Assembly (NCBI RefSeq): GCF_900113415.1
Contig: NZ_FOPH01000023.1
Coordinates: 1-40,157, forward strand
Reading direction: 5' to 3'
Source: Oribacterium sp. WCC10
GTDB lineage: Bacteria > Bacillota > Clostridia > Lachnospirales > Lachnospiraceae
DNA length: 40,157 nt
Shown: positions 1 through 40,157 of the stretch, in pieces
Layout of the letters: every line of letters starts with the position of its first letter
How positions within the stretch are numbered: the stretch's first letter is position 1
Program-made: the position numbers and the translations under genes
Notes under the pieces: model-generated
The model's database searches: none
Told to the model about the DNA's origin: nothing
Seen by the model: only the letters and a program-made list of their open reading frames with translations

Positions 1-193
1 GCCGCCTGCCTCTCTCAATAATCTTTAATAGATTAAATCAAAACGAAATTTTTATCATCAATTCAATCTGTTTACACAGAATTTTTTACACTACCCCGCA
101 AACCCAGTAAAATCAAGGAAAATAGAGGATTTACAAGACTATGATAAAAATACTATTCGTTTGCCACGGCAATATCTAAAGTCTTTTTATATC
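1..193. other. AT-rich intergenic, no gene seen
   Basis: This stretch lies downstream of the minus-strand solute-binding protein gene. I see no convincing ORF with a ribosome site, no RNA gene and no strong hairpin with a T-run. The transporter permease genes that usually accompany such a binding protein are not on this side within the window. Confidence 0.5.
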
Positions 194-1540
194 CTAATTC
201 AGCTTCTTCTGAACCTTATCCAGTTCTTTCTTCACATCGTTTCCGTTCAGAGCATTCTGTTCAGCGGCGATGATGTCCTTTTTGACCTGAGCCCATTCAG
301 TTTTTTCTGTGGGATAGAACTTGCAGTTATCAAGGATATCAAGCCATGCACCAAAGGAAGTATCATACTTTGTCATATACTTCACACCGGATTTTACAAC
401 CGGAAGGAAACCCTCCATTTCCACCCAGGCTGTATAGTTCTCGGGCGCAAAGAAGAATGTCATGAATTGTCCGATTGCTTCATTCCTTGCATCCTGATCG
501 GGAGCATTAGCATCCTTAAATGCCATAATCCTGTCCATAACTCCGATGGAAGAAGATTTCTTACCTTTGGCGGCCGGGATAGGTACTGGAACCATGTTAA
601 TGTTTCCACCCTTTTTTTCTACATAAGCCGGAAGCTGGTTGGGTCCGATAACCATAGCAAGCTTCCCTTCTGCGAATAAATCCTGAAGATCATATCGGGT
701 TTGTGTGGCAGGCTTCGGATTAGTATAGCCTTTTTCTACCAAGCCCAGAGCAAACTCAAGAGCCTCAACATTTTCAGAGGAATTAACCGCCCACTTTCCC
801 TTATCATCAACGAAGCCGCCGCCATTCCCCCAGGTATAGTAAGAAAATGCGGCCTGACCTTCGTCGGTAGTCATATCGATTCCCCATGGATAAATCTTTC
901 CGTTGTAATAATCCTTTATTTTGCTGCAGACATCTTCAAGTTCGGTCCATGTGGTCGGGTAGTCTATACCCACTTCTTTAAAGATGTCAGCATTGCAGTA
1001 AAGCGCACGGGAGGAGGCAAGATCGGGAAGCGCCCATACTGTGTCGTCGATAGCAGACTGCTCAAGGAATGGATCAAAAAAATCATTATAGAGTTTCGTA
1101 GGACAATAATCCTTAATCGGGAGGAGCAGTCCATCCTCGGCATACTCACTATAAATATCAATATTCAGGATGTCCGGAGTATTGCCGCTTTTGATTCGCT
1201 TGTCCACTTCGTCATAAACATCGCTCCAGGAAACAACATCCAGGTTCAATTTGATATTCGGATTTTCTTCTTCGAATTTCGAAACAAAATTAGAACCCTT
1301 CATGCCGGAACCAAGGAACCAGTCCTTTGTATTCTGTCCGTATTCGCATATGATGACGTCGAGTTCTGTAATAGTATCAGCAGACTTTTTTGTATTTTTA
1401 GGCAACATTGACTCCAATGCTGACTTTTTCATAACCAGGGGCTCAACAGATAGGATGTTTTTATCTGAACTGTAACCATAGCTCGTAAACATAGTGACAA
1501 TCATGGATGCAGTTATAATGCCTGCCACAGGTTTTCTCAT
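194..1540 (-). CDS. ABC transporter extracellular solute-binding protein (sugar type, family 1)
   Basis: This is probably the extracytoplasmic receptor of a carbohydrate ABC importer. The 448-residue length is usual for family 1 solute-binding proteins. Residues 1-24 form a short hydrophobic signal-like segment after MRKP, but I see no lipobox cysteine, which is odd for a Gram-positive binding protein and suggests release or a non-lipid anchor. Typical features follow: an FEEENPNIKLNLD segment near residue 90, the NTPDILNIDIY segment of the first lobe, and an LFAEGKLAMVIGPNQ segment near residue 290 in the position where this family has a 'F..Gk.AM...G' motif. A strong AGGAGG lies just upstream of the ATG. 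No permease or ATPase genes are adjacent, so it is an orphan here and the substrate is unknown. Confidence 0.85.
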   Translation of the reverse strand: MRKPVAGIITASMIVTMFTSYGYSSDKNILSVEPLVMKKSALESMLPKNTKKSADTITELDVIICEYGQNTKDWFLGSGMKGSNFVSKFEEENPNIKLNLDVVSWSDVYDEVDKRIKSGNTPDILNIDIYSEYAEDGLLLPIKDYCPTKLYNDFFDPFLEQSAIDDTVWALPDLASSRALYCNADIFKEVGIDYPTTWTELEDVCSKIKDYYNGKIYPWGIDMTTDEGQAAFSYYTWGNGGGFVDDKGKWAVNSSENVEALEFALGLVEKGYTNPKPATQTRYDLQDLFAEGKLAMVIGPNQLPAYVEKKGGNINMVPVPIPAAKGKKSSSIGVMDRIMAFKDANAPDQDARNEAIGQFMTFFFAPENYTAWVEMEGFLPVVKSGVKYMTKYDTSFGAWLDILDNCKFYPTEKTEWAQVKKDIIAAEQNALNGNDVKKELDKVQKKLN

Positions 1541-1637
1541 AATCGTATCCTCCTTTACCGGTATATAAACAGGATTCCTTTATTAAACATATTCTTTAGT
1601 AACAGAAATTCTTAACTCGGGGAATCACTCTTTTCTG

Positions 1638-2582
1638 TTATTCCTTTATATAGTCACATATCTTAACAAAATAAAAATCATCCGCAGTTACTTCAACGCC
1701 ATAGTAAAGATCCTTGTCAAAGACATCATAGCCGGCTCTGTCGTGAATATACGCAGCAGTGCTTTCATGCTCAGCCCTGGCAAGCTTTTCGGAATTTTCT
1801 TTCATGAATACCATGGTGAGTCCGTCATAGTCCTTTGGGATTCGGAAAATGTGTTTATAATATTCAGTGCTTTCCATGGTATAATGCATTCCATCAGATT
1901 TCTGCCCGGCTTCCTTATACTCATCGTCATATACAGAATCTTTGGTTTCGCCTTTATAATCATATATTGTATAGCTTTCTCCGTCCCATTTAATTGTGGT
2001 GATGCCCGGGTCATAATCTTCCTCGGGGCGGTAATCCCACCAGTGATAACAGCCGATCAGATTGCCGGTATATAAATCAACGAAATCAGGATTGCTGTAA
2101 TAAGCATTGGCAAGCCATCTTACACTTCGATCCTTTGAAACAACCTCTCTGTATTTCTTGATGGTGTAAGGCACAGTCACCTCGATGAAGCCTTCTTTAT
2201 CGGGTTTAGTCGCGGTAATATCATCAATTTCAACTTTGACTTCTGAGTACTTTGGAGTTACCGTATTATCTTTTATGAAATTTCCGGATTCATCAGCCAG
2301 AGTTAAAAATCCAACCTGAGTCAATATCTCCTCAGGGCTTACAAACTTAAACTTTTTTAATTCCGCATATGTCTTAGTTGAATCTTTGCCGGATTTTCCA
2401 AACAAATTGTCCCATGCAGTTGATCCTTCCTTTGATTTTTGTGTCTTCTTTGAGGCAAGACCTGTATTCTTTGATCCAACAGATGTAAATGCTGTGAGGA
2501 AAATGAAGGCAGATGCCAGGAAAACTACACTGACTGTATTAACTATGCTCTTTGGACATAACTTATTTTGCTTCTTTTTCAT
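1638..2582 (-). CDS. hypothetical secreted or membrane-anchored protein
   Basis: I do not recognise this 314-residue protein. It starts with a lysine-rich stretch (MKKKQNKLCPKS) followed by a hydrophobic segment at about residues 14-34, consistent with a signal peptide or N-terminal anchor. The remainder is hydrophilic, rich in Tyr, Asp and Lys, with a WDYRPEEDYDPG segment near residue 180 and aromatic residues that would fit an exported beta-rich domain. A GGAGGG ribosome site precedes the ATG. It shares strand with the solute-binding protein gene about 100 bp away and could be co-transcribed with it. No catalytic motif is visible, so function cannot be assigned. Confidence 0.7.
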   Translation of the reverse strand: MKKKQNKLCPKSIVNTVSVVFLASAFIFLTAFTSVGSKNTGLASKKTQKSKEGSTAWDNLFGKSGKDSTKTYAELKKFKFVSPEEILTQVGFLTLADESGNFIKDNTVTPKYSEVKVEIDDITATKPDKEGFIEVTVPYTIKKYREVVSKDRSVRWLANAYYSNPDFVDLYTGNLIGCYHWWDYRPEEDYDPGITTIKWDGESYTIYDYKGETKDSVYDDEYKEAGQKSDGMHYTMESTEYYKHIFRIPKDYDGLTMVFMKENSEKLARAEHESTAAYIHDRAGYDVFDKDLYYGVEVTADDFYFVKICDYIKE

Positions 2583-2640
2583 GATATATCCCTCCGATTC
2601 GAAATCATGGGTATTTCTTTCTAATACTACTTTAATTTCT

Positions 2641-2648
2641 ATATCGGC
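2641..2648 (-). promoter_or_regulatory. possible sigma-28-like -10 element
   Basis: On the minus strand this octamer reads GCCGATAT, close to the GCCGATAA -10 element of sigma-28 (flagellar-type) promoters, and it sits about 60 bp ahead of the 314-residue secreted protein gene. The sequence 11 bases upstream (around TTTTATAA) is a poor match to the expected TAAAGTTT -35, so the call is weak. Confidence 0.25.
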
Positions 2649-2717
2649 AGAAAATGCACTTATAAAACTGATCTCAGCCTTTGAAGAAGGGAAATAATTT
2701 ATATTTCAGTACTGACA

Positions 2718-2820
2718 TTATGAAGAATTATGAAAAGTTATGAAGGTTTATGAAAGTATATCGAATTATGAAGGATTATGAAGGATTATGAAAATATATT
2801 GAATTATGAAGAATTATAAA
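2718..2820. repeat. phased 10-bp direct repeats (TTATGAA units)
   Basis: Nine TTATGAA-type units begin at 2718, 2728, 2738, 2748, 2766, 2776, 2786, 2804 and 2814 (the last reads TTATAAA). Spacing is 10 bp inside blocks and 18 bp between blocks. The block boundaries carry related ATATCGAA and ATATTGAA sequences. The array sits in the divergent region between the secreted-protein gene and cobJ. A 10-bp period is close to one DNA helical turn, so units would lie on one face; a protein-binding array or intrinsically curved DNA is possible, but this is inference. Confidence 0.75.
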
Positions 2821-2933
2821 TGGGATTGAAAAAGGGAGATAAAATCTTTAAAAATGTGATAAAAACTCTAAAATACAATTAAAACTGTTAAACTACATTA
2901 ATCATTTCAAAAATTCAGAGTTATTACGGTGGT

Positions 2934-2962
2934 TTGCAGTCCTTTTCTTTATACGTTAAAAT
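2934..2962 (+). promoter_or_regulatory. sigma-70-type promoter for cobJ and the B12 locus
   Basis: TTGCAG (2934-2939) and TAAAAT (2957-2962) are separated by exactly 17 bp. The predicted transcription start is near 2969, giving a leader of only about 30 nt before the cobJ ATG. That leader is too short to hold a cobalamin riboswitch. Confidence 0.65.
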
Positions 2963-2996
2963 TATAGGATAAAGCATGATAGATACGGAGGGGGAA

Positions 2997-3854
2997 ATGG
3001 GAACGGTATATGCTGTTGGTTTCGGTCCGGGGGACGTGAAGTACGAGACACTGGAAGCAAGAGAAGTGTTGTCCGGTGCCGATGTGATAGTCGGGTATAA
3101 AACTTACGTAGACATAATCAGAAAGCAGTATCCGGAGAAGGAGTTCGTGGTTTCCGGTATGCGTGAGGAAGAGGAACGCTGCAAAAAGGCAATGGAACTT
3201 GCGGTGGCAGGAAAAAATGTTGCCGTTATATCATCAGGTGATGCATCAGTTTACGGCATGGCGGGGTTACTGTACGAGCTTTCTGAAAAGGAACGATATT
3301 TCGGGGTACAGGTAAAAACAGTTCCGGGACTATCCGCGGTTTTGAGCGGTGGAGCGGTGCTTGGAGCGCCGGCAGGTCATGATTTCTGTGTCATAAGTCT
3401 GTCGGATCTTTTGACTCCATGGGATACCATCGAGAAGAGACTTCGTGCAGCAGCTTCGGGTGATTTTGTAATCGTCCTTTATAATCCTGTGAGCCACAAA
3501 AGAGTTGATAAGTTTAAAAGAGCCTGCGAGATACTTGAGGAGGCACTTCCCTCAGACAGAGTGTGCGGATATGTCAGGAACATCGGAAGAGATGGAATGA
3601 GCAGCAGGGTTTTCCTGTTGCATAAACTGAAGGAACTTGGAGTTCCGAAATCTTTTTCAGAGGATTGCGTAGAGAAATCTGAAGAAGCAGATAATCTTAA
3701 GAGTTTGAATAATGCTTATGAGATAGAGACAGCACATCAAAAGAAAGCAGAAATTGATATGTTTACCACTGTTTTTATAGGAAATTCAGAAACTAAAATA
3801 GTTGAAACACCGGATGGGCCAAGGATGGTGACACCGAGAGGTTATAAGAGATAA
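2997..3854 (+). CDS. cobJ: precorrin-3B C17-methyltransferase (CobJ/CbiH)
   Basis: CobJ/CbiH is an SAM-dependent enzyme that methylates C17 and drives ring contraction in corrin synthesis. The 285-residue protein has the tetrapyrrole methylase layout: VGFGPGD at the N-terminus, ISSGDASVYGMAG near residue 78, LYNPVSHKR near 155 and the C-terminal MFTTVFIGNS and RMVTPRGYKR motifs. I start it at the ATG at 2997 because GGAGGGG lies 3-5 bases upstream; an in-frame ATG at 2976 has no such site. It is longer than usual (about 240-250) because a hydrophilic insert of about 40 residues lies between the LHKLKELG and MFTTV segments. It is the first plus-strand gene of the B12 locus and is followed by an intergenic repeat, then cobK. 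Confidence 0.93.
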   Translation: MGTVYAVGFGPGDVKYETLEAREVLSGADVIVGYKTYVDIIRKQYPEKEFVVSGMREEEERCKKAMELAVAGKNVAVISSGDASVYGMAGLLYELSEKERYFGVQVKTVPGLSAVLSGGAVLGAPAGHDFCVISLSDLLTPWDTIEKRLRAAASGDFVIVLYNPVSHKRVDKFKRACEILEEALPSDRVCGYVRNIGRDGMSSRVFLLHKLKELGVPKSFSEDCVEKSEEADNLKSLNNAYEIETAHQKKAEIDMFTTVFIGNSETKIVETPDGPRMVTPRGYKR

Positions 3855-3877
3855 ACCAATCTTGGATATATAAAATT

Positions 3878-3994
3878 CAGCAGCACATTGCATACGAATG
3901 TGTACGCGCTGTGCACCATTCGTGAGTGGCAAATACTTTTGAATCTTACATTATAAGATAATAAGAGCACGTAAGGACGCTTTGGGCGTTCTTA
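3878..3994 (+). repeat. intergenic hairpin repeat, copy A, plus adjacent hairpin
   Basis: CAGCAGCACATTGCATACG begins at 3878 and the copy runs to about 3951. It shares the CGAATGTGT core and the GTGAGTGGCAAATACTTTTG segment with copies at 17265 and 23495. This copy has diverged, so both stems are weaker. A separate 9-bp hairpin (TAAGGACGC / GCGTTCTTA, 3972-3980 / 3986-3994, one G-T pair) follows, without a T-run. Both lie between cobJ and cobK. Confidence 0.8.
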
Positions 3995-4039
3995 TAGATC
4001 GTGATGTGCAATATAGACAGTAATAGCAGCAGGAGTTTT

Positions 4040-4984
4040 ATGCATATATTTTTGTTTGGAGGAACTACAGAAGGAAGAAAGCTGGCGGAGTACATAGCCG
4101 GGGAAAACAGAAAGAGAGAGGCTGAAGGACGAGAGGATTTTCTTGAAACCGAAGTCTTTGTGGCAACGGACTATGGGGCAGGACTTCTGCCAAAAGAAAG
4201 GCATATAAGTGTTCATGTGGGAAGGCTGAATGCGGATGAGATGGCGGAGCGTTTTAAATATGCGAAGAGTACTTGCAGGTGCTCAGTCAGGAAAAAAATC
4301 GAAGCAGAGAGTAATGGGCCGACTGTGATTGATGAGTTTTCAATTGACGGGGTCATGAGTGAGGTAGCGGAAGATAAAGCAGATGAGGTTTTGGTACTGG
4401 ATGCTACACACCCCTATGCTATTGTTGTAACAGAAAATATTATTAAAGCATGCAGGTTGTCCGGAGTCGGATGTATCAGAGTAAACCGTCCAAAGACAGT
4501 TTCAGAAACCGAAAATGCTGATTTTCTATATTTCGATAATGTAAAAAGCGCCGCGCAGTGGCTTGCCTCAACATTCAATAAATATCCTGAAGAACGAAAG
4601 CATATACTCATAACCACAGGTTCAAAGGAAATTCGGGAATATACGGTTATTTCGGGGTTTGAGGAGTACTGCTATGTGAGAGCATTACCAACTCCCGAAG
4701 TTCTTGATAAATGTATGGAACTCGGGTTTAGAAGAGACAGACTGATCCTGATGCAGGGTCCATTTGACGTTGATATGAACCTTGCCCAGATGAGATATGC
4801 CTCTGCCGGATATATAGTCACAAAGGATTCCGGAGAGATCGGAGGATTTCCCGAGAAGTGTGATGCAGCCATAGAACTGGGGGTAAAGGTTCTAGTTATA
4901 GGCAGACCGGTGTCTTTGAAGATACAGGAAGAAGACCGGTATAGAGTGATGAGTTTGTCTGATGTATTTGAAGTGCTTAAATGA
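4040..4984 (+). CDS. cobK: precorrin-6A reductase (CobK/CbiJ)
   Basis: CobK reduces a macrocycle double bond of precorrin-6A using NADPH (CbiJ is its anaerobic counterpart). The start at 4040 gives MHIFLFGGTTEGRKLAEY, the family's usual N-terminal Rossmann motif, with AGGAG 4 bases upstream; a longer reading from 4001 would need a GTG/ATG without a ribosome site. Other family signatures are LDATHPYA near residue 118, ILITTGSKEI near 190, RALPTPEVL, MQGPF and VTKDSGEIGGFPEK. At 314 residues it exceeds the usual 250; the excess is mainly a hydrophilic segment around residues 75-113 containing basic and acidic runs. cobL follows after 180 bp. Confidence 0.92.
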   Translation: MHIFLFGGTTEGRKLAEYIAGENRKREAEGREDFLETEVFVATDYGAGLLPKERHISVHVGRLNADEMAERFKYAKSTCRCSVRKKIEAESNGPTVIDEFSIDGVMSEVAEDKADEVLVLDATHPYAIVVTENIIKACRLSGVGCIRVNRPKTVSETENADFLYFDNVKSAAQWLASTFNKYPEERKHILITTGSKEIREYTVISGFEEYCYVRALPTPEVLDKCMELGFRRDRLILMQGPFDVDMNLAQMRYASAGYIVTKDSGEIGGFPEKCDAAIELGVKVLVIGRPVSLKIQEEDRYRVMSLSDVFEVLK

Positions 4985-5033
4985 TAGTAATCCGGGAGCG
5001 TTCTGTGCCGGAATATATGATTTAAAAAATGCA

Positions 5034-5063
5034 TTTACACATAAGCAGTGTATGACATACTAA
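5034..5063 (+). promoter_or_regulatory. possible promoter upstream of cobL
   Basis: TTTACA (5034-5039) and TACTAA (5058-5063) are 18 bp apart in the AT-rich gap before cobL. A second candidate pair, TTCACA (5098-5103) and TATAAA (5119-5124), has a short 15-bp spacer. Either could give cobL its own promoter; neither is strong. Confidence 0.3.
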
Positions 5064-5164
5064 AGAATCTTTAATAAAAAAGATGAGAAATAGTGCATTC
5101 ACATAGTTTATGATAGGTTATAAAAAAATTTTTTCCGAAGCAGTGTTTATTTAGGAGGTATAGA

Positions 5165-6487
5165 ATGAGAATCATAAATTTAATCGGTGTTGGTCCGGGT
5201 AGTCCGGAGATGATGACAACTCAGGCCATAGATGCCATAAAGAATTCGGATGTTCTTATGGGAGCGGCAAGAGCGCTTAAGACTGCGCAGGATGCAGCTC
5301 CGGAGCTTGATATCGAGATCTGCGAAGTGGTGAAAACGGAGGATATGGTGGCTTATATCAAGGAGCATCCGGAGAAGAAGGTGATCTCTGCGGTATTTAC
5401 GGGAGATACAAGCGTTTATAGCGGTGCCATACCTCTGAAGAAGGCATTGGCCCGCAATATGAGAGTCGAGGGAAATGAAGACTCTGAGGACGAAGACAGA
5501 GCGGAGAACTTTGAGATAAGAAATTTTGCGGGAGTTTCCAGCATCCAGTATTTCCTCAGCAAGCGTTCCATCAGTATGGCAGACGTTAAGCTTGTAAGCC
5601 TTCACGGTCGTCATAAGGACATGATTCCTCTGATCCGTGAGAACAAGTTTGTGTGCGCACTTCTCGGAAGCGAAGATACAGTTTCCAATATTTCCGAAGA
5701 GCTCATTCAGTTTGGACTCAGTTCTGTGAAGATCATCGTTGGTGAGAGACTCAGCTACGAGGACGAGAAATTTACCGTAGGAAAAACAAGAGAAATGAGG
5801 GGCAGGATGTTCGATCGTCTCGCCATAGCCCTTTTTGAGAATGACGATGCCGTGACACCTATCCGCTCTTATGGTATCGGTGATGAGCACTTCGAGAGAA
5901 CCGGTGGAGTTCCTATAACAAAGCGTGACGTAAGAGCTCTGAGTCTTTGTCGTCTGGCTATAAGAGAGGACAGTATCATCTATGATATAGGTGCAGGTTC
6001 AGGTTCAATGTCTATCGAGGCAGGACTTGCATGCCCTGAAGGAAAGGTCATTTCTGTTGAGGTGAATCAGGATGCCATTGATACCATCGAGAGAAACAGG
6101 TATCAGTTTAAGGTTGATAATATCCGTATAGTTCGTGGTAAGGCTCCGGAATGCTTCGAAGAGATGGAAATGCAGAAGCCGGGTGAGAGAAAAAATGTGG
6201 CAGATGAGGGACTGCTTCCGATTCCGGATCGTGTATTCATAGGTGGAAGCAAGGGCAATCTTCAGAAGATAGTTGACTGGGCGGTTGGAGTCAATCCCGA
6301 TGTAGTTATCGTCATAAACACGGTTACTCTTGAGTCTGTTGCAGAGGTTCTGGAGATAGAGAGAAAACTTACGGATTATAATTTTGAGATGGTCGAGATT
6401 CAGGCTACAGGTCTTGAAAGACGCGGCAGTTACCACATGCACAGAGCTGAAAATCCTATAACCATAACGAGAATTTCCAGAAGATGA
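5165..6487 (+). CDS. cobL: precorrin-6Y C5,15-methyltransferase, CbiE-CbiT fusion (CobL)
   Basis: CobL methylates C5 and C15 and decarboxylates the C12 acetate side chain. The 440-residue protein is the usual two-domain fusion. Residues 1-230 are CbiE-like (IGVGPGSPEMMTTQA; FTGDTSVYSG; VSLHGRHKDMIPLI; VGERLSYEDE). Residues 240-440 are CbiT-like, with GGVPITKRDVRALSL and the SAM-binding YDIGAGSGSMSIEAG motif near residue 275, then EVNQDAIDTIERN. AGGAGG sits 6-8 bases before the ATG. Two short hydrophilic insertions occur, one rich in Glu and Asp near residue 105 and one near residue 340. An ABC transporter rather than another corrin gene follows. Confidence 0.93.
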   Translation: MRIINLIGVGPGSPEMMTTQAIDAIKNSDVLMGAARALKTAQDAAPELDIEICEVVKTEDMVAYIKEHPEKKVISAVFTGDTSVYSGAIPLKKALARNMRVEGNEDSEDEDRAENFEIRNFAGVSSIQYFLSKRSISMADVKLVSLHGRHKDMIPLIRENKFVCALLGSEDTVSNISEELIQFGLSSVKIIVGERLSYEDEKFTVGKTREMRGRMFDRLAIALFENDDAVTPIRSYGIGDEHFERTGGVPITKRDVRALSLCRLAIREDSIIYDIGAGSGSMSIEAGLACPEGKVISVEVNQDAIDTIERNRYQFKVDNIRIVRGKAPECFEEMEMQKPGERKNVADEGLLPIPDRVFIGGSKGNLQKIVDWAVGVNPDVVIVINTVTLESVAEVLEIERKLTDYNFEMVEIQATGLERRGSYHMHRAENPITITRISRR

Positions 6488-6683
6488 TGAGGTCAGCAGA
6501 TGTCTCTTCCGGTAGGATTAAGCTGTAAGGAGTCCCTTATCGATACTTCAAAGGTATTTAGAGAGGATTTTTAAATAGCATAAGTTTAAAATCTGTTTGA
6601 AGACAGCAATCCATATTGCATATCAAAGTTATGAGACGGTTTTTCTGTGATGAAAACAGAATAAAAGAGTGTAGGAGTTAGGT

Positions 6684-8990
6684 ATGAAAAGGGGATTTTT
6701 TCTTGCAGAGAAAGCTTCGAATAAGCATGTTCGCTTTTTCGTAACGATGCTTTTGATGCTTATATTTTGCTTTACTTTATCAGCATTTGCGGCGGAAACA
6801 CCGGACTGGAGGAGCTATAACGGAAAACGTATCGGAGTTCTCACAGGAACTCTGATGGAGGATGCTGCCAAGGAGTATTTTCCTGACAGCGAGTATGTTT
6901 ATCTCGATAGCTATCCGGACTGCAGCGCTGCACTTCTGGCAGGAAAGATTGATGCATTTCTTGCTGATGAGCCAAACGTCAAGACTATGCATTTTGAAGA
7001 GCCGGATATCGACTATATCCATGACAGAATCAGAGATCAGGATGTAAGTTTTGCATTCAGAAAAGATGATCCTGAGAGCCAAAAGCTTTGTGATGAGTTT
7101 AATGCCTACCTCAAAACGATAAAAAGCAACGGAATACTTCAGCTGATGGATGACATCTGGATGGGCGTGGATGAAAGCAGGAAAACTGTAGATATGTCGG
7201 GGCTCAGCGGAACAAACGGAACAGTCAGAGTGATCACCACGGCCAGTGATATGCCCTGGTCCTACATTAAAGACGGAATAAATGTGGGTTACGATATAGA
7301 TCTCATGGCGCATTTCTGTATGGACAGAGGCTATGCTCTTGAAATTGAGGATGTAAGTTTCGCTGCACGTATCCCAGCTCTTGAAGCCGGAAAAGGTGAT
7401 CTGACCACAGGCATGAATGTAACTCCCGAGCGACAGGAAGCAGTGCTTTTCTGTGATGCTACATATAAAGGCGGAATCGTACTGGCAGTTCCGTCAAAGG
7501 ATCTTACAGGGACAGCTCAGGATACCAGGATAGCAGCTTCCGGAAAGACCCCTGAGTTCAAAACCTTTGATGAACTTAAAGGCAAAACCATTTCCATGAT
7601 CACCGGAGCACCCTTTGAGGACCTGATCCTGACAAAGGTTTCAGAAGTCAAGGAATTCACATATTTCACAACCATGCCGGATATGATGCTCGCTTTAAAG
7701 ACTGGAAAAACAGATGCCGGACTTATGAACAATGCTGTTGCTGAGCTTGCTGCCAATAAAGATCCGGAACTTGTAGTATTTCCCGAGCCTTTGAGAGATA
7801 CCACTTTTGGAATCGGATTTAAAAAGGGGGATGAAAGACGGGATGTATGGCAGGAGGCATTTGACAGAATACCTTCAGAAACAAAGGATGCCCTTTGGAA
7901 AAAATGGACAGGTTCTGATGACAGTGTGAAAACTGTTCCGAAGCAGGACTGGCCGGGCAGTAACGGTGTCATCAATGTAGCCTGCTGTGATTCGCTGGAG
8001 CCTATGAGCTATATGGGAGAAGGCGGAGAATGTCTCGGTCTTGATATTGAGACTATTCTTCTCATTGCAAAGGAGCTGGATGTTCATGTGAATTTCACTC
8101 CCATGGATTTTTCAGCTGTACTGTCATCCCTTCAGGCCGATAAGGCAGATGCAATTTGCGGATCCATAGTTGTTACAGCTGAGCGTAAGGAATCCATGGA
8201 TTTCCTTGAGTATGCTCCTGCAGCTTTTGTTTTCATTGTGCGCACATCATCTGTTGAAGAAGCCGGAAATACTTTTATCGGCAGGATTAAGTCAAGTTTT
8301 GAAAAGACATTTATCAGAGAGAATCGTTATGAGCTGTTCCTTTCCGGAGTTTTGACAACCATCATTATCACGGTTTTATCCATCATTTTCGGAACAGTTT
8401 TCGGGTTCATGGTATTCATGGGAACGAGACGTGGCAATAAGGCTGCCAATGCCATGGCAGGAGCCTTTGTGTGGCTGGTTCAGGGAATGCCTGTTGTAGT
8501 TCTTTTGATGATACTGTACTATATCGTTTTTGCGAAAATGAAGATTTCCGGCACGGTTGTAGCGGTAATAGCATTTACATTAGTTTTCGGTGCCGGTGTT
8601 TTCGGAATGCTCAGGATGGGCGTCGGTGCCGTAGACAAGGGGCAGACCGAAGCGGCGTTGGCCTTGGGATACGGAGATATAAAGTCATTTTTCAGGATCA
8701 TACTCCCCCAGGCGATTCCTCATTTTCTGCCGACTTATAAGGGCGAAGTAGTGGCTCTTGTCAAGGCTACAGCAATCGTTGGCTACATCGCGGTTCAGGA
8801 TCTGACGAAGATGGGAGACATCGTGAGAGGGCGTACCTATGAGGCATTCTTCCCGCTTATTGCAGTGGCTATAATTTACTTCATTCTGGGAGCAATACTT
8901 ACATTTTTCGTGGACAAAATAGAGATAGGCATTAACCCTAAACGTCGTAAGAGGGAAGATATCCTGAAGGGGGTACGTACTGATGATTGA
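6684..8990 (+). CDS. fused amino-acid-type ABC transporter: multiple substrate-binding lobes plus permease
   Basis: This 768-residue protein joins binding domains of the SBP family 3 type to a HisM/GlnP-type permease. A signal-like hydrophobic segment spans residues 16-36. A lobe-II-like unit follows at 40-165 (YNGKRIGVLTGT; GKIDAFLADE). Then comes a lobe-I unit at 178-275 (VRVITTASDMPWSYI; GYDIDLM; MNVTPERQEAV), a lobe-II unit at 290-410 (LKGKTISMITGAPFED) and a further lobe-I unit at 428-525 (INVACCDSLEPMSYM; VVTAERKESMDF). About residues 550-755 are a multi-span permease with the EAALALGYGDIKSFFRIILPQA coupling region. It overlaps the ATPase gene by 8 bp, so the pair is one importer. Its place between cobL and cobB suggests co-expression with B12 synthesis, but the substrate is not evident. 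Confidence 0.87.
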   Translation: MKRGFFLAEKASNKHVRFFVTMLLMLIFCFTLSAFAAETPDWRSYNGKRIGVLTGTLMEDAAKEYFPDSEYVYLDSYPDCSAALLAGKIDAFLADEPNVKTMHFEEPDIDYIHDRIRDQDVSFAFRKDDPESQKLCDEFNAYLKTIKSNGILQLMDDIWMGVDESRKTVDMSGLSGTNGTVRVITTASDMPWSYIKDGINVGYDIDLMAHFCMDRGYALEIEDVSFAARIPALEAGKGDLTTGMNVTPERQEAVLFCDATYKGGIVLAVPSKDLTGTAQDTRIAASGKTPEFKTFDELKGKTISMITGAPFEDLILTKVSEVKEFTYFTTMPDMMLALKTGKTDAGLMNNAVAELAANKDPELVVFPEPLRDTTFGIGFKKGDERRDVWQEAFDRIPSETKDALWKKWTGSDDSVKTVPKQDWPGSNGVINVACCDSLEPMSYMGEGGECLGLDIETILLIAKELDVHVNFTPMDFSAVLSSLQADKADAICGSIVVTAERKESMDFLEYAPAAFVFIVRTSSVEEAGNTFIGRIKSSFEKTFIRENRYELFLSGVLTTIIITVLSIIFGTVFGFMVFMGTRRGNKAANAMAGAFVWLVQGMPVVVLLMILYYIVFAKMKISGTVVAVIAFTLVFGAGVFGMLRMGVGAVDKGQTEAALALGYGDIKSFFRIILPQAIPHFLPTYKGEVVALVKATAIVGYIAVQDLTKMGDIVRGRTYEAFFPLIAVAIIYFILGAILTFFVDKIEIGINPKRRKREDILKGVRTDD

Positions 8991-10080
8991 GGTAAAGAAT
9001 CTGACAAAAGAATATGATTCGGTTACTCCTATAAACGGGGTGAATCTGACCATAAATGACGGGGATGTGATTTCTGTCATCGGACCTTCGGGTACCGGAA
9101 AGTCGACATTGATCCGTTGCCTGAATCTCCTGGAGAAACCCTCTGAGGGGCAGATATTATTTAATGGTGAGGAGATTACGGCACCGGGCTATGACATCAG
9201 AAAAGCAAGGATGAAAATGGGCATGGTGTTTCAGTCTTTCAATCTCTTCGGACATCTTACGGTGATTGAAAATCTGATGCTGGCACCTATGGATCTTTTG
9301 GGGAAGAGCAGGCAGGAAGCCTATGACAAGGGAATGGAATTTCTGCGCCGTGTGGGAATGGCTGACAAGGCACTGAGTTATCCTGATGAGCTTTCAGGAG
9401 GACAGAAGCAGAGAGTTGCCATCGCAAGAACACTTTGTATGGATCCGGAGGTGATACTTCTGGATGAGCCCACCAGTGCTCTTGATCCCACCATGGTTTC
9501 TGAAGTTCAGGCTGTTATCAGGGATCTGTCAAAGAGTGGAAAGACCATGATGATAGTCACGCACGAGATGGATTTTGCCCGCGCCATAGCAAACAGAGTT
9601 TTGTATATGGACGAGGGAGGAATCTATGAAGAGGGTACTCCTGAAGAGATTTTCGAGCATCCGAAAAAGGAAAATACCAAAAGATTTATCAGAAGACTGA
9701 AGGTCTTCGAGGCGATAATCGACAGCAGGGATTATGACTTTATAAGCTTTGGAGTAGAGCTTGACAGATATCTCCTTCAGAATGATGTAAAGTCCTCCGG
9801 GAAAAACCGGATACGCCTCGCCATTGAGGAGACGGTGCAGCAAATACTCATTCCGAAGTATTCAAGCCCTGACATCCATGTGGCTGTGGAGTATTCCATG
9901 CAGGATAGCAGCACAGAAATCACCATTAGCTACAGTGGAGAAAAATTCGATATCAGAGATACCGGGAATGATCTGTCACTTTCAATGATTGAGAATGCAG
10001 CTGAAAAGATAGAATACAGCTTCCATGAAGGGGAAGAGCGGGCGAATGAGGTGAAGATCCGGGTGAAGAGGAACGTTTGA
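8983..10080 (+). CDS. amino-acid-type ABC ATPase with C-terminal GHKL/RsbW-like domain
   Basis: Residues 1-240 form a complete GlnQ/HisP-type ATPase: Walker A GPSGTGKST near 33, Q-loop VFQSFNLF, signature LSGGQKQRVAIARTL, Walker B VILLDEPTSALDP and the switch histidine in IVTHEMDFA. The usual protein ends near here. An extra 120 residues follow. They contain RLAIEETVQQIL, SYSGEKFDIRD and LSLSMIENAAEKIEY, in the order and spacing of the N-box, G1 and G2 regions of RsbW-type anti-sigma kinases (GHKL fold). The usual N-box asparagine appears to be Gln, so ATP binding by this domain is uncertain. It is translationally coupled to the upstream permease gene through an 8-bp overlap. The ABC call is firm; the extra domain is inference. 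Confidence 0.9.
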   Translation: MIEVKNLTKEYDSVTPINGVNLTINDGDVISVIGPSGTGKSTLIRCLNLLEKPSEGQILFNGEEITAPGYDIRKARMKMGMVFQSFNLFGHLTVIENLMLAPMDLLGKSRQEAYDKGMEFLRRVGMADKALSYPDELSGGQKQRVAIARTLCMDPEVILLDEPTSALDPTMVSEVQAVIRDLSKSGKTMMIVTHEMDFARAIANRVLYMDEGGIYEEGTPEEIFEHPKKENTKRFIRRLKVFEAIIDSRDYDFISFGVELDRYLLQNDVKSSGKNRIRLAIEETVQQILIPKYSSPDIHVAVEYSMQDSSTEITISYSGEKFDIRDTGNDLSLSMIENAAEKIEYSFHEGEERANEVKIRVKRNV

Positions 10081-10104
10081 ATAATTATTGAGGATGAGAC
10101 ATAT

Positions 10105-13100
10105 ATGAGATACAGCTTTGTACTTGCAGCAGATAAGAGCGGATCAGGTAAGACCACATTGACATGTGGTCTTATTAATGTTCTGAAAAAAAGAGAGGTT
10201 AAGGTGCAAAGTTTTAAGTGCGGGCCTGACTATATAGATCCGATGTTTCACAGGAAGGTACTTGGAGTGCCGGCGGCAAACCTTGACAGCTTTTTTGTTT
10301 CAAAGGAAATGCTTAGAACGCTTTATACCGAAAGAGCTGAGCAGGCCGACATTTCCGTGATTGAGGGTGTCATGGGATACTATGACGGGCTGGGCGGAGT
10401 TTCTGTTGAAGGCTCCACCTGGGAGATTGCCGATATCATCGACAGTCCCACAGTACTTGTGATGGATTGCAAGGGAGCAAGTGTTTCTATAGCGGCCATG
10501 ATAAGAGGGATGCTGGATTTTGGGAAGACTGTTACGGCAAGACAGACCGGATACAGGGATAATACATGTGAACATTTGCCGCAGGATGAAAGTCCGCTAT
10601 ATATAGATGACCGGAATGGTAATACAGGGTCATCCGGTGATGACCGTATGAATGATTCCGGAATCCGTGGAGTGATTCTTAACAGAGTATCACCGGTGTT
10701 TTATGAAAGGCTTAAGGGTGTAATCGAAGAGAATTGTCCTGAAATCAAGGTTCTCGGATATTTGCCTGAAATGAAGAATCTTGCAGTTCCGTCACGGCAC
10801 CTCGGGCTTATCGAACCGGGAGATATGGAAGATTTCAATTCATGGATTGAGGCTGTCAGTGATCAGATTGAGAAAACTGTGGATGTTGATGGGATTTTGG
10901 AGCTTGCCGGGACAACGAAATCCGGGAAGACTCATGTTAAGAAGATTTCTGAATTCAGAGACGGTTCTGTCGCATCAGAAATCAGCAGAAGTGTCGATAG
11001 TGATTTAAGTCGTTCTGATAATTCGTTCAGCATTCAATCTAAAGTCGGGTTTAATAATTACGAAAATCATGTTGATTTAAATGTTTATACTGACTTTATC
11101 AGAGGTTCCGAAATCAGGGCTGATCATATTTCAGATCTTAGAGTAAACAACAAAGTAAAACTCGGTATCGCAGAGGATGAAGCTTTCAATTTTTATTATC
11201 AGGAAAACCGGGAACTGCTGGAAAAGATGGGGGCAGAACTTGTTCCGTTCAGTCCGCTTCATGACGAAAAGCTGCCGGAGGATTTGGATGGAGTAATCAT
11301 AGGAGGCGGATATCCTGAGCTTTATGCAGAAAAGCTTTCCCAAAATGTTTCCATGAGAGAAGCTTTGGTCTCCTGTATAAAAGGCGGGATGCCTGTGATT
11401 GCAGAGTGCGGCGGTTATATGTATCTGAATAGTTCGATATGCACAGAAGATAGTTTGGAAACTGACAAAATCTGTCATAACGGTTCAATAAAATCCGGAT
11501 GTGAAAAAGATAAAAACAGGGGAAGTAATAAAAAAACTACAGAGAATACACATTTAGAATCACGGAAACAATTTGAGATGTGCGGAGTTTTTTCAGGAGA
11601 AGCAACGAAGAAGCAGAGACTCGTTCGATTTGGATATATTTCTGCGGAAACAAAATTACCGGGTTTATTTGGTGAAGCTGGGACAGTTCTCAAAGGTCAT
11701 GAATTTCACCGATACGATTGTGAATACAACGGGGATGGATTTGTACTTAGAAAACCCATGGATGTAAGTGTAAAAAACAGCTCAACCTCCGAGGGTAAAC
11801 AGCCGGTTTATGATGGCATGAAAAGCTCTCGTGGGAACACAAGCGAGTTTTATGAGAAATATAAAACTTCATCTAAACCGTATAATATTTCCGGTGGATA
11901 TGAGGGTATTTATTACAGTGAGACCATGTCCTGCGGATGGCCTCATTTTTACTATTACAGTAATCCGAAAGCGATTTTTAATTATATGAAATGTTGTGAG
12001 AGATATCATTTTGAGAAGGAAGCCCGGAAAAAATGGGATGGAATTGCGAAGCCTATCGACAGTCTCGGAATACTTGAAAAAGAAGTCATAAAGCTTTGCG
12101 GGATACAAAGAACCCTGACTCCCTCTATAGATAAAAAAGCTTTGGTGGTGCTTTGCGCGGATCATGGCTGTGTAAAGGAAGGAGTGAGTCAGACAGACAG
12201 TTCCGTAACAAGAAAAGTGGCGGACAGCTTCGCAAATGGCGAGACAACAACGGCTATTCTTGCAGAAACCAATGGTGTTGTTGTATATACCATCGATGTG
12301 GGGATGATCGGACCTAGGTATGTTGAAGAGATTGCTGAGACTAATGAAAAAAAACATAAAGCTTATTCATCGAAAAATGTTGAGGAAATATTAAACGATG
12401 AATCAAATAGTTATTCAGCAAAACTTTCAGCAGGCAGAGTCAATGACAGGCGTCTTCAGGATGGCAGTGGAAACATAGCAGTTGAGGCTGCCATGAGCCG
12501 GGAGATCGGTGAAAAAGCATTGAACCTTGGCATGGATATCGTCAAAGAACTTAAGGAAGCAGGTTACCGTATCATTTGCACAGGAGAAATGGGGATCGGC
12601 AATACCACTCCGACGGCAGCATTACTTGCCTATTTCATGGGAAATAATGCTGAAGATGCTGTAGGGTACGGCGCAGGTCTCAGTGAAGAAGGGCTCAGGA
12701 GAAAACAGGATGTGGTAAGACGGGCACTGAAGAGACTGAAAAATGTGTTAGGGCAGGAAGAGAATGGAGATGAATCAGTAGAGAAAACAAAGGCCGATGT
12801 TTCTGAGAGAAAAGTCAAAACCGTTTCTGCAGTAACAGCCAAGGAAGCCCTGTACCAAATCGGAGGATTGGAAATAGCTGTCATGGCCGGAATGTTCCTG
12901 GGGGGCATCAGATATGAAGTTCCAGTGGTGATTGACGGTATCATTTCCACTGCAGCTGCACTCAGTGCATTTATGATGGATGAAAGAGTCAGTGAGTATA
13001 CATTGGCATCCCATATATCAAAGGAAAAGCTTGCCAGAAAAGCTCTCGAAAAGATGGGGCTTCGTGCCATAATCGATGCGGAAATGTCTCTCGGAGAGGG

Positions 13101-13212
13101 ATCCGGCGCAGTGCTTCTGATGCCCATTCTTTCTTCAGCGGTGGAGGTCTTCAATCGGATGGGTACGTTTAATGATATGAAGGTAGAGGCATATCACAGA
13201 TTTGAGAAATGA
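10105..13212 (+). CDS. cobB-cobT: fusion of cobyrinate a,c-diamide synthase (CobB/CbiA) and nicotinate-nucleotide:DMB phosphoribosyltransferase (CobT)
   Basis: The 1035-residue protein carries two enzymes. Residues 1 to about 640 are CbiA/CobB, which amidates carboxylates a and c: P-loop DKSGSGKTT, FKCGPDYIDPMFH, VMGYYDG, then a class-I glutamine amidotransferase with IIGGGYPELY and the catalytic-cysteine motif AECGGYMYL, ending with GWPHFYYYSNP. From about 645 the rest is CobT, which makes alpha-ribazole phosphate: ADHGCVKEGVSQ, GEMGIGNTTPTAA, VGYGAGLSEEGL, PVVIDGIIST and a C-terminal AEMSLGEGSGAVL holding the glutamate known to be catalytic in CobT. No stop or restart occurs between the halves. 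Several hydrophilic low-complexity inserts are present (roughly 150-190, 450-490, 555-590, 740-790, 880-910). The two steps are not consecutive in the pathway. Confidence 0.9.
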   Translation: MRYSFVLAADKSGSGKTTLTCGLINVLKKREVKVQSFKCGPDYIDPMFHRKVLGVPAANLDSFFVSKEMLRTLYTERAEQADISVIEGVMGYYDGLGGVSVEGSTWEIADIIDSPTVLVMDCKGASVSIAAMIRGMLDFGKTVTARQTGYRDNTCEHLPQDESPLYIDDRNGNTGSSGDDRMNDSGIRGVILNRVSPVFYERLKGVIEENCPEIKVLGYLPEMKNLAVPSRHLGLIEPGDMEDFNSWIEAVSDQIEKTVDVDGILELAGTTKSGKTHVKKISEFRDGSVASEISRSVDSDLSRSDNSFSIQSKVGFNNYENHVDLNVYTDFIRGSEIRADHISDLRVNNKVKLGIAEDEAFNFYYQENRELLEKMGAELVPFSPLHDEKLPEDLDGVIIGGGYPELYAEKLSQNVSMREALVSCIKGGMPVIAECGGYMYLNSSICTEDSLETDKICHNGSIKSGCEKDKNRGSNKKTTENTHLESRKQFEMCGVFSGEATKKQRLVRFGYISAETKLPGLFGEAGTVLKGHEFHRYDCEYNGDGFVLRKPMDVSVKNSSTSEGKQPVYDGMKSSRGNTSEFYEKYKTSSKPYNISGGYEGIYYSETMSCGWPHFYYYSNPKAIFNYMKCCERYHFEKEARKKWDGIAKPIDSLGILEKEVIKLCGIQRTLTPSIDKKALVVLCADHGCVKEGVSQTDSSVTRKVADSFANGETTTAILAETNGVVVYTIDVGMIGPRYVEEIAETNEKKHKAYSSKNVEEILNDESNSYSAKLSAGRVNDRRLQDGSGNIAVEAAMSREIGEKALNLGMDIVKELKEAGYRIICTGEMGIGNTTPTAALLAYFMGNNAEDAVGYGAGLSEEGLRRKQDVVRRALKRLKNVLGQEENGDESVEKTKADVSERKVKTVSAVTAKEALYQIGGLEIAVMAGMFLGGIRYEVPVVIDGIISTAAALSAFMMDERVSEYTLASHISKEKLARKALEKMGLRAIIDAEMSLGEGSGAVLLMPILSSAVEVFNRMGTFNDMKVEAYHRFEK

Positions 13213-13240
13213 TGTGAAAAAACAAGGAGGCTAAGTGATT

Positions 13241-13909
13241 ATGTATTGTCTGGTGACCGGAGGTGCCGGATCGGGGAAATCTGAATATGCTGAATCGCTG
13301 GCGCTTTCTTTGGCAGACAGTTCTGAGCGTCTATTCTACATTGCCACTATGTACCCGTACGATGATGAAGAAACGAAAAAGCGGATTGAGAGGCATAAAA
13401 GTTTACGGGCAGGCAAGGGCTTCATCACAATCGAGAGACCTTTTGAGATAGCGAGGGCTTTGGATGAGATAAAAAGCATTAAAAAAGAAACGGACTGTCC
13501 GACAGCCGGAGAGAAGAAAGTGAGAGATGAAATACAGAATGAGTGCTACAATACGGTAGAGCTAAACTGTGGTACGGACCAAAGAAAAAAGTATGAGGTT
13601 ACTTCGGATCATGAGAATGATGAATTAAAAGATGCTGTTGTTCTTCTTGAAGATCTAACAAATCTTTATGCCAATGAGTGCTTCCAAACCAATGGCCACC
13701 CTCATGAAATCGCGGCGCCGCTGAGAGAGATTGCCGATAATGTCAAAGCCCTTATCGTTGTAAGCAATGAACTCTACTGCGACGGAATTCAGTATCCGGA
13801 AGAGACCATGGGATTTCTGAGGGAGCTGGCCCTGATAAATCGTGACATTGCAAAGGATGCGGATAAGGTCATTGAGGTGGTAGCAGGTATCCCGGCAGTT
13901 GTGAAGTAA
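13241..13909 (+). CDS. cobU: adenosylcobinamide kinase / adenosylcobinamide-phosphate guanylyltransferase (CobU)
   Basis: CobU phosphorylates adenosylcobinamide and then transfers GMP, activating it for CobS. The N-terminus MYCLVTGGAGSGKSEYAE has an intact P-loop, and KRIERHKSLRAG with TIERPFE matches the region holding the guanylylated histidine. VVLLEDLTNLYANE and VVSNELYCDGIQYPEE correspond to later family motifs, ending with VVAGIPAVVK. At 222 residues it is longer than usual (about 180) owing to a charged insert near residues 83-130. I use the ATG at 13241, 10 bases after AAGGAGG; a GTG at 13235 is the alternative. The stretch after VVSNE departs from the family's VGxGIVP consensus, which the second homologue at 18169 retains. 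Confidence 0.9.
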   Translation: MYCLVTGGAGSGKSEYAESLALSLADSSERLFYIATMYPYDDEETKKRIERHKSLRAGKGFITIERPFEIARALDEIKSIKKETDCPTAGEKKVRDEIQNECYNTVELNCGTDQRKKYEVTSDHENDELKDAVVLLEDLTNLYANECFQTNGHPHEIAAPLREIADNVKALIVVSNELYCDGIQYPEETMGFLRELALINRDIAKDADKVIEVVAGIPAVVK

Positions 13910-13964
13910 AGCTCCATGTGAATACTACTGAATTTTGATTCGATGCAGAGGGAGATTAAGTTAA

Positions 13965-15359
13965 ATGAAAGATATGATTCCCGAGAGAATACTATTATAT
14001 GACATTATCGCAGAATTATGTTCTTATCTTGTGGAGACTGTCGGTAAAGATCATCTTATTTTATTTAAAAGTCTCTCTGATAAAGAGTTAAGAAATATTG
14101 ATGATCGCATTCAGGAAAACACTTATCTGAGTCTAAGTGAAAAAGGTATGTATTTTCCGGTTTTTGAGCCGGATCTCAATCCTGAATATATTGGAAAACT
14201 TCGTGCTTTTAAAGAAAAAATATGCAGTGAGAATGATAAAAACAGCGTTGTAAGACTGTTGCAGGCACTGGATGAAACAGTTTCGGTTCTTTTGTATGAT
14301 GAACGTGAGATACTTGAAGGAAATAAGGTTTCAAGTGAGATCAATACAAACAGATCTACCACGGGAATCTCATTGTTTCCCAAGATGAATTGCGTATGGT
14401 CAAGAAAAAACAGACAGACATTTTCATATAAACGTATAGACAGCTATCTCAGATATCTTCTGGTTGTAGAAGATATTCCGGGTATAGAAGCAGAGCATAT
14501 ATTTATTAAAAGAGGTTCGTTTCCTGTATTTGATAAAACCAAAAAGATTAATGTCGCGGCTACTCCGCTTAGTGCAAAAACAAATTTTGAATACAGATAT
14601 CAGAATTCAGGTGATTATCAGGTATTCGGCATTAAATATAATGAGTCTCGTATAGAACGTGATAATGCTTTGGTATGGGAGAAGATCAAAGAAGCGGGGA
14701 AACACGGTAGTGAGATTATAGTATTCCCTGAGATGCTTGGAAATCCTTTGATGGAGACTTACATTCAGGAGAAATTATGTTCACTGGATAATGAACAAAG
14801 AAAACAGATACCTTCGCTTATTGTATTACCATCATGTAGTGTGGAGGGGATTAATTATTCTGCGGTTCTGGACAGAAACGGGAATGAATTAACGAGACAA
14901 TGCAAGCAGTATCCTTTTTTTCGCAAGACTAAACAGGGTGAATACAGAGAGCATCTTAGAAGCAATAATAAGGTAACTGTTTTTCATTATGAAGGTATAG
15001 GACGTTTTGCTGTTATGATATGTAAGGATTTCCTTACCAATGAATACATGGAACGTATAATGCGCGGATGTATGCTTACAATGATTATATCTCCGGCGTA
15101 TTCAACGGGTTCTTATGATTTCAAATTGTCTCTGGATCTTTGCGCACATGATGATTGTAATGTCATCTGGGTCAATTCCTGTGCGGCACTTATCCCGGGC
15201 AAAGAAGATAATTTCGAAAATATCGGATATATCAGAAAACGAATAAACAGATATCAGAGTGAAGAAGAAGCTACCTATCGGATGAAATCCTGCAGGAAAC
15301 TGCTGATGGGTGGATGCGATCATAATTGCATTTATTATGACAGCTTTGGTTCGATATAA
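13965..15359 (+). CDS. nitrilase-superfamily (CN hydrolase-like) protein with unknown N-terminal region
   Basis: The C-terminal half (about residues 220-430 of 464) reads as a carbon-nitrogen hydrolase fold: VFGIKYNESRIERDN, IIVFPEMLGNP with the candidate catalytic Glu, FFRKTKQGEYRE with the candidate Lys, and FAVMICKDFL with the candidate Cys. That E-K-C order matches the nitrilase triad. The first 200 residues match nothing I know and contain no clear transmembrane segment. The gene is visibly richer in A and T than the cob genes around it, which hints at a separate origin. It lies 55 bp after cobU and is the last plus-strand gene before the Nudix gene on the opposite strand. Amide hydrolysis or transfer is the likely chemistry; the substrate is unknown. 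Confidence 0.72.
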   Translation: MKDMIPERILLYDIIAELCSYLVETVGKDHLILFKSLSDKELRNIDDRIQENTYLSLSEKGMYFPVFEPDLNPEYIGKLRAFKEKICSENDKNSVVRLLQALDETVSVLLYDEREILEGNKVSSEINTNRSTTGISLFPKMNCVWSRKNRQTFSYKRIDSYLRYLLVVEDIPGIEAEHIFIKRGSFPVFDKTKKINVAATPLSAKTNFEYRYQNSGDYQVFGIKYNESRIERDNALVWEKIKEAGKHGSEIIVFPEMLGNPLMETYIQEKLCSLDNEQRKQIPSLIVLPSCSVEGINYSAVLDRNGNELTRQCKQYPFFRKTKQGEYREHLRSNNKVTVFHYEGIGRFAVMICKDFLTNEYMERIMRGCMLTMIISPAYSTGSYDFKLSLDLCAHDDCNVIWVNSCAALIPGKEDNFENIGYIRKRINRYQSEEEATYRMKSCRKLLMGGCDHNCIYYDSFGSI

Positions 15360-15401
15360 AAATCGCCCGTTAAGAAGGATTCAAGACCTTCTGGCGGGCG
15401 A
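15357..15401 (-). terminator. rho-independent terminator of the Nudix gene
   Basis: CGCCCG (15364-15369) pairs with CGGGCG (15395-15400) and AGAAGG (15373-15378) with CCTTCT (15387-15392). Read on the minus strand the hairpin is followed by ATTTTTATA, a proper T-run. Its 3' end overlaps the nitrilase-like gene's stop codon. On the plus strand the hairpin is followed by A residues, so termination there is unlikely. Confidence 0.75.
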
Positions 15402-15426
15402 AAAATATGTGGTGTAATGCTGAACA

Positions 15427-16047
15427 CTATCTCAGATTTCCGGTTCCGAAATCTTCCTGATGTTCATAGAATCTGTCTAATGACAAATCTCCGTAAACCC
15501 AGAGGAAACAGAAGAGTTGAGCTCTGGCTGACATCTTTGCGGTTTTGAGAAGTTCCTTGACTTCATTTTTGGTCAGCCACATAGCCTGAATTTCTTCAAA
15601 GCTGGAATTGCTTTCCTGAATATCACCATCAACTATGGCGATAACGCAGGAAGAGGATTCATTGGAGAGACCGACAGAATTAAAGCTGCTCTTTAATCGC
15701 ACAATACGTTTTACGAAGTGGAGACCGGTTTCTTCCATCAGTTCTCTTTTAGCGGCTTCAGTAGGTGTCTCGCCTTCATCAATGAGACCTGACGGGAAAT
15801 TGTATACCCAGTCACCAACAGCCATCTGATACTCTTTGTTAAGAAGAATACGATTGTGGTTACGGGAAAGACCGATTATAGAAACAGTCTTACTTCCCCA
15901 ATCGGAAAGCTCTTCCAATGAGGTGATATTCGGATTACGGCTAACGATCTCATAGGTCTTCTCTTTATGATCGTTGGTTTCATACAGGACATCATACCTG
16001 TGAATAAAGTTTCCGCTTTCGATGCGCTTAATGCCTTTAAACTCCAT
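15427..16047 (-). CDS. Nudix hydrolase, ADP-ribose pyrophosphatase type
   Basis: The 206-residue protein carries a textbook Nudix box, GX5EX7REUXEEXGU, from GLIDEGETP through KRELMEETGL near residues 90-112. The family cleaves nucleoside diphosphates linked to another moiety. The N-terminal beta-rich part (YDVLYETNDHKEKTYEIVSR) and the position of the box resemble ADP-ribose or nucleotide-sugar pyrophosphatases, although the exact substrate cannot be read from sequence. GGGAGGG lies 8 bases upstream of the ATG. It is the only minus-strand gene inside the B12 locus and has its own terminator. Confidence 0.87.
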   Translation of the reverse strand: MEFKGIKRIESGNFIHRYDVLYETNDHKEKTYEIVSRNPNITSLEELSDWGSKTVSIIGLSRNHNRILLNKEYQMAVGDWVYNFPSGLIDEGETPTEAAKRELMEETGLHFVKRIVRLKSSFNSVGLSNESSSCVIAIVDGDIQESNSSFEEIQAMWLTKNEVKELLKTAKMSARAQLFCFLWVYGDLSLDRFYEHQEDFGTGNLR

Positions 16048-16306
16048 ACTAAACCCTCCCTCTTATTTCGGGATGCCAGCCCGTTGTTTTTTATTTTGAA
16101 AAGGACTGACTCATCCGCGTTATGGTGTAAGTGCCTGAATTACTGTCACTCACTGTTGATTTGCAGCACGAACACGTCATTTTCAGGTGTGCTGCCATTA
16201 TTCAGTTTTCAATAATCACGAATCCTTATGATAACGCTGATCAAAGCGTTTTCCCGGCCGGACTTTCTATATACTGCATCAATTTCTTTGAAAATCCGTA
16301 CACGAC
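16048..16306. other. gap upstream of the cobS promoter; possible worn hairpin repeat
   Basis: This gap holds no credible gene. A stretch at about 16130-16196 keeps CACTCACTG and then GCAGCACGAACACGTCATT, in the same order as the minus-strand reading of the intergenic hairpin repeats. It may be a degraded copy; similarity is too low to be sure. Confidence 0.3.
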
Positions 16307-16335
16307 TTGGACTTATTCTTCTTAATATATATAAT
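16307..16335 (+). promoter_or_regulatory. cobS: sigma-70-type promoter for cobS
   Basis: TTGGAC (16307-16312) and a perfect TATAAT (16330-16335) are separated by 17 bp. Transcription should start near 16342, leaving a leader of about 80 nt before cobS. Confidence 0.75.
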
Positions 16336-16350
16336 AAACGCATATGACTT

Positions 16351-16380
16351 AAAAATATACAGTTCATCTGTATTTTTTAT
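16351..16380 (+). promoter_or_regulatory. small hairpin with T-run in the cobS leader
   Basis: ATACAG (16357-16362) pairs with CTGTAT (16368-16373) around a 5-base loop and is followed by a T-run. An upstream A-run could extend the stem. It resembles a weak terminator or attenuator just inside the transcript. The stem is short and AT-rich, so a regulatory role is speculative. Confidence 0.3.
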
Positions 16381-16423
16381 CTGTAATAGAAGGAATACAT
16401 GCGTTTATATAGGAGAACTTACA

Positions 16424-17212
16424 ATGATAGATTCTTTCATTATCGCATTTTCAACATATTCAAGGATTCCCATGCCTAAGGCGGATTGGAATGAGAAGAG
16501 TATGAAGTATGCCATGAGCTTTTTTCCAATGGTGGGAATAGTCATTGCCGTAATTGAACTTTTTATATGGTGGACGGCCATGAACATCCAAACTTATAAC
16601 ATGATTACGGCATTTTTTTTGATGCTGGCTCCCATTGCTGTAACCGGGGGGATACATCTGGACGGGCTCTTTGACACAGAAGATGCACTTCACAGTTACG
16701 GTGACAGGGAGAAGAAGCTTTCCATATTGAAGGATCCGCATATAGGAGCCTTCGCTGTGATTTACGGGGTAATGTATATTCTCGGGGGATATTCGCTTGC
16801 AACTGAGATGGATATAGAGGCACTGCTTTCTGTGTGCTTCGGTTTTGTCATTTCGAGAGAGTTAAGCGGACTTAGTGTTGTCTGCTTTCCGAAAGCGAAA
16901 AAGGACGGCATGGTCAGTTCATTTTCTGAGAGTGCAGACAGTAAGGTGAAAAATGTTCTTTTGGCAGAACTTGCAGTGACGGTTATCTGTATGTTTTCGG
17001 TGTTCATATACGGGAAGATAGAACTTGTGTATCCGGCAGTGACATTGGCTGCAGCAGCAGTTTCATTCTTTAGATACAGGTACAGGATAGTTCCTGAGTT
17101 CGGAGGAACCACAGGGGATCTCTGCGGATATTTTCTTTGTAACTGTGAGTTTTTGATATTATTTGCCAATATTCTGATAATAAAAATACTTGAAATGAGG
17201 GTATTTCCTTAG
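16424..17212 (+). CDS. cobS: adenosylcobinamide-GDP ribazoletransferase (cobalamin 5'-phosphate synthase, CobS)
   Basis: CobS is the membrane enzyme that joins adenosylcobinamide-GDP to alpha-ribazole or its phosphate. I start it at 16424, where AGGAGA lies 8 bases upstream and the product begins MIDSFIIAFSTYSRIPMPK, the usual family N-terminus. The hallmark GGIHLDGLFDTEDALHSYGD with KLSILKDPHIGAFAV is at about residues 65-105. Several hydrophobic membrane segments follow, and EFGGTTGDLCGY lies near the C-terminus. At 262 residues the length is normal and the protein lacks the long inserts seen in the soluble B12 enzymes here. It has its own promoter after the Nudix gene. Confidence 0.93.
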   Translation: MIDSFIIAFSTYSRIPMPKADWNEKSMKYAMSFFPMVGIVIAVIELFIWWTAMNIQTYNMITAFFLMLAPIAVTGGIHLDGLFDTEDALHSYGDREKKLSILKDPHIGAFAVIYGVMYILGGYSLATEMDIEALLSVCFGFVISRELSGLSVVCFPKAKKDGMVSSFSESADSKVKNVLLAELAVTVICMFSVFIYGKIELVYPAVTLAAAAVSFFRYRYRIVPEFGGTTGDLCGYFLCNCEFLILFANILIIKILEMRVFP

Positions 17213-17264
17213 CGTGGAAACAATGAAAGATATGCTGAATTAAGTGCAGAGTTGATCATATTGA

Positions 17265-17339
17265 CAGCAGCACATTGCACACGAATGTGTGCGTTAGCGC
17301 TAATCAGTGAGTGGCAAATACTTTTGACACTCACGTCAT
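17265..17339 (+). repeat. intergenic hairpin repeat, copy B (reference short form)
   Basis: This is the clearest short copy. Hairpin 1 is GCACAC (17277-17282) / GTGTGC (17287-17292) with loop GAAT. Hairpin 2 is GTGAGTG (17307-17313) / CACTCAC (17328-17334) with a 14-base loop GCAAATACTTTTGA. The copy starts with CAGCAGCACATTG and ends near ACGTCAT. It lies between cobS and the TraX-like gene. Confidence 0.9.
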
Positions 17340-17406
17340 TGACATCTGTATGGCATAAATCTTGGATAAATAACAGTGTTAAACAGGAGATGAGGGGATA
17401 TTATTT

Positions 17407-18153
17407 ATGAGAACAAAAGGGCTTAACGGTAATCAGCTTAAAATGATCGCAATGGTTGCGATGACCATAGATCACCTTGCTTCAGTAATATGGCCGGGTT
17501 ATCCGACGGACTGGTGGATAGTTTTACTTCACATCATCGGAAGACTGGCGGCGCCGATTTTCTGGTTTATGGTGGCAGAGGGGTATCATCATACTCATGA
17601 TCTTAAAAAGTATGTGACGAGACTTTTGATTTTTGCGGTTGTCGGACATTTTGCCTATAACTTTGCCTTTGGAATTCCGTTTATTCCCTTTCAGAACAGT
17701 GTATTCAACCAGACCAGTGTGATATGGTCGTTATTCTTAGGTCTCATCGGGCTATGGGTGTCTGATAATGAAGGACTCAGGGAGTGGCAGAAAACATTTA
17801 TCATTCTTCTTTTGACCATACTTGCCTTTTGCGCAGACTGGAGCAGTATTGCAGTTCTTGCGGTAATCTATATCGGAGAAAACCGGGGAAATTTCAAAAA
17901 GCAAATGACACTGGTCATGATGTGGGTGCTGGTTTACGCGATTGTTTATGCGATATTTATTAACCTGGTTTACGGCATAATTCAGCTTTTCGTGTGCCTG
18001 ACTATTCCGCTTTTGAAGGCTTATAACGGGGAGCGCGGAAAGATGAAGAATATGAAATATCTGTTTTATATTTATTATCCGGCGCACCTGATAGTATGCG
18101 GCATTGTCAGAGTGCTGCTGCATGGAAATGTGGGAGTTATGATAGGTGGCTGA
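17407..18153 (+). CDS. TraX family membrane protein
   Basis: The 248-residue protein opens with LNGNQLKMIAMVAMTIDHLA and continues with IIGRLAAPIFWFMVAEGYHHT and KKYVTRLLIFAVVGHF, the pattern of the TraX family (named for a conjugative pilin acetylase but widespread as chromosomal genes of unclear role). Seven or eight hydrophobic segments fill most of the length, so it is an integral membrane protein. GAGGGG precedes the ATG. It lies between cobS and the second cobU-like gene, 15 bp ahead of the latter, so the two are probably co-transcribed. There is no evidence of conjugation genes nearby. Confidence 0.8.
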   Translation: MRTKGLNGNQLKMIAMVAMTIDHLASVIWPGYPTDWWIVLLHIIGRLAAPIFWFMVAEGYHHTHDLKKYVTRLLIFAVVGHFAYNFAFGIPFIPFQNSVFNQTSVIWSLFLGLIGLWVSDNEGLREWQKTFIILLLTILAFCADWSSIAVLAVIYIGENRGNFKKQMTLVMMWVLVYAIVYAIFINLVYGIIQLFVCLTIPLLKAYNGERGKMKNMKYLFYIYYPAHLIVCGIVRVLLHGNVGVMIGG

Positions 18154-18168
18154 AAGGATGGAGGATAA

Positions 18169-18642
18169 ATGATTTTTATCATAGGCGGGATTTGTCAGGG
18201 AAAGCATGATTTTTGCAGGAATGAATTTCCGGATGCAGAAGTGATAGATCATTATGAAGAGAAGATCCGCAGGGAACTGAAAGATGGTAAAGACTCTTTA
18301 TCAGAAGCAGAGAAGTGGCTTGATAATGTGACAGGTATTGGGGCGGAATCAGAGACTGATGGAGGCAATGATTCGGGAGATGTTTTGGAGGATTGTTCGA
18401 ATCGGGATGTGAAGGAATCTGATTTACATGATGTTTCCGGAACGCATCTTGAAACCGGAAATCAGGGACGAAATTCAAGAGAAACCGTCATCATCATGAA
18501 TGAGGTTGGTTCCGGAGTTGTACCAATGGACAAGGGTGAACGGGAATGGCGTGAGGCGGTTGGAAGAGTCAGCTGTATTTTCGCCAGGAGAGCAGACAGA
18601 GTTTACAGATTGATTGCCGGGATTCCACAGAGGTTGAAATAA
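18169..18642 (+). CDS. shortened, divergent CobU homologue
   Basis: The 157-residue product has CobU-like ends. It begins MIFIIGGICQGKHDF, which aligns with the CobU P-loop but replaces GSGKS with CQGKH. It ends VIIMNEVGSGVVPMDKGERE then GRVSCIFARRADRVYRLIAG and IPQRLK, very close to the family's C-terminal consensus (NEVGxGIVP...GRxN...ADxVYxxxAGxPxxLK). The middle, where CobU has the guanylylated histidine and the 'LLDCLT' strand, is replaced by a hydrophilic stretch at about 45-105. It is therefore unlikely to be a complete kinase/guanylyltransferase. It could be a regulatory or partner subunit, or a decaying paralogue. GGAGG lies properly before the ATG. Confidence 0.75.
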   Translation: MIFIIGGICQGKHDFCRNEFPDAEVIDHYEEKIRRELKDGKDSLSEAEKWLDNVTGIGAESETDGGNDSGDVLEDCSNRDVKESDLHDVSGTHLETGNQGRNSRETVIIMNEVGSGVVPMDKGEREWREAVGRVSCIFARRADRVYRLIAGIPQRLK

Positions 18643-18695
18643 GGCGAATATCTCAAGCTGGAGAAAGGATGATGGATTATTTATCCGTTTGGAAA

Positions 18696-18752
18696 ACACT
18701 TTTGACAATCACTGATGGTGCGCAGCACGCACACATTCGTGTGCCCCTTGCA
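18696..18752 (-). repeat. intergenic hairpin repeat, copy C (loop inverted)
   Basis: On the minus strand the GCACAC / GTGTGC hairpin (18729-18734 / 18739-18744) is followed by ATCAGTGATTG as in other copies, but the loop that follows reads TCAAAAGTGTTT instead of CAAATACTTTTGA. The loop is thus in the opposite orientation relative to the first hairpin. It lies between the cobU-like gene and the TauE-like gene. Confidence 0.7.
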
Positions 18753-18819
18753 CCTATTGAGTTTTTAGGAAAATGATATACACTGAGATAATCTTCTACG
18801 ATTGAGAGGTAACAGAATC

Positions 18820-19587
18820 ATGACTATAACTGCACTCACATATCTAATATGCTGTCCCCTGCTGTTTCTTGCCGGGCTTGTTGACTCCATAGGAGGGGGC
18901 GGAGGACTTATCTCACTTCCGGCATATTTACTTGCGGGATTGCCTGTTCATACAGCCATCGCCACCAACAAACTATCAAGCGCCTGTGGAACCACTGTAT
19001 CTACGGTAAGATTTATAAAGGAGGGGCTCATAAACTGGGGCATAGCTGTTCCATCCATAATCGCCGCCATCATAGGTTCCTCCGTCGGAGCAAGGCTTAG
19101 CCTTGTGATACCTGAAAAAGTGCTTGTTTATATACTTGTTGCTGTCCTTCCGGTGACCGCATTTGTAGTTCTAAACAGAAAGATCTTTAAGGATAACGGA
19201 AGCACTGAGGTGGTACATGACAGGAAGACTTATGTAACAGCTGTTCTTGCAGCGCTTATAATCGGTTTTTATGATGGAGTTTACGGCCCCGGTACAGGAA
19301 CATTTCTGATTATTGCATTTACAGTTTTTGCAAAGCTTGGAGTGAAAACTGCAAACGGTCAGACAAAGGCTATTAATCTGACAACAAATATTACCTCGCT
19401 TGTGATATTTATCCTTCACGGACAGGTGCTTTTCACAGTTGGGCTTCCATGTGCGCTCTGTAATATGGCGGGGAACTACATTGGTTCAGGCCTCGTTATG
19501 AAGAACGGCATCAAAGTGGTTCGTCCTTCCATCATTGCGGTGCTTGGCCTTCTTGCAGTAAAAATTGTGACAGAACATATAGTCTGA
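18820..19587 (+). CDS. TauE/SafE (YfcA-like) family membrane transporter
   Basis: The 255-residue protein has the family signature: an N-terminal AGLVDSIGGGGGLISLPAYL, then PVHTAIATNKLSSACGTTV, and the second-half repeat GFYDGVYGPGTGTFLIIAF with TKAINLTTN. About eight membrane segments are visible. Members export or import small anions and some are suspected metal transporters. I use the ATG at 18820, with GAGAGGT 9 bases upstream, rather than the TTG at 18802. It is 15 bp before cobC and thus probably in the same transcript. The location raises the possibility of a cobalt or precursor role, but nothing in the sequence proves a substrate. Confidence 0.85.
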   Translation: MTITALTYLICCPLLFLAGLVDSIGGGGGLISLPAYLLAGLPVHTAIATNKLSSACGTTVSTVRFIKEGLINWGIAVPSIIAAIIGSSVGARLSLVIPEKVLVYILVAVLPVTAFVVLNRKIFKDNGSTEVVHDRKTYVTAVLAALIIGFYDGVYGPGTGTFLIIAFTVFAKLGVKTANGQTKAINLTTNITSLVIFILHGQVLFTVGLPCALCNMAGNYIGSGLVMKNGIKVVRPSIIAVLGLLAVKIVTEHIV

Positions 19588-19602
19588 CCCTGGGAGATAA
19601 TA

Positions 19603-20394
19603 ATGAAACTGTTTCTTATACGACATGGTATGACAAAAGGAAATCAGGAACATAGATATGTGGGGGCAACTGACGAATCTATTCTTCCTTCTGAGAAAGA
19701 GCGACTTCGTACATCGGTTGAAAGATACTTTGGTAACTATCAGAAAGACAATAAAGATTCGAAAATCTATATCAGTCCTATGCGTCGGTGCATGGAAACT
19801 GCGGAATGCCTTTTTCCTGATATGATTTCACAAGGCCGGTATGAAATCATCGATAATTTCCGGGAGATGGATTTCGGAGCGTTTGAATACAGGAATTATC
19901 AGGAGATAAATGAAGATCCGGACCCGGAACACAGAGAGGCTTATCAGAGATATATCGACAGTAACGGTGAAACGGCATTTCCCGGAGGCGAATCAAAAGA
20001 AGAGTTTATAGAGAGAGTTGTCCGGGGATTTAACAGTATCGTTTCGGATTATCCGTTACCATCAAAAAGAAAAAGCTTCATACATATCGAGAGTATTGAT
20101 AGTATTGATGAACTGAAGGGTGAGAAAACCATATCATCAAAAAAGACAGGAAATCCGGAAAACAGTACGAACAGAGTATTTAGTGAACAGAAAAAGGTGA
20201 ATACGGATTCCAATGCCGAAACATTGATTTTTATGGTACACGGCGGCACCATCATGGCACTTCTGGATAGATTCTCAGAGCCTCACAGGGACTACTTTGA
20301 ATGGAGTCTGAAGCCCGGACAGGGATATGAAACGGACATCACAGTTGATCAGCATGGCGACTTGAAAATAATAAACATAAAAAAGATAGGATGA
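19603..20394 (+). CDS. cobC: histidine phosphatase, likely alpha-ribazole phosphatase (CobC)
   Basis: CobC removes the phosphate from alpha-ribazole 5'-phosphate or from the final cobalamin phosphate. The N-terminus MKLFLIRHGMTKGN contains the phosphohistidine RHG motif. SPMRRCMETAE, FREMDFGAFEYRNYQEI and FPGGESKEEFIERV follow, and MVHGGTIMAL supplies the second catalytic histidine. The usual length is near 200; this one has 263 because a Lys/Ser/Asn-rich insert occupies about residues 150-205, just before the HGG motif. The assignment over generic phosphoglycerate mutase-like enzymes rests on the neighbours: cbiB starts 4 bp after its stop. GGGAG precedes the ATG. Confidence 0.87.
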   Translation: MKLFLIRHGMTKGNQEHRYVGATDESILPSEKERLRTSVERYFGNYQKDNKDSKIYISPMRRCMETAECLFPDMISQGRYEIIDNFREMDFGAFEYRNYQEINEDPDPEHREAYQRYIDSNGETAFPGGESKEEFIERVVRGFNSIVSDYPLPSKRKSFIHIESIDSIDELKGEKTISSKKTGNPENSTNRVFSEQKKVNTDSNAETLIFMVHGGTIMALLDRFSEPHRDYFEWSLKPGQGYETDITVDQHGDLKIINIKKIG

Positions 20395-20398
20395 CAAA

Positions 20399-21394
20399 AT
20401 GTACGAAAGAATAATGATACTCATCATGGCACTGATATTAGATCTTGTTTTCGGAGATCCGCACAACTGGTTTCATCCGGTTATGGCCATGGGACGGGCG
20501 ATAGAGTGGCTGGAAGGTTTTCTCAGAAAAGTGTGTCATATTTCCGAAGAAGCAGAGGAAGACAAGGTTAAGAAGAGGATTGCCGGAGGGATACTTGTAG
20601 TGATAGAGCTTCTGGTATTTACATTGATACCTCTCGTGATCATTTATATCAGCCGCATGTTCGGCGAGACCATATCATGGGCTATAAGTGCATTTCTTGC
20701 GTATCAGATGCTTGCCATGAAGCAGCTGAAGGTCGAATCAATGAAAGTGTTCAGGGCGCTTCAGAGAAAGGATATAAATGGCGCAAGAGAAGCGGTTTCC
20801 ATGATAGTCGGAAGAGACACAAAGCGTCTTAATGAATCGGGAATCGCAAAGGCTGCAGTGGAGACGGTGGCTGAAAATGCCTCCGACGGTGTTGTGGCAC
20901 CACTCCTTTTTATGATGGTTTTCGGAGTTGCCGGAGGCTGGTTCTATAAAGCAGTAAATACCATGGATTCCATGATCGGATATAAAAACGAAAAATATCG
21001 ATATTTCGGAACTGTAGCAGCAAGACTCGATGACCTACTGAATTTTATTCCGGCGAGAGTAACTGCACTTTTTATGGTGGTTGCGTCAGCATTTTTGAAT
21101 CTCAACTGGAAGAATGCATTTAAAATCTGGCTGCGTGATGCCAAAAAGTCTACAAGTCCCAACTCCGGACAGACTGAGGCAGTTATGGCAGGAGCTTTGG
21201 GTGTGACACTTTTAGGCGATGCCTGGTACTTCGGTAAGCTTGTGAAAAAACCGGAAATAGGGGATAAGCTTCGGGAGATAAAGCCGGAGGACATTGAAAC
21301 GGCCAATAGAGTGATGTACCTTTCGGTGTTCATGATTTATATAGTCGGAATCCTTATTATGCGGGAAGTTATGGTAGTGTTCCTTTGGGTATAA
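20399..21394 (+). CDS. cbiB: adenosylcobinamide-phosphate synthase (CbiB)
   Basis: CbiB condenses adenosylcobyric acid with aminopropanol phosphate. The N-terminal segment ALILDLVFGDPHNWFHPVMA with MGRAIEWLE is diagnostic. Further family motifs are IVGRDTKRLNESGIAKAAVE, VAENASDGVVAPL, KAVNTMDSMIGYKNEKYRYFG with AARLDDLLNFIPAR, and SPNSGQTEAVMAGALGV. It is an integral membrane protein of 331 residues, a normal length. It starts 4 bp after cobC and an AGGA just before the cobC stop acts as its ribosome site, so the two are translationally linked. (The name cobD is used for this enzyme in some species; here cobD denotes the decarboxylase at 22308.). Confidence 0.95.
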   Translation: MYERIMILIMALILDLVFGDPHNWFHPVMAMGRAIEWLEGFLRKVCHISEEAEEDKVKKRIAGGILVVIELLVFTLIPLVIIYISRMFGETISWAISAFLAYQMLAMKQLKVESMKVFRALQRKDINGAREAVSMIVGRDTKRLNESGIAKAAVETVAENASDGVVAPLLFMMVFGVAGGWFYKAVNTMDSMIGYKNEKYRYFGTVAARLDDLLNFIPARVTALFMVVASAFLNLNWKNAFKIWLRDAKKSTSPNSGQTEAVMAGALGVTLLGDAWYFGKLVKKPEIGDKLREIKPEDIETANRVMYLSVFMIYIVGILIMREVMVVFLWV

Positions 21395-21499
21395 TGCCAA
21401 TAGTATGTGCAAAATTCACTTTAAGGAGATACACTTCTGATAAAAGAAGGTGAAGGAGAAAGTAACACATTTGGGGGCTGAGAGTCGGGAAGCGGTAGT

Positions 21500-22162
21500 A
21501 TGAAATATGAAAATATTGTTCGTGGAACTTTTTTGAAAAGACCTAACCGGTTTATAGCAGAAGTCGATATAGAAGGTCATAAGGAAACCGTGCATGTGAA
21601 AAATACTGGACGGTGCAGTGAACTTCTGGTATCGGGATGTGAGGTTTTTGTCACAGCACCGGGGACTCCGGGAAGGAAAACGAGGTATGACCTTGTGGCG
21701 GTAAGGAAAAGTACAGGCGTGCTTTTCAATATCGATAGTCAGGCCCCCAATAAGGTTGTGAAGGAATGGCTTTCGACGCGGCTTTTTGACAAGGTTATTC
21801 CGGAGTATACTTATGGGGATTCCAGAATCGATTTTTATATGGAGAAGGGGAGCGAAAAGTTCCTGATGGAAGTTAAAGGCTGCACTCAGGAGTTGCACGG
21901 CATCGGTTATTTTCCTGATGCGCCCACGGAGCGGGGAGTTAAGCACATACGGGAACTCATAAAAGCCAAAGCACAGGGGTACAGAACGGTTCTTGCATTT
22001 GTTATTCAGATGGATGGCGTGACTGAAGTGAGACCCAACATGGAGATTCATCCGGAATTTGGAGAGGCTTTCGATGATGCAAAAAATGCCGGGGTAGAGA
22101 TTCTTTTCCTCAGATGTCATGTGGAGCCGGATGGGCTTTGGATAGTGTCAGAAGGGGAATAG
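21500..22162 (+). CDS. sfsA: SfsA family protein (sugar fermentation stimulation protein A homologue)
   Basis: The 220-residue protein matches SfsA throughout: FLKRPNRFIAEV at the N-terminus (an OB-like domain), HVKNTGRCSELL, KTRYDLVAVRK, FNIDSQAPNKVVKEWL, then the nuclease-fold-like FLMEVKGCTQELHGIGYFPD with APTERGVKHIREL and FVIQMDGV. SfsA proteins are widespread, and a DNA-binding or nuclease role has been proposed. The ribosome site is weak (GGGAAG). It sits inside the B12 locus without an obvious functional link. Confidence 0.9.
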   Translation: MKYENIVRGTFLKRPNRFIAEVDIEGHKETVHVKNTGRCSELLVSGCEVFVTAPGTPGRKTRYDLVAVRKSTGVLFNIDSQAPNKVVKEWLSTRLFDKVIPEYTYGDSRIDFYMEKGSEKFLMEVKGCTQELHGIGYFPDAPTERGVKHIRELIKAKAQGYRTVLAFVIQMDGVTEVRPNMEIHPEFGEAFDDAKNAGVEILFLRCHVEPDGLWIVSEGE

Positions 22163-22307
22163 TACTGTTTGAAGGAACAGCGTGAGATATGGAAATGGTC
22201 ACAAATGTCTAAGAGATATTCTACATGAGGTCTTATCGATTGAATGATTGCAAAGATTACATTTGGGAATAAATGTCTGGTTTCGAAGTATTAAGGGGAG
22301 ATTTTAT

Positions 22308-23477
22308 TTGAATTATAATCATGGCGGTGATATATACGGAAATAAGGTAGAGTTGGATTTCTCTGTGAATATCAATCCTTTAGGTATGCCTGAATCTGCT
22401 AAGGAAGCGGCCAAAAGAGGAGTGAATCTGAGCATCGGCTACCCTGATTGGGATCAGAGGGAACTGAGGAGTTCCTTATCGAAATATCTCGATGTATCTG
22501 AAAAGAATCTTCTTTTCGGGAATGGCGCAGCCGATATCATATACCGCCTTATGCAGGTGTTGAAACCTAAAAAGGTGCTTGTTCCGGCACCATCCTTTTC
22601 CGAGTACAGAAAAGCTGCAGCTCTTTACGGAGCAGATGTGGAGGAGTTCTTTCTTAGAGAAGAGGACTCCTTCTCTTTTACTCATGAAACAAAAGGAGCT
22701 CTTTGTAAACGCATAGAGGGACTTTCGGAAGGAGACGTTGTTTTTATTTGTAATCCCAACAACCCTGATGGAGCTGTAATAAATAAAGATTTCCTTCGCC
22801 GTATTTATGATGACTGCGAGAAAAAGAAGGTCTGGCTGGTTGTGGATGAGTGTTTTCTTCCTTTCTTTACCAATGAAAAACAGTATTCCATGATAGGAGC
22901 CGTAGAAACAGGTAAAGTTTCGGGACGTGATAAAAGTCACATGGTCATGATGACTGCTGACGGGGACAGAGAATTTGTACCTCATGGAATGAAAACAGAT
23001 TCCTCAATGGAAAATCACCTTATCATCCTTCGTGCCTTTACGAAAATCTTCGGAATGCCGGGACTAAGACTCGGATATATGGTTACGGAAAATCACAAGC
23101 TCCTTCAGGCTGTCCGAGAGACCATGACACCATGGGATATCAATGTTCCTGCACAGATGGCGGGAGCTGCGGCTTTGAAGGAAGAAGGATTTATCGAAGA
23201 AACCCGCCGTACGGTGGCCCGGGAAAGAAAATATCTGGTATCTGAGATGCAGAAGAACAGACTTGCAGAGAAGATTTATAATCCTGATTCTGAGGCGAAT
23301 TTCATATTATTTAGAGTATCTGAGGCAAATTCAGACCTTAAGGAGAGGCTTCTACAGAGAGGAATACTGATTCGTTCCTGCAGGGATTACATCGGCCTTG
23401 ATGAAAGTTATTTCAGGATATGCGTGAGGACACATGAGGAAAATCTTAAATTGATAAATGAATGGAAGTACCTGTAG
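22308..23477 (+). CDS. cobD: L-threonine-O-3-phosphate decarboxylase (CobD), PLP-dependent
   Basis: CobD makes (R)-1-amino-2-propanol O-2-phosphate, the linker used by CbiB. I start it at the TTG at 22308, 7 bases after AGGGGAG: the product then begins with NYNHGGDIYGNKVELDFSVN, the family's normal N-terminus. A longer reading from 22248 lacks a ribosome site. Typical motifs are FGNGAADIIYRL, FICNPNNPDGAVI, WLVVDECFLPF and ILRAFTKIFGMPGLRLGYMV, which holds the PLP lysine. An extra hydrophilic segment of about 30 residues lies just before the ILRAFTK motif (about 205-235). The length is 389, against about 360 for the family. Repeat copy D follows, then cobQ. Confidence 0.9.
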   Translation: MNYNHGGDIYGNKVELDFSVNINPLGMPESAKEAAKRGVNLSIGYPDWDQRELRSSLSKYLDVSEKNLLFGNGAADIIYRLMQVLKPKKVLVPAPSFSEYRKAAALYGADVEEFFLREEDSFSFTHETKGALCKRIEGLSEGDVVFICNPNNPDGAVINKDFLRRIYDDCEKKKVWLVVDECFLPFFTNEKQYSMIGAVETGKVSGRDKSHMVMMTADGDREFVPHGMKTDSSMENHLIILRAFTKIFGMPGLRLGYMVTENHKLLQAVRETMTPWDINVPAQMAGAAALKEEGFIEETRRTVARERKYLVSEMQKNRLAEKIYNPDSEANFILFRVSEANSDLKERLLQRGILIRSCRDYIGLDESYFRICVRTHEENLKLINEWKYL

Positions 23478-23494
23478 AATCAAGGGAAAATCAT

Positions 23495-23570
23495 CAGCAG
23501 CACATTGAACACGAATGTGTGCGTTGGAGCTGATCAGTGGGGGGCAAATACTTTTGACACTCACGTCATC
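23495..23570 (+). repeat. intergenic hairpin repeat, copy D
   Basis: CAGCAGCACATTGAACACG begins at 23495 and the copy ends near ACGTCATC. The CACGAATGTG core and the GCAAATACTTTTGACACTCAC segment are conserved with copy B. The left strand of hairpin 2 has changed to GTGGGGG, so that stem is weakened. It lies between cobD and cobQ. Confidence 0.85.
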
Positions 23571-23600
23571 ATATTAAAGTATTGAGAGGTCAAAAAGATT

Positions 23601-25322
23601 TTGGAACAGAAAAGAAGGAAAGCCAAAGCAATAATGATACAGGGGACTATGTCCAATGCCGGGAAGAGTCTCATTGCGGCGGGACTTTGTCGTATTTTCA
23701 GGCAGGACGGTTACAGAGTTGCGCCATTTAAATCTCAGAATATGGCTCTGAACAGTTTCATAACTGACGAAGGACTTGAGATGGGAAGAGCCCAGGTTGT
23801 GCAGGCGGAGGCCGCAGGTATTAAGCCATCGGTTCTTATGAATCCCATACTTCTGAAGCCTACTACAGATGTTGGCTCACAGGTTATCATAAACGGAAAA
23901 GTCAGCAGCAATATGACCGCAAGGGAATATTACAAACATAAGAAGCAGCTGATTCCGGTGGTTAAGGAAGCTTATGAGAAACTTGCGGAGGACGTAGACA
24001 TCGTCGTGATCGAGGGAGCAGGAAGTCCCGCGGAGGTAAATCTAAGGGATGATGACATTGTCAACATGGGTATGGCAGAGCTGGCGGATGCACCGGTGCT
24101 GTTGGTTGGTGATATCGACAGGGGCGGAGTATTTGCACAGCTTTATGGAACTATCGAACTTCTGGAAGATTACGAAAAGGCTCGTATAAAAGGTCTCATC
24201 ATAAATAAGTTCAGAGGTGACAAGACCATACTTGATCCGGGGCTTGATATCCTGAAGGTCAAAACAGGTAAGGATATTCTCGGGGTAGTGCCATATATGG
24301 ACATCGTGATAGACGATGAGGATTCTCTTTCTGAACAACTGAATGTAAGAGGATATACAGAGAATACATTCAAAAAATCAGATGATTTATGTGAAAAAAC
24401 AAAAGCAGTACAGGATTCAATATGTAATCTTCCGGGAGATATGAACAGCAGTGATACTTCTGCAAATGCAGGAGTACAGGATCATATAGATAAAGAACTC
24501 CATGATGATCAGGAAGAGGCAGGAAATGGTGGGATGAAAAATACGGATATAGATTCCGGTGACAGTTCAAGGAGCAGCGAATCCATCATTCCACTTCTGG
24601 ATATAGCAGTCATTCGTCTTCCCAGGATCAGTAATTTCACCGACTTTACAGCCCTTTCCACAGAACCCGGAGTGTCACTTCGATATGTTACAAAGGTGAG
24701 GGAGCTTGGAGAGCCTGACCTTATCATCCTTCCGGGCACCAAAAGCACTATTAAAGATATGGAGTGGCTAAGGGCTACGGGGTTTGAAGCGAAGATAATG
24801 CAGAAGCATCATGCAGGAACTATGATTATCGGTATCTGCGGAGGTTATCAGATGCTGGGTGAAAGCATCTTGGATGAGTTCGGGGCAGAAACTGTTCCTG
24901 GTACAAAGACCCGGGGGCTTGGGCTTTTGCATTTGGTGACGGAATTTGCCGAGGAGAAGACAAGAATCGGAGTTACTACTGAGCTATCCGGACTTTCAGG
25001 GGAGTTTTCGGAGCTTAACGGGAAGATCGTCAAAGGTTATGAGATTCATATGGGGAAGACTTATGCGCCTGCAATTACCGGTTCCCGGAGAGAATATTGT
25101 CATGACAATGTCTTTGGAACATACATTCACGGCTTCTTTGACAGCGATGAACTGAGAGAAGCATTTCTTCAGATTTTATTTGAGAAGAAGGGCATAAATC
25201 GTGATAATATAACAGAAATACGGTATGAGGATTTCAAGGAACAGCAGTATGATAAACTGGCCTCGGTACTTAGAGAGTCTTTAGATATAGACGCGATATA
25301 TCATCTTTTAGGATTACAGTAA
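23601..25322 (+). CDS. cobQ: adenosylcobyric acid synthase (CobQ/CbiP)
   Basis: CobQ/CbiP amidates four carboxylates of adenosylcobyrinate diamide using glutamine and ATP. The N-terminal synthetase domain reads MIQGTMSNAGKSLIAAGLCR, FKSQNMALNSF, EMGRAQVVQAEAA and VVIEGAGSPAEVNLRDDDIVN. The C-terminal amidotransferase has LIILPGTKSTIKDMEWLR, the catalytic-cysteine motif GICGGYQMLG and the histidine in GTYIHGFFD. I keep the TTG start at 23601 (GAGAGGT 10 bases upstream); an ATG at 23634 would remove a dozen residues before MIQGT. At 573 residues it exceeds the usual 490-510. The excess is an Asp/Ser/Asn-rich insert at about residues 255-330, between the two domains. Confidence 0.95.
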   Translation: MEQKRRKAKAIMIQGTMSNAGKSLIAAGLCRIFRQDGYRVAPFKSQNMALNSFITDEGLEMGRAQVVQAEAAGIKPSVLMNPILLKPTTDVGSQVIINGKVSSNMTAREYYKHKKQLIPVVKEAYEKLAEDVDIVVIEGAGSPAEVNLRDDDIVNMGMAELADAPVLLVGDIDRGGVFAQLYGTIELLEDYEKARIKGLIINKFRGDKTILDPGLDILKVKTGKDILGVVPYMDIVIDDEDSLSEQLNVRGYTENTFKKSDDLCEKTKAVQDSICNLPGDMNSSDTSANAGVQDHIDKELHDDQEEAGNGGMKNTDIDSGDSSRSSESIIPLLDIAVIRLPRISNFTDFTALSTEPGVSLRYVTKVRELGEPDLIILPGTKSTIKDMEWLRATGFEAKIMQKHHAGTMIIGICGGYQMLGESILDEFGAETVPGTKTRGLGLLHLVTEFAEEKTRIGVTTELSGLSGEFSELNGKIVKGYEIHMGKTYAPAITGSRREYCHDNVFGTYIHGFFDSDELREAFLQILFEKKGINRDNITEIRYEDFKEQQYDKLASVLRESLDIDAIYHLLGLQ

Positions 25323-25351
25323 TGATTCTCGGGAAAATGATTGAATTATTT

Positions 25352-25377
25352 CTTTAGTGCCGGCAGACCACTAAAAG
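25352..25377 (+). repeat. hairpin between cobQ and cobO
   Basis: TTTAGTG (25353-25359) pairs perfectly with CACTAAA (25369-25375) around a 9-base loop. There is no T-run on the plus strand, so read-through into cobO is likely. It does not resemble the intergenic repeat family. Confidence 0.45.
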
Positions 25378-25489
25378 TATAAGTCTAAATGGAAGATTTC
25401 AGAGAAATCAGCAACAGAACCTTGAGATGTTTTATAAGGTGAAATTGATATAAGGGTAAACACCTTGAGTTTAATAGGAAGATTGATAG

Positions 25490-26095
25490 ATGATTCATAT
25501 ATATCAGGGAAATGGAAAAGGAAAGACTACGGCGGCTATCGGGGCTGCTGTAAGGGCTGCCGGTCACAATGTGCCGGTGGTCTTTTGTCAGTTCCTTAAG
25601 GACGGCATGTCCGGAGAAATCAGTATTCTGGAGAAGATTCCGGGAGTGCTGGTGCTTTTTCCCGAGCACTTTTTCGGCTGGACAGGAAAGATGTCCTATG
25701 AGGAGCTTAAAATCACCAGAAAAGATTGTGATGCGATGTTCGTAAAGGCCATTAAAACCATGAAGATAAGTCTGAAGAATCAGATTAAAAAGCAGAAAGC
25801 CTCTGAGGAAAGACAAAGGAAGAACGGGATCATCATGCAGGGGGAGCCTTTTAAACCTGATATAGAGGCTATGTTTGTATTTGATGAGATACTGGATGCG
25901 GTGAACAAGGATCTTTTGGATCATGACCTTCTGACCCATTTCCTGCTACGGGTTCCTGAAAATGTGGAGGTCATACTGACAGGCCGAAGCCCCGACATTA
26001 CCATACTTTCCATGGCGGATTACGTCACCAATATGGTTAAGGACAAGCATCCTTATGATGATGGATTCAAGGCAAGAGTCGGGGTAGAGCTGTAG
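25490..26095 (+). CDS. cobO: cob(I)yrinic acid a,c-diamide adenosyltransferase (CobO/BtuR type)
   Basis: CobO attaches the upper adenosyl ligand to the corrin cobalt. The start MIHIYQGNGKGKTTAAIGAA holds the family's P-loop variant GNGKGKTT. VVFCQFLKDGMSGE, MFVFDEILDAVNKDLL and EVILTGRSPDITILSMADYV follow, all typical of the CobA/BtuR class. A Lys/Glu-rich segment (about 95-115) lengthens the middle slightly to 201 residues. A strong terminator directly downstream ends the cobS-to-cobO block. Confidence 0.93.
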   Translation: MIHIYQGNGKGKTTAAIGAAVRAAGHNVPVVFCQFLKDGMSGEISILEKIPGVLVLFPEHFFGWTGKMSYEELKITRKDCDAMFVKAIKTMKISLKNQIKKQKASEERQRKNGIIMQGEPFKPDIEAMFVFDEILDAVNKDLLDHDLLTHFLLRVPENVEVILTGRSPDITILSMADYVTNMVKDKHPYDDGFKARVGVEL

Positions 26096-26127
26096 GAATA
26101 ACCGGTAAAAACAAAATGAACATAACA

Positions 26128-26178
26128 GAGACGATTATGTCTGTTCTCAAAATGAGCAGATACAATCGTCTTTTTTCT
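26128..26178 (+). terminator. strong rho-independent terminator after cobO
   Basis: AGACGATT (26129-26136) pairs with AATCGTCT (26164-26171), with further pairing inside, and six T residues follow. It separates the B12 block from cobH, which has its own promoter. Confidence 0.9.
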
Positions 26179-26202
26179 GCTTTTATGAGGCTAAGGCATG
26201 AG

Positions 26203-26232
26203 TTGCCAAAGGTAATGTGAAAAGCGTATAAT
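26203..26232 (+). promoter_or_regulatory. sigma-70-type promoter for cobH
   Basis: TTGCCA (26203-26208) and TATAAT (26227-26232) are separated by 18 bp, immediately after the cobO terminator. The predicted start near 26239 gives a leader of about 120 nt that contains a small ORF. Confidence 0.7.
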
Positions 26233-26256
26233 CATACCGTTAGTGGGGGGATAGGT

Positions 26257-26316
26257 ATGTATTATTCAACGACCGGGATGCTTGCTGTTTTTGTGCATCT
26301 CATTAAGTGGAACTAA
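26257..26316 (+). CDS. possible 19-residue leader or small protein
   Basis: An ATG at 26257 is preceded by GGGGGG and AGG within a suitable distance and opens a 19-codon frame, MYYSTTGMLAVFVHLIKWN, ending in TAA. The peptide has a hydrophobic centre. It lies between the cobH promoter and cobH. Downstream is a short palindrome TCGACGTCGA followed by TTTTT (about 26328-26341). It could be a leader peptide, a tiny membrane peptide or chance. Confidence 0.35.
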   Translation: MYYSTTGMLAVFVHLIKWN

Positions 26317-26361
26317 TAAGAATGATTCGACGTCGATTTTTGAATACATAGAGAGAATATA

Positions 26362-27234
26362 GTGGAAAAAAGAGCATTTGAACATATAGAACCAAAGGAT
26401 ATAGAGCGAAGAAGCATGGAAATCATCCGGGAGGAGCTTGCTCACAGAGGGGTGAAACTTCCTGCTGCAGAGGCGCCGGTTATAGAAAGGTGCATTCATA
26501 CATCGGCGGATTTCGATTATTATGAAAATCTCGTTTTTTCTTCCGGCGCGGTTGAGAGAATGAGAGCTGCCTTAAGTGCGGGAGCCATGGTGGTGACAGA
26601 TACCGAAATGGCAAAATCAGGAATAAGTAAGGTGGCTCTTTCGAAATATGATGGTAAGATACGGTGTTTTATGTCGGATCCTGAGGTTTCGGAAGAAGCT
26701 AAAAAGAGAGGCATTACCCGTGCAACTGTAAGTATGGAACATGCTGCAAGACTTGCGAAGCATCTTCCGAAGATAAAATTTGATTCCATATCAGAAGCAT
26801 CCAAATATGAAAATGGGGCTGCAAAAGAACTTCATGCTTATCACAATCATTATATTGAATCGGAACCGGTTGAAGTGTTGAAGAACTGTTCTTTTGAAAA
26901 CAGAAAAGGAGAACTTCATGAGAAGAATGAAGAAGGCGTTGCCCGCCGAAAGGTTTCGCCGGCTTCCTCCAATATCATTTTTGCCATCGGAAATGCTCCC
27001 ACAGCGCTCATAGAGCTGGAGCGACTTATACGTGAAGAAAATCTGAGACCTGCCGGAATCATCGCGGTTCCCGTTGGCTTTGTCAATGTGGTTGAGGCAA
27101 AGGAGCTTATATGGGAATTGAGAAATGAACCGGAATACGGAGACATTCCTTTGATTGTCGCAAGAGGCAGAAAAGGCGGCTCAAATATAGCAGCGGCTAT
27201 AGTTAATGCATTACTATATGGAATCAAAAATTGA
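26362..27234 (+). CDS. cobH: precorrin-8X / cobalt-precorrin-8 methylmutase (CobH/CbiC)
   Basis: CobH/CbiC moves the methyl group from C11 to C12 to give hydrogenobyrinate or cobyrinate. The GTG start at 26362 has GAGAG 6 bases upstream. The protein shows IERRSMEIIREEL, the catalytic-histidine motif RCIHTSADFDY near residue 48, AGAMVVTDTEMAKSGI, FAIGNAPTALIELERLI and GFVNVVEAKELIW. The family is normally about 210 residues; this has 290. The difference is a hydrophilic insert at about residues 145-205, placed directly before the SNIIFAIGNAP strand. It has its own promoter, apart from the main block. Confidence 0.92.
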   Translation: MEKRAFEHIEPKDIERRSMEIIREELAHRGVKLPAAEAPVIERCIHTSADFDYYENLVFSSGAVERMRAALSAGAMVVTDTEMAKSGISKVALSKYDGKIRCFMSDPEVSEEAKKRGITRATVSMEHAARLAKHLPKIKFDSISEASKYENGAAKELHAYHNHYIESEPVEVLKNCSFENRKGELHEKNEEGVARRKVSPASSNIIFAIGNAPTALIELERLIREENLRPAGIIAVPVGFVNVVEAKELIWELRNEPEYGDIPLIVARGRKGGSNIAAAIVNALLYGIKN

Positions 27235-27365
27235 TATGAATTCCGGTTATATAAAGCTTGCTTAAATGGAAGTGTAAAATTATGTCTGGGAAATGGTGCA
27301 CCGAAAAATTGATGGTACAATAAAAAGATGACATTTATATCAACGTATTTTACAAGAGGTATTCC

Positions 27366-28910
27366 ATGGCAGACAGAATATTTGATTTCAATAAAGCAGA
27401 AAACAGTAACTCATCCCAAGGTGCAGGTGCAGACAGTTCTCTCGTGACATGGCAGATAGTGGAAAGAGATGATAAGGAGCTTAGTGCAGACTGCCCGATC
27501 ATGATTCTTTCCGAGGAGAGGGAAAAACTTCCGAAACATGCAGCAGGTGTGTTTGTGAATCCGGTCAGGGGAACGTCATTTGCCTATACAGAGGGCAGAG
27601 TTGAAGCGGATGTAAGCGGAAAGGATAAAGATGGCAGAGATCTGAATCATCACATTCTGGAGATTGATAAAAGATTCATTGATCTCGAGAAGTGGCTGGG
27701 GGAGAATCATGTTTCTGTGAGGCTCACAGGTGAGAGCAGAGATGAAGGCTACTGTGTTTACAAGATCCGTGCAGTGACTCCCGATGGTCAGAACATTCAG
27801 GCTGACAGAGACAGTTTTCTGCAGCTCATCATTGATCGTCTCAAAGAAAGCAAGGCGCCGGATGATGAAGAACCGGATGACGAAATGACAGAGACCGGGC
27901 ATCAGGATCTCCGTGATATTAACTCAATGCTTAATTTCCTTGCATGTGCGAAAAATACTCTTCCCAGGAATATGCAGTACTGGGCGGACAGAAACATTGC
28001 CCTTATAAGATCTAAAACCATTACTCCTGAGGAGCGTCGACACGCAGAGAGAGCTCTTCAGATGGTACTGAATATTCAGTGGAAGGGAGAGTACTTTGCG
28101 TCTATTGATCCTGTCAGGGCACGTCAGATCCTTGATGAGGAGCTTTACGGACTTGAGCGTGTGAAGCAGCGCATCATGGAGACCATTATCCAGATAAACA
28201 GAACCCATACTCTGCCGGCTTACGGACTGCTTCTTGCGGGGCCTGCGGGTATAGGAAAATCACAGCTTGCCTATGCAGTTGCGAGGATTCTGAGGCTGCC
28301 CTGGACAAGTCTCGACATGAGTGCCATTCACGATTCAGAGGCTCTCACCGGAAGTCCCCGTGTCTATGCCAATGCAAAAGCCGGGCGCATAATGGAGGCA
28401 TTTACACAAAGCGGATCCAGCAACATTGTTTTCATAATAAATGAGCTGGATAAAGCCGATAAGAACAGTATCAACGGAAATCCTGCGGATGCTCTTCTGA
28501 CGCTTCTTGACAATATCGGCTACACAGATAATTATATCGAGTGCCGCATTCCTACCAACGGTGTATATCCTGTGGCGACAGCGAATGACAAGTCACGTAT
28601 CTCAGAGCCTCTTATGAGCAGATTTGCGGTAATAGATATTCCGGATTACACACCGGATGAGAAGAAGATCATCTTCAGGAAATTCTCTCTTCCGAAAGTG
28701 CTCAGGCGTATGGGCATGAGACCGGAAGAATGTGTGGTTGAGGATAGAGCGATAGATGTTATACTTGAGAAATATCGCGATCAGACCGGATGCAGAGATC
28801 TTGAGCAGGCGGCAGAACATCTTGCGGCCAATGCACTCTACCGGATCGAAACTACCGGAGTCACGGATGTGACATTTGACGCACATATGACGAGGAGATT
28901 GATATTCTGA
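27366..28910 (+). CDS. Lon-type AAA+ ATPase lacking a protease domain
   Basis: Residues about 255-510 of 514 read like the ATPase module of Lon: ILDEELYGLERVKQRIMETI, then the Walker A variant GPAGIGKS, SGSPRVYANAKAGRIMEAF in the position of Lon's 'GHRRTYVGAMPG', the Walker B region NIVFIINELDKA (Asn in place of the usual Asp of IDEIDK), and a C-terminal lid with DQTGCRDLEQAAEHLA, where Lon has 'EAGVR.LER'. No Ser-Lys S16 peptidase domain follows; the frame ends right after the ATPase. The first 190 residues are of unknown type and end in an acidic stretch. It overlaps the next membrane-protein gene by 1 bp, so a membrane partner is plausible. Confidence 0.75.
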   Translation: MADRIFDFNKAENSNSSQGAGADSSLVTWQIVERDDKELSADCPIMILSEEREKLPKHAAGVFVNPVRGTSFAYTEGRVEADVSGKDKDGRDLNHHILEIDKRFIDLEKWLGENHVSVRLTGESRDEGYCVYKIRAVTPDGQNIQADRDSFLQLIIDRLKESKAPDDEEPDDEMTETGHQDLRDINSMLNFLACAKNTLPRNMQYWADRNIALIRSKTITPEERRHAERALQMVLNIQWKGEYFASIDPVRARQILDEELYGLERVKQRIMETIIQINRTHTLPAYGLLLAGPAGIGKSQLAYAVARILRLPWTSLDMSAIHDSEALTGSPRVYANAKAGRIMEAFTQSGSSNIVFIINELDKADKNSINGNPADALLTLLDNIGYTDNYIECRIPTNGVYPVATANDKSRISEPLMSRFAVIDIPDYTPDEKKIIFRKFSLPKVLRRMGMRPEECVVEDRAIDVILEKYRDQTGCRDLEQAAEHLAANALYRIETTGVTDVTFDAHMTRRLIF

Positions 28911-29587
28911 TGAACAATAAAAAATTAAGAACTGCGCTGTTTATTCACATAATACTGGTTGTACTTGAGTTGATGGTGACCAATCATAACTTTGCAAAGT
29001 ACGAGGGTGTTGCGATGTTTTATCACTACACCTACAGCTCGAATTTCTTCTGCCTTCTGACCAGTGCACTGTTTGTTCTGATAATGCTTCCGGCGCTTTC
29101 AAAAGGGAAGACCAGCGGATTTGTTTCCACCTACATGATGAAGCATTATAATGGAGAGTCCGGTCTGCCCGGATGGCTGTTGCTTGTGAGATACATATCA
29201 GTCTGTTGTTTAATGCTTACATTTTCGGTGGTGATTCTGGTTTTGGGTCCGAAGGAAGGTTATGAGTACAATCTTTTGGGGTCAATGCATCCTGTCGATC
29301 ATGTGGCGGCACCGATCATTTCACTTTTGAGCCTGCTGTTTTTCGAAAAGACAGGACCGTTGCCAAAGAGGGCTGCATTGTATGCCGTAGTACCTACTAT
29401 AATATATGCAGTTGTTCTTATCGTGCTTAATGCTGTGAGAGTTACGGAGGGACCTTACTTTTTCCTTCGCATATACGAGCAGTCCATATTTAAAAGTATG
29501 CTGTGGACAGTTGTTTTGATCGCAATAAATTATCTCATTTCATTTGGAATTATGAAGGCGTATAATGCCATGCAGGGTAGAAAATAA
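28910..29587 (+). CDS. hypothetical multi-span membrane protein
   Basis: The 225-residue protein has about six hydrophobic segments separated by short loops, with HYTYSSNFFCLLTSALF, SMHPVDHVAAPIISLL and PTIIYAVVLIVLN. The pattern of a 'T..SN' second helix, an 'H...P' helix and a proline-rich 'P..IY' helix recalls the small Pr6Pr/FAR-17a-like membrane proteins, but I would not assign it. It starts within the stop codon of the Lon-like ATPase gene (TGATG), so the two are translationally coupled. Confidence 0.7.
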   Translation: MNNKKLRTALFIHIILVVLELMVTNHNFAKYEGVAMFYHYTYSSNFFCLLTSALFVLIMLPALSKGKTSGFVSTYMMKHYNGESGLPGWLLLVRYISVCCLMLTFSVVILVLGPKEGYEYNLLGSMHPVDHVAAPIISLLSLLFFEKTGPLPKRAALYAVVPTIIYAVVLIVLNAVRVTEGPYFFLRIYEQSIFKSMLWTVVLIAINYLISFGIMKAYNAMQGRK

Positions 29588-29630
29588 TCCCTATCATAAT
29601 TTAGACTGAAGTTTCAGGCATGGAGGATTA

Positions 29631-30476
29631 ATGATATTATATATGACTTCAACTCCCGGAGGTTTTGACAGGAGAACGGGGCTTCCGGAAAAACTGGATA
29701 ACAGAAATCATTTCGTGGACAGGTTAAAGGCTGACTGGAAGGAACACAGCAGGGGACTTCTTATATCATCCGATCCGGACAATTCTGATATGAACAGTGC
29801 CATGGCTCAGACTTATCTCGATGCGTTCAATAAATCAGGGCTTAGCATGGATGCCATCGATGTGCTGGATTCAAGAGATGAAGAAACAGTCGAGATTCTT
29901 GGAAAGTACGATGTCATTATCCTTGCGGGCGGTCATGTTCCCACTGAGAATGCCTGGTTTAAGAGGATAAAGCTCAGGGAGAGACTGCGAGGATACAGAG
30001 GAATCGTCATAGGAATAAGTGCAGGAACCATGAACTGTGCGGATGTGGTGTATGCCCAGCCGGAGCGTGAGGGAGAGTCGAAGGACGAAAAGTATGAGAG
30101 ATTCATTGAAGGGCTTGGACTTACGGATACCAATGTTATCCCTCATTACAATCAGACCATCGATGCAATCCTTGATGGAAAGCGGCTTTTTCAGGAGATA
30201 ACTTATCCGGACAGCATGAACAGGGCATTTTATTGTCTGACGGATGGCGCGTATATCCGAAAGGATATGAACAGTAACAAGGAGATGCTTTACGGAGAGA
30301 CATATCTTATAGCGGATGGAGAAATCGGGCTGATATGCAAGACCGGTGGGGAATTTGAGATACCTACACATCCGGATATGAAGAAACCGGCGATACTTAT
30401 GGCGGCAGCTCTCACAGTTGGCAGTCTTTTAGGTGCCGGTATAATGAAATATGCCATGAAGAAACGGGATGAATGA
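29631..30476 (+). CDS. peptidase S51 (peptidase E-like) with C-terminal membrane segment
   Basis: The protein follows peptidase E: DVIILAGGHVPTENAWF, the nucleophile elbow GISAGTMNCADVVY with the probable catalytic Ser near residue 130, and LGLTDTNVIPHYNQT with a candidate His. The family cleaves Asp-containing dipeptides or acts on cyanophycin-like peptides. The length of 281 exceeds the usual 230 because of a C-terminal hydrophobic helix (about 256-275, ILMAAALTVGSLLGAGIM) followed by KKRDE, an apparent tail anchor. GGAGG precedes the ATG. The substrate is not evident. Confidence 0.82.
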   Translation: MILYMTSTPGGFDRRTGLPEKLDNRNHFVDRLKADWKEHSRGLLISSDPDNSDMNSAMAQTYLDAFNKSGLSMDAIDVLDSRDEETVEILGKYDVIILAGGHVPTENAWFKRIKLRERLRGYRGIVIGISAGTMNCADVVYAQPEREGESKDEKYERFIEGLGLTDTNVIPHYNQTIDAILDGKRLFQEITYPDSMNRAFYCLTDGAYIRKDMNSNKEMLYGETYLIADGEIGLICKTGGEFEIPTHPDMKKPAILMAAALTVGSLLGAGIMKYAMKKRDE

Positions 30477-30495
30477 TGTTTGTTTGGAGGAGATT

Positions 30496-30786
30496 ATGGA
30501 CGTTGAGACAGTGATGGCAGCTCTTAGGAAAAAGGCACTTGAGAGTGAAGAGTTTCGTAAGAAACTGCTTTTCACCAGGAATGAAAAGAATGCACTGGAA
30601 GCTTTTTGCAGTATAGCCAGAAGTGAAGGATATGAGCTTTACGATATGGATATTCTCACATACGGCGAGGAGTTTTATGCGGCTATAAAAAGGTCTACAA
30701 ACGGCGGAGGAGAGAATTCACCGAAGCTTGAAGGTCAGGATGACTACTATGATATGTTTATGGCAGAACTGGAAAACCTGATATAA
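30496..30786 (+). CDS. small Nif11-like protein
   Basis: GGAGGAG is 3-5 bases before the ATG at 30496, which gives 96 residues; a longer frame from 30469 lacks a ribosome site. The helical N-terminal part (VMAALRKKALESEEFRKKLL, then ARSEGYELYDMDI) resembles the Nif11 domain of leader peptides for ribosomally made natural products. An NGGGE motif after residue 70 could correspond to the double-glycine cut. The segment after it is acidic and has no Cys, so a typical modified core is not apparent. It may be a regulatory Nif11-type protein rather than a precursor. Confidence 0.5.
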   Translation: MDVETVMAALRKKALESEEFRKKLLFTRNEKNALEAFCSIARSEGYELYDMDILTYGEEFYAAIKRSTNGGGENSPKLEGQDDYYDMFMAELENLI

Positions 30787-30809
30787 GTGTCACCGGTTCA
30801 TTTGTCGCG

Positions 30810-30845
30810 TATGATTACCTGATGCTTTTGACACACAACATCATT
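30810..30845 (+). repeat. partial intergenic repeat upstream of the TetR gene
   Basis: The segment ends with CTTTTGACACACAACATCAT, close to the 3' end of the hairpin repeats (CTTTTGACACTCACGTCAT). The left part is degraded and no strong stem forms. Confidence 0.4.
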
Positions 30846-30860
30846 CAAAAGGAAGACAAC

Positions 30861-31511
30861 ATGAGAGATAAAGTAAAAGATGCAGAGCAGATGGCGAAAA
30901 AAAGAAAGGCGTTTATCGAAAAGGCATATGAACTTTTTTCAAAAAGCAATATCGAATCTGTATCATTACAGGATATAGCTGAGGCAACAGACTATGGCAT
31001 AGCAACGCTTTACAGGTATTTTGTAAATAAACCTACGCTTGTTATCGAGACGGCGTCATGGAAGTGGCAGCAGATCATGAATGAAAATAAGGAAAGAAGA
31101 CCAAGCAAGGATTTCTCCGGTATGACAGCTGCCGATATATTAGAGTTTTATCTGGATTCGTTTATTACTCTGTATAAAGAATATCCTGATGTGCTGAGAT
31201 TCAATCAGTTTTTCAATATTTATATCAGATCTGAGAATGTCAGTACTGACAGTGTAGACAACTATCATTTATTCATGTCAGAGCTGGCTGATAGATTTCA
31301 TCTCATATATGTGAAAGCCGGGCAGGATCATACTGTGAGGACGGATATACCGGAAGAAGATATGTTCAGTGTAACACTGCATCTGATGATGGCAGCTGTT
31401 ACAAGATACTCTGTGGGACTTGTATATATTCCCAACAAGGGATTTGATGCAGAGAAAGAACTGCTTGTTCTGAAAGAGATGATCATGAACAGATATACGG
31501 TTTCAAATTAA
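30861..31511 (+). CDS. TetR family transcriptional regulator
   Basis: The start at 30861 (AAAGGAAG upstream) gives a 216-residue protein with an N-terminal TetR-type helix-turn-helix: AKKRKAFIEKAYELFSKSN, SVSLQDIAEATDYGIATLYR and YFVNKPTLV at residues 12-62. The remainder is the helical ligand-binding and dimer domain, without recognisable ligand features. It precedes the acidic-tailed protein by 45 bp and may control it or the accessory block. Confidence 0.88.
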   Translation: MRDKVKDAEQMAKKRKAFIEKAYELFSKSNIESVSLQDIAEATDYGIATLYRYFVNKPTLVIETASWKWQQIMNENKERRPSKDFSGMTAADILEFYLDSFITLYKEYPDVLRFNQFFNIYIRSENVSTDSVDNYHLFMSELADRFHLIYVKAGQDHTVRTDIPEEDMFSVTLHLMMAAVTRYSVGLVYIPNKGFDAEKELLVLKEMIMNRYTVSN

Positions 31512-31555
31512 GGATGTACATGCCCGAACAGGGCGCAGTTTTGGAAGGAGACACT

Positions 31556-32170
31556 ATGAGCGTTAAGATGGAATTCCCTGATGAATATATAGAGATACTT
31601 AAGTCCTATGCGGAGCAGAATGATGTGACTGTTCAGACTGCCATAGCAGATACACTGGAGTTTCTGGAACTAAAGAATGAATCATTTACACACTACAGGA
31701 TAGCGGTGGAGAATCCGGGGAATTATCTCCATGATCCTGAGGAACTCAATGCCAAGGCCATGAGACAGATCTATATGGATCTTTTTGGCGAAGATTCTGT
31801 AGGTGATACGATTCACTGCTATTACAATCCGGACAGACTTAATGTGCTTCTGATGGATATTGTGTTTGATGATTCAGTGCCATTATGGACTCTTATTGAG
31901 ACATTCCACAACAAGATTCCTGGTATGGAGTTCAGTCAGGATATTCTTTCATTATTCTACGTACATGACAGATTTGATGGCGGACATGATAAGATAGCAG
32001 AACTTATGGACTGGATGAATTCTGATCATGAGGATGATGGTTTTGAGACAGCCGGCTACTATGAGTCGATCTACGAAGAGCCGGATGATGAAGAGTTCTT
32101 TGATGACGAAGACTTTGATGATTACGATGATGAGGACTATGAGTTCGAAGACGATGAGACCGAAGAGTAA
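31556..32170 (+). CDS. hypothetical protein with highly acidic C-terminal tail
   Basis: From the ATG at 31556 (AAGGAGA upstream) the protein has 204 residues. I do not recognise it. The N-terminal 40 residues (FPDEYIEILKSYAEQNDVTV then QTAIADTLEFLE) could form a ribbon-helix-helix or small helical unit. The middle looks globular, and the last 35 residues are nearly all Asp, Glu, Tyr and Phe. Such tails often mimic DNA or bind basic partners. It follows the TetR gene closely. Confidence 0.65.
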   Translation: MSVKMEFPDEYIEILKSYAEQNDVTVQTAIADTLEFLELKNESFTHYRIAVENPGNYLHDPEELNAKAMRQIYMDLFGEDSVGDTIHCYYNPDRLNVLLMDIVFDDSVPLWTLIETFHNKIPGMEFSQDILSLFYVHDRFDGGHDKIAELMDWMNSDHEDDGFETAGYYESIYEEPDDEEFFDDEDFDDYDDEDYEFEDDETEE

Positions 32171-32406
32171 GGTTTTGCCTGATTGATTCGATGTACAAGG
32201 CCGAAGCAATAATCATGAGAGAAAAACGTCAGTTTAGTGCGGATATCCAAAAAAGATACTATAGTCGGAATTGTACCCTCCGATATTATTAACCCGTTTC
32301 TTAAGCTGAATATGCTATTGTAAAATGTTAAAATCAGTTTCGTCGATGGTTCGATAGAAAATCAAAGGACTTGCTTATTAATAAGTGTGAGTGATTGAAT
32401 ATTAAA
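32171..32406. other. intergenic, no gene seen
   Basis: This gap separates the convergent plus- and minus-strand blocks. I see no ORF with a ribosome site and no tRNA. The minus-strand metH terminator lies at its right edge. Confidence 0.5.
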
Positions 32407-32438
32407 GGGGATGGTTCTCTTTAGCGAGAACCATCCCC
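32398..32438 (-). terminator. terminator of metH (13-bp perfect stem)
   Basis: GGGGATGGTTCTC (32407-32419) pairs perfectly with GAGAACCATCCCC (32426-32438) around a 6-base loop. On the minus strand it is followed by TTTAATATT, a weak T-rich tail. It lies 12 bp past the metH stop and may act on both strands. Confidence 0.8.
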
Positions 32439-32449
32439 ATATTGGTACA

Positions 32450-35020
32450 TTACAACAATCCCTTTTCACAAAGCTCGTCTGCGAATCTTACGGTTGTCAT
32501 GGCGTCGCGACCGTAACAGTCGGCGCCGATTTTGTCAGCGTAATCCTGAGTCATGACAGCCCCGCCCACTGCGATCTTGCAGTCGGGCTTTTTTTCGTGC
32601 AGTTGTTTTATGGTTTCCTCCATATTGACGACGGTAGTGGTCATGAGAGCGGAAAGACCAACGAGCTTTACATCCTGCGAAACAGCAGTGTCCACGATGG
32701 TCTCCGGCGGAACATCCTTTCCGAGATCAATGACATCGTAGCCGTAGTTTTCAAGAAGCACTTTCACGATATTCTTTCCGATGTCATGAATGTCGCCCTT
32801 AACGGTGGCCAGAATCACTTTTCCTTTAATTTCCTGTTGTGAGCCTTCCATGGACTCCTTTACAACTGCGAAAGCTTTTTTTGCCGCATCCGCAGCCATG
32901 AGAAGCTGAGGAAGGAAAACAGTGCCTTTTTCAAATCCCTGGCCAACGATATCAAGTGCCGGAACGAGATCGCTGTTTATGATATCGAGAGCATCTCTTG
33001 ATTTCAGGGCTTCTCTGGTGGCTTCCGCAGCAGGATTTGCCATGCCGCGTTCGATGGCTTCCATAAGCTTTGAGTGATATCCCTGAGCACTGCTTCCGGA
33101 AGATGAAGTATCCTTCGCAGAAGCTGAATTTCCGGTTGCGTCAGAACCTCCGAAAGAGCCTGAACCATTACCCTTGCCTAGGGGACGGCCGGATGACACA
33201 AGGTCTCCGGCTGAAATGCCAAGTGCATCAAGAACTCTTGCGCGGCAGTTATCAACCGCCTCCGAAATCCGCTTTTCGGGAGTTTTATAATCATGATAAG
33301 CCCCGATGAAACTCTGGAAATTCTCGTCCTGATTGGTGAGAGCGCAGAAACTCCTGTATGCCTGCATCATCGCCTGATTGTTCGGATTGATGATGGCACA
33401 GGAAAGACCGTTCTGCAGTGCCATGGCGAAGAAATAGGAGTTTACAAGCTCACGTGCAGGCAGACCGAAACTGATATTGGAGACTCCGAGAATGGAGTTT
33501 CCGCCGAGCTCATCCCTGATACGTCTTACGGTCTCAAGAGTTACGAGCGCGCTGTTCGGATCGCTTGATATGGTCATGCAAAGTCCGTCAATGACTACAT
33601 CTTCCTTAGGAATGCCGTAGGACATAGCGGTATCGTAAATCTTTTTCGCAATGGCGATACGACCGTCGGCAGTCTCGGGAATTCCTCCTTCATCGAGAGC
33701 AAGACCGACGATAACGCCTCCGTATTTCTTCACAAGCGGAAATACGCTGTGCATTACCTCTTCTTTGCCGTTTACGGAATTGATAAGAGCCTTTCCGTTA
33801 TAATGTCTGAGTGCCAACTCCATGGCCTTAGGGTCAGAGGTGTCTATCTGAAGCGGGAGTGCAAGCACGCTCTGAAGTCTTGTGATGACTTCGTCGATCA
33901 TTTCAACTTCGTCGATCTCCGGTGAGCCTACGTTGACATCAAGTACATCTGCACCGGCATCTTCCTGCTGTAAGCCCTGGTCAATGATATAGTCGATGTC
34001 GTGTTCTACAAGAGCCTGCTTGAAACGCTTCTTACCTGTCGGATTGATGCGTTCTCCGATGATGACCGGTCGGTTACCATTTCCGATTTCAACCACCTGA
34101 GAGAAAGAAGAGATAACGGTTCGTGATGGCGCCTTTTTAGGAATGAAAGGAAGAGCGGTAACGGCTTCGATTTCCTTTTTAATGTATTCAGGAGTAGTTC
34201 CGCAGCAACCGCCAAGTCCCGCAGCTCCGAGGCCTGCTATGGTTTTCATGTATCCTGCAAATGCTTCCGCGTCCACATCATAGAAGGTTTTGCCATCCTC
34301 GCATTTCGGGAGGCCGGCATTTGGATTTACAAGCACCGGAACATGAGATGCGTTAACCAGTCGTTCAACTATCGGAATCATCTGTTCAGGACCGAGAGAA
34401 CAGTTGGTGCCCAAAGCATTGACACCGAGAGCTTCAAACATGGAAACCATGGATTCCGGAGTACCGCCGGTCAGCATTTTTCCTGAAGCATCAAATACAC
34501 ATGTGAGAAGTACCGGAAGATCACAGTTTTCCTTCGCTGCAAGGACAGCGGCCTTTGCCTCATAGGTGTCGTTCATGGTTTCGATGAGCACAAGGTCGGC
34601 TCCTTCTCTTGCACCGATGCGGACAACTTCGGAGAAGATATCAACAGCATCGTCAAATGAAAGATCCCCCATAGGCTTAAGAAGCTTACCTGTGGGTCCG
34701 ATATCAAGAGCAATGTAGGAATCATCTTCACGACCGGAACGCCTGCGGGCTTCCTTCGCAAGATGTACGGCAGAAGAGACGATCTCATCGAGATTATCAG
34801 GATACTTAAGGCGGTTGGCACCGAAGGTGTTAGTGTTGAAAATGTGGGAGCCGGCGCGGAGATAACCGAGGTGAAGATCGATGATCTCTTCAGGATGTGA
34901 GAGGTTCCAGGTCTCCGGTAGTTCCCCGGGCTGAAGGCCCTTTTCCTGAAGGATAGAGCCGGTTCCTCCGTCAAAAAATATCCATTCTTTTCCAAGACGG
35001 TCTAATATATTTTTTCGCAT
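32450..35020 (-). CDS. metH: cobalamin-dependent methionine synthase, without activation domain
   Basis: MetH transfers the methyl group of methyl-THF to homocysteine through methylcobalamin. The start at 35020 (AAAGGAGA upstream) gives MRKNILDRLGKEWIFFDGGT and 856 residues. The domains in order are: homocysteine-binding (1-310, zinc cysteines in GTNCSLGP and GGCCGTTP), pterin-binding (about 335-600, VIIGERINPTGKKRFKQAL, LDVNVGSPEID) and B12-binding (about 655-850, cap helices, then GDIHDIGKNIVKVLLENYGY with the cobalt-ligand His in DIHDIG). A Ser/Gly-rich linker at about 625-655 replaces the ordinary junction. The C-terminal activation domain of E. coli-type MetH is absent; the gene immediately upstream encodes it separately. 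Confidence 0.95.
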   Translation of the reverse strand: MRKNILDRLGKEWIFFDGGTGSILQEKGLQPGELPETWNLSHPEEIIDLHLGYLRAGSHIFNTNTFGANRLKYPDNLDEIVSSAVHLAKEARRRSGREDDSYIALDIGPTGKLLKPMGDLSFDDAVDIFSEVVRIGAREGADLVLIETMNDTYEAKAAVLAAKENCDLPVLLTCVFDASGKMLTGGTPESMVSMFEALGVNALGTNCSLGPEQMIPIVERLVNASHVPVLVNPNAGLPKCEDGKTFYDVDAEAFAGYMKTIAGLGAAGLGGCCGTTPEYIKKEIEAVTALPFIPKKAPSRTVISSFSQVVEIGNGNRPVIIGERINPTGKKRFKQALVEHDIDYIIDQGLQQEDAGADVLDVNVGSPEIDEVEMIDEVITRLQSVLALPLQIDTSDPKAMELALRHYNGKALINSVNGKEEVMHSVFPLVKKYGGVIVGLALDEGGIPETADGRIAIAKKIYDTAMSYGIPKEDVVIDGLCMTISSDPNSALVTLETVRRIRDELGGNSILGVSNISFGLPARELVNSYFFAMALQNGLSCAIINPNNQAMMQAYRSFCALTNQDENFQSFIGAYHDYKTPEKRISEAVDNCRARVLDALGISAGDLVSSGRPLGKGNGSGSFGGSDATGNSASAKDTSSSGSSAQGYHSKLMEAIERGMANPAAEATREALKSRDALDIINSDLVPALDIVGQGFEKGTVFLPQLLMAADAAKKAFAVVKESMEGSQQEIKGKVILATVKGDIHDIGKNIVKVLLENYGYDVIDLGKDVPPETIVDTAVSQDVKLVGLSALMTTTVVNMEETIKQLHEKKPDCKIAVGGAVMTQDYADKIGADCYGRDAMTTVRFADELCEKGLL

Positions 35021-35111
35021 TAGTGTAAGTCTCCTTTGAGAATTGAGCATCCTTGGGATACTGCTTTATGTGAAATATGATTGTCAGAGTGAATGAAAAA
35101 CAGAAAAGCCG

Positions 35112-35918
35112 TCATACCATTCTGTATAAGCAGTCCTTTGCTTTGCGGCAGTCATGGCATGAGTGGGAGCCGGTCAGGTTTTTTCCTCTTTCGGTGTGGC
35201 GATCTTCCGAAGCATCTTGTGCGAGATTACAGTATTTTCTGCTTATCATTTCGTTTCCGGTAGCACCTTTTGCTGATAGCCCTGTGGCTTCCATTGGATT
35301 GATGGTTTTGGCAAGATAGTCAGATTCCGGAAGGGCAGAAGACTTTGCGCATCCGATAAAAGCTGTGATCGACTTGCTCGGCACCATGAGAAGAGTGTCT
35401 GTGAGACTTATTCCACACCACTTCTGCATGTCGAGAATTCTGGCAAAGTCGGATTGCAGTGCCAGTGGCAGATCACCATATCCCGGAGAGTACCTTGGGC
35501 GAAGCCTGTACCCGGATTTATCCTCGGCATTCCGGATTTTTTCAACCTCGCTGTCTGCATAGGCTTCAATCATTGCGGCGCCTGCAGCCTGATATATGGC
35601 GGCGTCCATGATGCTTTCAACTTCTCCGCGCTTTATGAGATGATCAATGCCAATGCCTACGGTAGCCGCAAACATATAAGCGTAATCGCATCCGGAAAGA
35701 TTCTTATATAGATTTTTTGAGTGTATGGAAAGACCTGCTATCTCCGTGACGTCAGGTTCCTTCGCTGCTACGGAAAACTTACGGTAAAAGCATCTTGGCG
35801 AAGAAGATTTTTGCATTTTATTCACGCATACATTTATTCTTTCATCGATTTCCGGAGTAGGAGTGATGTTTCTGTAACCGAGAAAACGGTAAATTTCTTT
35901 AGGGTTAATATCTATCAT
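35112..35918 (-). CDS. stand-alone methionine synthase activation-domain protein
   Basis: This 268-residue protein resembles the SAM-binding reactivation domain of MetH and would help return oxidised cob(II)alamin to the methylated form. RLRPRYSPGYGDLPLALQ near residue 135 is the domain's hallmark, with GISLTDTLLMVPSKSITAFIG after it. The C-terminus ends HSCHDCRKAKDCLYR, a CxxCx5C-type cluster often seen in these separate proteins. It lies 91 bp ahead of metH on the same strand, matching the missing domain of that protein. I see no strong ribosome site before the ATG at 35918. Confidence 0.9.
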   Translation of the reverse strand: MIDINPKEIYRFLGYRNITPTPEIDERINVCVNKMQKSSSPRCFYRKFSVAAKEPDVTEIAGLSIHSKNLYKNLSGCDYAYMFAATVGIGIDHLIKRGEVESIMDAAIYQAAGAAMIEAYADSEVEKIRNAEDKSGYRLRPRYSPGYGDLPLALQSDFARILDMQKWCGISLTDTLLMVPSKSITAFIGCAKSSALPESDYLAKTINPMEATGLSAKGATGNEMISRKYCNLAQDASEDRHTERGKNLTGSHSCHDCRKAKDCLYRMV

Positions 35919-35971
35919 GTAATTGAATTGGTTGGTGCAGGTGAATCATAGCATCTAAAGAAAGTTATGGC

Positions 35972-36036
35972 GTAAGTGTCAAAAGTATCAAACCATCGTG
36001 CAAGCACTTGCCTTGATACTTTTGACACTTACATCA
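35972..36036. repeat. perfect 20-bp inverted repeat carrying the repeat-family motif
   Basis: GTAAGTGTCAAAAGTATCAA (35972-35991) is exactly complementary to 36013-36032, with a 21-base loop. Each arm carries the ACTTTTGACACT motif of the dispersed repeats. The loop and right arm from CGTGCAAGCAC match a second segment at 37498-37535. A further GTAAGTGTCAAAA lies at about 36114-36126. There is no T-run next to the stem. Confidence 0.9.
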
Positions 36037-36076
36037 AGTAATATAGTTCAGATGTATGAGACCGGAATTATACACT

Positions 36077-36107
36077 AAAAGTGCCGTTTACCGGCTGGCA
36101 ACGGCAC
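36077..36107 (-). terminator. terminator downstream of metF
   Basis: GTGCCGTT (36081-36088) pairs perfectly with AACGGCAC (36100-36107) around an 11-base loop. Read on the minus strand the hairpin is followed by TTTTAG. It lies about 150 bp past metF and just before the activation-domain gene, so that gene probably has another promoter or depends on read-through. Confidence 0.65.
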
Positions 36108-36258
36108 ATATGCAGTAAGTGTCAAAATGCGATAACAAATAATTCTGTATGGATCTCTCCACGAAAACACCGGTCTATTGCATGTTTCTTAGAGAGGGCC
36201 GGTGTAATATGGCAGGTTTCTGAGAAAATCTGCTGTGGGTCATGTATAACGGGTTTTA

Positions 36259-37122
36259 TCAGACCTTTAATATCTCCGACAGATTCTTCTGTATAGCTTC
36301 AGCTATATCAGGCTTATTCATCGAATAAACATGAATGTGCTTTACATCATTTGCGATGAGGTCGATGATCTGCTCGGTTGCGTAAATGATGCCCGCCTGT
36401 TTCATAGCCTCCGGATGGTCGCCAAACTTATCAACGATCTCTCTGAAGCGTGTTGGAACAGAAGTTCCTGACAGAGCGACTGAGCGACCAAGCTGCTTTG
36501 CATTGGTGATAGGCATAATACCTGCCAGTACCGGCACACGAATGTCATTCTCCCGAAGCCTGTAGAGGAAATTGAAGAACTCAGCATTGTCGAAAAACAT
36601 CTGAGTTGTAAGGAAATCAACTCCGGCATCCACCTTGATCTTGAGATTTTTAATGTCTTCATCCTTATGGGCGCACTCAACATGACCTTCCGGATAGCAG
36701 GCACCGCCGATACAGAAATCGCCGTGCGCTTTGATATCAGCTATAAGTTCAGATGCATAGTGGTAGTCATGGTGAGGAGTTCCGTCCTTTGGAATATCTC
36801 CGCGAAGCGCCATGATATTTTCAAATCCGTTTTCCTTAAACTTTGTAAGCATGTTGTGGACGTGCTCTTTGGTTGAAGATACACATGTCAGGTGAGGAAG
36901 AACCTCAACACCATGCTTATCCCTGATGTTTTTTGCGATATTCAGTGTGAACTCTGAGGTGCCGCCGCCGGCACCGTATGTAACCGACATGAAGCTTGGC
37001 TTAAGGGCTGCAACGTCTTCGGTTGCCTGCTGAACCGAGTCAAAATTCTCGATTTTTTTAGGTGGGAATACCTCAAAGGATAATGTTGTTTTTCCGCTGT
37101 TCAGAATGTCGATGATTTTCAT
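36259..37122 (-). CDS. metF: 5,10-methylenetetrahydrofolate reductase (MetF)
   Basis: MetF reduces methylene-THF to methyl-THF, the methyl donor for MetH. The 287-residue flavoprotein shows the family opening LSFEVFPPKK, the segments SVTYGAGGG, LPHLTCVS, ALRGDIPKDG and GGACYPEGH, then VDFLTTQMFFDN and LAGIMPITNAKQL. The length is normal. GAGAGGAAA precedes the ATG. A small GGGG/CCCC hairpin (about 37141-37154) and a large palindrome lie in its leader region. Confidence 0.95.
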   Translation of the reverse strand: MKIIDILNSGKTTLSFEVFPPKKIENFDSVQQATEDVAALKPSFMSVTYGAGGGTSEFTLNIAKNIRDKHGVEVLPHLTCVSSTKEHVHNMLTKFKENGFENIMALRGDIPKDGTPHHDYHYASELIADIKAHGDFCIGGACYPEGHVECAHKDEDIKNLKIKVDAGVDFLTTQMFFDNAEFFNFLYRLRENDIRVPVLAGIMPITNAKQLGRSVALSGTSVPTRFREIVDKFGDHPEAMKQAGIIYATEQIIDLIANDVKHIHVYSMNKPDIAEAIQKNLSEILKV

Positions 37123-37242
37123 AATTTCCTCTCAATTAATTGGGGACATAACCCCATTTAAGATAACTACATTCTATTAAACCATACAGTTGTATAAATT
37201 CATAATATATTAAATTTAGCGGGAGATATAGGTTTGATTTAT

Positions 37243-37472
37243 TACAAAAAGAGCCGGTGGGCATCCATCAAAAACGTAAAGCAGAGTCGTAAAAAATCAT
37301 AACAGAACCCCTTAGATAAATTTAAAATTTTTCCCTGGCACCTTCGCCAATGTCGGAGTTTTCATCAGGAAAACTCAGGCGATTGGCGAGGGCTTAATTT
37401 ATCTTAGGGGTTCTGTTGTAGATTTTTCCGACGAAGCGTCCCGTTTTTTATGGATGCCCACCGGCTTTTGTA
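37243..37472. repeat. 230-bp nested near-palindrome flanked by TA (possible MITE)
   Basis: From outside inward: AGCCGGTGGGCATCCAT (37252-37268) pairs perfectly with 37450-37466. AAAAACG (37270-37276) pairs with 37442-37448. ACAGAACCCC and AGATAAATT (about 37301-37325) pair with 37393-37414 with one mismatch. TCGCCAAT (37344-37351) pairs with 37382-37389. A terminal hairpin GAGTTTTC / GAAAACTC (37356-37363 / 37369-37376) caps it. Both ends are TA-CAAAA...TTTTG-TA. No ORF lies inside. Only one copy is in the window. Confidence 0.9.
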
Positions 37473-37497
37473 TATTGAAATGAAAGTCTCAAATCAA

Positions 37498-37535
37498 CGT
37501 GCAGGCACCTGATCTGGTGCTTTTCCCTTACATCA
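37498..37535 (+). repeat. second copy of the CGTGCA-type repeat segment
   Basis: CGTGCAGGCACCTG at 37498 is followed by CTGGTGCTTTTCCCTTACAT, matching the segment at 35997-36036 (CGTGCAAGCACTTG then TTGATACTTTTGACACTTAC) with several changes. It lies just past the folC stop codon. Confidence 0.55.
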
Positions 37536-37576
37536 CATAATAGCGCTTCAGCAATTGAAAATTCTGTCGTATCAGG

Positions 37577-38905
37577 CTATTTATTATCTGCCTGAATTGT
37601 TGTCATGAGACGTGAAACCTCCGCCACCTGATATAGGGAACCGAAACATATGACCGGCACTCCGATTTCTTTGGCATGTGCCAATGCTTTCGTCACCGCG
37701 TCAGTCACCGAAGCCGCAGTTTCAACAGAACCTTCAAAGTATGAGGCCACCTCTTTCTTTAGCGTCTCGGCATCAAGTCCCCGGGCGGCATAGGGAAGCT
37801 CAGTGATGAAGCTTTCGGCGAAAGGAGTGATGAGCTTTAGCATCTCATGATAGTCTTTATCCTTCATGACGCCCATAACGAAACAGATCTTTTGGTCAGG
37901 AAGAAAGGCATTTATTGAATCAACCAGAGCCTCTACACCATCCGGATTGTGGGCACCGTCGATGATGAGGACAGGATCCTCTGAAAGAAGTTCGAAGCGC
38001 CCCGGCCACTTTGATTTAGCGAGACCTATGTGCACAGCTTCATCAGATACCGGAATGCCGCGAAGATTCAGACAGGAGATGATATCAAGGACAGCTGAGA
38101 CATTACCAAGCTGATAAGCTCCAAGCAGAGGAAGACGAAGATCCTTGAAATCTCTGTAGTCAAAGCATTGTCCTTTTAGTGAACGTGAGTGAAGCTTAAG
38201 TTCCGCCGGGGAGGTAATGACTAGCTTCGCCGGGGTTGATTCTTTGTCACATAAATCTGCCTTTTTGTGATTAACGGTATTGAATGTTTCTGTAATTACA
38301 TCTATCACCGACTCTGTTTGATCCAGCACCACAAGATCAGCCCCTGGTTTAATGATACCTGCCTTTTCAGAAGCGATTTTCTCAAAAGTGTCCCCAAGAA
38401 CCTCAGTATGGTCAAGACCAATGCTCATTATGGCGGCAACTATCGGCGAAGGAATGACATTGGTGGCATCAAGCCTGCCGCCCATTCCGACTTCAAGTAC
38501 CACAAGATCACAGTTATTCTCCTTGAACCAGGAGAGAGCCATTGCGGTTATGAGTTCGAAGTCTGTGGGTTCTTCCTTAAGTTTAAGTGCGGCCTCACGG
38601 ACACGTGCAGCCATAAGACGCAGATCTTCGTCAGAGATATCGAGACCGTCCATGGAAATTCTTTCGTTGAAGGCATCCAGATGAGGAGATATATATAAGC
38701 CGGTTTTGAAACCGGCTTCTGTGAGAATGGAACGGAGCATAGAACATGTTGACCCTTTTCCGTTTGTTCCTGCGATATGTATAAATCTGAGTTTTTCCTG
38801 AGGGTCACCGAGAGCATGCATGAGATCCTTCATTCTTTCGAGACCTATCTTTGCATGCTTCCAGTCAGCACCGTGTAAGAGAGATATTGCTTCGTTCCAG
38901 TCCAT
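37577..38905 (-). CDS. folC: bifunctional folylpolyglutamate synthase / dihydrofolate synthase
   Basis: FolC adds glutamates to folates, trapping them in the cell. The 442-residue protein has the Mur-ligase-like P-loop HIAGTNGKGSTCSMLRSIL, SPHLDAFNERISMDG, LVVLEVGMGGRLDATNVI, SIGLDHTEVLGDT, EKAGIIKPG and DGAHNPDGVEAL, all in order. The length is usual. AAAGGCAG precedes the ATG. It follows folT by 48 bp and shares its riboswitch-controlled transcript. Confidence 0.96.
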   Translation of the reverse strand: MDWNEAISLLHGADWKHAKIGLERMKDLMHALGDPQEKLRFIHIAGTNGKGSTCSMLRSILTEAGFKTGLYISPHLDAFNERISMDGLDISDEDLRLMAARVREAALKLKEEPTDFELITAMALSWFKENNCDLVVLEVGMGGRLDATNVIPSPIVAAIMSIGLDHTEVLGDTFEKIASEKAGIIKPGADLVVLDQTESVIDVITETFNTVNHKKADLCDKESTPAKLVITSPAELKLHSRSLKGQCFDYRDFKDLRLPLLGAYQLGNVSAVLDIISCLNLRGIPVSDEAVHIGLAKSKWPGRFELLSEDPVLIIDGAHNPDGVEALVDSINAFLPDQKICFVMGVMKDKDYHEMLKLITPFAESFITELPYAARGLDAETLKKEVASYFEGSVETAASVTDAVTKALAHAKEIGVPVICFGSLYQVAEVSRLMTTIQADNK

Positions 38906-38953
38906 TAATTCTGCCTTTCGATGATTTTATATTTTTGTATTGATGCATATTTC

Positions 38954-39565
38954 TCAATTTGCCCCTACGATAACATTTCGTATATCAGCTCTTCCAAGGA
39001 TGCCCTGAAGAACGTATATGGTTATCATCTGAACAGGAGCGGTGACAGCAGCCTGCAATGCTCTGGTGCCGAGAAGTCCTGAGAAGCTTGAACCATAAAG
39101 AACAGAAATCCATAAAGTGTTCAGCAGCAGGCTGAAGAGGCACTGATTTACAAGGACTGCCGGAACAATGCGGAAGATCCTTGATATTGAAGCATTGGAA
39201 AACCAGAGAGATATCGGGCTCTTAAGTGATGAATCATCAGAAACATTTTTCTTTGTAAGTACGGACATCATTCCTGTGCCTTTATAAAGAGCGAAACCGA
39301 AGACAAGGCCCATGAGAACCTGAGTTAATGTAAATCCCGGAAAGTAGGAGCCTGTGGGAAATGCGATGGAACCTATGAAGTCTCCAAGACCTCCCACCAA
39401 TGCAGCAGCAACCGGTCCGTAGAAGATGGCTGCAATGACAAGGGCAGTAAAGCCGAAGCCGATGCGCACGTTCCACGCATTAAATGAACAAAATCTTGTC
39501 AGAACAACCTGAAGAGCGACAAGAACTGAAAGGGTTACGAGCATTCTCGTTGAGAACTTTTGCAT
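38954..39565 (-). CDS. folT: folate-specific ECF transporter S component (FolT)
   Basis: FolT is the membrane subunit that binds folate for an energy-coupling-factor importer; the shared ATPases and T component are elsewhere. The 203-residue protein is hydrophobic with about six spans. It carries VRIGFGFTALVIAAIFYGPV and GLGDFIGSIAFPTGSYFPGF, typical of folate S components, and an N-terminal short motif before LVALQVVLTRF. AAAGGAGG lies 7 bases before the ATG. The specificity call is supported by the THF riboswitch directly upstream and folC downstream. Confidence 0.92.
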   Translation of the reverse strand: MQKFSTRMLVTLSVLVALQVVLTRFCSFNAWNVRIGFGFTALVIAAIFYGPVAAALVGGLGDFIGSIAFPTGSYFPGFTLTQVLMGLVFGFALYKGTGMMSVLTKKNVSDDSSLKSPISLWFSNASISRIFRIVPAVLVNQCLFSLLLNTLWISVLYGSSFSGLLGTRALQAAVTAPVQMITIYVLQGILGRADIRNVIVGAN

Positions 39566-39572
39566 AATAAAA

Positions 39573-39603
39573 CCTCCTTTGCAGCCCCTGACTACAAAGA
39601 AGG
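39573..39603 (-). promoter_or_regulatory. helix sequestering the folT ribosome site
   Basis: On the minus strand CCTTCTTTGTAG (39603-39592) can pair with CTGCAAAGGAGG (39584-39573), 12 pairs including G-U pairs, covering the whole Shine-Dalgarno sequence. An upstream GTGAAGG next to riboswitch stem P1 could compete for the CACCTTC strand. This fits control of translation initiation by the adjoining riboswitch. Confidence 0.65.
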
Positions 39604-39628
39604 TGAAATCATCAAATCATCCTTCACT

Positions 39629-39810
39629 GCAGCGGGATGCGACAGTCGAACCGCACCGACATGATTGCGAATCATCTGATGATAATATCTCAGTCACAGA
39701 TTTGAGTTCGGAAAACCGAAGGTAAATCATGTGATAGCAATACGTTGGTTTCGTCCTCCCGACAAACTCCCCGTTCGGAAGGCACTATACGCTCGAGTGT
39801 CTACTCTGCT
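39629..39810 (-). promoter_or_regulatory. tetrahydrofolate (THF, folT-type) riboswitch with expanded arm
   Basis: Read on the minus strand the element starts GCAGAGTAG (39809-39801), matching the conserved GGAGAGUAG, and ends GCATCCCGCTGC (39640-39629), matching GCAUCCGCUCC. P1 pairs GCAG with CTGC, a co-varied GGAG/CUCC. P2 pairs GACACTCGA with TCGACTGTC, with one central mismatch. P3 pairs CCTTCCGA with TCGGGAGG around ACGGGGAGTTTG. The invariant ACGAA follows, and the GGTG region precedes the P2 3' strand. Between ACGAA and GGTG there are about 90 nt forming extra hairpins, such as ATGATT/AATCAT, where known examples have about 10 nt. Confidence 0.82.
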
Positions 39811-40002
39811 AAATAAATTGTGATGTTGTGAGACGTGTTCTGCAACAACGTGAAAAGATTAAAAACGTAAAAAATACAAGTGTTATTACAAAAACGAGAC
39901 TCACTGTTACGACTACAATGTATATCAAAACGTTGCAGTAGTAAAGTGGATATTTTTATAGCATTCTGATATCATATCAAGAGTTTGTTGGACATTATTT
40001 AT
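39811..40002. other. AT-rich upstream region of the folT operon
   Basis: This should hold the minus-strand promoter of the folT-folC operon, but I found no -35/-10 pair good enough to name. There is no credible ORF. Confidence 0.4.
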
Positions 40003-40152
40003 AATCAGTGAATGTCAAAAGTATTTGCCACTCACTGATTAGCGCCGGCGCACACATTCGTGTGCATAGAGCAGGAATCCTTACAGATTCCTTTGAAGCG
40101 CTCAAAGCCGCGTGGCTCCTTCGATTAAAAATCGAAGGCAGTTGTGCTGCTG
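40003..40152 (-). repeat. intergenic hairpin repeat, copy E (long form)
   Basis: Both termini match the short copies: TGTGCTGCTG at 40143-40152 and the AATCAGTGA / TCACTGATT hairpin (40003-40011 / 40032-40040). GCACAC / GTGTGC is at 40050-40055 / 40060-40065. Between the GTGTGC hairpin and the end there are about 75 extra bases with four further hairpins: GGAATC / GATTCC (40074 / 40086), TTTGA / TCAAA (40092 / 40102), GCC / GGC (40107 / 40114) and CCTTCGAT / ATCGAAGG (40118 / 40131). Confidence 0.85.
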
Positions 40153-40157
40153 AACAC

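What the first reader, a model, noticed from the sequence alone, without database searches (positions are those of the whole stretch)
17265..23570. Dispersed two-hairpin intergenic repeat family punctuating the B12 locus
At least five related elements (3878, 17265, 18696, 23495, 40003) share CAGCAGCACATTG, a GCACAC-GAAT-GTGTGC hairpin and a GTGAGTG...CACTCAC hairpin with a conserved CAAATACTTTTGA loop. All lie strictly between genes, four of them inside the B12 locus at cobJ/cobK, cobS/traX-like, cobU-like/tauE-like and cobD/cobQ. I know no named repeat with this sequence. The loop's descending strand includes TTGACA, so some copies could carry a mobile -35 element. Other possible roles are mRNA processing or stabilisation, or a transposable non-autonomous element.
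Basis: partly seen in the sequence, partly recalled or inferred. Interest (0 to 1): 0.75.

Follow-up and report, generated by a model that had tools for sequence, protein, structure and literature searches.

The report
Clostridiales-1 RNA is a jumping element
The hairpin repeats are mostly shortened copies of a small jumping DNA element whose full-length form is the folded RNA family catalogued as Clostridiales-1, so what looked like a vitamin B12 feature is a mobile element shared by many gut bacteria.

Summary
The repeat is real, but it is neither a B12 feature nor nameless. Its 3' hairpin has 101 matches in the 3.64-Mb genome (0 in the reversed control). Complete copies (195 and about 267 bp) have imperfect terminal inverted repeats and 7-bp target duplications, consensus ATNNNAT (exact in 41 of 91 copies, 6.4 expected). 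Complete copies match Rfam RF01699, Clostridiales-1 RNA (70.4 and 54.3 bits, cut-off 48); the window copies are mostly 5'-truncated and do not match it. In the 30 best-scoring loci of 30 other genera, 24 have both termini recognisable and 11 of 30 have an exact 7-bp repeat (1.05 expected). RF01699 occurs in 161 of 299 family genomes, with strong covariation. The sister genome G015 has an empty site for the 17265 copy. So a catalogued 'sRNA' of unknown function behaves as a transposable element with a conserved fold. My searches found no paper saying so, but only listings and passages were seen and Weinberg's supplements could not be read. No transposase was found; movement in trans is inferred. 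The mobile -35 idea is not supported.

The parts
3876..3952 (+). 5'-truncated copy, starts TTCAGCAGCAC and ends CTTACATT; no matching 7-bp flanks
17260..17266 (.). left 7-bp target duplication ATTGACA
17267..17337 (+).
17338..17344 (.). right 7-bp target duplication ATTGACA
18656..18753 (-). degenerate copy; stretch absent from G015 (limits approximate, from the alignment gap)
23495..23567 (+). 5'-truncated copy, starts CAGCAGCAC; flanks only partly alike (AATCAT and ATCATAT)
35969..36035 (+). minimal palindromic member (67 bp), almost only two terminal repeats; flanks AAGTTAT and AAGTAAT (one mismatch)
40005..40157 (-). copy of the longer (about 267-bp) type, cut by the contig end

Best explanation
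The repeats are copies, in this window mostly 5'-truncated, of a non-autonomous transposable element whose full-length form is the Rfam family Clostridiales-1 RNA. Shown: imperfect terminal inverted repeats, a 7-bp target duplication with a near-symmetrical AT...AT preference, an empty orthologous site for one window copy, high copy number, intergenic placement, and a conserved covarying fold across genera. Inferred: it is moved in trans by a DDE-type transposase that binds the terminal repeats; the right end is kept more often than the left, and shortened left ends are tolerated, giving one-ended-like products that still carry 7-bp duplications. Also inferred: the conserved fold acts as RNA, or as folded single strand, in the element's own spread or in limiting harm to neighbouring genes. 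Rough split: mobile member of this family 0.95; DDE transposase in trans 0.65; fold functional for the element 0.7.
For: 101 dispersed matches, 0 in the reversed control; the 7-mer after the right end recurs upstream in 41 of 91 copies against a mean of 6.4 and a maximum of 13 in 200 permutations, falling to 11 for 8-mers, consensus ATNNNAT; empty site in G015; RF01699 scores above the cut-off in two own loci and five loci of other species; 11 of 30 loci in other genera with an exact 7-bp repeat against a permutation mean of 1.05, maximum 4 of 500; head-to-tail copies separated by a shared 7-mer in G310; covariation 131 two-sided cells against 39.0 in shuffles and 15-30 in slid versions; 86 of 91 copies outside ORFs.
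Against: No transposase with these ends was found. 50 of 91 copies, and 19 of 30 loci elsewhere, have no exact 7-mer under the rule used; of the six window copies only one has exact flanks. The window copies do not match RF01699. Variable left ends with duplications are not what a simple two-ended transposase predicts. 7 against 5 bp rests mainly on three copies with unusual outer bases. No expression data.
Confidence: 0.85

Rival explanations
1. RNA-mediated (SINE-like) mobility: the folded Clostridiales-1 RNA is reverse-transcribed at the target from its constant 3' hairpin, and incomplete reverse transcription leaves 5'-truncated copies with 7-bp duplications.
For: Left boundaries spread from 31 to about 219 bp from a constant right end; at least nine non-canonical left ends directly follow an exact 7-mer, while of 14 left-end copies lacking a right end only 1 has an exact 7-mer, next to an end-like sequence; right-end 28-mer matches outnumber left-end 25-mer matches, 101 to 48; covarying fold.
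Against: Inverted repeats at both termini, a near-symmetrical fixed 7-bp target, and a 67-bp member made almost only of two termini fit a two-ended DNA transposase better. Recurrent left boundaries can also be one shortened master copy spreading. No reverse transcriptase was sought.
Confidence: 0.15
2. Cis-regulatory or processing element placed by selection between genes, including B12 genes (mobile -35, RNA processing or stabilisation).
For: Intergenic placement; TTGACA intact in the right end of 73 tested copies; strong hairpins.
Against: Genome-wide spread; no -10 enrichment (2 of 73, background 1.55); no clear strand bias; absent from the same gap in G015. Intergenic placement is also what selection against gene disruption gives.
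Confidence: 0.05
3. A passive palindromic repeat spread by recombination or replication slippage, without transposition.
For: Palindromic ends; head-to-tail copies in G310; many decayed copies without matching flanks.
Against: Target duplications far above permutation and a clean empty site.
Confidence: 0.03

Closest known systems
Rfam RF01699 Clostridiales-1 RNA (Weinberg et al. 2010, PMC2864571; passages seen)
   Same: Full-length copies of this genome and of five loci in other species score above its cut-off; same fold.
   Different: The paper's main text lists it only in Table 1 (probably RNA, not cis-regulatory, not a switch). Here it has element boundaries, inverted termini and 7-bp duplications, plus a 3' hairpin that in L108 and L157 lies outside the matched stretch. 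The window copies are truncated below its threshold.
Bacterial MITEs such as RUP, Correia/NEMIS, ERIC, TIMEs (properties recalled, except that listings were seen)
   Same: Short, no ORF, terminal inverted repeats, target duplications, many intergenic copies.
   Different: 7-bp duplication ATNNNAT (I recall TA for RUP and Correia, 5 bp for Tn3-derived TIMEs); a covarying fold across genera; no partner transposase found.
REP/BIME palindromes with RAYT enzymes (recalled; abstract start seen)
   Same: Abundant intergenic hairpins.
   Different: Target duplications and inverted termini here.
HEARO RNA with IscB (recalled, no call)
   Same: A catalogued structured RNA that proved to belong to mobile elements.
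   Different: No recurrent nuclease gene beside the copies; 7-bp duplications here.

Membership tests
RF01699 Clostridiales-1 RNA | Covariance-model score at or above the gathering cut-off (48 bits), full-length copies | tested here: met
   L002 70.4, L026 54.3 bits in this genome; 93.6-128.3 in five loci of other species
RF01699 Clostridiales-1 RNA | Same score, the window's own copies | tested here: not met
   No RF01699 match in the window at gathering or at E up to 5; the copies are truncated or cut, or minimal
RF01699 Clostridiales-1 RNA | Conserved covarying structure | tested here: met
   22 pairs, 17 with two-sided changes; above shuffles and slid versions; structure derived from the same alignment
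RF01699 Clostridiales-1 RNA | Expressed RNA | not testable with these tools
   No RNA data
MITE | Terminal inverted repeats | tested here: met
MITE | Target-site duplication | tested here: met
   7 bp
MITE | Short, no coding capacity, many copies | tested here: met
   complete copies 195-271 bp, 101 right-end matches
MITE | Autonomous partner with the same termini | tested here: inconclusive
   None found in about 260 loci or around PF00872, PF01609 and PF00665 genes of the genome; other families not searched
REP/BIME | No target duplication (recalled) | tested here: not met
   7-bp duplications
Tn3-derived TIME | 5-bp duplication (recalled) | tested here: not met
   7-mers favoured
SINE-like retroelement | RNA intermediate | not testable with these tools
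   Only indirect signs: truncation series and fold

The most novel reading that the evidence does not exclude
Clostridiales-1 is a bacterial mobile element whose propagation depends on its folded nucleic acid: either the RNA is the intermediate (a SINE-like retroelement with 7-bp duplications and 5'-truncated copies), or the fold recruits or guides its transposase, making it a structured-RNA transposon class common in Lachnospiraceae.
Probability: 0.2. Interest if true: 0.87.

Novelty: new variant of a known kind. Interest (0 to 1): 0.62.

Why it matters
An orphan Rfam 'sRNA' found in over half of the sampled genomes (161 of 299) of a dominant gut family is reassigned as a mobile element. That explains its multi-copy scatter, warns against annotating each copy as an sRNA gene, and poses testable questions: which enzyme moves it, and why does a transposable element keep a covarying RNA fold? 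The 7-bp ATNNNAT rule and empty-site comparison make the tests direct.

Tried and rejected
Mobile -35 promoter: no -10 enrichment. B12-specific punctuation: the family is genome-wide. A 5-bp duplication, my first reading: the 7-mer statistics and three copies with unusual outer bases favour 7. IS256 (PF00872), DDE_Tnp_1 (PF01609) and rve (PF00665) genes of this genome as partner: no matching terminal repeat was found around them; other transposase families were not searched. An ORF-bearing autonomous copy: none seen; the largest recurrent ORF group in about 260 loci looks like ABC ATPases (recalled motif), and one group was a frame running through the element itself. A convergent pair about 2 kb apart in G310 encloses two ORFs that do not look like transposases. 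Viral contigs: one hit with one terminal pattern, none with another; that locus was only included in the ORF grouping and terminus scan. One-ended transposition in IS801 (passages of PMC3189936) is a loose parallel; as I recall that IS91 type leaves no duplication. The MITE review PMC10969869 was term-searched only: 0 occurrences of the six terms. Compensatory changes among this genome's copies: essentially none.
Full report
WHAT WAS CHECKED. The loop CAAATACTTTTGA is exact in four and two mismatches off at 18693; CAGCAGCACATTG is exact in three only. A sixth, 67-bp member lies at 35969-36035. The 40003 copy runs into the contig end (the window is contig C42 of genome G000).

GENOME-WIDE FAMILY. 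The 28-base 3' hairpin has 101 matches (up to 3 mismatches) in the 3,642,652-base genome, none in the reversed control. A left-end internal 25-mer has 48, control 0. The 20-base terminal repeat has 232, control 4. So the B12 locus is not special. I used the 30 loci returned plus 80 stretches, the window and one later locus, merged into 99 islands of 313,062 bases; a few of the weakest listed places were not fetched. In these islands, 91 right ends (up to 5 mismatches, enough flank) were used for the duplication counts.

ANATOMY. Complete copies are 195 bp or about 267-271 bp, with left terminus GATGYAAGGGTCAAAAGTA and right terminus TACTTTTGACACTCACGTC. The 7-mer directly after CACGTC occurs again upstream in 41 of 91 copies; with 7-mers permuted among copies the mean is 6.4 and the maximum of 200 permutations 13; for 8-mers the count drops to 11. 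A few of the 41 will be chance. The other 50 have no exact repeat. The duplicated site is ATNNNAT: of 91 sites, A at position 1 in 80, T at 2 in 85, A at 6 in 67, T at 7 in 73. ATGATAC, TTATTAT and GTTTTAT match exactly on both sides, which favours a 7-bp duplication over 5 bp plus fixed outer bases; this rests on few copies.

TRUNCATIONS. Right ends without a canonical left end are common, with left boundaries spread from 31 to about 219 bp from the right end. At least nine non-canonical left ends directly follow an exact 7-mer, among them window copy 17267-17337, flanked by ATTGACA on both sides. Of 52 left ends, 36 have a right end within reach and 23 of these have the exact 7-mer there; of 14 without a right end (over 200 bases available), 1 has an exact 7-mer, next to an end-like sequence, and two others have one with a single mismatch next to an end-like sequence.

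EMPTY SITE. Genus-mate G015 aligns through the gap at 17265 without the element. With the element and one ATTGACA left out, 141 window bases align to 140 bases of G015 with one single-base gap away from the junction; 37 of 47 bases around the junction are identical without a gap. G015 also lacks the degenerate 18693 copy; at the 23495 site G010 has a different, longer insert with similar ends. Only these sites were compared closely.

IDENTITY. Rfam at gathering thresholds found only a THF riboswitch in the window. With full-length copies, RF01699 Clostridiales-1 scores 70.4 and 54.3 bits in two own loci (cut-off 48) and 93.6-128.3 in five loci of other species, of seven loci searched. The window copies do not match it even at E up to 5. 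RF01699 occurs in 161 of 299 family genomes (130 above the cut-off) and in 0 of 14 control genomes; at most nine candidates per genome were scored, so copy numbers are lower bounds. The terminal 20-mer TGAYGTRAGTGTCAAAAGTA (up to 1 mismatch) is in 16 of 299 family genomes, control 0 in the rows shown. Exact TGATGTRAGTGTCAAAAGTA gave 70 stretches in the species-genome collection; titles are Lachnospiraceae genera (Oribacterium, Lachnospira, Butyrivibrio, Agathobacter, Coprococcus, Catonella and others) or unplaced Clostridium, Clostridia and Clostridiales records, with Treponema bryantii and one Anaerolineaceae MAG as exceptions. The right-end 32-mer is in the own genome and 6 of 16 genus-mates, and in none of 44 other genomes.

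SAME ANATOMY ELSEWHERE. The 30 loci returned (best-scoring, one per genome, 30 genera) were read: 24 have both termini, TGATRCCAGGGTCAAAAGG-like and CTTTTGACCCCAACATC-like. Exact 7-mers flank 11 of 30 under a strict position rule; permutation mean 1.05, maximum 4 of 500; 19 of 30 do not. In the one-contig genome G310 some copies stand head-to-tail separated by exactly the shared 7-mer (ATAATTT, ACAATAT, ATATGAT), and three are followed by the 7-mer plus 17-20 bases of a second left end (L316, L320, L321). Of the further G310 left ends read, many have no matching 7-mer.

FOLD. On 33 elements (24 of those 30 loci, six loci of other species, three own copies; the six loci without a recognisable right terminus dropped) RNAalifold gives 22 pairs, 17 with two-sided changes. 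95.8% of cells pair; 131 cells have two-sided changes against 39.0 in shuffles and 15-30 in slid versions; covariation score 0.519 against 0.199 and at most 0.116. The structure comes from the same alignment, which favours it, and related rows inflate the shuffle contrast. Within this genome the two hairpins show 1 two-sided change each against 45 and 43 broken cells, as expected for decaying insertions.

CONTEXT. 86 of 91 copies lie outside ORFs of 110 aa or more, while 652 of 746 random points in the same islands lie inside one; of the 86, 70 are between tandem, 8 divergent and 8 convergent ORFs; 40 follow and 30 oppose the tandem strand. A -10-like hexamer 16-18 nt after TTGACA occurs in 2 of 73, background 1.55.

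MECHANISM. Inverted repeats at both ends, a fixed duplication with a near-symmetrical target and a minimal palindromic member point to a DDE-type transposase acting in trans (inference). It was not found: no recurrent candidate ORF beside the copies in about 260 loci, and no matching termini around the three transposase families searched. The tolerated left truncations and the covarying fold keep an RNA-mediated or fold-dependent mechanism open.

LITERATURE. Weinberg 2010 (PMC2864571; passages by term search) names Clostridiales-1 once, in Table 1: probably RNA, not cis-regulatory, not a switch. Searches for the family name, its accession and related terms listed no paper that appears to describe it as mobile; I saw listings and abstract starts only, the other hits were not opened, and the supplements of Weinberg 2010, which may comment on it, could not be read.

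Noticed in passing
window 37240-37475: A 230-nt near-perfect inverted repeat between two ORFs; a second dispersed repeat family: the DNA search of the own genome gave 27 match rows at 67-100% identity, including self and reverse-strand self matches; folds at -121.8 kcal/mol, only spurious miRNA hits in Rfam.
   Followed up: partly
window 39628-39810 (-): THF riboswitch RF01831, 64.4 bits.
   Followed up: no
L320, L321, L316 (G310): Complete copies followed by the 7-bp repeat and 17-20 bases of a second left end, then unrelated sequence; origin unexplained.
   Followed up: partly
own genome C12:14964, C14:102533, C26:116953, C36:116185: Four copies share a left end TGATGTAAGGATTCC, as if from a deletion between two GTAAGG stretches that then spread.
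   Followed up: no
L318 2733-3101 (G310): An ORF resembling a TnpB C-terminus (recalled motif) lies about 180 bp from one copy; a single case.
   Followed up: no
L096, L108, L116, L159, L170: Five records from different genomes carry a terminal-repeat hit beside the same conserved gene neighbourhood, perhaps an old shared insertion.
   Followed up: no
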